A DNA stretch of 46,754 nucleotides from the IMG/VR virus record IMGVR_UViG_3300025096_000038, positions 1-46,754 of that record, one strand, 5' to 3'. The stretch's first letter is position 1. Every line of letters begins with the position of its first letter. Origin of the DNA: a virus. Made by a program: the position numbers and the translations under genes. The notes below the pieces were generated by a model that saw only the letters and a program-made list of their open reading frames with translations, had not been told where the DNA came from and did no database searches. This document shows positions 1 to 46,754 of the stretch, piece after piece.

Positions 1-116
1 ACTATAGTTTTTGGCGCGTCCATTATCTCTTCAATCAAAGACATAAGTGTGGCAGGGTCCAAGAAGGTTTTCATGTTCTTCTCGTATTCTTCTTGGAGTA
101 TTTTCTGTAAGCTCAT
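1..116 (-). CDS. Partial unknown gene, N-terminus only
   Basis: An open frame starts with ATG at 116 and runs off the left edge, giving 38 visible residues (start MSLQKILQEEYEKN). It lies 18 bases downstream of the ClpP-like gene stop and reads in the same direction, with a weak purine-rich site (AAGAGAG) before the ATG. The visible part is acidic and helical in look, with no motif I recognise. It is probably the next gene of the same operon. Function unknown. Confidence 0.55.
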   Translation of the reverse strand, partial: MSLQKILQEEYEKNMKTFLDPATLMSLIEEIMDAPKTI

Positions 117-133
117 TATATAGACTCTCTTAT

Positions 134-790
134 TTAAACAATTATATCAGCGATCCCTAGTTCGACCGCTTCTTCTGCTGATAAATAGACATTAACCTTG
201 CGATCCAACATCTTTTTAAGTTGTGTTTTCGACATTTTTGTCTCTGCTACCAAACAATTTATAAACATGTGTTGCAGATCCTCGATGGCTTCCATCTCAT
301 TTAGCATGTTATGAAGGGCACCGTGGTTGCCCCCGACTACTGAGTGGATCATGACGCGGCAGTTCTTGGCGATCTTGCGTTCGCCCTTGGTACCAGCAGC
401 CAACAACAAGACACCTGCGGACATTACCTTACCCAACCCGACTGTGCGGATTGGCTGTGTCTCTCTCGTGCTGCGCATCACATCATAGAGCCCAAACATG
501 TCGTCTGCCGAGCCGCCGTATGTGGAGATATAGAAATCAACGGGAGTTCTTTTCTCTTCTGGTTGACGCTTGTTTTCTTCACTAACCGCCAACAATGCGT
601 GAACCAGCTCAGAAACCTTTTCTTCCTCAACGGTAGCAAAGAGTCCTATAAGATAGGATTCTGCCGCTGGGGCTTCAACCGCCTCTTTCAGGGCGCTTGG
701 ATCCATAATAATTATTTTTGGCTTCTCTTCAGTTTTTTCTGGTTCTTCCGCAACACCAGCACCAATTAACTCTTTAATGCGATTAATCAT
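134..790 (-). CDS. ClpP-like serine protease (first copy)
   Basis: A 218-aa protein of the ClpP/crotonase fold. The sequence shows the Gly-Gly oxyanion region (YGGS, residues 91-94), the nucleophile Ser124 in KVMSAG, the catalytic His149 in VMIHS and a plausible Asp196 in LDRKVNVYLSAEEAVELG, so the triad looks complete. Length is close to bacterial ClpP (about 200 aa) plus a charged 40-residue N-terminal extension. Its start overlaps the upstream membrane-protein gene by 4 bases (ATGA), suggesting coupled translation. ClpP-like enzymes in phages often serve as prohead proteases, but this copy lies beside a membrane protein rather than a portal or scaffold gene, so a prohead role is only a possibility. 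A second ClpP-like gene lies at 6893-7498. Confidence 0.85.
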   Translation of the reverse strand: MINRIKELIGAGVAEEPEKTEEKPKIIIMDPSALKEAVEAPAAESYLIGLFATVEEEKVSELVHALLAVSEENKRQPEEKRTPVDFYISTYGGSADDMFGLYDVMRSTRETQPIRTVGLGKVMSAGVLLLAAGTKGERKIAKNCRVMIHSVVGGNHGALHNMLNEMEAIEDLQHMFINCLVAETKMSKTQLKKMLDRKVNVYLSAEEAVELGIADIIV

Positions 791-1191
791 TGTTCGCCCC
801 CCTTAAGAAAATGGGTCACAATCGACTCATTCCTATTTAAGTATTTCATTGCGCCATCCCAATCCTCAAATTCTAAAATATGTTTAAAGAATTGAGGGTG
901 CAACTCTATGATGTTTTTAATTGATTTTTCTTTGAAGTAGTCTATCTCTTGATTCGTACGAATTGAAAAGGCATCAATATTGTGCTCTGTTTCGCCAGAC
1001 TCAGCCATATGGCGCATGCGGAACATTCTTGCGTAATGAAAATCTTCCATTGATTTTGCCAATATAGCAGTTGACACAAGATGAGTAGCGCGTAGAACAG
1101 ATAAGCTCAGTCGTGCCGCTCTGAAAAAGTATAAAGCTTTACAGGTAAGATATCCTAAGATAAATGTGATTGTAAATAGACTCCAACTCAT
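787..1191 (-). CDS. Small membrane-anchored protein of unknown function
   Basis: A 134-aa protein with one hydrophobic N-terminal segment (about residues 4-24, FTITFILGYLTCKALYFF), then a mostly charged, helical region rich in His, Phe and Glu. This fits a single-span inner-membrane protein with a cytoplasmic tail. A GGGAG ribosome site sits just before the ATG. It follows a terminator hairpin and overlaps the ClpP-like gene by 4 bases, so the two are probably made together; membrane placement of the protease partner is a guess. I do not recognise a family. Confidence 0.7.
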   Translation of the reverse strand: MSWSLFTITFILGYLTCKALYFFRAARLSLSVLRATHLVSTAILAKSMEDFHYARMFRMRHMAESGETEHNIDAFSIRTNQEIDYFKEKSIKNIIELHPQFFKHILEFEDWDGAMKYLNRNESIVTHFLKGGEQ

Positions 1192-1214
1192 GGGGCTCCC
1201 TTTCTAAAACCAAA

Positions 1215-1247
1215 TTAGCCGCTAAAGGAGCTATCCTCAGCGGCTAA
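1215..1247 (-). terminator. Rho-independent terminator after the acidic protein gene
   Basis: Read on the minus strand, TTAGCCGCT (1247-1239) pairs perfectly with AGCGGCTAA (1223-1215). The intervening GAGGA/TCCTT can extend the stem, and the sequence TTTGGTTTT follows. It lies 30 bases past the stop of the 1277-1984 gene and should end the transcript that begins at the 2026-2054 promoter, making that gene a nearly separate unit. Confidence 0.75.
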
Positions 1248-1276
1248 TAAGTTTGCTCGTAAATAGTGTTTTGTTT

Positions 1277-1984
1277 TTACTTGGACTTTGATGTCAGTCG
1301 GTCGAAAATGCGCTCGGCTAACTGGTCTGCTACTGTGGCTGTTTGCTTTGCACCCTTAAGGCGTGCAGCAACTCTGCGTACTACTTCTGCAACCATGGCT
1401 TCTTCGCCGCCAGCTGCCGCTGGATCGCATTGCCTAAGCTTGGCATTCCAGCGTTCGCCTGGGGCGCATGCTGACTTAGGGTCGCGCTCCTTGCTGCGAG
1501 GTGTGCCGGGTGCACGGGTTTTTGGGTGGTTTAGAGACGCCACCTGACCAACTTCGGCGAGGTCGCCTTCATAAAGCTCGTCTTCTTGCATTGGAATCTC
1601 TTCCTCTACATCCACATCCATCATACCCATTTCCTCATCGGGGAGGGGTACTTCGTCTTCTAGCTCGGCATCAAGTTCATCACCCCCTTCGCTGCCGTCT
1701 AGGTCCATCTCAACACCGTTCTCTTCAGCCCAGTCTTGGACGCGTTGAAGAAGACTCATTACAAGTCCTTCGGCGCCTTCGTCTGCTGCTTCGAGTCCCA
1801 TGTCTTCTTCGCCGGGAAGTTCGTCGACGATTTCTTCGTCTTCAACAGGAAGTTCGTCAACAACGACTTCTTCCTCTTCTTCTTCTAGGGTGCTTGAAAA
1901 GTAGTTTTCAGAAAGGGCACCAAGATTGGCCAATTTCATGAATTGCCTAACCTCTCCCTCAGATAATAGTTTTTTACGAGCCAT
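1277..1984 (-). CDS. Very acidic protein, prohead-core/scaffold-like
   Basis: A 235-aa protein. Residues 1-30 carry the motif LLSEGEVRQFMKLANLGAL, a short N-terminal signature I associate with core or virion proteins of marine T4-like phages (from memory). Residues about 33-150 are dominated by Glu and Asp with runs of five or more acidic residues, as in scaffold or core proteins. Then comes a basic, Cys-containing segment (DPKSACAPGERWNAKLRQCDP) and a helical C-terminus ending in Lys/Ser. It has its own sigma70-like promoter (2026-2054), an AAGGAG ribosome site and a terminator (1215-1247), so it can be made independently of its neighbours. A transcriptional or DNA-mimic role cannot be excluded. 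Confidence 0.6.
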   Translation of the reverse strand: MARKKLLSEGEVRQFMKLANLGALSENYFSSTLEEEEEEVVVDELPVEDEEIVDELPGEEDMGLEAADEGAEGLVMSLLQRVQDWAEENGVEMDLDGSEGGDELDAELEDEVPLPDEEMGMMDVDVEEEIPMQEDELYEGDLAEVGQVASLNHPKTRAPGTPRSKERDPKSACAPGERWNAKLRQCDPAAAGGEEAMVAEVVRRVAARLKGAKQTATVADQLAERIFDRLTSKSK

Positions 1985-2025
1985 TTAGTATTCTCCTTAG
2001 AACATATATGCGTTCAACTCAAAAA

Positions 2026-2054
2026 TAAATAGTAATGTGTTCCATTAAAGTCAA
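2026..2054 (-). promoter_or_regulatory. Sigma70-type promoter for the acidic protein gene
   Basis: The minus strand reads TTGACT (2054-2049), 17 bases, then TATTTA (2031-2026). It lies 42 bases upstream of the ATG at 1984 and partly overlaps the end of the intergenic gap after the 2068-2409 gene. The -10 box is weaker than at the other promoters, but spacing and position are right. Confidence 0.6.
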
Positions 2055-2067
2055 AAAAAGTGCACTT

Positions 2068-2409
2068 TTATAGTTCAGGGTGCTCTTCTGCTATCATATC
2101 AAAGATATCAATCATTTGTTGCTCGCTTAATCCAAGAGATTCAACGGCTGTTTTTCCCTGCTCGGACAGCTTGCGAGTTTTAGATTTTCTTCCCTTTGAT
2201 ATTGACGACATATCTTCAACAAAGCTAACGATTCTAGTGTCTCCCTCAATCAACCCAGTGATTACCCCCCGAAAGAAGGCGCTCTGAGTTAGACTAGCTG
2301 ACTGGAGTTTAACCTGCATCTTTGCTTGACGGTGATCATTATCAACAAAGGTAATCTTTTTTGTTAACTTACCATAGTCGATTGATGCGTCATTATCATT
2401 ATCGCTCAT
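2068..2409 (-). CDS. Hypothetical protein, 113 aa
   Basis: Start chosen at ATG 2409, which forms a TAATG junction with the stop of the GMP-reductase-like gene; a TTG six bases upstream is less likely. The protein starts MSDNDNDASIDYG and ends with a helical acidic tail (LSEQQMIDIFDMIAEEHPEL). The centre contains a basic patch (SKGRKSKTRK). No signal peptide or membrane segment is visible and I recognise no family. The close junction suggests coupled translation with the upstream gene. Confidence 0.65.
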   Translation of the reverse strand: MSDNDNDASIDYGKLTKKITFVDNDHRQAKMQVKLQSASLTQSAFFRGVITGLIEGDTRIVSFVEDMSSISKGRKSKTRKLSEQGKTAVESLGLSEQQMIDIFDMIAEEHPEL

Positions 2410-3434
2410 TACCAAGTTCTCCCCATGATGTGCGGGTGACCTTCAGTTAGTCCAGATGTCGTTTGCTCAATGAACTGAGCTTTTGCATGCAGTTCCTCTA
2501 TGTTGCGGGCACCTGTATAGGAAAAGCCGGAGCGAATACCTCGTCGAAGGTCGTTAAGCACCACAGACACACTACCGCGATAGGGTACTTTGGAAGCAAC
2601 TCCTTCGAGGCTGGAGTATTTTCCTTTCCAGTCTGTTTGTGCTTCTTTAGATGCCATTCCGCGATATGTTTTCCATGTCTCGCCGTTAGAAGAACGGAAG
2701 ACCTCTCCGGGTGCTTCAGTGCAGCCGGCAAACAAGGAGCCACACATAACGGCATCTGCGCCGGCAGCCAGAGCCTTTACAATATCACCGCTATTTCGGA
2801 TTCCACCATCAGCAATAATCTTAACATTGCGGTCAGTCTTCGCGCACTCAAGGACTGTGTGCAGTCCGGGAACGCCATGCCCTGTTTGGATGCGTGTTGA
2901 ACAAATCGAACCACCGCCGATATTGCATCGCACACTATCGGCACCCCAATCAGACAGGTCGTTAACCGCTTCCAAGGTTGCGACGTTGCCAGCCATCAAG
3001 TGTAGATCGGGATATTTTTCCCTTAGCGCGGCTAGCGCCTCCTTCATAAGAATATGATGGCCATGGGCCACATCGACACATAAGAAAGCCACGCCCGATT
3101 TGACTAGTGCTTCTGCTCTTTCCAGATAATCACCAGTAATGCCAATCGCAGCACCTATATTAATGCCAGTATTCCTCGACAAAGTTTTGGCGCGCTCAAC
3201 AAAGCGTTGCTGACGGGCTGTGGTGTTATATCGGTGAACAATACCGCACCCACCAGACTCTCCAAGAGCAACAGCCATCCTCCCCTCTGTGACCGTATCC
3301 ATAGGGGAAGAGAAGATGGGAGTTGCCAACACAAGCCCTCGTCCCAAGTCGGTAGTCATATCAATCTCTGAACGAGAGCGGATATCGGAATACTGCGGCT
3401 GCAGTAGTACGTCATCATATGATAGGGTTGTCAT
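2409..3434 (-). CDS. GMP reductase / IMP dehydrogenase family enzyme without CBS domains
   Basis: A 341-aa TIM-barrel purine enzyme. Motifs seen: the N-terminal LSYDDVLLQPQYSD, the active-site loop GGGSICSTRIQTGHG with catalytic Cys178, the phosphate-binding DGGIRNSGDIVKA (209-221) and the C-terminal VPYRGSV and RSGFSYTGA. The length and absence of the roughly 120-aa CBS pair match GMP reductase (about 347 aa) better than IMP dehydrogenase (about 490 aa). The flap region (ASKEAQTDWKGKY) lacks the clear Arg-Tyr pair of IMP dehydrogenases, again favouring GMP reductase. It would return GMP to IMP or make XMP, adjusting purine pools for phage DNA synthesis. It overlaps the upstream gene by 4 bases. 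Confidence 0.85.
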   Translation of the reverse strand: MTTLSYDDVLLQPQYSDIRSRSEIDMTTDLGRGLVLATPIFSSPMDTVTEGRMAVALGESGGCGIVHRYNTTARQQRFVERAKTLSRNTGINIGAAIGITGDYLERAEALVKSGVAFLCVDVAHGHHILMKEALAALREKYPDLHLMAGNVATLEAVNDLSDWGADSVRCNIGGGSICSTRIQTGHGVPGLHTVLECAKTDRNVKIIADGGIRNSGDIVKALAAGADAVMCGSLFAGCTEAPGEVFRSSNGETWKTYRGMASKEAQTDWKGKYSSLEGVASKVPYRGSVSVVLNDLRRGIRSGFSYTGARNIEELHAKAQFIEQTTSGLTEGHPHIMGRTW

Positions 3435-3799
3435 TTCTTTGCCTTCTTTGTTTTTGCTTTTGATGCTGTCTTCTTGATTTTTTCTTTGGCTTCATTGCGC
3501 CGCATTGTTGCCGACATCTCCGACGTTACGACCAATGGCTCTGTGCGTGTTGGTGCCTGTGTTGGGGGCGCTTGTGGTGGGGGCGCCGGAATGGCAGGAG
3601 GGTTCATCCTTGGTCCAATATATCCTTGGAGCATGGTGATTGCGTTTTCGCACTTAGTGAGCGTTTCCGACAGTCGAACTATCTCATCCATATCGGGAGT
3701 CATAGAACGGAACTGGCACTCGATGTTGGCGAGGGCTGCTGTGCCTTCTGCTTGCAATCGCAAGATTATCGCTTCGTATGCTCTTTTATTGTTTATCAT
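3431..3799 (-). CDS. Hypothetical protein with Pro-rich linker and Lys-rich tail
   Basis: A 122-aa protein in three parts: a helical N-terminal half (MINNKRAYEAIILRLQAEG to about residue 60), a Pro/Ala-rich linker (about 65-88, PPAIPAPPPQAPPTQAP), and a C-terminal region ending in a strongly basic run (KKIKKTASKAKTKKAKK). The tail resembles nucleic-acid-binding tails of histone-like proteins, but no folded domain is recognised. A good AGGAG ribosome site precedes the ATG, and the stop overlaps the start of the GMP-reductase-like gene by 4 bases. Confidence 0.7.
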   Translation of the reverse strand: MINNKRAYEAIILRLQAEGTAALANIECQFRSMTPDMDEIVRLSETLTKCENAITMLQGYIGPRMNPPAIPAPPPQAPPTQAPTRTEPLVVTSEMSATMRRNEAKEKIKKTASKAKTKKAKK

Positions 3800-3802
3800 T
3801 GA

Positions 3803-4189
3803 TCATCTCTCCTTTTCTATAAAGTCTTTTATATCGCCCACACGGAACCATGTGTGCTTGTTGGGATTATCTGGGTCCTCAAGTGAGGCAACTGTTGGTT
3901 TGCTGTTGGTGCTAGGCAGTACTTTTAAGATTGTCGGTACGCCATTGAGCCCTAACTCTTTTTTAATATGGGGGGAGTCGTTAATGTTAAAGGCAAAAAA
4001 GTGTATGCCCTGTTCGCCGTTGTACGTCTTTGCGAGGTCCTCATAGTATTCTTTAAGGTTGTGACACAAATGGCAGTCGTTCGAGTATACCTTTATAATG
4101 CTCGTGATTGGTTCGGGGGTGTCTCCGTCCAAGATTTGTTTGAATCCGGAAGTCGAGAGCCTTATGACGGCTTTTTGGTGAGACTTCAT
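3803..4189 (-). CDS. Thioredoxin/glutaredoxin-like protein
   Basis: The start is placed at ATG 4189 (MKSHQKAVIR), which overlaps the upstream stop as ATGA; a longer frame to 4228 has no better start. In the 128-aa product the redox pair is Cys39-His-Leu-Cys42 after a beta strand (IIKVYSNDCHLC), and a GVPTIL motif later supplies the cis-proline typical of the thioredoxin fold. The protein could reduce a phage or host enzyme, for example the ribonucleotide reductase encoded in this window, but the partner is inferred only. T4-like phages commonly carry such a protein (T4 NrdC). Confidence 0.75.
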   Translation of the reverse strand: MKSHQKAVIRLSTSGFKQILDGDTPEPITSIIKVYSNDCHLCHNLKEYYEDLAKTYNGEQGIHFFAFNINDSPHIKKELGLNGVPTILKVLPSTNSKPTVASLEDPDNPNKHTWFRVGDIKDFIEKER

Positions 4190-4434
4190 TCCTCTGCCTT
4201 CTTTGCGTTTGTGATGCACGTGGGACAAAAGAGTCTAACTTTCTCTTGCTCGGTATGTACAACGACCTGCCAATTGAGCGCTTGAGTCTTGCTTTTCTTA
4301 TCAAAAGGAGTATCGCAAGTGTTGCATTCGTCCGGCAACTGGTCAAAAAGGAAAAATTTCTGGGCAAGCGCTTTTTCCTCTGGAGATTGACTTTTCTCCT
4401 TCTTCTCGGCGGCGCGCCGTTGCTTTCTGTTCAT
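4186..4434 (-). CDS. Small zinc-binding protein, two CxxC knuckles
   Basis: Start chosen at ATG 4434, which overlaps the stop of the upstream methyltransferase (ATGA). The 82-aa product begins MNRKQRRAAEKKEKS, a basic helix, and then shows CNTC and, about 40 residues later, CPTC. The four cysteines can bind one zinc ion as a small treble-clef or ribbon. Such proteins usually bind nucleic acid or protein; no specific family is recognised. Both ends are coupled by 4-base overlaps to neighbours. Confidence 0.7.
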   Translation of the reverse strand: MNRKQRRAAEKKEKSQSPEEKALAQKFFLFDQLPDECNTCDTPFDKKSKTQALNWQVVVHTEQEKVRLFCPTCITNAKKAEE

Positions 4435-4922
4435 CGTGTCAACACTCCCATCGACGGCATGGCGCCCGCTGCCCACGTGGGGTGCTTACGAAATACCACC
4501 ACGGCAGATGGGAATGGTGCGCAATTCTTACTATCACCAAACTTGAGGCGCCCCTTGATGAAATAGATATACTCTGCCTTCATCACATAATCATGCCAAT
4601 ACTTTGTATCGGTTCGTGCCGGAATCAACATAACGACCTTGGTGTTCGCGTCAGCTTCGGCTGATTCATAAGCCTTCTGAATCCACTGATCGATGCCGCG
4701 TCCGTACGGGGGATTAACAAAGGCTGTGTGCCCTGTCCAATCCTTCGACAGTCCATTCTCTGCTTCTGTGTAGAAGTTGGCGCACTTCGTGTTGTGAGTT
4801 GACGCGCATGGGTCCAAATCAAATGGACCAAATCTCCAATTTAGTTTGTCGAAAAATTCTTGGGGTGTCGACCATTTACCAGTTTTGCTTGAAAACATAG
4901 TAGCTTGAGTTAGTTTATTCAT
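4431..4922 (-). CDS. Phage DNA N6-adenine methyltransferase (DNA_N-6-adenine family)
   Basis: The protein (163 aa from ATG 4922; an ATG two codons upstream is also possible) matches the compact phage N6-adenine methyltransferase type. Seen motifs: SSKTGKWSTPQEFFDKL at the N-terminus, FGPFDLDPCAS (32-41, cofactor-binding region), the catalytic NPPYG (70-74) and a VMLIPARTDTKYW segment. These enzymes methylate adenine in DNA and act alone, commonly shielding phage DNA from host restriction. The start lies inside the 3' end of the ParB-like gene. It differs from the two D12-type methyltransferases at 24-26 kb. Confidence 0.85.
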   Translation of the reverse strand: MNKLTQATMFSSKTGKWSTPQEFFDKLNWRFGPFDLDPCASTHNTKCANFYTEAENGLSKDWTGHTAFVNPPYGRGIDQWIQKAYESAEADANTKVVMLIPARTDTKYWHDYVMKAEYIYFIKGRLKFGDSKNCAPFPSAVVVFRKHPTWAAGAMPSMGVLTR

Positions 4923-5919
4923 TGTCATCCCACCATGTTGTGTAAAGGCTGGCACGGCGTCCTTTACCGGTTGAGCCGGCGCTAGATGGGCGGCGATATT
5001 GTTTCACATTCTCTCCTTCCATAAACTTTGTAATACAGTACAGAAAAAAATCTAATTGACGTGGTAGCGCAATTGCATCCGTCTTCAGTCCTTCTGAAAA
5101 CTGCTTTTTCTCTATACACTCTTCAATGATTTTTGTTATACCATCGGTACCGGTCTTAGGAGATGAAGGTCCTCGTTCCTGATTCTTCAACTTCATAAGC
5201 CCGGACAGCAGGCGTTCATTACTAGCGCCGAAAGTCTTCAAGGACATAAGAAATGCAGTAATTACAGAGGTGTTAAAGGACTTATTGCTCCCCTTAAACC
5301 CGATAGAATCTAAAGCCACCAGTTCATCTTGAAAATACTCTACAGCGTCACGCGCATCTACTTGAGTTGGCGATTTTGCGCCGTGAACATCACGCTGCGA
5401 AGTGGTGTTCCATGCCGCATACTCCAAACATTTAACAATATTACCGGCGGCTATTTTGCGTGTATTAAACTGTAGCCCTAGTTGTCGGTAGAACCCCGTA
5501 ATTTTATCTCTACTCTTCTCAACAGCATCGCTGCTGTCGATGGTGTAATAAAGCGCTTTGGCCTCTTCTTCATTCTTTACAGGATAAACTGTAACATTAA
5601 TGTGGCTTGGGACCGGTCCATCATACGGTTGATTCCACACATACACACGCGTGTTCCCATTAATGCGGTCGCGGCTGCCGTCGGGATATTCTACCACATC
5701 GCCCATTCCATGAGTCTGGAGCCATTTTTTCTTTAGCATCTTTTTTACGCGATTAGCTCGTAGCTCAACATCGCGTTGGCAAGAGATAGCCCTGTATTCT
5801 GAGAACTCTTCGAGGGTGACTGTTTCGAGGCGTATGCCCGAGTTTTCATTATCGAAGAAGTTGTCCGGCTTTTGTGCCATCGGCGGAAATGATAGTAGTT
5901 GTGCATTAAGTGTCTGCAT
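4915..5919 (-). CDS. ParB/sulfiredoxin-like domain protein
   Basis: A 334-aa protein. The N-terminal third resembles the ParB nuclease-like fold: a basic segment (QRDVELRANRVKKMLKKKW), then YPDGSRDRINGNTRVYVWNQ, where the DGxxR and GNTR elements match the nucleotide-binding loop, and VYPVKNEEEAKALYYTID. The remaining 200 residues are helical and end in a basic Ser/Arg-rich tail. Phage ParB-like proteins act in DNA segregation, nicking or regulation; some bind near their own genes. A GGGGGAG ribosome site inside the end of the upstream gene supports the start. It is immediately followed by a DNA methyltransferase gene. Exact role unknown. Confidence 0.6.
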   Translation of the reverse strand: MQTLNAQLLSFPPMAQKPDNFFDNENSGIRLETVTLEEFSEYRAISCQRDVELRANRVKKMLKKKWLQTHGMGDVVEYPDGSRDRINGNTRVYVWNQPYDGPVPSHINVTVYPVKNEEEAKALYYTIDSSDAVEKSRDKITGFYRQLGLQFNTRKIAAGNIVKCLEYAAWNTTSQRDVHGAKSPTQVDARDAVEYFQDELVALDSIGFKGSNKSFNTSVITAFLMSLKTFGASNERLLSGLMKLKNQERGPSSPKTGTDGITKIIEECIEKKQFSEGLKTDAIALPRQLDFFLYCITKFMEGENVKQYRRPSSAGSTGKGRRASLYTTWWDDNE

Positions 5920-5921
5920 TA

Positions 5922-6167
5922 TTATTCTCCCCCGCTGAGTAGTTCGAAATTCTCTACAACCTCATCGATGTTGAACTTTCCCTTAAACAGGCGGTAAGCC
6001 TTTACTGCTGCTCGAATCTCATCTGTGTCGAGCCAGCTGTTTTCGCGATACTCAGTTCGCAGTTCTCGGCGCTGTTCCTTGTATGGCTCCATAGCCTCTT
6101 CAATCGCTGCTAGCGACCTAATGTATTCTTTAACGTATCTTTGCTTTTCAGTGTGTGAGCTTGCCAA
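5922..6167 (-). CDS. Small helical protein, weakly GapR-like, TTG start
   Basis: The true start appears to be TTG at 6167: it follows a perfect AGGAGGT ribosome site (6178-6172) by 4 bases, whereas the longer frame to 6239 would begin upstream of the promoter at 6198-6226. The 81-aa product is charged and helical (KQRYVKEYIRSLAAIEEAM, then a second helix after LDTDEIRAAV). The pattern faintly resembles GapR/DUF2312 DNA-binding proteins, but I would not rely on it. As first gene after a strong promoter it is likely an early, highly expressed protein. Confidence 0.65.
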   Translation of the reverse strand: MASSHTEKQRYVKEYIRSLAAIEEAMEPYKEQRRELRTEYRENSWLDTDEIRAAVKAYRLFKGKFNIDEVVENFELLSGGE

Positions 6168-6171
6168 TTGT

Positions 6172-6178
6172 ACCTCCT
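6172..6178 (-). promoter_or_regulatory. Ribosome binding site AGGAGGT that decides a TTG start
   Basis: The minus strand reads AGGAGGT then ACAA and TTG. It is fully complementary to the 16S anti-SD core and in frame with the 81-aa gene, while no ATG in frame lies between the promoter and residue 32 of that product. This supports a TTG start. Confidence 0.75.
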
Positions 6179-6197
6179 GTGGTTTACTTACTCTTTT

Positions 6198-6226
6198 AAT
6201 ATAGCATAGCGGGAAGGGGTTGTCAA
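6198..6226 (-). promoter_or_regulatory. Strong sigma70-type promoter
   Basis: The minus strand reads TTGACA (6226-6221), 17 bases, then TATATT (6203-6198). The -35 box contains the TGA stop codon of the J-domain gene. A transcript starting near 6191 would carry the TTG-started 81-aa gene, the ParB-like gene, the methyltransferase and probably the genes down to 2068. Confidence 0.9.
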
Positions 6227-6858
6227 GAAGAAAAATCATAAACTTGCTTTAAAAACGTCTTAATCAGCTTATCACGTTCATCATCAGTCTCAGTCTCTCC
6301 GAAAAGATAGTTATAGGTTCCCTTTTCATCGGTGATCTTTTGATCAACTGCCTTTACCTCCTTTCTCATCCATCGAATCTGCTCTTTATAGTTGGTGGGT
6401 GACTCGATTCCGAACTGCTCCGCCAAGTCAAGCAGGATAAAGTAGTGTTTATTGTCTAGCGCATCCTTGGACTCTCTGAACAACCGGCTCATCTCTTCCT
6501 CTTCTTCTTTTGTTATATCAGCTGGTTGGCGATCTGGGTGAAGGTGAAACGCTAGCTTACGGTATACTCTATAGAATGATTTGTGAACATCGTCTTCTTC
6601 TTTTTCCTCTGGTGTCTGCTCTTCGTTCTCTTCTATTAGCTCTTCTAACGGAGGTGGTGTGTATAAATTGTCAACTCTTTCTTGGTTCCTATCATACAGG
6701 TCGTGAGGGTCAATCTCGTTGGAGGCGCAGTACTGGTCGTAGTATTCCTGAAACGATGGGGCTGCTTCCTTTCCTATCTCTTTTGATAGCTCTAACTCTT
6801 TGTATAAATATTTTAGTTCGTTGACAACTTTTCGCCATCTTAACTCAATAGTCGACAC
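6223..6858 (-). CDS. J-domain (DnaJ-like) protein
   Basis: A 211-aa protein starting with GTG at 6858 behind a GGAGG site. The J-domain core is visible at about residues 94-150: VYRKLAFHLHPDRQP with the invariant His-Pro-Asp at 107-109, then ITKEEEEEMSRLFRESKDAL. The HPD tripeptide is what stimulates Hsp70 ATPase, so the protein probably recruits host DnaK. N- and C-terminal parts are charged and helical and may bind a client. No glycine-rich or zinc region of full DnaJ is present. It follows the second ClpP-like gene in transcription order, suggesting joint use in protein quality control or virion assembly. Confidence 0.8.
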   Translation of the reverse strand: MSTIELRWRKVVNELKYLYKELELSKEIGKEAAPSFQEYYDQYCASNEIDPHDLYDRNQERVDNLYTPPPLEELIEENEEQTPEEKEEDDVHKSFYRVYRKLAFHLHPDRQPADITKEEEEEMSRLFRESKDALDNKHYFILLDLAEQFGIESPTNYKEQIRWMRKEVKAVDQKITDEKGTYNYLFGETETDDERDKLIKTFLKQVYDFSS

Positions 6859-6892
6859 ACCAAAGACCTCCGCCTATAAGTAGTCGAGGGTA

Positions 6893-7498
6893 TCACTTGA
6901 ACTCAAACTTTACTGTGGTGGAAATCTTGAAGCTAGGCACCCGTACGTGGTTGGCTAGCCCATGTTTTTTAGATTCTTTCGCATCCAAGAACCAATCGGC
7001 ATGCCCCTTCTCATGTACAATGTCGAGGAAATAGTCTGCATCTTGTCCGCAGTTAGTCGCCATCATGTGATAGATCTTCTGGTTTAATCTCTCGGTCTCT
7101 TCGGCGGAAGCCTTGATCTCTTCTGCCTTTCCAAAGCTCATGCTGCTAACATCGTGAATCATCACTGTGGCGTCTGGGTCCATGAACCGCTTACCCTGAG
7201 CGCCAAAGCTGAACAAGATTGCCCCACAGGACATAGCTTTGCCCTCGACGATGGTCGCTACTGGAATCTTTGAGTGCTTGATTGCCGAAATCATTGTCAT
7301 GAGGGCATACACTGAGCCACCGTAGCTATCGATAACCACAGGGATTACAGTTTGTCCTGTGTTCTGCGCCTTCGACATGTTTTCTGTGAAGGCTTTCGCG
7401 GATGCCTCTGTGAACTTGTTCACTCTGATTACTGTTGGCAATCCGTCTTTGAGTTCAGGCTCTTTTAATAGCGGGCTGAATGTTTTTATAATGTTCAT
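6893..7498 (-). CDS. ClpP-like serine protease (second copy)
   Basis: A 201-aa protein, close to the usual ClpP length. Motifs: IDSYGGSVYALMTM (56-69), the nucleophile Ser90 in GKAMSCGA, the catalytic His115 in VMIHDVS, and HADWFLDAKESKKHGLAN with likely Asp168. It follows the DNA polymerase III gene with a 3-base gap and is preceded by an AGGA site. Because the copy at 134-790 shares only the family motifs, the two are diverged paralogs rather than a recent duplication. It may act with a host ClpX/ClpA ring or alone; which, if either, is the prohead protease cannot be told from here. Confidence 0.88.
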   Translation of the reverse strand: MNIIKTFSPLLKEPELKDGLPTVIRVNKFTEASAKAFTENMSKAQNTGQTVIPVVIDSYGGSVYALMTMISAIKHSKIPVATIVEGKAMSCGAILFSFGAQGKRFMDPDATVMIHDVSSMSFGKAEEIKASAEETERLNQKIYHMMATNCGQDADYFLDIVHEKGHADWFLDAKESKKHGLANHVRVPSFKISTTVKFEFK

Positions 7499-7501
7499 GT
7501 G

Positions 7502-10500
7502 TTATCCTAGCAACCTAAAGTTGTGTCTAATAGATCTCGTTGAGAATCCCCAATCCGGATCATAGTTTAGCCGGCTCATGTAGGGTCGATTAACCTGTAC
7601 TGAATCGTACGGCTTAACGCCCCAGCACCTAATCCGGGTGAGTTCGTTATTACTATCAATGACTTCCAAGACCCAATAGAGCTTTCCGTTCTTCGTCTTT
7701 CTCTCGGTCACCTTGCGGGGAATGAACCAACACAACTGCAACTCCTCATCGAACTCAGAGATTGGTGGGACAAACTTCTCTTTCAGCTTCTCAATCGTCT
7801 CTAAGTTGATCACAAGGTTGATCGGGAAGATGCCGGTCAAGTCTGTCTTGAACTGGATTATTTCCTCTTCGGAGAAATCGCCTTCGGGCTTATACGTTTC
7901 CATATTCTCGGCTAGCTTCTTCAAGTTCTTCGGTCTTTCAACCACACATGCAGACCAGAAGTGCTTGCGTCCCGTAAACCTATCATCGATAATGTTGTCT
8001 AGGGCTCCGCCTCTGCAGAGAGCATCGAGAGCTTTCTTGTTGAACTTGCTGTACGATACTCCTTCACGGAATAGCAGATCTTCTGCGTTAGTGAATGGTC
8101 GGTTGTCTAGAATCTGCTCAATGGCGCTCATGCCGAGCCCCTTGATAGAGGTCAGCGGCTGAATGAGGGTCTTCCCATCGTCGCTAATCTCCCACACGGT
8201 ACCAGACTTGTTGATATCCAGCGGCGCGATATCGAATCCATACTTCTTTGCAATATTGATCGCCTTCTCTTTTCTACTCTCCGGCTCTTTGTCGAGGAAT
8301 GCTGCCATCCACTCTGCGGGATAGTAGTTCCACAACCAAGCACACTGGAACGAGATGATGCTGTAAGACACGGCGTGTGATTTATTGAAGCCATAGCCGG
8401 AGAAGAACTCGAACTTATCCCACAGGCTATTTGCAGCATCACTGTCGATACCGTTTGCCTTGCAGCCGTCAACGAACTTAACTCTAAGCTTGGTTTTAAT
8501 GCCACCCTTACCAGTTCCCTTCTTGGTCAGCACCTTACGGAGCATGTTGCCCTCGTCAAGTGTCAGCCCACCAAGCTTATGAGCCAGTAGAGCAATCTGC
8601 TCCTGAAAGATGAGGAACCCGAAAGTCTCTTCGGTGATCTCGCGAGCGTCTTCTGATAAATACGACACGTATTGTGGATGTCTTTTCGCCTCCACATAGT
8701 CAGTGTCAACACCAGCGGACAATGGTCCGGGGCGAAAAATCGAGGTTACAGCTGAGATATCAACTATGCTTTCGGGCTTTGCTTTCTTGCAGAAGCCCTG
8801 CGCGCCCTGCTCTGTGAACTGAAATATGCCAGCCCACCTCCCCGCGTGGAAAACGTTTTCATAGACCTCGCTATCGCTCATGTTGATAGTGTCTGGATGT
8901 AGGTTTTCGTCGTAGTACTCTCGAACCTGTTCAAAGGTTGGTTCAACTACCCCGTGATGGCGGCGCAGAATGTGTTCGATGCAACCCTCCATCATCTTAA
9001 GAGTAGAGAGCCCAAGCAAATCGAACTTAATGAAACCCATCGGCTCAAGGTGTCGAACGTTCTGTCCTTCTGCCCACGGAGACTGACGTACACCACCGGA
9101 GTTGATTAGCGGCATGTACTGGTCGAGGTTCTCAGCAACCACCACCCCACCAGCATGTCGCGAACATGACCGGACTTGCCCCACGAGCCCCTCAACACGG
9201 GCGCGCACATCGGGATACTTTGTAAGAAACGATTGCAGGGTTGGTGAAAACTCTATTACCTCTTCCCAAGTCGGCACATAAACACCTGCCTTAATGCCAT
9301 GTCTCTGTTTCGCTGCTGGTGTCGCTTCGCGGATCATCGTGCTAGTAACACTGTTGACCTCTGTGAAAGGAATGCCGTGGAGCTTTGAGATGTCCTTGAT
9401 AAGAGATTTCAATTGGAGAGTGTTCCAGTTGGAAATGGGAGCGACCGTATCTTCACCCCACATCTCGACAAGACGCTCCTTAAGTGCCATGCTATCAGAT
9501 ACATCATAATCAATATCAGGGTAGTCAGTAGCGTCCGAGCGCAAGAAGCGCGAGAACAGAAGCCCGTGCCTAATCGGATCAACTTGTGTAATCCCGAGAG
9601 AGTAAGCCACTAACGAGCCGGCTGCTGACCCACGTCCTGGACCTGCCAACATCTGCGTAGTAGCTTCGTCGGCGATTGCTTTCATCGTTAGGAAGTACTT
9701 TGAGAAGCCACGGTCATCAATAACATTAAGCTCGTGTTTGAGGCGCTCCATGTATTCTGAGTTCTTGTGTAGATTTCTCTGCCTCAAACCCTCTAGAGCA
9801 TAGTTTACTAGCGCCTGCGTGGCGGTAGTATCAGCCGGAACAACAAAATCGGGCAAACGTACGGTTGTGTCGGGGAAGAAGCTCTCAATGCGATTGTGTG
9901 CGATGTCGTATGTCTCAGTAATGCTGTTCATCACCAAGTCATCATCATATTCAAAGCCTGTCGATTTGCAATAGTTCTTATAACTGTCCCACATTTGGTC
10001 GCCGTTCTTGGGATAAAGCTCATACCCAATCTCTTCCACACCTGATGGGAGTTCTGAGCCCTCACCCCACGATGGAGTACCGCGCCCAAGCCAGCCTAAG
10101 CGTTTGTACATCTCTCTATCTCTCCATGCGTCTGGGTTCGGATAGTGAGAGTCCGCAGTAGATATAAGCTTAACGTCAAACTCTGCTGCAACCTGAATAA
10201 TGAGTTGGTTAAGCTCATGCTGTGCTGGAATATTGTTCCACTGCAGTTCTGCGTACCAGCGATCACCGAAGACCTCTTTCATTCGCGCTGTCGTTTCGCG
10301 CATGTCGTTTAGTGCGGCTTTGCTGTCTGTGCCTGTACGCTCACCCTCGTCATCATAAATACCATTTTCCCAGTAGTTGCCCGCGTATACACCGCCCAAA
10401 CAGGCGCTCGCTGCTATGACCCCTTCGCTATATTTTGCGAGCAGTTCATAGTCCATGCGAGGATAACGGTAAAAGTTCTCACTCTTGTAGCTCTCCGAAA

Positions 10501-10939
10501 CAAGTTTAAAGAGATTGTTAAGTCCAGTTTGATTTTGTGCTAGCAGAATAAGATGCCTGCGTCGACGGAGAATGTCTTGGCTCTTCTTGGTTGTGCCCTC
10601 ATCTTCAACTGAGGCTCCCGAAGCTTTCTGCTTTGCTGCCGATCTTGAGCGCTTCTTATCTGCCATGGCTGCGTCGTATTCTTCGCGCCACTCTGAGACG
10701 GAGGGGATAAAGTATGCCTCAACCCCAAAGATAGGCTTGAAGTCCTTACCTTCAGACTGCATCTTCTTTGCGTGTAATACTTGAGCAGCTAGCCCGTTCA
10801 TATTACCGTGATCCGTGAGCGCTAACGCATCTCCACCGTTCTCAAAACAATAATTCATGTGGGCATCTGGGTACCCAATCGCATCAAAAATCGAACCTGC
10901 TACACTGTGGGCGTGAAGCCCTACGAACTTAATCGTCAT
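7502..10939 (-). CDS. dnaE: DNA polymerase III alpha subunit (family C replicase)
   Basis: A 1145-aa protein, the length of bacterial DnaE. Domains: N-terminal PHP (residues 1 to about 270) with metal-site residues His9, His11, His44, Glu74, Cys180, Asp263 and His265; the palm with GPGRGSAAGSLV (433-443), the catalytic aspartates Asp477/Asp479 in YPDIDYD and Asp640 in IKFDLLGLSTL; RHAGGVV (594-600); the fingers with YGFNKSHAVSYS; an HhH region; and a C-terminal OB-like domain. The intact PHP site could give metal-dependent proofreading, since no DnaQ-like gene is visible here. The gene starts inside the end of the nucleotidyltransferase-like gene (11-base overlap). Typical T4-like phages use a family-B polymerase, so a Pol III replicase is notable. 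Confidence 0.95.
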   Translation of the reverse strand: MTIKFVGLHAHSVAGSIFDAIGYPDAHMNYCFENGGDALALTDHGNMNGLAAQVLHAKKMQSEGKDFKPIFGVEAYFIPSVSEWREEYDAAMADKKRSRSAAKQKASGASVEDEGTTKKSQDILRRRRHLILLAQNQTGLNNLFKLVSESYKSENFYRYPRMDYELLAKYSEGVIAASACLGGVYAGNYWENGIYDDEGERTGTDSKAALNDMRETTARMKEVFGDRWYAELQWNNIPAQHELNQLIIQVAAEFDVKLISTADSHYPNPDAWRDREMYKRLGWLGRGTPSWGEGSELPSGVEEIGYELYPKNGDQMWDSYKNYCKSTGFEYDDDLVMNSITETYDIAHNRIESFFPDTTVRLPDFVVPADTTATQALVNYALEGLRQRNLHKNSEYMERLKHELNVIDDRGFSKYFLTMKAIADEATTQMLAGPGRGSAAGSLVAYSLGITQVDPIRHGLLFSRFLRSDATDYPDIDYDVSDSMALKERLVEMWGEDTVAPISNWNTLQLKSLIKDISKLHGIPFTEVNSVTSTMIREATPAAKQRHGIKAGVYVPTWEEVIEFSPTLQSFLTKYPDVRARVEGLVGQVRSCSRHAGGVVVAENLDQYMPLINSGGVRQSPWAEGQNVRHLEPMGFIKFDLLGLSTLKMMEGCIEHILRRHHGVVEPTFEQVREYYDENLHPDTINMSDSEVYENVFHAGRWAGIFQFTEQGAQGFCKKAKPESIVDISAVTSIFRPGPLSAGVDTDYVEAKRHPQYVSYLSEDAREITEETFGFLIFQEQIALLAHKLGGLTLDEGNMLRKVLTKKGTGKGGIKTKLRVKFVDGCKANGIDSDAANSLWDKFEFFSGYGFNKSHAVSYSIISFQCAWLWNYYPAEWMAAFLDKEPESRKEKAINIAKKYGFDIAPLDINKSGTVWEISDDGKTLIQPLTSIKGLGMSAIEQILDNRPFTNAEDLLFREGVSYSKFNKKALDALCRGGALDNIIDDRFTGRKHFWSACVVERPKNLKKLAENMETYKPEGDFSEEEIIQFKTDLTGIFPINLVINLETIEKLKEKFVPPISEFDEELQLCWFIPRKVTERKTKNGKLYWVLEVIDSNNELTRIRCWGVKPYDSVQVNRPYMSRLNYDPDWGFSTRSIRHNFRLLG

Positions 10940-11822
10940 CTATTTCTCCCTCTTTATATGGTAACTTAACATGGCTGTGAGGTTTAATCAAGTCATTTAT
11001 TGGTTTTTTTATAAAGTTTTCTGATCCAAGGAAGCTCTTATAACCTTCCCAAGTCGTGATATCGTAGAACCAATCAGCTCTTTCCACGTGAGCGTCAGTG
11101 GTGCAAACAGCATCGAAAATCTCTTCAAAATCAAAGTGGCGGGCCGACCACCTCTCATGGAGAGGGAGCTTCTCGGTGGGTATCTCGCCGGGAGGAGGGT
11201 TGAGAAACTGTCTGGTTGTTTGTTTGTTGACATGACGGCGGCAATGAATGTAATCTTGCCCAAACATAGTAAACGGAAGAGGAATGTTGTCCTTTACGGT
11301 TTTTCCCTCGTGTGTCATAAACCAGTTCTTAGTCGTGTCGGAGATCTTCAAGCGTTGGCGCCTGATGTTGTACACATTGTGAGCATTCATAGGAAAGGAG
11401 ACATAGTATTTATCGGGCACAACCCATTTAGATATGCGAGTAGCTGTTCTCCACGCACTGTTAATCCCGTGCAGGATGGACCAGCCATAGCTATCGCGGC
11501 GATCACGATCCTTCGGATGAATGGGGGTATAATATATTGGAATCTCTCGACGATGTTCGCTGGAGAATCTTATGTGTGGGTTCGAAAAGTACACAGGATC
11601 GTAGATCCATTCACCGATGATTGTACGGATTATCGGTGCGGTATCGCCGTTGGCAACAATCCAGATCGTCTGGCAGCCCGCTAACGCACACTCATAAACC
11701 GCTTTCTGAATAGCGGTGAATCCGGGGTCAACGGGTAATAGGTACTCTGGTGTAGCTACGTCGTAATCCGTCTTCAATCCGGCAACGGGGATAATCCCGG
11801 CTAAATGTGAACTAGCTGTCAT
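10929..11822 (-). CDS. Nucleotidyltransferase-like (GT-A fold) protein
   Basis: A 297-aa protein. The N-terminus (IIPVAGLKTDYDVATPEYLLPV, then AIQKAVYECALAGCQTIWIVAN) follows the pattern of sugar-nucleotide pyrophosphorylases: a G-rich NTP-binding strand-loop, a P-x(2)-LLPV segment, and a helix with the IWIVA strand. The usual Lys of the PK motif is absent and the Asp of the metal site is not obvious (DKYYVSFPMNAHNVY may be its counterpart), so activity could differ. The C-terminal 100 residues are charged with no motif. It overlaps its upstream neighbour by 4 bases and may prepare an activated sugar or modify DNA or virion parts; substrate unknown. Confidence 0.6.
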   Translation of the reverse strand: MTASSHLAGIIPVAGLKTDYDVATPEYLLPVDPGFTAIQKAVYECALAGCQTIWIVANGDTAPIIRTIIGEWIYDPVYFSNPHIRFSSEHRREIPIYYTPIHPKDRDRRDSYGWSILHGINSAWRTATRISKWVVPDKYYVSFPMNAHNVYNIRRQRLKISDTTKNWFMTHEGKTVKDNIPLPFTMFGQDYIHCRRHVNKQTTRQFLNPPPGEIPTEKLPLHERWSARHFDFEEIFDAVCTTDAHVERADWFYDITTWEGYKSFLGSENFIKKPINDLIKPHSHVKLPYKEGEIDDD

Positions 11823-12763
11823 AGGTAACTTATTATTCTTTTATAGTTTTGACTACTTTCTGGAAGGCTTTCAATAAGAGTTTCTTTGTCTTCTTGCGCA
11901 ATCGTAATCTTAGGGGAGGATGGGAGTGTGTTCTGTGGTTTCTCAATTCTCTTGCGGCCAAGATTACTTGTTCTAAATTTATAGTACTTCGCATGACCGT
12001 ATTTAGGGCAATATCCGTTAAAAAGACCCTTCATTCCCCTTGTTTCCATTTCGTTGATCAGTTTAAATCTTGCCATCGTCTCCGAGAAATCAAATTCTCT
12101 GAGTTGTGTTTCCGATAAGTGCGAAACCGTGCACACATCTTTGACGGCTGTTTTGCCATCGATACGATCTGATGAGTAAAACCAAATTTGCTTGACAAAT
12201 TCATCTTCTGTTTCGATATAGTCGATTTCATGCTTACCTCCACGATTGAACGCTATCCAATCATAACATATATAATGGCGCTCCGCAACAACTTTCTCTA
12301 CTATGCCGGCGCAATTGTTATCACCAAAATAATGCATCTTGTCAAATCGGATCTCTGCGATTTTAGAATATTCGTTTGAACAGACGATAGCATCGCCATC
12401 ACACCTGATATTCTCGCATAGATTACTCAGAGGAGCCAACCCTGCGAGAGACAATATAAACAACAGACGATCCCAAAGAAGAGTTTGGGGAGAACCTACC
12501 ACAAAAGACTCATCGTGTGTCGCCAGAGTTGTTGGCTCGTTAACTAATTCGAGACAAGACAAATCGTAAGACGGCGACAAGTGATCAAACCGAAAGGGTA
12601 TATCAAACCCAGTATAGAACACTGGTAACTGGTGCTTAAAAGCATACAGGAGAGCGCGAAGGCTTGAGCCTACTACTATCTCTTCATATTCACGGATCGC
12701 AACAGCACGACTGGCCGGCTGCTGTGCAACAACACGATTTAGTGGTTGGTCGTTCCTCTTCAT
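11819..12763 (-). CDS. Unknown protein with possible dinucleotide-binding N-terminus
   Basis: A 314-aa protein. The start at ATG 12763 is supported by a GGTGGAG site although it lies 74 bases inside the endolysin gene; no later in-frame start is convincing. After 25 residues it shows EEIVVGSSLRALLYAFKHQL, which resembles the beta-alpha unit of FAD/NAD-binding oxidoreductases (but with GSS rather than GxGxxG), followed by PVFYTGFD. The middle and C-terminus have no motif I know; the last 50 residues are Ser/Pro-rich. It sits directly before the nucleotidyltransferase-like gene (4-base overlap), so the two may act in one pathway. Confidence 0.55.
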   Translation of the reverse strand: MKRNDQPLNRVVAQQPASRAVAIREYEEIVVGSSLRALLYAFKHQLPVFYTGFDIPFRFDHLSPSYDLSCLELVNEPTTLATHDESFVVGSPQTLLWDRLLFILSLAGLAPLSNLCENIRCDGDAIVCSNEYSKIAEIRFDKMHYFGDNNCAGIVEKVVAERHYICYDWIAFNRGGKHEIDYIETEDEFVKQIWFYSSDRIDGKTAVKDVCTVSHLSETQLREFDFSETMARFKLINEMETRGMKGLFNGYCPKYGHAKYYKFRTSNLGRKRIEKPQNTLPSSPKITIAQEDKETLIESLPESSQNYKRIISYL

Positions 12764-13664
12764 TCTCCACCTCTTCTAAAAGAGTTTTTATATCTAAACC
12801 CGCGCAATCAATCTTATTCTTAGAAACATGATAGTGGCTAACAAATCCCTCGAACGTTCCGTATTTCACACTCTGCTCGTACTTTGTTGAGGTGTTGCCA
12901 AACTGAGTTAACGGCGCATTGTAAGGAATTTCCAATCCATTATGTATCGCTTTCCAAAGCGCTTTAAGTGCTGCTATCTGCACTGGATAAAAGTCTGTGA
13001 AGTCTGGTAGTTCCTCTCCCTGACATCGGGCGCCAGAGACAATCGGTCTTTCTCCATGCCCGTTTTCAACATACCAATCTTGGTATTTTGGGTAATAGGC
13101 ATTCGAGATTTCTACTCCCACTGACGCTCTATTTGCACGCTCAGAGCCAGCGTGCCAGCATGCATGTTGCATATCAACAGTCTGGTAGATTGTTCCATCG
13201 TTGTCGATGAGAAAGTGGACTGAGATTCCTCTATTGTCTAAGACTCTCTGGCATGAGCGTGAGTTCAAGCACACATCCCAGTGGTTCACGAAATAGCGAA
13301 TGTTCCTCTTGGGGCGGCTGCTATAGTCATAATAGGTGCCGGGGGAAGCCTTGTGTCCCGACTCCTCAGACCACAATACAACCTTTTCCCACTCAATCGG
13401 AATAAAGTCGCCGGCATATACAATGTAATTTGAATACTTCTCGTTTTCTGGCTTGTGCTCAGAAATCGAAGCCTGCCTCTCTGTCCAGATCCTACGAAAA
13501 GTCATCGGACCCACGAGCCCGTCAACAGATAGTCCTCGCTCCCTTTGCCACTTCTTAACTGCCCGAACTAATTTATCGTCGTAATATTTCTCCCCGAACC
13601 AAGAGGGATCCCACCCTAACTTAGTACCTGAAGCTTCGTTATAAAAGTCTTTATCAATTGGCAT
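12690..13664 (-). CDS. Endolysin: zinc N-acetylmuramoyl-L-alanine amidase with Cys-rich tail
   Basis: A 324-aa protein from ATG 13664 (GGAG 10 bases before). A peptidoglycan-binding module is at about 28-60 (VRAVKKWQRERGLSVDGLVG). The Amidase_2 domain covers about 120-295: FVNHWD gives zinc ligand His128, HFLIDNDGTIYQ the central strand, HACWHAG the active-site region, and His279 with Cys287 (8 apart, as in T7 lysozyme) the other ligands. It cuts the amide bond between muramic acid and the peptide in the host wall. The last 14 residues hold two Cys triplets (311-313 and 320-322), which is unusual, and this tail is encoded where the next gene overlaps. No signal peptide, so a holin elsewhere is expected. 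Confidence 0.9.
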   Translation of the reverse strand: MPIDKDFYNEASGTKLGWDPSWFGEKYYDDKLVRAVKKWQRERGLSVDGLVGPMTFRRIWTERQASISEHKPENEKYSNYIVYAGDFIPIEWEKVVLWSEESGHKASPGTYYDYSSRPKRNIRYFVNHWDVCLNSRSCQRVLDNRGISVHFLIDNDGTIYQTVDMQHACWHAGSERANRASVGVEISNAYYPKYQDWYVENGHGERPIVSGARCQGEELPDFTDFYPVQIAALKALWKAIHNGLEIPYNAPLTQFGNTSTKYEQSVKYGTFEGFVSHYHVSKNKIDCAGLDIKTLLEEVENEEERPTTKSCCCTAAGQSCCCDP

Positions 13665-13684
13665 GTCATGGTTGCTCCAAACTC

Positions 13685-13966
13685 TCAATCATTGAGAATC
13701 GCTATAACGTAATTATCTTGTATAACACTAATTGTACCTTTTGCAGTGTCGATTTGTTCTACCATTGTATTGTCAATGACGATTTCAGCACCTACAACCA
13801 GAGTTTCCGCGAATCTGACATCATCTGCCCAACTTACAACTGAGGCTGTTCTGTGGCGTGACTCTTTTGGTTTAAAATCCGCTGGCAGAAGAATTCCTGC
13901 TGGGCTTTCTTCTGTTTCTGTTCTCATTGAGGTTATTTGAACATATCTGTTAACTGGTTTGACCAT
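13685..13966 (-). CDS. GroES-like co-chaperonin
   Basis: A 93-aa protein matching the size and pattern of GroES. Seen: an N-terminal strand (VKPVNRYVQITSM), a mobile-loop-like segment (TEESPAGILLPADFKPKES), the central ASVVSWA strand, VGAEIVIDN and the closing strand DNYVIAIL. It would cap the host GroEL, as T4 gp31 does, so that the phage major capsid protein can fold. It starts behind an AGGAG site and lies between the ribonucleotide reductase and endolysin genes. Length is close to GroES (97 aa); assignment rests on pattern, not alignment. Confidence 0.8.
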   Translation of the reverse strand: MVKPVNRYVQITSMRTETEESPAGILLPADFKPKESRHRTASVVSWADDVRFAETLVVGAEIVIDNTMVEQIDTAKGTISVIQDNYVIAILND

Positions 13967-13980
13967 TATTTCTCCTTTTA

Positions 13981-15945
13981 TTAAATTATGCAGCTTTCGC
14001 CATCACAGAACTTCGTGCCCTGCGCTTCGCCACTATCGATTCGTTGGATCGGTGTGATCTTTTTGCTCATCGCTTTGTATTCCTCTTGTGAGATCGGCTC
14101 ATAAGGTGCCTGTTTGTAGCCAGTTTCCTCATACTTTAGAAAAGACACTGCCTTAAGGCGCGTTTCATACATTTCTAAAGCATCTTTAATCTGAGTAGCC
14201 TCTTCCTCGTTGAAGGTAACTGTGACTGATACAGAATTATCTGCCCAGTAGTGCTGGTATTGTGCTGCAATCTCCAGTTGCTCCCACATACTAACACTCT
14301 TCTTGCCCTTTGTGAAGTGGGGCTCGTGAATAGGGAATTCCACCACATCTGTGTTTGGCGTGTAGGCGTCTTCCTCCACCTTATATCCTGCCTCTTTGAG
14401 GCGCTCTAACACATTTGAGTCCTTAGAGAATCTGATGCGACGAATGTAGTACTCGCTCTCTGGAAAGTGTATTCCCGGTGTCGACCCGTTAAGTAGCGAT
14501 ACTGTGCCGGAAGGCTTAATCGAGGTCATCCTTACGGACTTGGGAATACAGAGCCAGTTAGAGTATTCTTCGTCCAACTCTTGAACGTATGCATAAGCTT
14601 TATCACACCACTCATACATTGTACGTCGTCCATGCTTATTAAACGCCTGCACTACACCAGACTGCGAAAGTCCAATGCGTCTGTTCTTGAGCATCTTTGC
14701 GTTTGTCTCTGGCCAGTGCGTGTTCGACAAGGTAATAGTTTTACCGTAAAGATATGCAATCTTTAGTGTTTTTAAGTAATCTTCTAGATCCTCGTGCTTA
14801 GCCGGGAAAGTCTCACAAAGGCAGCAAAGCTCGGCATCTTCCAGTTGCTGCTCTACACAGGGGTTAAAGCCGGCCACGTTAGCATCGTCTAAGCGTGTGC
14901 CATCTTTAAACCGTCCTTTGGTTCTGGCGTTGTTCATCCAGATGTATCCGGGTTCGCCGTTCTTTTGCGATTGCTTGGCATGCCAGGTGTAATCCATTCC
15001 AACAACAGCGTTGAAGGAGTTGTTTGAGCCCCAGCGATGATGGTATAGTTTTTCTTGATCGTTCTTCATCTGGAGATATTGCTTATCGTCGTGGGTACCC
15101 ATCGCTAGCGCGGCGGAACGTCGAACGTTTCCAGATACGACGCAACGTCCGATGAGATTCTCTGTGTCAACGATGTCTACAGATGTGATGTCTCCTCCGA
15201 CTTTCGAAGTGTACAGTTCGATCAGATTGCGATGGAGTTCCTCAAGAGGACCAGAGCCGCTCGATGTGCCGCCGAAACCCTTGATGAGGGCGCCAAAAGG
15301 CCTGATAGCTGAATAGTCAAACTTTGGCACCTTGCTTCCAAAGAAGAAGCCATCGAGAAGGAGGTGAACCGAATCCACCCAGCCCTCACGTGAGTCAGCA
15401 ATGATGTGTACGTCATCAGTGTACTGTGGCTCTTGAATCGTCAATGTGCCGGCGCCCTCTGTGTCGAAACCCACGCCAATACCAAGCATTAGTGCATCCA
15501 TCATCCATGCGAACAGATAGCCGCCTTTCTTTGCTATCTCGCGAGTAGAGCGAAAAGCGCAGTTGAATAGACCAGCGGCAGTCTTCTCTTCGACGAACTT
15601 GGTGCCCATCATCCAGAGTCCGCGTCCGGGCGGTGTCCACTTTAGGTGGAACAATCTGTCGTATGCGTCTTTTGCTGTGCGCTGTGCCTTTGAGTCGTTC
15701 CATTCCAGCCCCAAGCGCACAACGTGCTCTTTCTGAGTATTAAACATCCCCTCCACAACTCTGCGACATGTTTGGTACCACTCTTCTGAACCTGTGGCGT
15801 CTGGATCAAACTCGTTAAGCCGGCGCGAGTAAGTGCGTTTGTAAGTAACGTACCCAACAGGCCCCCAAGGCACATCTTTGTCTTTGTAGGGATCGACAAA
15901 GGAATCGGATAATCTGAATTTGCGTGTATTGGCTAGTGTTCTCAT
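13981..15945 (-). CDS. nrdJ: Adenosylcobalamin-dependent ribonucleotide reductase (class II, monomeric)
   Basis: A 654-aa enzyme that reduces ribonucleoside triphosphates to deoxynucleotides. Seen: LKWTPPGRGLWMMGT (101-115), FNCAF with Cys129, the radical-site loop NPCVEQ with Cys363, further Cys374, Cys375 and Cys377, PSGTVSLLNGSTPG with the conserved phosphate-binding residues, and a C-terminal redox pair Cys647/Cys652 in CDGESC. This is the Lactobacillus RTPR type, slightly shorter than the 739-aa enzyme. It needs vitamin B12 from the host, but no NrdB partner. The gene begins 4 bases after the helicase stop with AGAAGGAAA as ribosome site, so both are on one transcript. The thioredoxin-like protein at 3803 may regenerate it. 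Confidence 0.95.
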   Translation of the reverse strand: MRTLANTRKFRLSDSFVDPYKDKDVPWGPVGYVTYKRTYSRRLNEFDPDATGSEEWYQTCRRVVEGMFNTQKEHVVRLGLEWNDSKAQRTAKDAYDRLFHLKWTPPGRGLWMMGTKFVEEKTAAGLFNCAFRSTREIAKKGGYLFAWMMDALMLGIGVGFDTEGAGTLTIQEPQYTDDVHIIADSREGWVDSVHLLLDGFFFGSKVPKFDYSAIRPFGALIKGFGGTSSGSGPLEELHRNLIELYTSKVGGDITSVDIVDTENLIGRCVVSGNVRRSAALAMGTHDDKQYLQMKNDQEKLYHHRWGSNNSFNAVVGMDYTWHAKQSQKNGEPGYIWMNNARTKGRFKDGTRLDDANVAGFNPCVEQQLEDAELCCLCETFPAKHEDLEDYLKTLKIAYLYGKTITLSNTHWPETNAKMLKNRRIGLSQSGVVQAFNKHGRRTMYEWCDKAYAYVQELDEEYSNWLCIPKSVRMTSIKPSGTVSLLNGSTPGIHFPESEYYIRRIRFSKDSNVLERLKEAGYKVEEDAYTPNTDVVEFPIHEPHFTKGKKSVSMWEQLEIAAQYQHYWADNSVSVTVTFNEEEATQIKDALEMYETRLKAVSFLKYEETGYKQAPYEPISQEEYKAMSKKITPIQRIDSGEAQGTKFCDGESCII

Positions 15946-15949
15946 TCTT

Positions 15950-17320
15950 TTATTTCCTTCTTAGTTTTGTGTATTTCAGTCGCAATAAATCCTGTTGCTG
16001 CTTTACCCCAAGGGGTGCTTGCGTAGGCATATTCCCGACGGCGGCGGTCGTGTTTTGTGGGAGTATTTTTATTTTTACATTCGAAGTGTCCATAAAGATT
16101 GGAAAGATAATGCCGTCTGGTCCGTTTCTGTTTTTTGCAATGAACATCTTACCCTGATTGTTTTGTTTGTCTTCGATTGTTCTCGAAATAGAAAAGATAA
16201 AGTCGGCGACAAAACATTTGTTAAATGCCTCCGAAATCTGTTCCATTGTGATAACCTCAGCACTCAGTCCTGAACGGTTGGTCTGTGAGGCTGTCCAAAT
16301 GGGACATTTAAACTCTGTGGACAAGCCTCTTAGGTCTTCATAAATAGATTCCAACTCGTTTCTTTTCTCTTTTCTTACAATAACCGGCTTCAAAAGATCG
16401 GCATAATCTACAATGACAAGTCCGGGAGTAATGCCGCGCTTTATTAGGCGAGATAGGTGAGATCGGATCGTATTAGTTGTAGCTGATTTAGTAGGATACT
16501 CCTTAACAATTAAAGATCCGTCAATGTCTCCAAGGGCTTCGTAAATTTCTTCTTTAAAGTTTATAATGTCGCTGAGTGGGTATCCTGTGAGACAACTATC
16601 GTACCTGCTAGCAACTACGGTGTCTTGTAATTCAAGAGTATAGTGCACAACTGTTTTACCTTCCTTCACAGCCTGGGTTCCTAGGTGGACAAGTGCCATA
16701 CTCTTTCCAGCACCAGTGGGAGCGATTACCACTCCCAACTCGCTCTTACCGAGCCCTCCTCCCGTTATTGAGTCAATTTCTGGCCAACCAGTCGTAACGG
16801 GTTTCCGATATTTAGGTACGAATCTCGCCTCGAAGTCTTTAAGATAGTCGTATCCAAAATTAGTATCCGAGCCGAGCTTAAGCGCATTATTAATGACTGT
16901 GGAGATTTCATCAAAAGAGCATTTCTGGAGAAGTCCGACCGACTCCATCATCGCTTCTTTTAGGTTTTGTTTGCGACAGAAATCAAGCGCAGTTTCTTTA
17001 ATGTACTTTGTATCTGTCGGTTCTTTAGTGTGGATTTTTGCAAAATATTCACGGGCTTGTGATTGTACAACCTCATCTTCGTCATCCATCTCAGTTCTTA
17101 ACAAAACCAACATAATGTCAACAGATGGGTGAGTTTCGTACTTCTCACGATAGTCAACGATCAAGGTCGTAAACAGGCGTAAATATTCCAATTCTATAAA
17201 CTGTATATCTAGCACTTCTGTGATCTGATCTGCAAATGGCCGATCTTCAAAAATAAGCTGAACGAGTCCTTCTTGAAAAGCTTTTCCGTACCTGCTAAAA
17301 TCAACTCTATCGTCTCGCAT
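15950..17320 (-). CDS. DnaB-like replicative helicase
   Basis: A 456-aa RecA-fold helicase of the DnaB/T4 gp41 family. The N-terminal helical part (1 to about 165) serves subunit contacts. The motor shows TGWPEIDSITGGGLGKSELGVVIA, Walker A PTGAGKS (201-207), the H1a region VVHYTLELQD (224-233), Walker B with GLVIVDYADLL, and the H3-like WTASQTNRSG. It unwinds DNA 5' to 3' ahead of the replicase. It has its own promoter (17343-17371) and a GAGGG ribosome site, and heads the helicase-nrdJ-groES-endolysin transcript. No primase domain is attached and no primase gene is visible here. Confidence 0.93.
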   Translation of the reverse strand: MRDDRVDFSRYGKAFQEGLVQLIFEDRPFADQITEVLDIQFIELEYLRLFTTLIVDYREKYETHPSVDIMLVLLRTEMDDEDEVVQSQAREYFAKIHTKEPTDTKYIKETALDFCRKQNLKEAMMESVGLLQKCSFDEISTVINNALKLGSDTNFGYDYLKDFEARFVPKYRKPVTTGWPEIDSITGGGLGKSELGVVIAPTGAGKSMALVHLGTQAVKEGKTVVHYTLELQDTVVASRYDSCLTGYPLSDIINFKEEIYEALGDIDGSLIVKEYPTKSATTNTIRSHLSRLIKRGITPGLVIVDYADLLKPVIVRKEKRNELESIYEDLRGLSTEFKCPIWTASQTNRSGLSAEVITMEQISEAFNKCFVADFIFSISRTIEDKQNNQGKMFIAKNRNGPDGIIFPIFMDTSNVKIKILPQNTTAAVGNMPTQAPLGVKQQQDLLRLKYTKLRRK

Positions 17321-17342
17321 TTATTCCCTCACTGCTGTATAA

Positions 17343-17371
17343 TATATAACTCAATAATCCCTGGAAGTCAA
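17343..17371 (-). promoter_or_regulatory. Sigma70-type promoter for the helicase operon
   Basis: The minus strand reads TTGACT (17371-17366), 17 bases, then TATATA (17348-17343). It lies in the 64-base gap between the 5' nuclease stop and the helicase start, so the -10 box is 22 bases upstream of the ATG. Confidence 0.82.
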
Positions 17372-17384
17372 GTAAAAATAAGTT

Positions 17385-18383
17385 TTATGCTCCACCAGTT
17401 GTATTGGTGCATCCCTTGCGAACTTTATTCAACCCGGCACGGAGATCTTCCCAATTTAATTCGCCGAAGCCATCCTCTCTCATCATCTTAATAACATCCG
17501 TCCTGTTAAAGTCGCACTCAAAGTTTTCAATAGAATATCGTACGTGATCTTTACCCTGCACCGATAATTGGGGCGCATATAGCTGCATCATTCTGTAATT
17601 GTGCTCGATGAGCTTTCGGTTCTCCGTGATATTGTTAAAGATTTTAAGTTTCACACTCGTCTTCTCGCAGAATTCAATAACATCATCAATTGTGTAAATC
17701 TTTGAATCTGACAAAAAGTTCAAGCGCTTACTCACCGTCGCAAAGCCAGCCCCTTTAACACCCGGAAGATTATCACTAGTGTCGCCAACAATAGCGCGTG
17801 CTAGTGCCATATTGACAGGGTGGACGCCGGTCTTCTCAATAATACTTTTCTTATTGAGGATCTCGTTCTGGGTGGGGCGCCAGAGAATTGTTTCGTCGTC
17901 GCACAACTGCATAAAGTCTTTGTCATTTGAAACGACGATCTTTTGCCAACCCTTATACTCTGGCATCTGAGTGATAAAAGCAATCACATCATCAGCCTCT
18001 ACCTCTGGGAGCATAAACTGGATAATCGGCATATTGTTAAAATATTCTATGAGGCGTGTTTGTTGCCACATCTTATTTTGCAGTTCTTCGTCGTCTGTGA
18101 GGTTGTGGAAAGCTCGGTTTAGCCGAATGGGTTTCCGTCCTGCCTTGTAGTTCTTGTCTACGCTCTTGCGCTTGCGAGAGCCGTTTGGTCCGTCCCAAAC
18201 GATAACGATTTGATCCGGGCTTGTCTCGCGAACGTGTCGTTGCAAGATCTTAATGAACCCCTTGATTCCACCGATCGGATCTCCGTTCGTTGAAAGGCTC
18301 GGGTCAACTATGTATGCCCTCAAATATGCGTTCAAGGCATCAAAAATTAATATTCGCTTCTTAGTTGTACTAGTATCCGTCAT
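17385..18383 (-). CDS. 5'-3' exonuclease / flap nuclease (Pol I 5' domain, T4 RNase H type)
   Basis: A 332-aa nuclease. Metal-site and fold motifs: FDALNAYLRAY (Asp15), VIVWDGPNGSRKRK (Asp64), EVEADDVIAF, VVSNDKDFMQL, and the helix-hairpin-helix-3-turn region VGDTSDNLPGVKGAGFATVSKRL. It removes RNA primers and 5' flaps on lagging strands. Length matches the stand-alone phage enzyme (T4 Rnh is 305 aa). Since the polymerase at 27986-29170 lacks such a domain, the two genes together rebuild the functions of bacterial Pol I. Its start overlaps a 23-codon leader frame that carries the strong ribosome site. Confidence 0.92.
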   Translation of the reverse strand: MTDTSTTKKRILIFDALNAYLRAYIVDPSLSTNGDPIGGIKGFIKILQRHVRETSPDQIVIVWDGPNGSRKRKSVDKNYKAGRKPIRLNRAFHNLTDDEELQNKMWQQTRLIEYFNNMPIIQFMLPEVEADDVIAFITQMPEYKGWQKIVVSNDKDFMQLCDDETILWRPTQNEILNKKSIIEKTGVHPVNMALARAIVGDTSDNLPGVKGAGFATVSKRLNFLSDSKIYTIDDVIEFCEKTSVKLKIFNNITENRKLIEHNYRMMQLYAPQLSVQGKDHVRYSIENFECDFNRTDVIKMMREDGFGELNWEDLRAGLNKVRKGCTNTTGGA

Positions 18384-18441
18384 AGCACACCCCCAATTGT
18401 AAATTCGTTAAACCCGCAGCTATCAGCAAAACTGTCTTCAT
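18370..18441 (-). CDS. Possible 23-aa leader peptide overlapping the 5' nuclease start
   Basis: Directly after the strong promoter at 18458-18486, AGGAGGAAGG precedes an ATG at 18441 that opens a 23-codon frame (MKTVLLIAAGLTNLQLGVC...) ending in TAG at 18370. It overlaps the first 14 bases of the nuclease gene in another frame. The nuclease ATG at 18383 itself has only a weak GGGGG-type site. Translation of this peptide could deliver ribosomes to the nuclease start. The peptide is hydrophobic at its N-terminus. Not proven to be a gene. Confidence 0.5.
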   Translation of the reverse strand: MKTVLLIAAGLTNLQLGVCYDGY

Positions 18442-18457
18442 CCTTCCTCCTATTATT

Positions 18458-18486
18458 AATATAGCACGGGTGGGTGGGAGTGTCAA
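18458..18486 (-). promoter_or_regulatory. Strong sigma70-type promoter for the 5' nuclease
   Basis: The minus strand reads TTGACA (18486-18481), 17 bases, then TATATT (18463-18458). It lies in the gap after the 73-aa gene and about 80 bases before the nuclease ATG. Confidence 0.9.
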
Positions 18487-18496
18487 GGAGTTTATT

Positions 18497-18718
18497 CTAT
18501 TTTGTTTCCGTACTGGCCCTAGAAATTAGCTGCACGTCATTCGCTTCCTTTCTAATTATCTCACCCTTATGGAGAACACTCACAATCTTTTCCCAAGTGT
18601 GATACTCTGCAGCAACGACTGCTCCCTCTTCCCACCACTCTTCCCATTCAGGTGGTCCTCCGCGCTGATGTGGTATAAATCTTCTAAATCTTACCCTTAC
18701 CAGATCGCCAAGTCTCAT
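18497..18718 (-). CDS. Small SH3-like beta protein, unknown function
   Basis: A 73-aa protein starting MRLGDLVRVRFRRF and ending with EIIRKEANDVQLIS plus a short polar tail. The alternation of a GDLV strand, a Trp/Glu-rich turn (PPEWEEWWEEGAVV) and later strands is what a small SH3/KOW barrel looks like. A similar start (SGDLVKHKSIWHDYGVG) is seen in the 21055-21291 product. Many phages carry such small barrel proteins of unknown role. It is likely transcribed from the promoter at 19036-19064. Confidence 0.65.
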   Translation of the reverse strand: MRLGDLVRVRFRRFIPHQRGGPPEWEEWWEEGAVVAAEYHTWEKIVSVLHKGEIIRKEANDVQLISRASTETK

Positions 18719-18738
18719 CTCTATCCTTAAAAGGTATT

Positions 18739-18915
18739 TTATTTATCTCGGAGTTGCTTTTCAAGGCGAGCGCGTTCTTTAACGGCGCCTGCACCTTCTC
18801 CGAGGAGCGCATCTAGTTTATCTAGTTGCTGTTGTGCGGTGCGGTTTGAGCGCTCAAAGGCTCTCCCCTCGGCGGCTTCCCGGCGCCTCAGTCTATCTGC
18901 TGGTCCTCTTCTCAT
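18739..18915 (-). CDS. Small basic helical protein, 58 aa
   Basis: An ATG at 18915 follows AAAGGAAAGACA (good ribosome site) and opens a 58-codon frame: MRRGPADRLRRREAAEGRAF, then a heptad-like stretch QQQLDKLDALLGEGAGAVKERARLEKQL. It is rich in Arg, Ala and Leu, predicting a coiled coil. The spacing to the neighbours (about 20 and 27 bases) is normal for this genome. No family known. Confidence 0.6.
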   Translation of the reverse strand: MRRGPADRLRRREAAEGRAFERSNRTAQQQLDKLDALLGEGAGAVKERARLEKQLRDK

Positions 18916-18942
18916 TGTCTTTCCTTTATTGTTATTGTTTTT

Positions 18943-19029
18943 TCATTGCGGCACACCCAAGACAAGATAGCCGATGGCCATTCCTGTGAGTATTAGGGCA
19001 ATGATTTGGTAGTAGTCGGTGGGTTTCAT
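18943..19029 (-). CDS. Possible 28-aa single-span membrane peptide
   Basis: The ATG at 19029 opens a frame MKPTDYYQIIALILTGMAIG... ending at TGA 18943, with a clean hydrophobic span of about 17 residues. There is no ribosome site; the start of transcription predicted from the promoter at 19036-19064 falls on or next to the ATG, so it would have to be read as a leaderless message. It may equally be unused leader sequence of the 58-aa gene. Confidence 0.35.
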   Translation of the reverse strand: MKPTDYYQIIALILTGMAIGYLVLGVPQ

Positions 19030-19035
19030 TCTATA

Positions 19036-19064
19036 ATAATAGCAAAAAGATTTTATGAAGTCAA
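19036..19064 (-). promoter_or_regulatory. Sigma70-type promoter after the secreted protein gene
   Basis: The minus strand reads TTGACT (19064-19059), 17 bases, then TATTAT (19041-19036). It starts 12 bases past the stop of the 19076-19372 gene and re-initiates transcription toward the small genes and the 5' nuclease. Confidence 0.82.
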
Positions 19065-19075
19065 GAAATAAGATG

Positions 19076-19372
19076 TCAAGGGAATATGAAGTCCATTCGT
19101 AGACCTATGGAGTGTTGAGAGTACCAATCATCTCGACGTTTCTGTTCTAATAAATAAAATGTTTTTACCTTTACTTGTTCGTGGACTTTAAGTTGTGTGC
19201 CCATCAGTGTAGTGCGGCTGACAAATATGCCGTCCACAAACTTTATTTGCTCTGCCACATACACAGGCCCGTAGCCTATTTCGATTTTATTGCTGAACCA
19301 AAGAGGTTCCAATGCATATGATGATGAAGCACAGAGTGACATGACCATCATTAATGATAGAATCTTTTTCAT
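19076..19372 (-). CDS. Small secreted protein, unknown function
   Basis: A 98-aa protein with a clear signal peptide: MKK, a hydrophobic core (ILSLMMVMSLCASSS) and a likely cut after YA-LE near residue 21. The mature part alternates hydrophobic and polar residues (KIEIGYGPVYVAEQIKFVDG, QVKVKTFYLLEQ), as in small beta barrels, and ends in GLRMDFIFP with aromatic end residues. It would be exported to the periplasm or outer membrane. The ribosome site is weak. It directly follows the VWA lipoprotein gene, so both surface proteins are probably made together. No family recognised. Confidence 0.7.
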   Translation of the reverse strand: MKKILSLMMVMSLCASSSYALEPLWFSNKIEIGYGPVYVAEQIKFVDGIFVSRTTLMGTQLKVHEQVKVKTFYLLEQKRRDDWYSQHSIGLRMDFIFP

Positions 19373-19387
19373 ATGATTTAAAGGACT

Positions 19388-21037
19388 TTATTGTTGACAA
19401 TCGCCCATTAGTGTGTATTCTACGTCGATAGTTGAGCCGCCCTCTGGGACGTGATCTGGTTCGAAATCTACTGTGTTATCTACATGGTTGTATGTCCAAG
19501 TGCTGACGGTTGTAATGCCGTCCACCGTTACTTCAATTGTCTCTTCTACTGGTGTTCCAGTTAGTTCGAATGAAGACAAATCTTGTGAAGCGTTCTCTGC
19601 GAGCGTTTCAAGATGTGAGCCCCAGTCAGTAGCACAGATAGAGAGATAGATTCCTGAAGTGTCGATAGTCGCGTTCTCATACCTTGAGTCATATGACGCT
19701 CCACAAGCAGGCGTACCATTACTTGGATTGTCTGCCGCGATAGCGTGCATTGCTAAGTCATCCGTGTCCTGTTTTAACGACTGGAATAGGGATGTGTAAT
19801 ATGTATACGGGTTTCCCGACTGTTCGGGCTCGTCTGACACTGCAACAAGATTTAGCTTTGCATCGTCTCGATAAAATCCTTCGTTGCATCCACCATTATT
19901 TCTATTATTTGAAGATAATGCCGATTCGAATAGACTGAAGATTCTCTCCGTGTTCGAGCCTTGATTTGCACTGGTTCCAATCATCGTTGTAAAGATTGCT
20001 TGTTGATCAGATTCTGACATGTTATTGTCAATGTATGAGTCTCCGCCAAGAATGCATCCACTGTCCTCGACAACCACCGCGACATGATAATCAGCATCCA
20101 TACTTGCGAGTGTTGAGATAAAGGCGCTGAAGTTTGCTTGAACGTTAGCGATGTCTCCATACATTGAGCATGACCAATCTAATCCGAATAGAATATCAGT
20201 TGAGCCGTTGATTGGTTGTTCAAACGAGTCGTTCGATCTTCCATACTCCAATCCTGTTCCGTATTGAACGGTTAGATTGGATGGCGTTGTCAAGTCTGAC
20301 GATACAGTTGTAAGATAAGACGTATCGGAGAACTCATCCAACGGAGAATAGTCTACGAACACCTCTACTGAACTATTTGGTGGGAGAATCCACGGCAGTT
20401 GTCCGTTATTGGACTCATCTGCATCAAAATATAAATCTCCTGCCGTATTAAACGAAAATGTCGACACTTCCAAGTCTGCGTTTCCGAGATTCGAGACAAC
20501 GAGCGGAAGAGAGTCTTCACACCCAATGTACATTTGTCCGAAGTCATATTCAGCCGGTGAAACGTCAATAATGGGCGCCAAGCCCTCTCCCAGCAGTTGA
20601 ACCTCGGTTACCGGCTGGTCTGGATCGTCGGAGTCGATAAGGATGCTGTTGTTCTCCAGCGCTGCAGTGGTCGGATCAAACGTTATAGTAAATGATGTCG
20701 TTCCATCCGGAGGCACAAGGATTGAGCCGATTGCTCCGATATCGTAAACCCCATTAGCGTCGTCAGATAGTTGGAGGTCTAGAATGTGCAAGTCTCCTTC
20801 TCCGACATTTTGAACTGAAACAACTTCAGTTACGGAGTTTTCAGCACCCACTCTTCCAAAATCGACTGAGGCCGGTGTAACGAGAATATCTGGTTCTAAA
20901 CCATCTTTGATTGTACCGATGTTATCTGGATCTTCGACGATTCCGTACTCGTTGCACCCTATAAGTGGTGCTAAGGCGAGCAGGAACAATAGGCTTTTCA
21001 TTCCGTATCCTCGGACTTGTGTTAAATTTTTAAACAT
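19388..21037 (-). CDS. Large lipoprotein with two ASH-type domains and a VWA domain
   Basis: A 549-aa protein. A signal sequence ends in the lipobox LIGC (Cys28; the start could also be Met13). Residues 50-150 and 155-262 are two repeats of the ASH/choice-of-anchor-D type, each opening with I-x-V-(T/S)-P-A-x-x-DFG. From about 281 comes a von Willebrand A domain: ILFGLDWSCSM gives the MIDAS Asp287-x-Ser289-x-Ser291. The C-terminus (about 490-549) is a beta-rich repeat. This architecture is frequent in Myxococcota and related bacteria and is not a known phage structural part. It is probably a surface lipoprotein made in the infected cell, perhaps altering adhesion or blocking superinfection (inference). 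An AAAGGAG site precedes ATG 21037. Confidence 0.85.
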   Translation of the reverse strand: MFKNLTQVRGYGMKSLLFLLALAPLIGCNEYGIVEDPDNIGTIKDGLEPDILVTPASVDFGRVGAENSVTEVVSVQNVGEGDLHILDLQLSDDANGVYDIGAIGSILVPPDGTTSFTITFDPTTAALENNSILIDSDDPDQPVTEVQLLGEGLAPIIDVSPAEYDFGQMYIGCEDSLPLVVSNLGNADLEVSTFSFNTAGDLYFDADESNNGQLPWILPPNSSVEVFVDYSPLDEFSDTSYLTTVSSDLTTPSNLTVQYGTGLEYGRSNDSFEQPINGSTDILFGLDWSCSMYGDIANVQANFSAFISTLASMDADYHVAVVVEDSGCILGGDSYIDNNMSESDQQAIFTTMIGTSANQGSNTERIFSLFESALSSNNRNNGGCNEGFYRDDAKLNLVAVSDEPEQSGNPYTYYTSLFQSLKQDTDDLAMHAIAADNPSNGTPACGASYDSRYENATIDTSGIYLSICATDWGSHLETLAENASQDLSSFELTGTPVEETIEVTVDGITTVSTWTYNHVDNTVDFEPDHVPEGGSTIDVEYTLMGDCQQ

Positions 21038-21054
21038 GTAAATCTCCTTTTATC

Positions 21055-21291
21055 TTATGCTGCGTGGACGATTATAACGTCCATTTCGTAAGTTACGCAA
21101 TAGCCGTTAGACTCCGGCAAGTGAGGCGGGTTTGTCCAATGTACCCACCAGCGCATGTGCTCATCTGGATCGTATCTCAATCCCCAGGTTTTTATCTTTC
21201 CTGTCTTGCGAATTATCAACCCCACTCCATAATCGTGCCAAATTGACTTGTGCTTTACTAGGTCTCCAGATTTGATTCGTTCCGTCGCCAC
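21055..21291 (-). CDS. Small SH3-like beta protein with GTG start
   Basis: The GTG at 21291 is preferred: it follows the upstream stop by 1 base with GAGAGAG as ribosome site. The 78-aa product begins MATERIKSGDLVKHKSIWHD, then VGLIIRKTGKIKTWGLRYD and WWVHWTNPPHLPE, and closes with YEMDVIIVHAA. The GDLV start, Trp-rich core and closing strand suggest a small barrel. The product resembles the 18497-18718 protein in layout. Function unknown. Confidence 0.65.
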   Translation of the reverse strand: MATERIKSGDLVKHKSIWHDYGVGLIIRKTGKIKTWGLRYDPDEHMRWWVHWTNPPHLPESNGYCVTYEMDVIIVHAA

Positions 21292-21292
21292 T

Positions 21293-21589
21293 TTATTCGA
21301 CTCTCTCAAGAATTACGCCGCGACCAAAGCCTCCGGCGGTTTGTGCTTTTGTAAGTCCTGCCTTGGCAACCGAAGCCATTTTAAGATTGTGAATCTCAAT
21401 AAGCGAAAAGACCGCTTCAATCAGGTCTGCTGCCTCGACAAGTGAAGGATCAACCCGAAACTCTTCTAGTTCCTCTGACACCTTATTAAATAGCTCTCGC
21501 TTATGTTCAGCTACATCAGCAATATGATAAATCGGGGTTTTTCCGTCTTCTAGAATTATTTGGGGTATCTTATCTCTAACGAGTTTCAC
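21293..21589 (-). CDS. MazG-like all-alpha NTP pyrophosphatase
   Basis: A 98-aa protein beginning MKLVRDKIPQIILEDGKTP, the hallmark of a small all-alpha NTP pyrophosphatase group related to PRA-PH/MazG. The metal-binding pattern EELEEF (about 39-44) and EAADLIEAV (about 52-60) supplies the ExxE and ExxD residues. Such enzymes hydrolyse nucleoside triphosphates to monophosphates and clear odd nucleotides or alarmone precursors; phage MazG proteins are common. It uses a GTG start behind GGGAG and overlaps the upstream membrane-protein gene by 14 bases. Confidence 0.8.
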   Translation of the reverse strand: MKLVRDKIPQIILEDGKTPIYHIADVAEHKRELFNKVSEELEEFRVDPSLVEAADLIEAVFSLIEIHNLKMASVAKAGLTKAQTAGGFGRGVILERVE

Positions 21590-21794
21590 GCGGGCTCCCT
21601 GACCTTTTCGCTAATTGTAAATAGTCCAAAGCAACTTCACTTGTCTCTTCACCAGCAATTTGTCTCTCTTCGGTATCTCTAATGTCTCCAAGTTCGTACT
21701 TTTTATTCCTAATGTCATGGAGAATCTCCACCGCGAATGCAAAAATGCTATAAAAGAGAATAGACCCGATTAACAAATAAATAAACTCAATCAT
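21576..21794 (-). CDS. Small single-span membrane protein
   Basis: A 72-aa protein with an N-terminal hydrophobic span (about residues 3-23, EFIYLLIGSILFYSIFAFAV), a basic flank (RNKKYELGD) that suggests the C-terminal part is cytoplasmic, and an acidic/polar tail. It overlaps both neighbours by 8-14 bases. No family recognised; a holin or antiholin role is conceivable but unsupported because the endolysin is far away. Confidence 0.6.
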   Translation of the reverse strand: MIEFIYLLIGSILFYSIFAFAVEILHDIRNKKYELGDIRDTEERQIAGEETSEVALDYLQLAKRSGSPRETR

Positions 21795-22020
21795 TCTGTC
21801 CTTCCGCGGATTGTACCGTATATTCGTTTTCTGCTATTTTTACTAAGGTAAGCATCTCATTATCTCTCTTTAGTTGTTCCCAGTATTTCGGGCCGGCGAT
21901 GTGAATTTGCTCGTTAAGTGCTTTTCTGAACAGGCTCTGCAAACCCATTCCGTGCATCCAACCCCTTGGTCGAGGTAGATAGATCTTGCCATCTTTCGCC
22001 CTAATAAAGTTAGTACTCAT
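21787..22020 (-). CDS. Hypothetical protein, 77 aa
   Basis: The product starts MSTNFIRAKDGKIYLPRPRG and continues with WMHGMGLQSLFRKALNEQIH; the end is polar. Mixed strand-helix character, no cysteines, no membrane segment. It overlaps both neighbours (11 and 8 bases), typical of this island. No family recognised. Confidence 0.6.
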   Translation of the reverse strand: MSTNFIRAKDGKIYLPRPRGWMHGMGLQSLFRKALNEQIHIAGPKYWEQLKRDNEMLTLVKIAENEYTVQSAEGQND

Positions 22021-22300
22021 CGTCTTCAGCTGTTATAAATGTGGGAGTACCCTCGCCAAGCCATGCGCCTGAAGTGTTGTAATCGAACCATTCGGCAGCT
22101 TCCTCGCTTGAGCACCCAAGCCACTCCTGAATCGCATCAATACAGCAATAAGTATCGTAGGCTGCGACATTCATAGATTCAACTCTCGGCCAGTGATCAT
22201 CTGGCGAGGCAACTGCTCCTACAAGGGCTTTATCAAAATGTTCACGGGGCTCTAAGAATAGGGCTTCAGGGTGAATTTGGCTAATCGGCTGAACTGTCAT
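22010..22300 (-). CDS. Hypothetical protein, 96 aa
   Basis: An acidic protein with a central motif NVAAYDTYCCIDAIQEWLGC followed by SSEEAAEWFDYNTSGAWLG, which reads like a helical pair with three cysteines. No signal peptide. It overlaps the rhodanese gene by 4 bases (ATGA). I do not recognise the family; the AAEWFDYNTSGAWLG stretch would be a good search probe. Confidence 0.6.
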   Translation of the reverse strand: MTVQPISQIHPEALFLEPREHFDKALVGAVASPDDHWPRVESMNVAAYDTYCCIDAIQEWLGCSSEEAAEWFDYNTSGAWLGEGTPTFITAEDDEY

Positions 22301-22569
22301 TTTATACTTCTCTGTTTGTTGTAAATTCTCTTTGCTATCTCGAAAGACTTAATGTCATGCGCGTCATAGCCGAGCTTATTTAGCACTTTTACTATGATTG
22401 CACTGCGTCGTCCAGATCTGCAGAATACCGCAATCTCGTTCTCCTTTGGGATCTCGGATATACGGTTCATAATCTCTGAATGAGGAATGTTTATGCTGCC
22501 GGCAACGCTGCTCTCGGCTACTTCTTCTTCGCTTCGTACATCAAGCAGCGTAATTGGTAATGTTGTCAT
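22297..22569 (-). CDS. Single-domain rhodanese-like protein
   Basis: A 90-aa rhodanese domain. Seen: ITLLDVRSEEEVAESSVAGSINIP (CH2A-type start), FCRSGRRS with the active-site Cys50 and the following basic P-loop, and a C-terminal helix. The sequence CRSGRRS matches sulphur-transferring single-domain rhodaneses such as GlpE/PspE. It could supply sulphane sulphur for thiolation or act on redox signals. Rhodaneses are rare in phages, and its neighbours here are lipoprotein and NTP-pyrophosphatase genes, so it may be a host-derived accessory gene. Confidence 0.85.
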   Translation of the reverse strand: MTTLPITLLDVRSEEEVAESSVAGSINIPHSEIMNRISEIPKENEIAVFCRSGRRSAIIVKVLNKLGYDAHDIKSFEIAKRIYNKQRSIK

Positions 22570-22586
22570 TATTTTCCTTACTTGCT

Positions 22587-22877
22587 TTATCGACGATTAC
22601 GTTGCCTATAGCCGCGGGGTGGCGAACTAGGGCGTGGACGACCGTCAACGTACCTGATGTGAGTGCGGGGATATCTACTTAGCATGTGTCGCTGCACCCT
22701 CCGAAGCTCCCAGTGTGCGTGTTGCCAAGATCCAGTCGGAGTGTAGTGACCGGGTACCCAGACCCAAGCCTGAATATTGGGTGTAACTTGTGATATGGGC
22801 GGCTGTGTTGGGGGATGAGCATATGCTATACACCCAGTTGCAAAGAGCAACAATGTTGCTGTGAATAAAGTTTTCAT
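22587..22877 (-). CDS. Small lipoprotein with WxWVPGHY-type repeat
   Basis: A 96-aa protein with signal peptide and lipobox FATGC (Cys16). The mature part shows AWVWVPGHYTPTGSWQHAHW, which matches the WXXGXW/YXWVPGHW repeat of small bacterial lipoproteins common in Deltaproteobacteria/Myxococcota. The C-terminus is Arg/Pro-rich and ends RQRNRR. It should sit in the membrane facing the periplasm. The start overlaps the recombinase stop by 4 bases with AGGAAA as ribosome site. It is the second host-like lipoprotein in this island. Confidence 0.75.
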   Translation of the reverse strand: MKTLFTATLLLFATGCIAYAHPPTQPPISQVTPNIQAWVWVPGHYTPTGSWQHAHWELRRVQRHMLSRYPRTHIRYVDGRPRPSSPPRGYRQRNRR

Positions 22878-24025
22878 TTTGTTTTTCCTACTGGTATTGA
22901 AATGTCTTCGGGTTCTTCGTAAAAGTCTGTTGCGTTGCCGGAGCGGTTGCTAAATCTGTAAATAATCTCTTCGTCCATGATTTTTTCAACATGCTCGCGG
23001 AACTCGGTATCGCTATTAATTAGTGCAACCCACTTAGATGGTTGGAATTTCTTTTCATAATTGTCTGTTTTGAGTGTATACCACGCTCCCGCAGAGGTGA
23101 GACTGTCGGATCCCTTAATAGCGTCAAACCAACTTTCTTCGTCTCGGACGCCGATATCAGCCGAGCCCCACATGATGCGGAAAGCACAATTACGCCCCTG
23201 AGTTCCAAATCTAGATTTTTCAATCCTGACCTTAACCTCCGATCCTACGCGATAACCCTTGTCATCCAATACAAAAGCTGATTTAGCCTTTCTTCCTGTG
23301 AGCCAGATCCTTAGACTATATGAATAGACCAAAGCTTTACCACCCGGAGTGATATAAGGTGTAGTCATCGCTGTTATACGGGCGAGAGGTCCACTGGTAA
23401 TGTTGTCCTTAAGCTGGTTCAGTACGAGAAGAGTTGCTTGCTTATCTGCAATCGGGAGAGTAATCTTAGACATCCCCTTTGCCAGAATACGTGCTTTCAC
23501 CGCCATAGATGATTGGGGATTGAAATCACCCTCTACATCGGAAATAGCGGGAGTGAAAGCCAGTGAATCCCAGACAAACAGGATCTTCTCGTCTGTTGCG
23601 CCAAGAAGCTCCTCTATCGTCTCTAGCACAAATTCAACAGATGATGCCTGCACATACATAAGGTCATCTAAGACACAACCTGCAGATTCTAAGAAAGTCG
23701 GATCAATCGCAGACTCCGAATCGAAGTATACAACCAATTTGCCTTGCTTCTGGGCGTTGGCTGCAATTTGTGCTGCCATGTAAGACTTACCTGTAGACGT
23801 TAACCCCGCAATCTCGGTAATTTTACCGACGGGAATTCCAGCTATCTGACCTTTGCAAATAATACTATCTAACCACCTAGAACCTGTTGGGATCCAATCT
23901 TTTACCTCTGTCGGATTTGCTTCCGTTAAGTTGTGGGCGACGTTTCGTCCGGCTTTTTGGTTAACAAGCTTTCTCAAGTCTTGCATGGAAACCTTTCCGG
24001 GTTTAGTTTTGGCTTTTCTAGCCAT
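22874..24025 (-). CDS. uvsX: UvsX/RecA-like recombinase
   Basis: A 383-aa strand-exchange ATPase. After a basic N-terminus it shows ITEIAGLTSTGKSYMAAQIA with Walker A GLTSTGKS (74-81), VVYFDSESAID (98-108), Walker B ILFVWDSL (148-155), and a region resembling the L2 DNA-binding loop (TTPYITPGGKALVYSYSLRIW). Length and context fit T4 UvsX (391 aa) or a short RecA. It promotes recombination-dependent replication and repair. A sigma70-type promoter inside the upstream methyltransferase gene (24187-24215) probably drives it. It overlaps that gene by 8 bases. Confidence 0.93.
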   Translation of the reverse strand: MARKAKTKPGKVSMQDLRKLVNQKAGRNVAHNLTEANPTEVKDWIPTGSRWLDSIICKGQIAGIPVGKITEIAGLTSTGKSYMAAQIAANAQKQGKLVVYFDSESAIDPTFLESAGCVLDDLMYVQASSVEFVLETIEELLGATDEKILFVWDSLAFTPAISDVEGDFNPQSSMAVKARILAKGMSKITLPIADKQATLLVLNQLKDNITSGPLARITAMTTPYITPGGKALVYSYSLRIWLTGRKAKSAFVLDDKGYRVGSEVKVRIEKSRFGTQGRNCAFRIMWGSADIGVRDEESWFDAIKGSDSLTSAGAWYTLKTDNYEKKFQPSKWVALINSDTEFREHVEKIMDEEIIYRFSNRSGNATDFYEEPEDISIPVGKTK

Positions 24026-24884
24026 TGTGCTCTCCTATCATTAAAATTTCTCTAGCCTTTTTGGCGCTATGTGTTCCATCCGTGTTTTTCTTTCGACGAC
24101 CAGCAGTGTACGTTACGTCAAAATAAACAAGGTCATTATCTCCCTGCCGAGATTCGAAGAACCCATCTCCCACATCTCTATTAGACATCATAACATGGCA
24201 GCCGGCGGATGTCAAGTCATTTAGTAGTTTAATTACCCTCTGCTGCAGCGTGTCATCAAAATCAACACCGTACTGGGTGAAGGAGCCTCGATAAGGAGGG
24301 TCTAGAAAAACAAAGCTATTAGGTTGTGCGTATTCAAGACAATCAGTAAAATCGCCAGAGATCAGCGTGCACTTTTGCAGCGCTTCGTGCCACTCCATCA
24401 CGTTATCATAATCATAGACCTTATCTTTCTGATTTAACAAGCCACTCGGAGTGCCGAACCGACCATTAGTATTTTTGTTGATCTGCCAGATTCCATTGAA
24501 TCCCGTCTTCATCAGAAAGTACAGGGTTGCTGCTTCTTCTGTGGCTGTCCACTTTTGATAGTTGTATGCGTGTTCTTGACGCAGGGCATAATAGAACTTT
24601 TTGCGCTCGGGCTTCGAGAGTGGCAGGAAGTCCTCTTGGTACTTGTCCAGTGTGGTAAGAAAATTGCCTACGTCATTGCGAATCGACTGGTAAATTCTCA
24701 TGATGTCTTCGTTTACATCATTTAGGAAGAATGTCGCTTCGGGGTTTTTCTTATAAGCCCAGACAAACATAGCCCCTCCTCCTAGAAAAGGCTCGATATA
24801 GCTATCAAACTGCTCCGGAAGGTAGTTGGTGTATTTCTTGAGCATCTTGTTTTTGCCCCCGGCCCACATAAATAACGGCTTCAT
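24018..24884 (-). CDS. D12-class DNA adenine methyltransferase (Dam-like), copy A
   Basis: A 288-aa N6-adenine methyltransferase of the Dam/DpnM type. Motifs: PLFMWAGGKNKML (3-15), EPFLGGGAMF (31-40, AdoMet site), FLNDVNEDIM (53-62), MKTGFNGIW (124-132) and the catalytic DPPY (194-197) in VFLDPPYRGSF. Length matches Dam (278 aa). It lies immediately downstream of the PD-(D/E)XK nuclease gene in a TAATG junction, and a second D12 enzyme lies on the other side of the nuclease. It could methylate GATC-like sites; the target is not readable from sequence. Confidence 0.92.
   Translation of the reverse strand: MKPLFMWAGGKNKMLKKYTNYLPEQFDSYIEPFLGGGAMFVWAYKKNPEATFFLNDVNEDIMRIYQSIRNDVGNFLTTLDKYQEDFLPLSKPERKKFYYALRQEHAYNYQKWTATEEAATLYFLMKTGFNGIWQINKNTNGRFGTPSGLLNQKDKVYDYDNVMEWHEALQKCTLISGDFTDCLEYAQPNSFVFLDPPYRGSFTQYGVDFDDTLQQRVIKLLNDLTSAGCHVMMSNRDVGDGFFESRQGDNDLVYFDVTYTAGRRKKNTDGTHSAKKAREILMIGEHNG
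24187..24215 (-). promoter_or_regulatory. Intragenic sigma70-type promoter for the recombinase
   Basis: The minus strand reads TTGACA (24215-24210), 17 bases, then TATGAT (24192-24187). It lies inside the methyltransferase coding region, about 160 bases upstream of the uvsX ATG. Confidence 0.65.
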
Positions 24885-25369
24885 TAAACAATCTCCATGA
24901 TTTGATTCACAACTTGATCGATGTTCGCAAATCCTTGTTCTATTATTGCATAGTTTGCGTCCTCAAGCAAGAGTTTTATTTCGTCTTGATACTTCTGTCC
25001 TTCAAAAGTAGTGCCTGAGAAGACTAGAAAGAAGGGCTCATCTGCCAAGGAAGGATCGTTGTGGCGCACGAGTCGCTTTAACGGCTCGGAAAGATATTTG
25101 TACACACGTTCATGTGCGTTACCACCCTTGTTGCCCGTCTTCTTTTCGACATAAAGGCTCTTACCTGTCTTGGTGTTCGTAATCTTGGTGTCCAGCACAA
25201 TGCCCTTGCCATCCGAATAAATCGTCAGCTTAGGTGGGTTCTCAACCACCTCATAGTGCGGCGGTAGCCGAAAGCGCACCGCAGACGCAAATGTGGTCTC
25301 TCCGTTCTTACCTGTCTTTCCTGCCAAGTCCTGCCAATTGTCTCTATTTGATAGTGCGTTTGCACCCAT
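24884..25369 (-). CDS. PD-(D/E)XK nuclease, likely type II restriction endonuclease
   Basis: The start is ATG 25369, 2 bases past the stop of methyltransferase B, with GGGAGAT as ribosome site. The 161-aa product begins MGANALSNRDNWQDLAGKTG. The probable catalytic core is LTIYSDGKGIVLDTKI (Asp60) followed by SLYVEKKTGNKGGNAHERVY with Glu75-x-Lys77, a PD-(D/E)XK pattern; the C-terminal half has FFLVFSGTTFEGQKYQDEIK. Flanked on both sides by D12 adenine methyltransferases, it fits a restriction enzyme as in the DpnII/MboI layout (two methylases, one endonuclease). A repair or host-DNA-degrading nuclease is the alternative. Confidence 0.7.
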   Translation of the reverse strand: MGANALSNRDNWQDLAGKTGKNGETTFASAVRFRLPPHYEVVENPPKLTIYSDGKGIVLDTKITNTKTGKSLYVEKKTGNKGGNAHERVYKYLSEPLKRLVRHNDPSLADEPFFLVFSGTTFEGQKYQDEIKLLLEDANYAIIEQGFANIDQVVNQIMEIV

Positions 25370-25371
25370 GT

Positions 25372-26178
25372 TTATCTCCCATAATTTGTTATAATAATCT
25401 CTGACGATTTCTTGCTCTTGTTCATCCCATAAGACCATTCTGCTGCGATAATCTCACAGTCTTTATACATCTCTCTAATCTGCTCACAGTCATTATATGA
25501 CATAACCCACCGATCTCGTGTTGATAAGATAGAATGAAGTTTCTCGTGCTCAAAGCCTTTGTGAAGGTCGCCATTAACGCCGTATAATGAGTTCTGACTG
25601 GTTTTAAGCATGTAAGGGGGGTCTAGGTAGAGGAAGGCTTTAGGGTGGCTTAGAATGGCATTCTCGAAGTCTGCATAATCGACTCGGAAGTTCTCAGCCT
25701 TAAAGTCCCGAAGGCGCTGAACTGAACTATCTGTGAATCGTGCGGTTGCAGCTTTCTCTGACCAGCCCCCGCTAAACGTTGCGCCTGAGAAGCTTGATCT
25801 ATTGATAGCATAGAACTTGGCTGCTCGCTCATAGCTGAACATGAATGAATCAGTCTTAAGATCCTCTCTAAAACTCTGAAATGATTCTTTGGAGCACCCG
25901 ACTACGCTGTTGCCCTTGCGATCAACGAAAGTTTCACGGAGGCTTTCTACCTCGTCAGCCAAGCGCTCACTGTCGCCACATAAGGCGTTCCAAAACCAAA
26001 CAAGCTGTTTCATCTTGTCGTAGCCAAATACCTTGATGCCCTTGTTGGCTAGTGCCATCTCGACGGAGCCACCTCCGAAAAACGGAGAGCACACCCGCTC
26101 AACATCATCTGGAATCAGCGGCAAAATGTGCTTAACTGCTCGTGTTTTGCCTCCGGGATATCGCAATGGTGTTTTCAC
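25372..26178 (-). CDS. D12-class DNA adenine methyltransferase, copy B
   Basis: A 268-aa enzyme with MKTPLRYPGGKTRAVKHILP (1-20), CSPFFGGGSVEMAL (30-43), INRSSFSGATFSGG (125-138) and catalytic DPPY (186-189) in FLYLDPPYMLK. These are the D12 class motifs, but the sequence differs widely from copy A, so it is not a recent duplicate. It uses a GTG start at 26178. The nuclease gene follows after 2 bases. In R-M systems with two D12 methylases the pair may protect different strands, or double- and single-stranded forms, of the site. Confidence 0.92.
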   Translation of the reverse strand: MKTPLRYPGGKTRAVKHILPLIPDDVERVCSPFFGGGSVEMALANKGIKVFGYDKMKQLVWFWNALCGDSERLADEVESLRETFVDRKGNSVVGCSKESFQSFREDLKTDSFMFSYERAAKFYAINRSSFSGATFSGGWSEKAATARFTDSSVQRLRDFKAENFRVDYADFENAILSHPKAFLYLDPPYMLKTSQNSLYGVNGDLHKGFEHEKLHSILSTRDRWVMSYNDCEQIREMYKDCEIIAAEWSYGMNKSKKSSEIIITNYGR

Positions 26179-26229
26179 AATAACCTACTTATTTGAAACT
26201 TATTCTGTTCTAGGGGACTATTTAGAAGG

Positions 26230-26253
26230 TGGCAGACTTTGACCGGTCTGCCA
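26230..26253 (-). terminator. Hairpin between the ssDNA-binding protein and methyltransferase B genes
   Basis: TGGCAGAC pairs with GTCTGCCA around an 8-base loop, 15 bases past the stop of the ssDNA-binding protein gene. The run after the stem (minus strand CCTTCTAAATAG) is poor in T, so this may be a weak terminator or an mRNA-stabilising hairpin. Confidence 0.45.
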
Positions 26254-26267
26254 GCGGTGGACACAAC

Positions 26268-27035
26268 CTAACCAGCTACTAGTTCATTAAACGCACGATC
26301 TACGTCAGACGTTGCACGAGTATTGTACTTGGTAGTCTCAGATGATCGCGTTTCGGCGGATCCGTCTCCGGCGAGTTGCTCATCGAGAATAGCGTCAACT
26401 TGCTCCGGAGTAAGACGCTCAAATAGAGTGTCAAAATTCGGCATGCCATCAAGGAGGGCGGGGATAGCTTCCGTGTCCTCAAGCAAGGGGGATGATTTAC
26501 GACGCATTTTTAGGTTGGTCTTGGGGAAGCTGCCGGGGCCGGTAGCTTTAGTGTAGGTCAGCACAATATCTGTGCCTTCCGTGGCATCTGTTATGTCTCC
26601 ATAATCAGGATCGAGCACATAACCAAGCAGCAGACCATAAGCTTGCTTGCCGTACCCGTAAACCTTAATACCTTCATCTTCTTTGCCGCGTACTACGACG
26701 GGGCTGAAGTATCGGGTTCGAACGAACAGGGACTTTGCCAAATCTTTACTGGCTTCGTCGTTGTTGTCAGTTCCTTCGCGCCATAGAGTAGAAGCAAAGT
26801 CGCAGATTGGACACTTCTCCCCAAAGTTACGCTTAGGACACAAAATGCCACCACGATGATCTCCAACGTTATAATGGAAGAACATTTCCTTAAGAGGATC
26901 TCCATCATTCGTCGGCACCATTCGGATGCTAGTGTCTCCGGCGTCTGGCTTGAACCAAACACTGTTCGTGTCTTGTTTATTTTCTCCGCGCAAATTTGCG
27001 AGCTTGTTGCGCATTAGCTCCATGTTAATACCCAT
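26268..27035 (-). CDS. Single-stranded DNA binding protein, T4 gp32-like
   Basis: A 255-aa protein. The N-terminus (MGINMELMRNKLANLRG) fits the basic LAST-type region for cooperative binding. The core has the zinc site His54-x11-Cys66-x8-Cys75-x2-Cys78 (T4: H-x12-C-x9-C-x2-C) within HYNVGDHRGGILCPKRN and CPICDFA, followed by an OB fold with SLFVRTRYFSPVVVRG and YGYGKQAYGLLLGYV. The C-terminus is acidic then helical (VDRAFNELVAG), the contact site for other replication proteins. It coats ssDNA for the replisome and recombinase. It has its own promoter (27120-27148) and an 80-base leader with a hairpin next to the ribosome site AAGGAG. Confidence 0.9.
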   Translation of the reverse strand: MGINMELMRNKLANLRGENKQDTNSVWFKPDAGDTSIRMVPTNDGDPLKEMFFHYNVGDHRGGILCPKRNFGEKCPICDFASTLWREGTDNNDEASKDLAKSLFVRTRYFSPVVVRGKEDEGIKVYGYGKQAYGLLLGYVLDPDYGDITDATEGTDIVLTYTKATGPGSFPKTNLKMRRKSSPLLEDTEAIPALLDGMPNFDTLFERLTPEQVDAILDEQLAGDGSAETRSSETTKYNTRATSDVDRAFNELVAG

Positions 27036-27054
27036 AATTTCTCCTTGTGGGTTC

Positions 27055-27075
27055 GAGACAAGCGTTCCTTGTCTC
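27055..27075 (-). promoter_or_regulatory. Leader hairpin upstream of the ssDNA-binding protein gene
   Basis: The minus strand reads GAGACAAG-GAACG-CTTGTCTC: a perfect 8-bp stem with a 5-base loop, ending about 11 bases before the AAGGAG ribosome site. No T-run follows, so it is not a terminator. T4 gene 32 is controlled by its own product binding a leader structure; this may be the counterpart. Confidence 0.5.
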
Positions 27076-27119
27076 TTTGGTTTTAAAGCACCGATAGCAA
27101 ACCGGTTGCTTGTATTAGT

Positions 27120-27148
27120 AATATAACATCTTCGTTATTCGTTGTCAA
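27120..27148 (-). promoter_or_regulatory. Strong sigma70-type promoter for the ssDNA-binding protein
   Basis: The minus strand reads TTGACA (27148-27143), 17 bases, then TATATT (27125-27120). The -35 box lies in the last codons of the FtsZ-like gene. The flanking bases AAGTAC before TTGACA also occur at the 28286-28314 promoter. Confidence 0.9.
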
Positions 27149-27989
27149 GTACTTTTTCTTGCTGAATCACATTTGTATGTGCCACAACAAATCCGAAATC
27201 TGCATGGGGAGTGCCGTATATCGCATACGACATTTTTAGAAATGCATTCTTCGGTTTACTCTTTAGCATATCGACCAGTTTTTTGTGTAGCCCGCCTTCA
27301 GTAGCAAGCCTTTCATCGTTTATACAGATATAATAACATAGCTCGCGAGGGGTGTCAAGGGGGAAAAGAAACTTTTCTTTAAGCCTCTTGATGTCGAGGA
27401 ATCCTATTGTTCGGATTCTATTCATGGCGGCTGGTTTGGAAACTTGTCCAATCTCCGGATCGGAGAACTCGAAATAGTTGAGGTGGTGAACGGTCGAGAA
27501 TATGCTTTGGTTCAGAGTGTCGTAATATGTCTTAATCGGCACTTCACCAAGCGCCGTCTCCAGATCTAGATTCGAGATCAACGTAAGCGACCTAAACATA
27601 CCAGAGCGCGCGTATTCTTGCAAAACTCCAAAAACAACTCTTTCCACAACACGGGGCATGCCAGTAAGAAGCTCTGTGTCTGGTTTAATATAAAATAGGT
27701 CTATCTGTTTATGGCTTATTTGCTGGAGGATTCCCAAAACATAGTTTGAACTCATTGAGGAGCCCATGACGAATACTTGCACTCGATCGCGCACATTCGC
27801 AAAGAACTCCGACAGGTCTGGGGTGTTGTTTTCGCACTCTTCGGGAGAATCGAGGCTTTCTATCTTGTATTCTTGTTCTGAGTTCTCTTTTACGTTATGA
27901 TTTAACATATAAACGTCGTAATTACCCGTAGTTGCGAACCTCTCTGCTATAGCCGATCCAGCAGAGCCAATGCCAATTATTGAGATCAT
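27135..27989 (-). CDS. Divergent FtsZ/tubulin-like protein
   Basis: A 284-aa protein that follows the FtsZ fold in order. Residues 1-30 read as the T1 strand-loop-strand (SIIGIGSAGSAIAERF, then DVYMLNHN). VFVMGSSMSSNYVLGILQQI (72-91) sits where GGGTGSG should be, but its glycines are mostly replaced. IDLFYIKPDTELLTG and MPRVVERVVFGVLQEY (111-126), SLTLISNLDL (134-143), a T7-like TIGFLDIKRLK (194-204, keeping the second Asp, 199) and a C-terminal domain LKMSYAIYGTPHADFGFVVAHTNV (251-274) follow. GTP binding is probably weakened or lost. The gene is coupled to the family-A polymerase (4-base overlap). Could be a filament or a non-polymerising relative. Similarity judged by eye only. Confidence 0.5.
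   Translation of the reverse strand: MISIIGIGSAGSAIAERFATTGNYDVYMLNHNVKENSEQEYKIESLDSPEECENNTPDLSEFFANVRDRVQVFVMGSSMSSNYVLGILQQISHKQIDLFYIKPDTELLTGMPRVVERVVFGVLQEYARSGMFRSLTLISNLDLETALGEVPIKTYYDTLNQSIFSTVHHLNYFEFSDPEIGQVSKPAAMNRIRTIGFLDIKRLKEKFLFPLDTPRELCYYICINDERLATEGGLHKKLVDMLKSKPKNAFLKMSYAIYGTPHADFGFVVAHTNVIQQEKVLDNE
27330..27358 (-). promoter_or_regulatory. Intragenic sigma70-type promoter
   Basis: The minus strand reads TTGACA (27358-27353), 17 bases, then TATTAT (27335-27330), inside the FtsZ-like gene about 300 bases before the ssDNA-binding protein start. It could add to expression of that gene. Confidence 0.6.
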
Positions 27990-29170
27990 ATTTTTAACTC
28001 TTCCATTTCCAAATAGTTCTTGCCACAGGTAAGATTAACCATAAAATTGCCTATCTTATTGTTTGCAAATATTTCTCTTATTTGAGGCGCTATCTCTCGC
28101 TCACTATCTGCGAGATCTACTACGATCTCATCATGCACGATGTGAGAGATGAACGACTTCTTACCCTCTAAAAATTTATCAATCGCCACAGCGCGCTCCA
28201 ATACAAGATCAGAAGTGGTGCTTTGAATAAGATAATTTAACGCTTTTCTCCTATCAACCGGAATTCGGCGCTTGAACATAGTCTTAATATAAGCACCATC
28301 ATACCATTTGTCAAGTACTTTTTGTCGATGATAGCGATCAAACTCCTTGTCGGCTGAATCTGGATTATAAAGCCATGCGAAAAACTTAATCTTTGCATCG
28401 GTACGACTTATTGAGCCGGCGATGAGATTCTTTATGTGCCACGTATGTACATCTTCTTGAGGCTGCTCTTCGCCCGCTAATCCAATAAACGTTCGAACTT
28501 CAGCAGCGTTATAATCTAGTGATAAAAACCAATCATTGTTCGGCTTTAAGAGCTTTCTGAAATCTTTCTTAACTGTGAGTATGGGGAAGCTCCTCTGTGT
28601 GGTTGTTAAACGACCGGTTACCGTTCCGAATAAGTTATACTCAATATGACGATAACCATTTACCAGCTCTTTAACTTTCAGTGAGTTTCGGTGTGAATAG
28701 TGAAGACTCTTACAGCCCGAAACACTCAAATTTAGCCTTTGGTAAGAGATCTTATACAAAAGCTTTTGGATCTCATTTTGGTGTTCATAGACCTCTGGTC
28801 TTTCGTGTGTCTCGAATACGTGCTGTGTTATCTTGTTCTTAATCTCGCAGAAATCCTTAAGATAATCCTCCGGCACGAGATCAAATATGCAATGTTCCCG
28901 AAGATCAATTTTAGCAATCTCAAACGACCGAATATATGCGCGTGAGCGCCTCTGAGAAGCTTGCAACCTTGGAAGAAGGTCTTCGGGGCACACTTCTGCG
29001 AGTGTTTTGCCGCCGGTATAAAGCCACGCATATTCAACATCGGAATCGGTGAGAGAGCCCGTATACTTCCACGTCCTAGATAGATCTTCTGGGAAGCTAT
29101 TGTAGTGAAGACGCCCATCAGCGTAGATCCCTATGCACTCCGATTTATCGTCAATTGTCTGGAATATCAC
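27986..29170 (-). CDS. Compact family-A DNA polymerase
   Basis: A 394-aa polymerase with all family-A catalytic motifs: FGTVTGRLTTTQ (181-192), motif A SLDYNAAEVRTFIG with Asp219, motif B with Arg256, Lys260, Phe264 and Tyr268 at the exact 4-residue spacing of the Pol I O-helix, DRRKALNYLIQSTTSDLVLERA (306-327; shortened here in any quote), and motif C HDE (346-348). The 3'-5' exonuclease domain is missing, and the N-terminal 170 residues are short and unusual. At under half the length of Pol I it resembles the polymerase core only. With the separate 5' nuclease it may do gap filling beside the Pol III replicase. A GTG start overlaps the upstream stop (GTGA); its promoter is at 29218-29246. 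Confidence 0.9.
   Translation of the reverse strand: MIFQTIDDKSECIGIYADGRLHYNSFPEDLSRTWKYTGSLTDSDVEYAWLYTGGKTLAEVCPEDLLPRLQASQRRSRAYIRSFEIAKIDLREHCIFDLVPEDYLKDFCEIKNKITQHVFETHERPEVYEHQNEIQKLLYKISYQRLNLSVSGCKSLHYSHRNSLKVKELVNGYRHIEYNLFGTVTGRLTTTQRSFPILTVKKDFRKLLKPNNDWFLSLDYNAAEVRTFIGLAGEEQPQEDVHTWHIKNLIAGSISRTDAKIKFFAWLYNPDSADKEFDRYHRQKVLDKWYDGAYIKTMFKRRIPVDRRKALNYLIQSTTSDLVLERAVAIDKFLEGKKSFISHIVHDEIVVDLADSEREIAPQIREIFANNKIGNFMVNLTCGKNYLEMEELKI
28286..28314 (-). promoter_or_regulatory. Intragenic sigma70-type promoter in the family-A polymerase gene
   Basis: The minus strand reads TTGACA (28314-28309), 17 bases, then TATATT (28291-28286). It is about 300 bases upstream of the FtsZ-like gene start and shares the flank AAGTAC with the 27120-27148 promoter. 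Confidence 0.7.
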
Positions 29171-30381
29171 CCATTCTCCGTCTCTTTGAGTTTGCGTTTT
29201 GCTTTGTTTCTTTCTCTAATATAACTCAAAGAGCCGCGATAGTCAAATGGTTTATTTAAAACAATCTCAAAAAGCTTCAGTGCAGCGGTGGGTGTTTCAA
29301 GGTGAGACATCTCCAAACAATCGTCAATAAGGGAGGACTGCTTGTCTGGGCTGAACTGCGACTCCTCCTCAAAGAACCTTATCCTACAGTATAGATCGAT
29401 GAAATATTCCGGGGGGTATTTTTCTTTTAGCTCCTCGGCTGTGTAGGTTTCGGGATAGATCGTGTGGCTGATGGTGGACCCATTGCAAACTTCCAACTCT
29501 TGGAAAGATTGCTTTTTTACAGTGTCGTAAATGCCCAGAAGCGTTTTAACCAGCAGTTGATTATCAATACTGTAGCCTTTTCTAAACTGGGTATTAATCA
29601 CGGCTGTGGCATTGCCGAGCCCTAGTCCGGCGGTATATGTGTTCATTCCTTCTGATCCTATATCTGCCACAATTCTCCATGGTATATTGCTATCGATCAT
29701 GAACCCATAGCGATTGCACATATTAACATAACACTTCCAGTTGGGATCGTCAATGAAATCTTGAATTTTAGTATCGTCGTCTGAGGCGTTAAGATCGGCA
29801 ATCTCAATCGCCAGTCCCGTGTTCATTACGGTAGAATACCGGCTTTTTATAAAGCCTGATTGTGTAAATGGAATGGTTCGACTGGTACGCTCTATATACG
29901 CCATAAAATAGCCCACAAACTCATCGAAATCTCTCACCTTAATATCTCTAGTGATAAAGATCTGCTGAAATGCTTTGGCATAATTTTCTATGTGACTGTT
30001 ATACGCCTTTACCGGGCTAACTAAACCTTTATATGCCGAAATAGCGCCTAAATACTTGCTATCTCCGGAGATTTCTCCTTGCATTATCTTTCGGCGAAAT
30101 TCGCGCGCCATATCGTTAAAGGCGTTAGTAACATATGACAGACTACGAACGCTGCGCGATTGGGTGAATTCGGGAGTCTTAAGGTCTGTGAGTACGCCGT
30201 CGTAGTTAAGGACAATGGGGATATATTGACGGTCTACTCTGCCAAAGAGAATCTTCTCTCCGAAATTGAAATTCACCAGATGTCGTACATTCTCAGGATT
30301 TGAGTCGGCTCTGTAGATCAATCTCTTGTTGAAGAGTGCTCTTGTGGATTCCTTGTTGTTCTTTGCGTAAAATGTTGACAT
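29167..30381 (-). CDS. Unknown 404-aa protein, possibly virion-associated
   Basis: The protein starts MSTFYAKNNKESTRALFNKR. It contains RTIPFTQSGFIKSRYSTVMNTGLAIEIAD near the middle (shown by parts: IPFTQSGFIKSRYS), then a conserved-looking WKCYVNMCNRYGFMIDSNIPWRIVADIG and a Phe/Tyr-rich stretch YFIDLYCRIRFFEEE, and a basic C-terminus (ERNKAKRKLKETENG). No nucleotide-binding motif, signal or membrane segment is seen. It lies exactly at the border between baseplate and replication genes, coupled on both sides. It may be a virion-internal or tail-tip protein. I do not recognise the family with certainty. Confidence 0.6.
   Translation of the reverse strand: MSTFYAKNNKESTRALFNKRLIYRADSNPENVRHLVNFNFGEKILFGRVDRQYIPIVLNYDGVLTDLKTPEFTQSRSVRSLSYVTNAFNDMAREFRRKIMQGEISGDSKYLGAISAYKGLVSPVKAYNSHIENYAKAFQQIFITRDIKVRDFDEFVGYFMAYIERTSRTIPFTQSGFIKSRYSTVMNTGLAIEIADLNASDDDTKIQDFIDDPNWKCYVNMCNRYGFMIDSNIPWRIVADIGSEGMNTYTAGLGLGNATAVINTQFRKGYSIDNQLLVKTLLGIYDTVKKQSFQELEVCNGSTISHTIYPETYTAEELKEKYPPEYFIDLYCRIRFFEEESQFSPDKQSSLIDDCLEMSHLETPTAALKLFEIVLNKPFDYRGSLSYIRERNKAKRKLKETENG
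29218..29246 (-). promoter_or_regulatory. Sigma70-type promoter for the family-A polymerase
   Basis: The minus strand reads TTGACT (29246-29241), 17 bases, then TATATT (29223-29218). It lies in the last 80 bases of the 404-aa gene; the polymerase start codon is 48 bases downstream of the -10 box. Confidence 0.82.
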
Positions 30382-33300
30382 TATGGTCCCTCGTTGATTT
30401 CAGGGTGTTCCAGATTTTCTTCTGCATCGGGTTCATCTATAAAGTCACCTAGCGACCCTAATGCTCGTAAGTTTTGTGTCTCGCGACAACGTGTTGAATC
30501 GAGGTTCGGGCCGCTATCTTCCGTATCAACAGCCTCGCCGCCGGCGTCAACTTCTTGGCTGCCCCCTTCGTGTTCTGCGACCCATTTTGCCTGAATTGTG
30601 GTTCCAGCTTCGCCGGGACCGAATCGGTGGGTAGACCTGATTATCATGAAGTACCCACCTATACCAAAGTGCGTTAAGTTGTATAGTTCGCCGCGGGCAT
30701 TTCGGTCTTCCCAAAGGGCAGCGCCGGGTGCGAAGGTGGTCGGGTCGATATAGAGATATTGTCCCGGGAATGCGTTTGGTAACGGAAAGGTCTTGATATC
30801 CGCGTCGTAGGTCACTCTCAACTGTTGTAGCCCATCATACCCCTCTTGTTCAAATCTGACCTCTGGGAGGTATGGCGCTTCGGTCTTTTTGAGAGAAATG
30901 TTTCTCACAATGCCGTTCTGGAGTCCCATCCCATAGTGAAGGATTCCATTGTTGATATCGACTGATGGGTCCCCTGTCATTTGTTCGGTTGGCTTGGTTC
31001 TGCCGGCATAGTAAACCAAATAGTTCGTTTCTCGCTCCAAGCCCCCCTCAAGACCGGTCGTTGTGCTATGACGATCACCGTCGGGTCCCGATATGTTAAG
31101 GGCGGGTAGTGGTAAATCTATTCCTGCTGGGATTTGCCGGCTGATGACTGCCCCATTGGCGCCATAGGTGAGGTGGGCTGACGCAACGCGTAGTGGGGCA
31201 TAAGAACCGCGGGCTTGCTTATATCTTAATGTCTGGTATGTTAGTGTATCGAACGAATCATAGTCAGATTCGACCTTTCGGTTCCATGCTTCTTGTGATG
31301 TGTAGTCGGTAACCACTGCTTGATTAACTCTTATTTTTTGCTTTATGTTTGTCGAGAAGCAAGTGTCGTCGTTAAGGAAGTTTCGGATAAGCATGTTAAA
31401 GAAGTTGTTCAAGAAATGTGGAAGAGGGTATTCGGCGCGCTCTTTAGTGAGCATTTGCTTGGTCAGCCACTCAGTAAAATACTTAACAGATACCGGTACG
31501 TTGCCGAAATTGGTAAACCGCGAGTCTTTGAGGTTTACTTGGTTTACTAACTCTATTGGACCTAGTACAGCTCTAAATCTCTTAAATTGTTCTGCGAACT
31601 TTTCAATCTTGTATTTTTCGAAATCGATTTCGCATTGAGTGATGGGCGCGGTTCGGTCGGTGGAGTAAACCTTAAAATAATCGGTGTCATCCAGCTTGGC
31701 GCGCATCCCATCAGGTCCCAAATATTCTTCTATGCCGGCGAGTATCTCATCAACAAGATCGCCGACGTAAAAGAACTGAACATTTCGGCTTCGACTATTG
31801 GAGAGCGCTCTTGACCTTGCTGCAGCGGCTGTGTGCGCGCTTTCTGCGTCGGTGTCGGACATGGCTTCAGCAAAGATTTCTGCGGCATGGATTCCGGGGA
31901 TCTCAGCGTTCTCCGTCGAGGTCCCAATCTGTTGATCAGCGAAAGCTATTTCCGAATATGGTCCGCGGCGGCGCCAAGAGGCTAGCTGATCATACGTCAG
32001 ATTAATCGTTCTTATCTTTTCTTTTCTGTACATACGCGCAAGAAGCGCCTGAAGAGCGTCAATCTTATTTTGAGCTATGTTTAGGCTTTCGGACTCTTTA
32101 ATCTCGGACATTTTCTCTTGTTCACAGAATGTCGCCAGCTTCGTAAAACGCATTTTGCGATGGAGTACCTCTTTTCCAATGTCGAGATCTGAAAAGATAT
32201 TGAAAGTTGGGCTGTCGAAAAAGTCCTCTACATATGCCAAGTATTTGATGGTCATTGTAACTCGACCCATATCGTCGAAAGCAAAATCATGCACTGTCGG
32301 CGTCAGGTTGATGGTTACAAAACTGTGGGATACCGCCTCGTATACGTCGTTATATTGTTCATCTCCTCTCTGGAGAATATCGACACGATCACCGCGGTCC
32401 CTCACACTCCAGAACTGGTCGCCGGAGGGATCCGATTCGTTGCGTGGAGGTTTGGCATATCCTACAACCGCTTTTAGCCTAAACTGCAGCTTTGCCAACT
32501 CTGCATCTTGTTGTGCTGTATTCCCGGTGCTGTCTGATCCTTGCTGGTGCGTTGGCTCAGTGCACTCGCCCTGCTCAGACGGTATTTCCCGGCGACCTGT
32601 CTTAAGAGCGAGATCTAGATATCTATATTGATTAGCAGCGTCGGATCCACGCAATTTCATTAGTTCGTCAAAACTGTTGGCGAAAATGGTTAGTGTAGCT
32701 TTGATGCTCTTTTTTGCAGCGAATGGGTTGCTTCCATCGTAGGTGAACTCAAAGTTTTTAATACCGGCGCCATGACCGCGTGTTCGGGAGTTCTGCAGCA
32801 TTGTTGCCGTGGTCGTTTCTTTATAGTTCTTCTCGTGAGAGTCGAAATTGAACTCTTGTTCATGTTGGCTCCTATCTCCATTAACTGTTTTATCTGTTAT
32901 CTTAAACAGGCGAATTGTGGGCTGTAGTGCTGATAGTTGGGAGTGATGCGCTTGCATGAGCGGGTATATCTTTGGATCGCCCGTTAGCATGTTCATAAAT
33001 CCAAACGGAGATCCATTAACCTCGATTGATGCGTTTGCCGCGTTGCTGCTGCCGCTGACTGCTGGAATGTAAGGTAGCGGCTTTGAGTCTGTTGGGCGTT
33101 TGCCAGCTAAATTGAAAATGTCGGACAGAAGATAACACTGTTCTCTAAAGGTTGCTTCAAGTGCATTTGTGGCTGCGAGGGCGAGGATTTCGGCCGCGTC
33201 CTCTGCTATCTCTTCTCTTGCGTCTGCAGCGTCTTGTTGTTCTTCTTCTGAAACGTCGTCTTGGTCGATTCCTGATTGTCCCGTATCATCGCCGCCGCCG

Positions 33301-34931
33301 TCTGTGCACGACCGAAACATCTCTTGTGCAGCGATCATCCGATATTTATACCACTTCAGATAAAGCTCTTCGACTAAAGCCTTCATATTCTTGTCTTGTA
33401 GTACAGAAATCGTCGGTTGAGCGTCCATTACACCAAAAACGGAAGGGATCCCGGGAACATTAATAAAGCGTCCTTTGCCATTCGCCGACGGCTCGAAATC
33501 TTTCAGAGGATGATCATCATTACCATCTTTGGCGAGAGGAATCTCGGGAATAAAGTTAGGATGTAGCAGACCATCCGCCGTAACCGACAGCGAAATTCCA
33601 TCTATTATGGCATGTCCCATCCTCGAGTCGTTACCCCACTGTGCCCCTTCATAAAAAAATGGATTGTCTCGATCGGCGTTGGGATTGCTAATAGCCCAAG
33701 GGCTGGTTATGTTCTCCTCGTCATCATTCAGCAGAAGCAGCTTTAGTCCCTGAGCGTCTAAACCTCTGGCGAAGGTCGCGCGGCGGAATCTCGCGTTGCC
33801 CGCGGGCTGGTCCTCTCCAAAAGTAACGCCCGCGGTGACGCTGTTGAGAGTATCGAGTGACTCGGCCTCAATTATCCTTGCATTCCATGCTGCGCGGATA
33901 TCTGCTGCTGTGTTTTCGATCTGCTCTAGCCAATCCTCCTTAAACTCGTCCAATTTGTTGGAGCCGCATACGTAATTGCCGAAAGCGAGCTGCCAAGCCT
34001 CGGCCGGTCGAGCACCCTCTTTCGCAAATGGTCCGATCATAGCATGCTTCATTCGCAGCCCATTAATTAGGTTTGCGGCAAATTGCATGTATGCCTTTTG
34101 TGTTGCCCGACCGCGCTCTTGTGCCACTGTGAGATCCCAGTCAGGGCATGAAAGTGTTTCGCCGAGCGACCTAAACCAAGTTCGGCCCACCGTAATCGCC
34201 CCTTGAGAATGCGGTATAGTGTACCATGTTTTACGACCTTTAAAGTCCTGCCACAGGTCATAGGTGGCGGCTGGGTAATCCGCTACTCGGCGAGTGCTGC
34301 GGGACTGCTGTGAAAACATATGGTCGTGAAGTTGAGGTCTTGTTCGGCTTTGTGGCAAAAGGCACTGGTGTTGTGAGGCGCGAATCCAGCGCTTGGTGTC
34401 TCCGGAGAGGCCGTATCCCTCCTGGAATAGGTCGACATCCTCGGTGCGAGTGTAGAGTTTGTTGACAGTAAAAGCATCGCGCCGATAGCGGCGCAATGTT
34501 GGCATGTTTTGAAAAGGGTCCGACATCCCCGAAAGCGCCCCACCGCCTTCGCTTTCGCCGACAGCGGTATTGTACGCCGTATCGTAAATGATATTATAAA
34601 AAAGATTCGCCATATCCGTGTTGAGGGTGCTTGATCCGGCGAGTCCCGGGAGAAATTGCATGCCCTTCCTGAAGAAAGGTCGGTTATCGTCGACGGCCTT
34701 GTGCCAGAAGGGCGCTACTACAGTCAAGTTATTCCAATAGAGATCAGGATCATCGCGATCAATAGTAAAGTCGGATTGCCACACACCACTAGCAAGTGCG
34801 TTGTTGGCGGCGGCTGAAGTAAGTTCATCATATGATGGAATAGCAGCACTACCCTTCTCCGGTTCTGTCATCTCACTTAGCGTCTCTCTTAGCCTTATGA
34901 TCGATGGCGCTAGCTTAATATCATCGGACAT
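30381..34931 (-). CDS. Giant baseplate/tail protein, 1516 aa
   Basis: The largest gene in the window, transcribed after the LysM wedge gene and inside the tail cluster. Features seen: an acidic, Ala-rich coiled coil around residues 530-575 (EEEQQDAADAREEIAEDAAE), several long beta-rich regions, and a C-terminal domain with LPNAFPGQYLYIDPTTFAPG and GGYFMIIRSTHRFGPGEAGT. The last 70 residues are acidic and Gly/Ser-rich. The size and place fit a baseplate hub or wedge component of large myoviruses. No lysozyme or peptidase motif is evident. The stop shares one base with the next start (TAATG). Confidence 0.6.
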   Translation of the reverse strand: MSDDIKLAPSIIRLRETLSEMTEPEKGSAAIPSYDELTSAAANNALASGVWQSDFTIDRDDPDLYWNNLTVVAPFWHKAVDDNRPFFRKGMQFLPGLAGSSTLNTDMANLFYNIIYDTAYNTAVGESEGGGALSGMSDPFQNMPTLRRYRRDAFTVNKLYTRTEDVDLFQEGYGLSGDTKRWIRASQHQCLLPQSRTRPQLHDHMFSQQSRSTRRVADYPAATYDLWQDFKGRKTWYTIPHSQGAITVGRTWFRSLGETLSCPDWDLTVAQERGRATQKAYMQFAANLINGLRMKHAMIGPFAKEGARPAEAWQLAFGNYVCGSNKLDEFKEDWLEQIENTAADIRAAWNARIIEAESLDTLNSVTAGVTFGEDQPAGNARFRRATFARGLDAQGLKLLLLNDDEENITSPWAISNPNADRDNPFFYEGAQWGNDSRMGHAIIDGISLSVTADGLLHPNFIPEIPLAKDGNDDHPLKDFEPSANGKGRFINVPGIPSVFGVMDAQPTISVLQDKNMKALVEELYLKWYKYRMIAAQEMFRSCTDGGGDDTGQSGIDQDDVSEEEQQDAADAREEIAEDAAEILALAATNALEATFREQCYLLSDIFNLAGKRPTDSKPLPYIPAVSGSSNAANASIEVNGSPFGFMNMLTGDPKIYPLMQAHHSQLSALQPTIRLFKITDKTVNGDRSQHEQEFNFDSHEKNYKETTTATMLQNSRTRGHGAGIKNFEFTYDGSNPFAAKKSIKATLTIFANSFDELMKLRGSDAANQYRYLDLALKTGRREIPSEQGECTEPTHQQGSDSTGNTAQQDAELAKLQFRLKAVVGYAKPPRNESDPSGDQFWSVRDRGDRVDILQRGDEQYNDVYEAVSHSFVTINLTPTVHDFAFDDMGRVTMTIKYLAYVEDFFDSPTFNIFSDLDIGKEVLHRKMRFTKLATFCEQEKMSEIKESESLNIAQNKIDALQALLARMYRKEKIRTINLTYDQLASWRRRGPYSEIAFADQQIGTSTENAEIPGIHAAEIFAEAMSDTDAESAHTAAAARSRALSNSRSRNVQFFYVGDLVDEILAGIEEYLGPDGMRAKLDDTDYFKVYSTDRTAPITQCEIDFEKYKIEKFAEQFKRFRAVLGPIELVNQVNLKDSRFTNFGNVPVSVKYFTEWLTKQMLTKERAEYPLPHFLNNFFNMLIRNFLNDDTCFSTNIKQKIRVNQAVVTDYTSQEAWNRKVESDYDSFDTLTYQTLRYKQARGSYAPLRVASAHLTYGANGAVISRQIPAGIDLPLPALNISGPDGDRHSTTTGLEGGLERETNYLVYYAGRTKPTEQMTGDPSVDINNGILHYGMGLQNGIVRNISLKKTEAPYLPEVRFEQEGYDGLQQLRVTYDADIKTFPLPNAFPGQYLYIDPTTFAPGAALWEDRNARGELYNLTHFGIGGYFMIIRSTHRFGPGEAGTTIQAKWVAEHEGGSQEVDAGGEAVDTEDSGPNLDSTRCRETQNLRALGSLGDFIDEPDAEENLEHPEINEGP

Positions 34932-34945
34932 ATATCACCACCCCA

Positions 34946-35284
34946 TCAGACACGCAGCACATTTAAAGCTGCTTCTAGGTTAATTGGAATCGACAGGGAG
35001 GCTCCGTTGGGAATATCAACTTCCGTGGGATATCCGTTAAACCAAGCGATGATCCACCAATATTCTGCTTTTCCGTAAAACTTGTAAGCAAGCGTATAGA
35101 GGCGATCACCATATTTGTATATATGCTGGGTTGTCTGCAGGGATCTCCTCTCGGATGCCGTTGGGTGGTACAACTTGGGTGTTGCGTATTGAACCAACTT
35201 TTTAAGCCCTCTCGGCTTTCTTAAGGGTTCGTAGTATTCGCTTGAATTGGTGAGTACTTTTGTTGCTGCGTATCTTTTGGGCAT
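34946..35284 (-). CDS. Baseplate wedge protein with LysM domain, T4 gp53-like
   Basis: A 112-aa protein. Residues 51-100 form a LysM-type module: TQHIYKYGDRLYTLAYKFYG, then EYWWIIAWFNGYP and IPNGASLSIP, matching the pattern Y-x-x-GD-x-L-x-x-IA ... W-x-IA-x-N ... I-x-x-G-x-x-L-x-IP. In T4, gp53 is a wedge protein that joins baseplate sectors through such a domain. The N-terminal 50 residues are basic. It begins in a TAATG junction with the preceding gene's stop. Confident as LysM; gp53 identity inferred from context. Confidence 0.75.
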   Translation of the reverse strand: MPKRYAATKVLTNSSEYYEPLRKPRGLKKLVQYATPKLYHPTASERRSLQTTQHIYKYGDRLYTLAYKFYGKAEYWWIIAWFNGYPTEVDIPNGASLSIPINLEAALNVLRV

Positions 35285-36450
35285 TATTCGTCTCTAAAGC
35301 TGGCTAGGATGTCAGCTGCAAATGCTGCAGCACTTGCTTTATTATAGGCGTCTTCATCAGTATAAAACATGAGTTCACCAGTATTGCTAGTTATAGTGTA
35401 GACACCAGATCCAGCTATCTCACCGTTGGGCACCGTAAACACAGGTCTAGCTGGGTCCGGGACTGTGAGGGTCTCAGCCGGCGTATTCAGAGCACCCCAT
35501 GGCTGCTCAAGTCCGAACTCTAGTTGAGTAGCTTGTTCGGCGAGGGCTTCGCGCTCGTCATCAGCGGCCCAGACGTAATCATCCATGCGCTCCTCCCATT
35601 CCTGAAAGTTTCTCTCAAGTTCCGCTGCCGCCGCTTCTTCGGCGCGCAGCTTTGCCAGCCCTTGACCGGTCTGGGAATTGTGGGTATTATAAGGAAACGC
35701 ATTATTGCTGAATGTGCCGTCGTCAAACCAGCCCAGATGAGTTTCGTGAATCACTGCAAAGTCTAAGTTTACCTCGATAAACTTTGGCAGTATCGATGTG
35801 GAGTCGGCGGATGTGTCTTCGTCGGTGATGTCGGTGTCGGCGGATTGCTCGAATCCGCCGCCAGTGGAGCTACCATTATCTAAGTTGTGATTAATCGTTA
35901 CATTTTGAATAACCCCTAACAAGCCAGTAGCGGGATTATTGGGTACAACCAGTCCGCCTTGGCCCGGGGCTGGTTGTCCGTTGCCATTTTCGGTGGTACG
36001 AATTATGTTCATAAGCCCCATGCGTACTAATGGTGCGCCGGAGATGGTTTGTGCTGGTGCAGACGTGCTGGTACCTCCAGCAGAACTATAGTTCGGGTAT
36101 AAAAACGTGGTTAATTTCTGCACTTTAGATAGGTTTTCCCATGCCTCACTCTGTGTTGCTGCTGGTACCTTAAATGCGATGGAAATCGACCTTACTGTAT
36201 TTTTGTACATATAGATTGGATCTGCTCTTCCGAATACTGCCTCTGAAGTCCACTCCGGTCTGAATGTATCTGTGTAGGTGGTGAGGAACGCTTTAAACGC
36301 CATATTCTGACCAGAATTAACATGATAGAACGTTATTACTTGTCCCCTATTCGCCATCGCATCTGTGGCGCGGACATAGTTAGTATTTTTCTTCTTTGCG
36401 TCGTATTTTTTAACGTCGAAAGCGTCTGGTTTATTAGTTTGTTTTGGCAT
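35284..36450 (-). CDS. Tail tube/baseplate structural protein
   Basis: A 388-aa protein. The N-terminal domain has QVITFYHVNSGQNMAFKAFL, then TYTDTFRPEWTSEAVFGRAD and YKNTVRSISIAFKVPA, a pattern I recall from myovirus proteins that start or cap the tail tube. The middle is Gly/Ser/Thr-rich, then LPKFIEVNLDFAVIHETHLGW, followed by an Ala/Glu-rich helix (about 275-320). It sits between tape measure and LysM wedge genes, so a role at the tube-baseplate junction is likely. Not clearly assignable to a named T4 protein. Confidence 0.65.
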   Translation of the reverse strand: MPKQTNKPDAFDVKKYDAKKKNTNYVRATDAMANRGQVITFYHVNSGQNMAFKAFLTTYTDTFRPEWTSEAVFGRADPIYMYKNTVRSISIAFKVPAATQSEAWENLSKVQKLTTFLYPNYSSAGGTSTSAPAQTISGAPLVRMGLMNIIRTTENGNGQPAPGQGGLVVPNNPATGLLGVIQNVTINHNLDNGSSTGGGFEQSADTDITDEDTSADSTSILPKFIEVNLDFAVIHETHLGWFDDGTFSNNAFPYNTHNSQTGQGLAKLRAEEAAAAELERNFQEWEERMDDYVWAADDEREALAEQATQLEFGLEQPWGALNTPAETLTVPDPARPVFTVPNGEIAGSGVYTITSNTGELMFYTDEDAYNKASAAAFAADILASFRDE

Positions 36451-36464
36451 CTATATTTGTCCCT

Positions 36465-38804
36465 TTATCCCCGACTGAGTGCCGCTGAGCTAACGACAGT
36501 ACCAACAGTTTCCTCAACAAACTCTTTAAGCTGGCGACCATCTAAGGTAATTGTAATCTCGTTTCTGATTCTTTGTGAAGTCGGACTTGGTGATGCGGCG
36601 GGGGCTGCACGTTGCCGGCTTTGAACCATTTGGGGGAGTACTCTTGATGTGAGTGCTAACGCTCCAAGCTTCATGCCGCTCATGTCGTTAACTGAATCTT
36701 TCATCGATTCGAATGCAGCCATGCCGGCTTCTAGTTGATCCGCGTTCACATTTCCGTAACTATCAAAAATAGCTCCCATATCTTCCATGTTATCTTTGTC
36801 TTTCTTGAAGACGCCAACGAGCTTGCTAAGTCCCGCGGCAGCGAGTCCGACGGCGCCGATTGCGGCAACACCTACCCACGACAAAGGATTTGCCATGCCC
36901 GCAAGGGCGCCCACAAGAAGCCACAAGGCCCCGGATAAAATTGTGATTCCGGCTGCCATCATTTTGAATTCACTCCACTTCATCCCCTTGAAGGATTTAA
37001 CTAGTTTGGATAGCCCAAAAGCCGCCAATGCGACGCCGGCGCCCACTCCAACAGCCGCGGCGCCTAGGGCCAGCATTGGTCCCACAGAGGGCGCTGCGGC
37101 GGGACCAATAAAGCCCAATTTGGTGGTTAGTTTAGCAAGCCCGCCGAGGAGGGGTGCAAATTTAAATGCAGCCCATACACCAACAAGTATCTTCCAGTGG
37201 TTCGCGACCCACTTGATTATATTTCCAAGAGTTTTCATAATGTCTATAAAACCAACTAGTTGCGGATGTAGCTCTGCATTACCATCCTGCCATTGTTCAA
37301 GATTTGTTATCATGCGTTCAATCCAATCAATGACCGGGTACAATATTGGAATCATCCGCATAAACAAGGCATTGAGTCTTTCTTGGAATGTCGCCATCTC
37401 GCGAGCCTCTTCGGCTGCTGCAGCGTAATCTGCAGACGTTTGGTTCAACCCTCCTGACAGGGCATCCATATCTCCGCGCATTAATGCGGCGAGATCCGAT
37501 ACTTCCTCAAGACCAGCGGCTTCTGTATAGAACTTCCGTTGGTAGTAAGACATATCATCGAATGTCATACCTGTGTCTTTTATGGCGTCTCGAATCATTT
37601 CGAATCTTGCCGCCGGATCGGTCTCCATCATAAGATCCATGGCATTAACGAAGTTGCCGCCCAAAGCAGCGTTAAGCATTCCGGCGCGTTCTGCGGCGCC
37701 TTCGAATGTGTCGAACTTTTCGGTCAAAGCAATCAGTTTGCCAAGTTCCATGCCGGTGATCTTGGAAATTCGTGCAAGATCCTTAAATGCGTCCACACCT
37801 TGAGAGCCCATTTTTGCTAATCTGTTGCCCATCGATCCAAATTGCTCAATAAGCATCGCCGGCGCGACTCCCAGATCCACAGCAGCGGCTCTCAACTCTA
37901 ATAGCGAGCGGCTAGCGGTCTCTGCAGTGTCTCCGAAGGAGATTGTGAGGGATTGCATGGCTTTCGAGCTAACGTCGGCTGAAACGCCAAGTTGGCTCAT
38001 TATAGCGACATGATCGGCCAACTCTGCACGGGTGGCTGCAGATGTCATGGTGAAATCAGTGAAAGTCCCATGTAACTTCTGCCATGCTTCTTGGTTCTGC
38101 TGCACGGAGACTGTATATTTACGAGTTCTTTCGTAACCGTGCGTCATCTCTCTTGCGAGGCTTTTGCTTCCGCCTGTGGCTTTTCTGAACGCAGACTCTG
38201 ACTCGTTCATTATGAATATGAGTTTTATCATCGAGTTGATGAAAGCGCCTACACCGGCTTTGATCAAATTGGCGCCGAATGCCCTAATCGAGTTGCCACC
38301 GCCCCGAAAGCTTTTCCATACTTTTCCCAATTGGGCGACGTTGAAAACGGGGTGGCTGCCATATGGACCGAGCGCGCTGCCAAGGGATTTGCCTAAGTCG
38401 CCGGCTGCGGAGACTCCTTCTTTGAATGCGACACTGGTTTTGTTGATTACTTTTAGCTTTTCTTCGGCTTTCTTAAGCTCTTTTTTAGCATTCTCAAGTC
38501 TTTTAATGTCTTCTGGACCCTGGGAGATTCCAAGGCGAATTGTCTCCTTTGCAATGTCGAACTCTTTCTGTTTTAGACGAACAGCTTCCGCTTGTTGGAG
38601 AGAGCGCGCTTGTTGGGACTTTCCTAAGCCTTCATAAGCTTTCTGAACTTTTTCGATGTCTTCCAACTCGCGGGCCCAGCGTTCAACGGCGTCCGCGTTG
38701 GTTTCATCTTTCCCCTTAGTCGCTGTGCTTGAGGACCCGCTCTTTTCACCAGCTAACTTCTCAAGAAGTTTGATTATCGCTTTTTCGCCTTCAGTCATCG
38801 GCAT
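36465..38804 (-). CDS. Tape measure protein
   Basis: A 779-aa protein that sets tail length and is ejected ahead of the DNA. Residues 1-150 form coiled-coil helices rich in Lys/Glu/Gln. The middle (about 190-470) has the helical TP901-type pattern with LADHVAIMSQLGVSADVSSKAM. From about 560 come long hydrophobic helices (GPMLALGAAAVGVGAGVALA, ILSGALWLLVGALAG, VAAIGAVGLAAAGL) typical of the membrane-penetrating part. It follows the tail chaperone-like genes as in most tailed phages, and has a GGAGG ribosome site. The length would suggest a tail of roughly 110-120 nm if 1.5 angstrom per residue holds (inference). Confidence 0.88.
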   Translation of the reverse strand: MPMTEGEKAIIKLLEKLAGEKSGSSSTATKGKDETNADAVERWARELEDIEKVQKAYEGLGKSQQARSLQQAEAVRLKQKEFDIAKETIRLGISQGPEDIKRLENAKKELKKAEEKLKVINKTSVAFKEGVSAAGDLGKSLGSALGPYGSHPVFNVAQLGKVWKSFRGGGNSIRAFGANLIKAGVGAFINSMIKLIFIMNESESAFRKATGGSKSLAREMTHGYERTRKYTVSVQQNQEAWQKLHGTFTDFTMTSAATRAELADHVAIMSQLGVSADVSSKAMQSLTISFGDTAETASRSLLELRAAAVDLGVAPAMLIEQFGSMGNRLAKMGSQGVDAFKDLARISKITGMELGKLIALTEKFDTFEGAAERAGMLNAALGGNFVNAMDLMMETDPAARFEMIRDAIKDTGMTFDDMSYYQRKFYTEAAGLEEVSDLAALMRGDMDALSGGLNQTSADYAAAAEEAREMATFQERLNALFMRMIPILYPVIDWIERMITNLEQWQDGNAELHPQLVGFIDIMKTLGNIIKWVANHWKILVGVWAAFKFAPLLGGLAKLTTKLGFIGPAAAPSVGPMLALGAAAVGVGAGVALAAFGLSKLVKSFKGMKWSEFKMMAAGITILSGALWLLVGALAGMANPLSWVGVAAIGAVGLAAAGLSKLVGVFKKDKDNMEDMGAIFDSYGNVNADQLEAGMAAFESMKDSVNDMSGMKLGALALTSRVLPQMVQSRQRAAPAASPSPTSQRIRNEITITLDGRQLKEFVEETVGTVVSSAALSRG

Positions 38805-38891
38805 GGCTAAACCCTCCGCGCATTATATACCTGCAATAATTAGTTATATGAGGAAAAAGCGGGCGTTTGTGAAAGGACACTTATATCTTTA

Positions 38892-39143
38892 TTAGGATTT
38901 GCCGATATGTTTGGGCGCTGGTGGCTGGTTATGGGCATTTAGAGTTTGTGATCTAGACGAGCCTCCACCCTGAGCTTCTTCGATTGCTTGTTGCTCTGCC
39001 TCCAACTGTCGAATGAGGCGTTGGACAAACCACTTGCGCAATCCTAGCGGCAAGTTATAAGCTTCGGCGAACGACCAGCCTCCGGAGTATTTTAGGAAGA
39101 AGAACTGTTCATAGACGTCTTCCATATACTCATCGGTTAGGCC
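38892..39143 (-). CDS. Downstream frame of tail assembly chaperone (likely made by +1/-2 frameshift)
   Basis: This frame, read after the T7 run at 39144-39150, encodes 83 residues: GLTDEYMEDVYEQFFFLKYS, then YNLPLGLRKWFVQRLIRQLEAE and a polar tail (QPPAPKHIGKS). An open frame upstream to 39227 exists, but there it only shadows the zinc-ribbon gene. The FLKYSGGWSFAEAYNLP-x-LRKW pattern looks like a real conserved helical domain. Two routes are possible: frameshift from the 39130-39987 gene, giving a GT-type fusion, or internal start at ATG 39125 with a weak GATGAG site. Position right before the tape measure gene favours the chaperone idea. Confidence 0.65.
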   Translation of the reverse strand, partial: GLTDEYMEDVYEQFFFLKYSGGWSFAEAYNLPLGLRKWFVQRLIRQLEAEQQAIEEAQGGGSSRSQTLNAHNQPPAPKHIGKS

Positions 39144-39987
39144 AAAAAAAGTCCGCGGTGAGCGGCACCTCCATATCTTGCTCAAAATCGCATTCATTAC
39201 ATTCGAAATGCTGCGTAAGATCAACATTGGGGGCTGCTAGTTTATATGCCATTCTCAAATGTTGAGAATCTGTGGAGGGCATGTTTTCGATGACATAATC
39301 AATGATTTCCTGGGAAGTTTCGCCTTTTACGGAAACGATGAGATTTCTCAACTGCTGTGTTACCAGCTTCTCATGAGAGTTTCTCTTATCCTTCTTTTGG
39401 AGCTTCGACGTCATCTCTCTTTCATCTGCTCCGGTCAGGAGCCTAAATACAACGTCCATTTGGAGGCGCGGGAGAGTCACTGTGAATGTCCCATCCTCGT
39501 TGTAACGAGTATCGAGAGTATCGACGTCGCTGCCGTCATATATTTCTGCTTCGTTAAGATCAAAGGTATATTCTTGCTTTGTCTCGCAGGATGGGCAGGT
39601 AACTGCTGTTGTATATTCGTTGCCGTAGCCCGAAACTCGGGTTGCAATAATTATCGCATTTCTATCGCCTACCAACAGGTGGTCGGGGTGAATGCTTTTA
39701 TCGGTAATGAGGCTTTCGAGAACTCGCTCGATTGCCACGCCTTTCTTAAGCAGTGTGCGTGATGTCAGCATATCTTCTTCTTTTGCTGTCAACTGCTTGA
39801 TTTCAATGGTTTCCTGATCATGGAGGGGATGCCCCTCTGGATACAGAAGTCCTTTTGATGGGAGTTCTACGAACTCTGTGGGTACCACGAAGGAGAATCC
39901 TTCGATCCCAGCACCTTGAAGTACTGGGGCGGGTGTCGCTGTATCTTGGGGGGTATTCCCTCCCGTGCGACCTCTATTTCTAGACAA
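39130..39987 (-). CDS. T4-baseplate-family zinc-ribbon protein / tail assembly chaperone
   Basis: A 285-aa protein with TTG start behind GAGGTG. The N-terminus holds VPTEFVELPSKGLLYPEGHPL and EIKQLTAKEEDMLTSRTLLKKG, the signature of the T4 baseplate family that includes gp26 (PF12322 as I recall it). Cys131/Cys134 and Cys263/Cys266 can form one zinc ribbon. It sits between tail tube and tape measure genes, where tail assembly chaperones normally lie. Its last codons before the stop (GAC TTT TTT TGG ... TGA) contain a slippery T run, and the next frame continues into an 83-aa helical domain. Hub-assembly or tape-measure chaperone role is inferred. Confidence 0.78.
   Translation of the reverse strand: MSRNRGRTGGNTPQDTATPAPVLQGAGIEGFSFVVPTEFVELPSKGLLYPEGHPLHDQETIEIKQLTAKEEDMLTSRTLLKKGVAIERVLESLITDKSIHPDHLLVGDRNAIIIATRVSGYGNEYTTAVTCPSCETKQEYTFDLNEAEIYDGSDVDTLDTRYNEDGTFTVTLPRLQMDVVFRLLTGADEREMTSKLQKKDKRNSHEKLVTQQLRNLIVSVKGETSQEIIDYVIENMPSTDSQHLRMAYKLAAPNVDLTQHFECNECDFEQDMEVPLTADFFWPNR
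39144..39150 (-). promoter_or_regulatory. Candidate slippery site for +1 or -2 frameshift
   Basis: Seven T residues on the minus strand. The zero frame reads GAC TTT TTT TGG. A shift of -1 meets TAA within three codons (TTG GCC TAA), whereas a +1 or -2 shift enters the 83-codon downstream frame with no stop. The zero frame ends 4 codons after the run. Confidence 0.55.
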
Positions 39988-40012
39988 TATACACCTCTAT
40001 TTATTTAACTTT

Positions 40013-40600
40013 TTATACGTCGAAGAACGATGAACCACCAGCGCCAGCAACTGCGGCTGATTCTCCAGCAGTCTCGACTCGTGCCCAGTCATACTTCAGA
40101 GTAACCGACATCTCAGTAAGCTCATCATCGCCATATGCAAGATCACCGTACTTAAGTTCAGTTACGAACGAGTTCCACAGTGTCCATGTTTCAAGCGGGT
40201 TGCCGTCGGAATCAATCTGTGTAATAATAACCTGTCCCAATGCGCCAGCAGCTTTTGCCTTAGACATCGTGCCCAGATCGTTAGCGTCAGTCGGAGGACT
40301 ATAGCCTGATTGCACAATAATGTCTGACAGTGTTGCTGCCATATCGGGCTCAACTGGGTCAACCAGTGTCAAACTAACATCCTGCCATGTGACGGCTCCT
40401 GGATAGAAGAAAGTATGGTTGAGATATTTGTGCTCTGCGGCATTTACCGTAAAAGAAGGCTTACTAACCGTTTTTGCATACCAGAGAGCTGCGCCTCCCT
40501 GTGCTGCTTGAATTCCTTGGAACTCCACGGTGAATCTAAATTTTCTTTTAGGATCTTGAAGGGCGGTATCTTGACCGAAATTTGTTGACCAGAATGGCAT
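40013..40600 (-). CDS. Tail tube protein, T4 gp19-like
   Basis: A 195-aa protein following the sheath gene, as in all T4-like phages. Seen: FRFTVEFQGIQAAQGGAALW, YAKTVSKPSFTVN, then HTFFYPGAVTWQDVSLTLVDP and the closing LTEMSVTLKYDWARVE. The W-x-DVSLTLVDP strand and the length (T4 gp19 is 163 aa) fit the tube protein that polymerises on the baseplate around the tape measure. A CAGGAG ribosome site lies 10 bases before the ATG. An AT-rich CACTATATAAT box at about 40633-40623 could be a late promoter element. Confidence 0.85.
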   Translation of the reverse strand: MPFWSTNFGQDTALQDPKRKFRFTVEFQGIQAAQGGAALWYAKTVSKPSFTVNAAEHKYLNHTFFYPGAVTWQDVSLTLVDPVEPDMAATLSDIIVQSGYSPPTDANDLGTMSKAKAAGALGQVIITQIDSDGNPLETWTLWNSFVTELKYGDLAYGDDELTEMSVTLKYDWARVETAGESAAVAGAGGSSFFDV

Positions 40601-40663
40601 TAGTTGGAACTCCTGTTATCTATATTATATAGTGTTGTGAGGGGTTTTATCCCCCCATCTTTC

Positions 40664-43636
40664 CTAATCATCGAATGAAGCCCCTGTCGAAGCGATCACA
40701 AAGTCGATTGCGATATATTCGATAGCTCTTGCGGGTTTCACCATAATCTTGGCATACATGACGTTTTGATCGATTAGATCTGGCGTCGTGGTAGACTCAT
40801 CAAGAATCAACTTGTAGTCTGTGATACCAAAATCAACTTTTGTGTTGGCAAGAAGCGGCTCAATCAGAGATTTGAACCGGTTCCATGTTGCTTGGACATT
40901 TTGTTCGAAAAGGACCTGTGTTGAAAGGATAGAGATTTGCTTCTTGAGGTAAATCACCATTCTTCTAACGTTGATCCTATCGAGTGCGCTTGAGCGCTCT
41001 TGGAGGGTTTTCTGTCCAAATACCACGATTCCACTAGATGGGAATGAGGCAATAGGGTTAATGCCGGCTTCATATAGAGTATCTCTATTCTTCGAAGTAA
41101 GCTTCTCGGTAACTCCCGTGATTGGGATACCGGCGGCGCCTTCAGAGAGTCCACCGCGATTAAATCCTGCTGGAGCAAACCAGACTTTGGATTTCTTCTC
41201 GGAACTTGCAAGAACTCCCATCATTGCGACAGTAGGCGGAATCCACAACATTTGACCAGTTTGGTCGCGTGTCTGAACCCACGGGTAGAAGGTTGCACCA
41301 TAAGAGGAGTCAATTCTTCTGTCTTTAAGTGAACTAGCAGCATTTACCGGAGTAGTTCCGATTCTGTCGGTTTTGTCAGCGTAATACTGCTCTGAAGCAG
41401 GGAAGTAAACATCTGGCAAATCAATCAGCGCCAACGCGTCTCCACGAGCCTCACACATGTTAATCATGCGTTCAGTAAGAGTCTTATTGGTGAGTCCCGG
41501 TGCCGCCACAAGGTTCATGTCCAAAGTCTCTGGATCTGCGAGTGTATCAATAGCTCTTGCATATGTGTGATATGCATAACTGTTATCTTCAGTAGCTGCC
41601 GATGTCATACCTCTGTTATAGAGAGGATCTGGCTTCGTAATGTCCCAGCCATCGAATCCGCCCCAGAAGGGAGCAGTAAACTGGTTCATGCCGGCGTCAA
41701 GCAGCGCGGTGTAGGAACCAGTGCTGACAGCTCTTTCGTCGGCGCGTGAACCTGAAATATAGCGATATGCTCCATTTGTGCCCATCATAATGTTATCTAG
41801 CGAGAAAACGTAAGACCAGTTATCAACACCAGTTGTGGAGTTGACAGCAGCCAAAGCTCCGCCGGTTCCCTGCGTTGGATCTGCTGGGAAATCAGCATAA
41901 AGTAGTCTGTGCCAGTCGTTAACACTTCTATCATAACGTGTAGAACCTGCGCTTGAACTTGGAGTTCTAACGGTTGACCATCCCCAATATGCGTCAGTGG
42001 GGTTGGAAAGTCCGCCAGCACTAGCTGAAAGACGCATGCGGTCTTTCGGGAAGTTGAGTGAAGCAGTTGCGGGGGTTAGCGCCCATCCGCCGACAGGAGC
42101 GGTAGATGATGTAGTTACTAAGATAAATGGGCTCCCTTGATCCCAGTACGTGCTCCATGGCGTGCCAGTTCCCGGTAAACCCCCAGAACCAATGAGAAAC
42201 GATGTAGTCGCCTGTGGCTTGGAGGAGGTTACTGCTGTAAGTCCTGTAAAGTTTGGTGGTCCGAAGTAGCCGAATGGAAGATATAGCGAGTTGGCGCTGC
42301 CTTGTTCAACAGCCTCGTTAATCTCTACATAAACAAAGTCAGATTTGTTGTCGTATTCTCCATAAGTCTTCAGACGGCGTTCGTTTGAGTCCCAAGAAGT
42401 ATACTTGGTACCAATCTTGCGGCCGATATAATCGGGAGAAGTAGGATCCAAAGTACAGTTATCAAAGCGCTCGATTACCACAACCTTGTTGTCGGTGTCG
42501 CGAACGTCTCTCAAAATAACAGAGAATGTTCCATAATCAGAAACTCTAGAGCTTGATTGGCGAACCTTAGCAATTGATACCTTTACGTTCTTGTGCAGCC
42601 ATTCACCGTGTCCGCGTCCTTTGAGGCGGAATAGCTTCTGTTGGGCAGCCGGAGCGTAGTTAGCTGCGTCTCCGCTTAGATCCTGACCAATAAACCAACC
42701 AGCAACAGCTTCGCGTGAAGCCTGCTTCATGTCTTGTGGTCCAGTTCCGGTTGAACCACTGAGTGCGATGCCTAGGATAACTCCTTGAAGGCTCGTGTCA
42801 GTGGTGAAATCTAGATCGCGCAGTTGTTGCTCAAAAGTCTCTCCAACCCAGAAGTCCTGTAATGAGGCACTTGGGTAAAATCCTCCTGCGAGGAGTTGAG
42901 GGTTAGTGTTGAGCTTTCTGCGCACAAAGTTGGCGCTGTCGTCATTAAAGTTAAACTTGAATTCTTGCCCGCCATTCAGGGTACCACTAACAACAATATT
43001 GAACAACCCTTCCGAGTCTGTTCCTATTAAAACGCCCTGTTGTGTGATGCTGCTGCCGCGGTTGGATGGAGCGACCGCGGGATCACCCCCAAGGCTAAGA
43101 GGAGTTCCCTTAAGAGATATCGAACCCGTGTTCATATAGAAGATGGCTGCTAATACAAGATCGTTATCAGCTGCTGTCAGATCCGCAACCGTTCCCGATT
43201 GACAGACCCAGAGTCCATAAGCACCACCAACTGCTGCGGGGTTAGTGCCGAGATCTTGAGATGTTTCCCAACCTGCACCTGCGGCGCCGCCAGCAGAGCC
43301 ACCGGTTGAGGTCTGTTGACCAAGCAAGCGCATGTAAGTAACTGGTGCGACAGATGGCTGCAGGAACGCCTTCGCGGCGTATGTGCCGTACATTGGCGAT
43401 TGATAGTTTCCATCACGGTAAACATCGTTAGCGCCGCCGGCGCCTGGTACAGTGTCTCCGAACGCCTGAACAAACTGCGAATATGATTCGACTTTGATCG
43501 GCTGCATGGCCAGACCGCGAGACGATCGACCAATAACTACTGGTCCGATTTCTTGTGGGTTTTCTGGGCGAAAAGAATTGTCAATTTCATTGACAAAGAC
43601 ACCCGGCGATACAAATTTAAAACTTTTTACTGACAT
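40664..43636 (-). CDS. Tail sheath protein, T4 gp18-like
   Basis: The start is set at ATG 43636 (MSVKSFKFVSPGVFVNEIDNS..., with AGAGGGA before it), not the upstream ATG at 43684. The 990-aa protein shows the typical N-terminus V-SPGV-x-V-NEID and IGPVVIGRSSRG, a long variable middle with repeats of Gly/Ser/Thr that would form protruding domains, and the C-terminal polymerising domain: GINPIASFPSSGIVVFGQKT, RINVRRMVIYLKKQI and the end VKPARAIEYIAIDFVI. It is larger than T4 gp18 (659 aa) because of the middle insertions. A terminator-like hairpin (43730-43765) separates it from the neck genes. Confidence 0.95.
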   Translation of the reverse strand: MSVKSFKFVSPGVFVNEIDNSFRPENPQEIGPVVIGRSSRGLAMQPIKVESYSQFVQAFGDTVPGAGGANDVYRDGNYQSPMYGTYAAKAFLQPSVAPVTYMRLLGQQTSTGGSAGGAAGAGWETSQDLGTNPAAVGGAYGLWVCQSGTVADLTAADNDLVLAAIFYMNTGSISLKGTPLSLGGDPAVAPSNRGSSITQQGVLIGTDSEGLFNIVVSGTLNGGQEFKFNFNDDSANFVRRKLNTNPQLLAGGFYPSASLQDFWVGETFEQQLRDLDFTTDTSLQGVILGIALSGSTGTGPQDMKQASREAVAGWFIGQDLSGDAANYAPAAQQKLFRLKGRGHGEWLHKNVKVSIAKVRQSSSRVSDYGTFSVILRDVRDTDNKVVVIERFDNCTLDPTSPDYIGRKIGTKYTSWDSNERRLKTYGEYDNKSDFVYVEINEAVEQGSANSLYLPFGYFGPPNFTGLTAVTSSKPQATTSFLIGSGGLPGTGTPWSTYWDQGSPFILVTTSSTAPVGGWALTPATASLNFPKDRMRLSASAGGLSNPTDAYWGWSTVRTPSSSAGSTRYDRSVNDWHRLLYADFPADPTQGTGGALAAVNSTTGVDNWSYVFSLDNIMMGTNGAYRYISGSRADERAVSTGSYTALLDAGMNQFTAPFWGGFDGWDITKPDPLYNRGMTSAATEDNSYAYHTYARAIDTLADPETLDMNLVAAPGLTNKTLTERMINMCEARGDALALIDLPDVYFPASEQYYADKTDRIGTTPVNAASSLKDRRIDSSYGATFYPWVQTRDQTGQMLWIPPTVAMMGVLASSEKKSKVWFAPAGFNRGGLSEGAAGIPITGVTEKLTSKNRDTLYEAGINPIASFPSSGIVVFGQKTLQERSSALDRINVRRMVIYLKKQISILSTQVLFEQNVQATWNRFKSLIEPLLANTKVDFGITDYKLILDESTTTPDLIDQNVMYAKIMVKPARAIEYIAIDFVIASTGASFDD

Positions 43637-43729
43637 GTTGCTTAGTCCCTCTTGTGATGCGTGCAAGATTGTATTATAGTGCAATCATAGATAAATAGTG
43701 TGGGTATGGTCGAAAAGCTGAAAAAGGAC

Positions 43730-43765
43730 CCTGAACTAAGCAGAAAAAAGCCCGCTGTGTTCAGG
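43730..43765 (-). terminator. Terminator-like hairpin overlapping a stop codon
   Basis: On the minus strand CCTGAAC (43765-43759) pairs with GTTCAGG (43736-43730), with an inner AGC/GCT pair around a T6 run, followed by GTCCTTTTTC. The stop codon of the 43761-44645 gene lies in the first arm. It probably separates the neck and sheath transcripts at least partly. Confidence 0.6.
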
Positions 43766-44645
43766 AACTGTCAGAGAACCATGGTACGTCGCCTGCTGGC
43801 ATCTCTCTTTCGGAAGGAAACTGATATTCTACCGTATTTTCGTCAATCCTAACGATGGGTCTATCATCATTCTTTCCCTCGCCAATAAGATAGCCTAGAA
43901 CCTTGATTGTGATCTCGGTAGTAAACATCCTCATCTCTTCTGCGAGGTTTGACACGTTATTACTTTGGGCAAAGCTCTGATCGATGAACGCCTCGTATAG
44001 GTGTCCGTTTCGGCGCATCACAAAGGTGTTCGCCTGTCCGGTGCGAGCCATGAACGGGCTGACTAGCGAGTTCATCTGCTGTTGGTATTCGCTCTTAATC
44101 ACTATCTTATAGTCAACATTAACATATACTGGGAGCGGTATTGACAAAGTTTGGACCACTACCTTCTTGTTCTTTCTCGGATAATATGGTTGTCTCTTTA
44201 CTTCTAAGTTTGTGCGAGTATTGCCTACGGTGGCAAAGTTGCGAGTCTTGTCAGGAACTATTCTTTTCGCTAATACAAATCTACCAGCGCGCCCATTCTT
44301 ATCTTTCGAATAGTAGTTTGCTTGGAACACCCCACGCTTCGCAGGATCTTTGGTAATACCAGTCCTTTCAACACTTATAATTGGGAGTTTAAGAGCACCT
44401 CCATCATCTCGGAGTTCTTTCTTGTGCTTTATTTGATATGATCGCTCTGGCACCTGCCATATAACAGGTACTTGAGTGAATCCTTCGTTAGTGTGGGTTT
44501 GTAGGTCTAGGTCCTTCTTAAGCCACGATACAAGGGAGAAGTCAATATTCTCGATTGTAGAAGCCAACATACCCACTTCTTTAAGTGTGAGTTGCCCGTC
44601 CTCTCCCTCTGGGAGCATTGCAAAGTCAAAGTTATCAGGTAGCAT
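43761..44645 (-). CDS. Tail completion / sheath-stabiliser protein, T4 gp15-like
   Basis: The start at ATG 44645 (MLPDNFDFAMLPEGEDG) has AAAGGGG before it and overlaps the upstream stop by 11 bases. The 294-aa product contains FSLVSWLKKDLDLQ, IPLPVYVNVDYKIVIKSEYQQ, QMNSLVSPFMARTGQANTFV and the C-terminal RMFTTEITIKVLGYLIGEG, a pattern that resembles gp15-type connectors of T4-like phages. It lies between the gp14-position gene and the sheath gene, as gp15 does in T4. It probably caps the tail and joins it to the neck. Confidence 0.68.
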   Translation of the reverse strand: MLPDNFDFAMLPEGEDGQLTLKEVGMLASTIENIDFSLVSWLKKDLDLQTHTNEGFTQVPVIWQVPERSYQIKHKKELRDDGGALKLPIISVERTGITKDPAKRGVFQANYYSKDKNGRAGRFVLAKRIVPDKTRNFATVGNTRTNLEVKRQPYYPRKNKKVVVQTLSIPLPVYVNVDYKIVIKSEYQQQMNSLVSPFMARTGQANTFVMRRNGHLYEAFIDQSFAQSNNVSNLAEEMRMFTTEITIKVLGYLIGEGKNDDRPIVRIDENTVEYQFPSEREMPAGDVPWFSDSS

Positions 44646-45126
44646 CGAAAAGCCCCTTTCTTGCGCGCTTGCAAACTGCATGCACTTCAAATGTTTGGTC
44701 GACCTGTCCGAACAGCTTCTTGGGCTCAGATAACTTAACTATTTCATAATAGAAGTCACCGTACAGTACAAAATCGCCCTCGCGAACGAACAAGTTTTGA
44801 TCTTCAGTCAGTCGGCGCTTATGAAAATGCACATTAATCTCCCACGACATGTCGATTCCCGCATTCTCCAAATAGCTTGTTTCGAACTGCGTGAAATCAA
44901 CCAGCGCATATACTCGGACTGGTGGGAGGTAGGTTTTCTCTATTGCTTCCCCATATAACTCATGGAAGTCCGTCGTTTCGAGATCAATCGGATAATAAAG
45001 GATCTGTTGCCCAATGACCTTTTCAATTAGCTCGTCATTTACCTGCTTGACAAGATTTCGCTCTTTCTCTCCCAAAAACAAGGGAGCAGGCGGAGCAGGT
45101 GGTCTTTTCCATTCGTTATCTGACAT
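44635..45126 (-). CDS. Neck/head-tail connector protein (T4 gp14 position)
   Basis: A 163-aa protein. It starts with a short Pro-rich segment, then LVKQVNDELIEKVIGQQILY, YPIDLETTDFHELYGEAIEK, VHFHKRRLTEDQNLFVREGD and FYYEIVKLSEPKKLFGQVDQ. The beta-rich pattern with FVREGDFVLYGDFYYEIV resembles head-tail completion proteins of large myoviruses. Its position after the gp13-like gene and before the gp15-like gene suggests the gp14 role. Function inferred from context plus pattern. Confidence 0.65.
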   Translation of the reverse strand: MSDNEWKRPPAPPAPLFLGEKERNLVKQVNDELIEKVIGQQILYYPIDLETTDFHELYGEAIEKTYLPPVRVYALVDFTQFETSYLENAGIDMSWEINVHFHKRRLTEDQNLFVREGDFVLYGDFYYEIVKLSEPKKLFGQVDQTFEVHAVCKRARKGLFDAT

Positions 45127-45130
45127 TTAT

Positions 45131-46423
45131 CTAACCCACCATGATTGGAAGCGGCGAATATTTTAGCGTTTCAGCTGTTGCTACTGCTTTTTCTTGATCA
45201 TCCTTTGCTAATTGGACATATTCCATCTCTTTGAGTAGCTCTCGGAGCTTGTCTCTTAACGAGTCTTGTTCAGCTTTAGCTTGTGAAAGTAGATCCGAGT
45301 GATTTAACGTAACTGATTCACCCGGAATTGGAATTGTGGTGAACTTTCCTCGGATTTGTCCCAGCATCTCTTTGCAGAGTGCTAACGAATACTTGCGGAT
45401 CCATTGTTTACCAATAGCGTTGATGTTTTCGTAAGGAATGTTGCCGAACGGGGCTGTATTAATGTTGTTGATGCCGTCGACGCTGCCAGATGGTCCCGCT
45501 CTGCCTTCCCATGCGTTGTCTTCTACATAAAACTGAACCCAGATACGGCTCATTTCGCCAAGACCCCAATAACTAGGCATTGGAAACAGGCGCAATCTAC
45601 CATCGATTAACTCATATGAGTAGTTTGATGTTCTTGTCCTTAATGAATCTTCATACATGATGGCTTGCATCTTGTTTTGCCATGTAGGAATAATCTCGAA
45701 AGTAGAGTCATCAGAGAACTGTCCATACGTCGACATATTGCCTACGACACCAACTCCTCCGTAGTATCCATAGAAGCGCCACATTGCACGAGGCGAACGG
45801 AAGAACACCTTGGTAACGTTAATGCGCTTATTGTTGACTTTTCCGGCATAATCGACCGCAATACCGCCATCATCCACACCAGAGTCGGATGCGTCCATGA
45901 TGATTTGCCGAATGTCGTAATCCTGCTTCCCTGTGGCTGGTGCAAACGATGCTGAGTAGTATCTGACGTCTCCGCCCATACCAGCATACGATGTAAGTCC
46001 GTCTGCGATGTTTCTCGCTGACTGAAACTTGAATTTTGGGTATTTGAGTGCCACATGTGTGCCGCTTAAGCTCGAAGATAGCGGACTGGCAATCATGTCG
46101 CCCAAGTGGTTAAATGTACCGGTAGTGTTGCCCAGCATTGTGCCGAGGGCATTTTTACCTTGATGGAGGTTAATGATATATGAGTATTCTAATACTGCTT
46201 CTTCGTAAGCTGCGTATACGTTTGACGGGGTTAACTCAATGTCAACAACATCGCCGCCAAGCTTCTTATATACATAGGCTACCTGAGCAACCGCTCCTGT
46301 AATGAACTCGGCTGAGCCAGTATAAGCTCCAAAGGGAAGTGATGTCGCGACTTTGATCGCACTTCCGGTCGATGTAAGTACGATGGCGCTAGTTGTCGAT
46401 AGTGGTTGAAGATCAGTTGGCAT
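45131..46423 (-). CDS. Neck protein (T4 gp13 position)
   Basis: A 430-aa protein, first gene after the capsid gene. Seen: DVVDIELTPSNVYAAYEEAV, LEYSYIINLHQGKNALGTML, YDIRQIIMDASDSG, VFFRSPRAMWRFYGYYGG, and a C-terminal helix with MLGQIRGKFTTIPIPGESVT and LREL-LKEMEYVQ. The N-terminal adaptor-like helices and the Trp/Tyr-rich middle look like connector proteins of marine T4-like phages. It would close the DNA-filled head and bind the tail. Ribosome site CAGGAG. It starts a new transcript or follows read-through past the terminator at 46549-46588. Confidence 0.65.
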   Translation of the reverse strand: MPTDLQPLSTTSAIVLTSTGSAIKVATSLPFGAYTGSAEFITGAVAQVAYVYKKLGGDVVDIELTPSNVYAAYEEAVLEYSYIINLHQGKNALGTMLGNTTGTFNHLGDMIASPLSSSLSGTHVALKYPKFKFQSARNIADGLTSYAGMGGDVRYYSASFAPATGKQDYDIRQIIMDASDSGVDDGGIAVDYAGKVNNKRINVTKVFFRSPRAMWRFYGYYGGVGVVGNMSTYGQFSDDSTFEIIPTWQNKMQAIMYEDSLRTRTSNYSYELIDGRLRLFPMPSYWGLGEMSRIWVQFYVEDNAWEGRAGPSGSVDGINNINTAPFGNIPYENINAIGKQWIRKYSLALCKEMLGQIRGKFTTIPIPGESVTLNHSDLLSQAKAEQDSLRDKLRELLKEMEYVQLAKDDQEKAVATAETLKYSPLPIMVG

Positions 46424-46548
46424 ATATAGAAACTCCTGCTGTAGTAAGTAGTCTTTTATGTCTAAAGGATCCTGCCCGGGTTTGGAAAAACGAAAATCTC
46501 AAAAAATTGGGGGCCATATTTTTTAGGATATTGGCATTTTCATAAAAG
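46424..46548. other. Non-coding gap between capsid terminator and neck gene
   Basis: A 125-base stretch with no open frame of note. It includes an AT/G-rich part with the inverted repeat AAAAAAT/ATTTTTT around GGCCCCC, and the ribosome site of the neck gene (CAGGAG). I find no TTGACA-type promoter, so if a promoter lies here it is probably a late one of unknown consensus. Confidence 0.5.
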
Positions 46549-46588
46549 AAAACCCCCGCCAAATAACTGAATACTTGGCAGGGGTTTT
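46549..46588 (-). terminator. Strong rho-independent terminator after the capsid gene
   Basis: On the minus strand AAAACCCCTGCCAA (46588-46575) pairs with TTGGCGGGGGTTTT (46562-46549) as a 14-bp stem with one G-U pair and a 12-base loop, followed by CTTTTATG. The A and T flanks make it work in both directions. It lies 22 bases past the capsid stop and should end the abundant capsid message. Confidence 0.9.
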
Positions 46589-46610
46589 AAATTTAGCTAC
46601 TGATTATTTA

Positions 46611-46754
46611 TCAGGCGCCTGACTCACCGAGCATACCTCGGACGATAACCAAACCGTAGAGGTCTGGACGAACCATCTTCTTGGCATAACGAGTCATCAC
46701 GCCCTTGCGAGGCACGAAGTCTTCTGGTCCAAAGATGGTAGGAGTGGTTTGCAA
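46611..46754 (-). CDS. Major capsid protein, C-terminal end (T4 gp23-like), partial
   Basis: The gene enters from the right edge and ends with TGA at 46611, leaving 47 residues. They read FGPEDFVPRKGVMTRYAKKM, then VRPDLYGLVIVRGMLGESGA. The R-YAKKMVRPD-x-YG pattern near the end resembles the C-terminus of gp23-type capsid proteins of marine T4-like phages (by memory). Position before neck, sheath and tube genes and the strong terminator behind it fit a highly expressed capsid gene. Confidence 0.6.
   Translation of the reverse strand: MQTTPTIFGPEDFVPRKGVMTRYAKKMVRPDLYGLVIVRGMLGESGA

Follow-up and report, generated by a model that had tools for sequence, protein, structure and literature searches.

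The gene at positions 19,388 to 21,037 of the DNA analysed here (a 46.8-kb IMG/VR virus record, hereafter the window) encodes a MIDAS-bearing lipoprotein that was almost certainly captured from Myxococcota. The best explanation overall, to which we would assign slightly less than an even chance, is that this captured surface lipoprotein is kept by selection, is displayed on the infected cell and blocks the adsorption of further phages. In Bdellovibrio and the myxobacteria, predation and gliding are driven by MIDAS lipoproteins of the cell surface, whose repeated capture by uncultured phages represents a host clue for a large virus group without a named host; the claim that follows is that such phages would change how the infected cell sticks or is recognised. 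By way of such integrin-like sticking proteins, the viruses that captured them probably remodel the outside of infected cells. To our knowledge, T5 Llp and the other surface lipoproteins so far described from phages are small proteins with no relation to the window protein.

The open reading frame of the lipoprotein gene runs from 21,037 to 19,388 on the minus strand, with an ATG start and 549 codons, while the plus-strand reading of the same positions contains 40 stops. A first-pass annotation of the sequence had reported a lipobox (LIGC), two ASH repeats and a MIDAS motif (DWSCS), all of which are present on the minus strand, as follows:

19388..21037, minus strand: MIDAS/VWA lipoprotein gene, 549 aa (open reading frame, domains and end-to-end orthologues)
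21044..21049, minus strand: Shine-Dalgarno sequence AAGGAG ahead of the lipoprotein ATG (from the sequence)
20954..21037, minus strand: predicted signal peptide with lipobox LIGC, Cys28 at 20956-20954 (Cys28 invariant in 23 aligned proteins)
20579..20893, minus strand: ASH/choice-of-anchor-D domain 1, residues 49-153 (domain models; beta sandwich in the AlphaFold model)
20249..20569, minus strand: ASH/choice-of-anchor-D domain 2, residues 157-263 (domain models; beta sandwich in the AlphaFold model)
19583..20209, minus strand: VWA domain, residues 277-485 (strands alternate with helices in the AlphaFold model; integrin beta matches; homology)
20165..20179, minus strand: MIDAS motif D-W-S-C-S, residues 287-291 (D287, S289 and S291 conserved)
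19391..19582, minus strand: C-terminal small beta domain, residues 486-549 (AlphaFold model)

By its LIGC lipobox, which follows the signal peptide and whose cysteine is invariant, the product is a bacterial lipoprotein for which lipid processing is predicted, a type II signal peptide leading to lipidation. The two domain repeats carry I-L-V-T-P-A-S-V-D-F-G (residues 51-61) and I-D-V-S-P-A-E-Y-D-F-G (residues 157-167), and the protein exceeded the cutoffs of the choice-of-anchor D model NF012200 (1.7e-21, 76.8 bits against 45), the HYDIN/VesB Ig model PF22544 (6.5e-14, 52.4 bits against 25.5) and the ASH model PF15780 (2e-9, 37.9 bits against 27). The Pfam VWA models gave no match at E 0.1, although viral relatives of the lipoprotein do match the VWA model PF00092. 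Its identification as a VWA/MIDAS protein is based on the DxSxS motif and on a VWA fold deduced from full-length homology, the AlphaFold model and fold matches to integrin beta. An alignment of 20 sequences shows full or almost full conservation of residues D287, S289, S291, E364 and D402; a MIDAS binds its ligand through a metal ion. In the AlphaFold model (mean pLDDT 83.5; pTM 0.49, so that domain packing is uncertain), two beta sandwiches are followed by a VWA-like domain and, at the C-terminus, a beta element; Foldseek matched the model to HYDIN, Cep192 SPD-2 and integrin beta chains. Papain, also found among the PDB matches, was dismissed as chance.

Neither PHROGs nor a set of 50,697 phage records yielded a homologue of the lipoprotein, in agreement with the earlier view of a lipoprotein without identity as a known virion part, and phage and plasmid collections contained no useful homologue. 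Pattern scans with a single protein, which required exact 8-residue matches, gave nothing in either viral or genome contigs; relatives were then recovered with an alignment query and with a MIDAS pattern of degenerate form. The degenerate pattern yielded 36 stretches over 84,980 species, all titled as Deltaproteobacteria, Myxococcota, Polyangia, uncultured proteobacteria or bacterium, or as wrongly titled metagenome bins. Three bins (L093, L094 and L095) are titled Klebsiella pneumoniae yet contain Myxococcota-type MIDAS proteins, and their titles are probably wrong. Full-length orthologues with 42-56% identity were identified in 39 of 63 genomes of one uncultured Myxococcota order at E<=1e-60, and all 24 sampled genomes of the phylum with E<1e-100 fall within that same order (two match lists compared). 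Six genomes searched in full each contain 14-34 matches at E<=0.001. The orthologues align end to end, from the lipobox to the C-terminal Cys, and the bacterial neighbourhoods that were read are chromosomal: the L087 locus adjoins methionyl-tRNA synthetase, and that of L194 an apparent protoporphyrinogen oxidase and a glycogen-debranching enzyme (both named by eye).

By maximum likelihood, the window protein is paired with its orthologue in L008 inside a 100/100 clade of bacterial orthologues, nearest to L138, L139 and L156 (82/69, or 92/91 with more focused sampling); end-to-end homology and this nesting place it among the Myxococcota ASH-ASH-VWA lipoproteins. The chromosomal members (L138, L139, L156 and L157; G183, G078, G291 and G299) share its architecture, lipobox, MIDAS and C-terminal domain at 52-56% identity over the whole length, whereas the window copy is phage-encoded, has a GC content of 45% and is a single gene in a cargo island. 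The homologue searches and tree placement thus bear out the proposed capture from Myxococcota-type bacteria; the outcome that the first-pass annotation had named as counting against its reading, namely nearest relatives that are all phage tail or capsid proteins, was not what the searches returned. The donor order likewise makes the gene a clue to host identity, as had been suggested. Superinfection exclusion, adhesion and prey contact, which the annotation had also named, are candidate roles. Since a search of 269 Myxococcota genomes, run without a positive control, found no relatives of the phage RecA, the host was deduced from the donor; a Myxococcota host is likely on the basis of the donor order, the separate captures and the neighbouring lipoproteins described below.

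The lipoprotein gene is located among replication genes, outside the structural module, in an island with the following features:

18384..22873, no strand: cargo island of variable content, bordered by the exonuclease gene and uvsX/recA (gap comparison with relatives)
22874..24025, minus strand: UvsX/RecA-like recombinase, upstream border of the island (domain and family matches)
17385..18383, minus strand: 5'-3' exonuclease, downstream border of the island (domain match)
19076..19372, minus strand: 98-aa putative exported protein, directly downstream of the lipoprotein gene (no family found)

The window further encodes a tail sheath, DnaE and a DnaB-type helicase. The earlier label of 'T4-like' is borne out by the UvsX-like recombinase and by the tail sheath but not by the replicases, which are of the DnaE and PolA types with none of T4 gp43 type. 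ClpP, IMP dehydrogenase, a B12-dependent ribonucleotide reductase and a rhodanese are also encoded (134-790, 2409-3434, 13981-15945 and 22297-22569, respectively). The gap between exonuclease and uvsX/recA spans 14-1889 b in 60 more distant relatives and 3.7-4.8 kb in the window's clade only, and the island differs among phages with 97-99% identical RecA. In L003, L004 and L005 the first 7 and last 30-31 codons of the lipoprotein gene are fused in frame to encode 38 aa (MFKHLTQADNTVDFEPDHVPEGGSTIDIQYTIMGDCQQ), the part left of the C-terminal beta domain being its last 30 residues. This remnant (L005:13050-13166, also in L003 and L004) is thus found in phages with 99% identical RecA, and the stub indicates that the gene was lost, rather than never gained, in one branch. 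A fatty-acid hydroxylase gene, likewise of envelope type, replaces the lipoprotein gene in L006. At the same place, L008 carries an orthologue that is truncated where the contig stops, with 91% identity over 129 aa, and L009 the first codons of an orthologue. Since near-identical phages possess a stub or a replacement, the lipoprotein gene is dispensable cargo.

As regards the remainder of the island, the gene for the putative exported 98-aa protein is missing from L005, and a strong sigma-70-like promoter (TTGACA-18-TAAAAT) is present just after this gene at 19079-19050 on the minus strand; promoter-like sites between 18300 and 22600 number 16, against a shuffled mean of 7.6. A second small lipoprotein, at 22587-22877, has a lipobox (ATGC) and a WVWVPGHYTPTG motif and is conserved in L005; a search for homologues in the donor order was empty, and this lipoprotein therefore adds nothing to the case for the host.

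The GC content of the lipoprotein gene (45.2%, with GC3 at 42%) resembles that of the phage (46.4%) rather than that of the donor loci (about 67%), and over the 148 codons shared with L008, which cover the N-terminal third only, dN/dS is 0.054 with a dS of 1.30 (recA 0.027). Phage-like GC and low dN/dS therefore point to an old capture in which at least the N-terminal part is under purifying selection, and from these sequence comparisons we regard the gene as an old capture kept by selection. The phylogeny that had been proposed to date the transfer upheld the bacterial origin, by the 100/100 clade, but the capture is old rather than fresh. An alternative in which the gene entered from the host by drift and is now disappearing as a neutral passenger would fit the in-frame loss to 38 codons and the replacement in L006; it is nevertheless very improbable given the dN/dS value, a MIDAS and lipobox that are intact after long divergence, and repeated capture of the family. 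Contamination, or a mis-binned bacterial contig, might be suspected from the bacterial type of the product, but its probability is negligible and it is refuted by shared synteny: the GC content is 45% rather than the 67% of the donors, phage genes flank both sides, and the orthologue occupies the same place in L008 and L009 with a scar in three other contigs.

An alignment search identified 35 further viral loci with relatives, and a short-form alignment (A4) at least 236 viral contigs with a VWA lipoprotein, although most viral contigs with relatives are fragments; going by the IMG identifiers, the source samples are probably largely marine. The short form (L159-L193 and L198-L277; e.g. L175:9815-10825) is a VWA/MIDAS lipoprotein of approximately 330 aa without ASH domains and has no PHROG or cultured-phage match. 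It resembles the window protein in its lipobox, VWA domain, C-terminal beta domain and occurrence in uncultured phages, but differs in its size, its lack of ASH domains, its separate well-supported clade and its frequent position beside an exported trypsin-like protease. In the VWA-domain tree the virus label changes 5 times, at least 3 of these changes being forced by well-supported (starred) branches; the short form represents one clade, while the window protein, L159, L160-162, L163 and L165 are placed elsewhere among Myxococcota sequences. As judged from this tree, viruses captured VWA lipoproteins on at least three separate occasions.

A full-length copy at 47% identity is present in L298, a 50.9-kb relative (RecA 54%, DnaE 51%). 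A single capture uniting this copy and the window pair in one clade was rejected (AU p = 0.009). The L298 gene is followed by one for a second lipoprotein with a PKD-like domain, which overlaps its end by four bases; of 60 genomes from the same Myxococcota order, 58 encode a homologue of this PKD lipoprotein (best 56-60%). The two lipoproteins (VWA then PKD, L298:8022-10534) have nearly the same signal peptide, MI[NS]RI.FLYYLAAC[TS]EY, and are encoded just downstream of two tRNA-like genes. Among 115 viral loci, the VWA gene adjoins that of a trypsin-like protein with a conserved triad (TA.H, D, G[CS]SGS) in 61, the members read having a signal peptide, and a redoxin-like protein, often with a lipobox, is encoded nearby in 18. 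Repeated captures and neighbouring exported genes, as read from these sequences, suggest selection for surface proteins.

A role on the virion, where the MIDAS might for instance bind a receptor, or in virion assembly was also considered since VWA-fold proteins exist in other viruses, the L159 gene adjoins a putative terminase gene (named by eye) and the L233 copy lies inside a tail module. Such a role is improbable because the window gene lies in the replication region, is absent from near-identical sister phages and encodes a signal peptide and lipobox that would direct the product to the membrane; in addition, no viral structure among the best 50 matches covers the full architecture.

The preferred reading, namely display on the infected cell, may be set out as a sequence of events. 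A contractile-tailed, T4-related phage would have taken the gene from a Myxococcota host and would produce the lipoprotein during infection along with the products of its replication region; the host would then export it, lipidate Cys28 and sort it to the outer membrane, where the two Ig-like ASH domains would hold out the metal-dependent MIDAS binding head. The host itself would encode 14-34 paralogues, which the phage protein would most likely compete with or displace on the surface, so that neither the infected cell nor the lysis debris would adsorb further phages (superinfection exclusion by receptor competition). Export of the lipoprotein in infected cells is very probable from its signal sequence, and remodelling of the cell surface through display and ligand binding is reasonably probable. 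Superinfection exclusion specifically is our best single guess, although a tentative one, and is ranked first because phage lipoproteins with such a function exist: T5 Llp jams the FhuA receptor and stops further T5 infection (PMC9586334). T5 Llp/Cor (PMC9586334) and the window protein are both phage-encoded lipoproteins expected in the host outer membrane. However, Llp is small, adjoins the receptor-binding gene, acts on FhuA and lacks MIDAS and ASH domains, whereas the window protein has 549 aa and is encoded in the recA-exonuclease island, outside the small size and gene position that characterise Llp/Cor. The loss of the gene from near relatives also speaks against exclusion.

Altered adhesion or motility is ranked second and is rather unlikely: with the lipoprotein, infected cells would adhere or behave differently (in clumping, surface attachment, prey contact or gliding), resulting in more contact with new hosts or delayed detachment, with adsorption unblocked. 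Its nearest characterised relatives are indeed adhesion and motility lipoproteins. Bd0875 of Bdellovibrio is located at the predator-prey junction, and its function is abolished by the MIDAS aspartate change D66A (PMC11003981), and CglB and CglD are gliding lipoproteins of Myxococcus xanthus (PMC4488436; PMC12282271); the NCBIfam models MIDASAdhsBdello and CglD match 20/20 and 17/20 relatives, respectively. The window protein shares with the Bd0875/MIDAS-family adhesins (NF052240) the lipobox, a VWA domain with DxSxS and a small beta domain at the chain end, but it has two added ASH domains and no predator context, and its match to this equivalog model is weak (4.2e-5, 22.9 bits, far under the cutoff of 700). 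Similarly, CglB and CglD (NF033765) are predicted VWA-bearing outer-membrane lipoproteins, yet the window protein gave no match to the CglD model at E 0.01 and gliding genes are absent near its gene. The lipid-enzyme cargo of the island gives no indication of adhesion either.

The open-licence literature searched contained no report of this phage lipoprotein family. It is possible, at somewhat under even probability, that uncultured T4-related phages of Myxococcota-like bacteria share a recurring envelope module, in which a MIDAS lipoprotein is often accompanied by an exported trypsin-like protease and in some cases by a redoxin lipoprotein, and which was captured from hosts several times and remodels the surface of the infected cell; if so, it would represent a class of phage-encoded metal-dependent adhesins undescribed in that literature. 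In L161, one of the viral contigs with a VWA lipoprotein, at least 8 different proteins start with MKLL.E.WR.Y.NE (e.g. at 1150, 1808, 2239, 4714, 5336, 7556, 8003 and 11961), and by analogy with the T4 capsid targeting sequence we would guess that this shared N-terminus may be a head-targeting tag.
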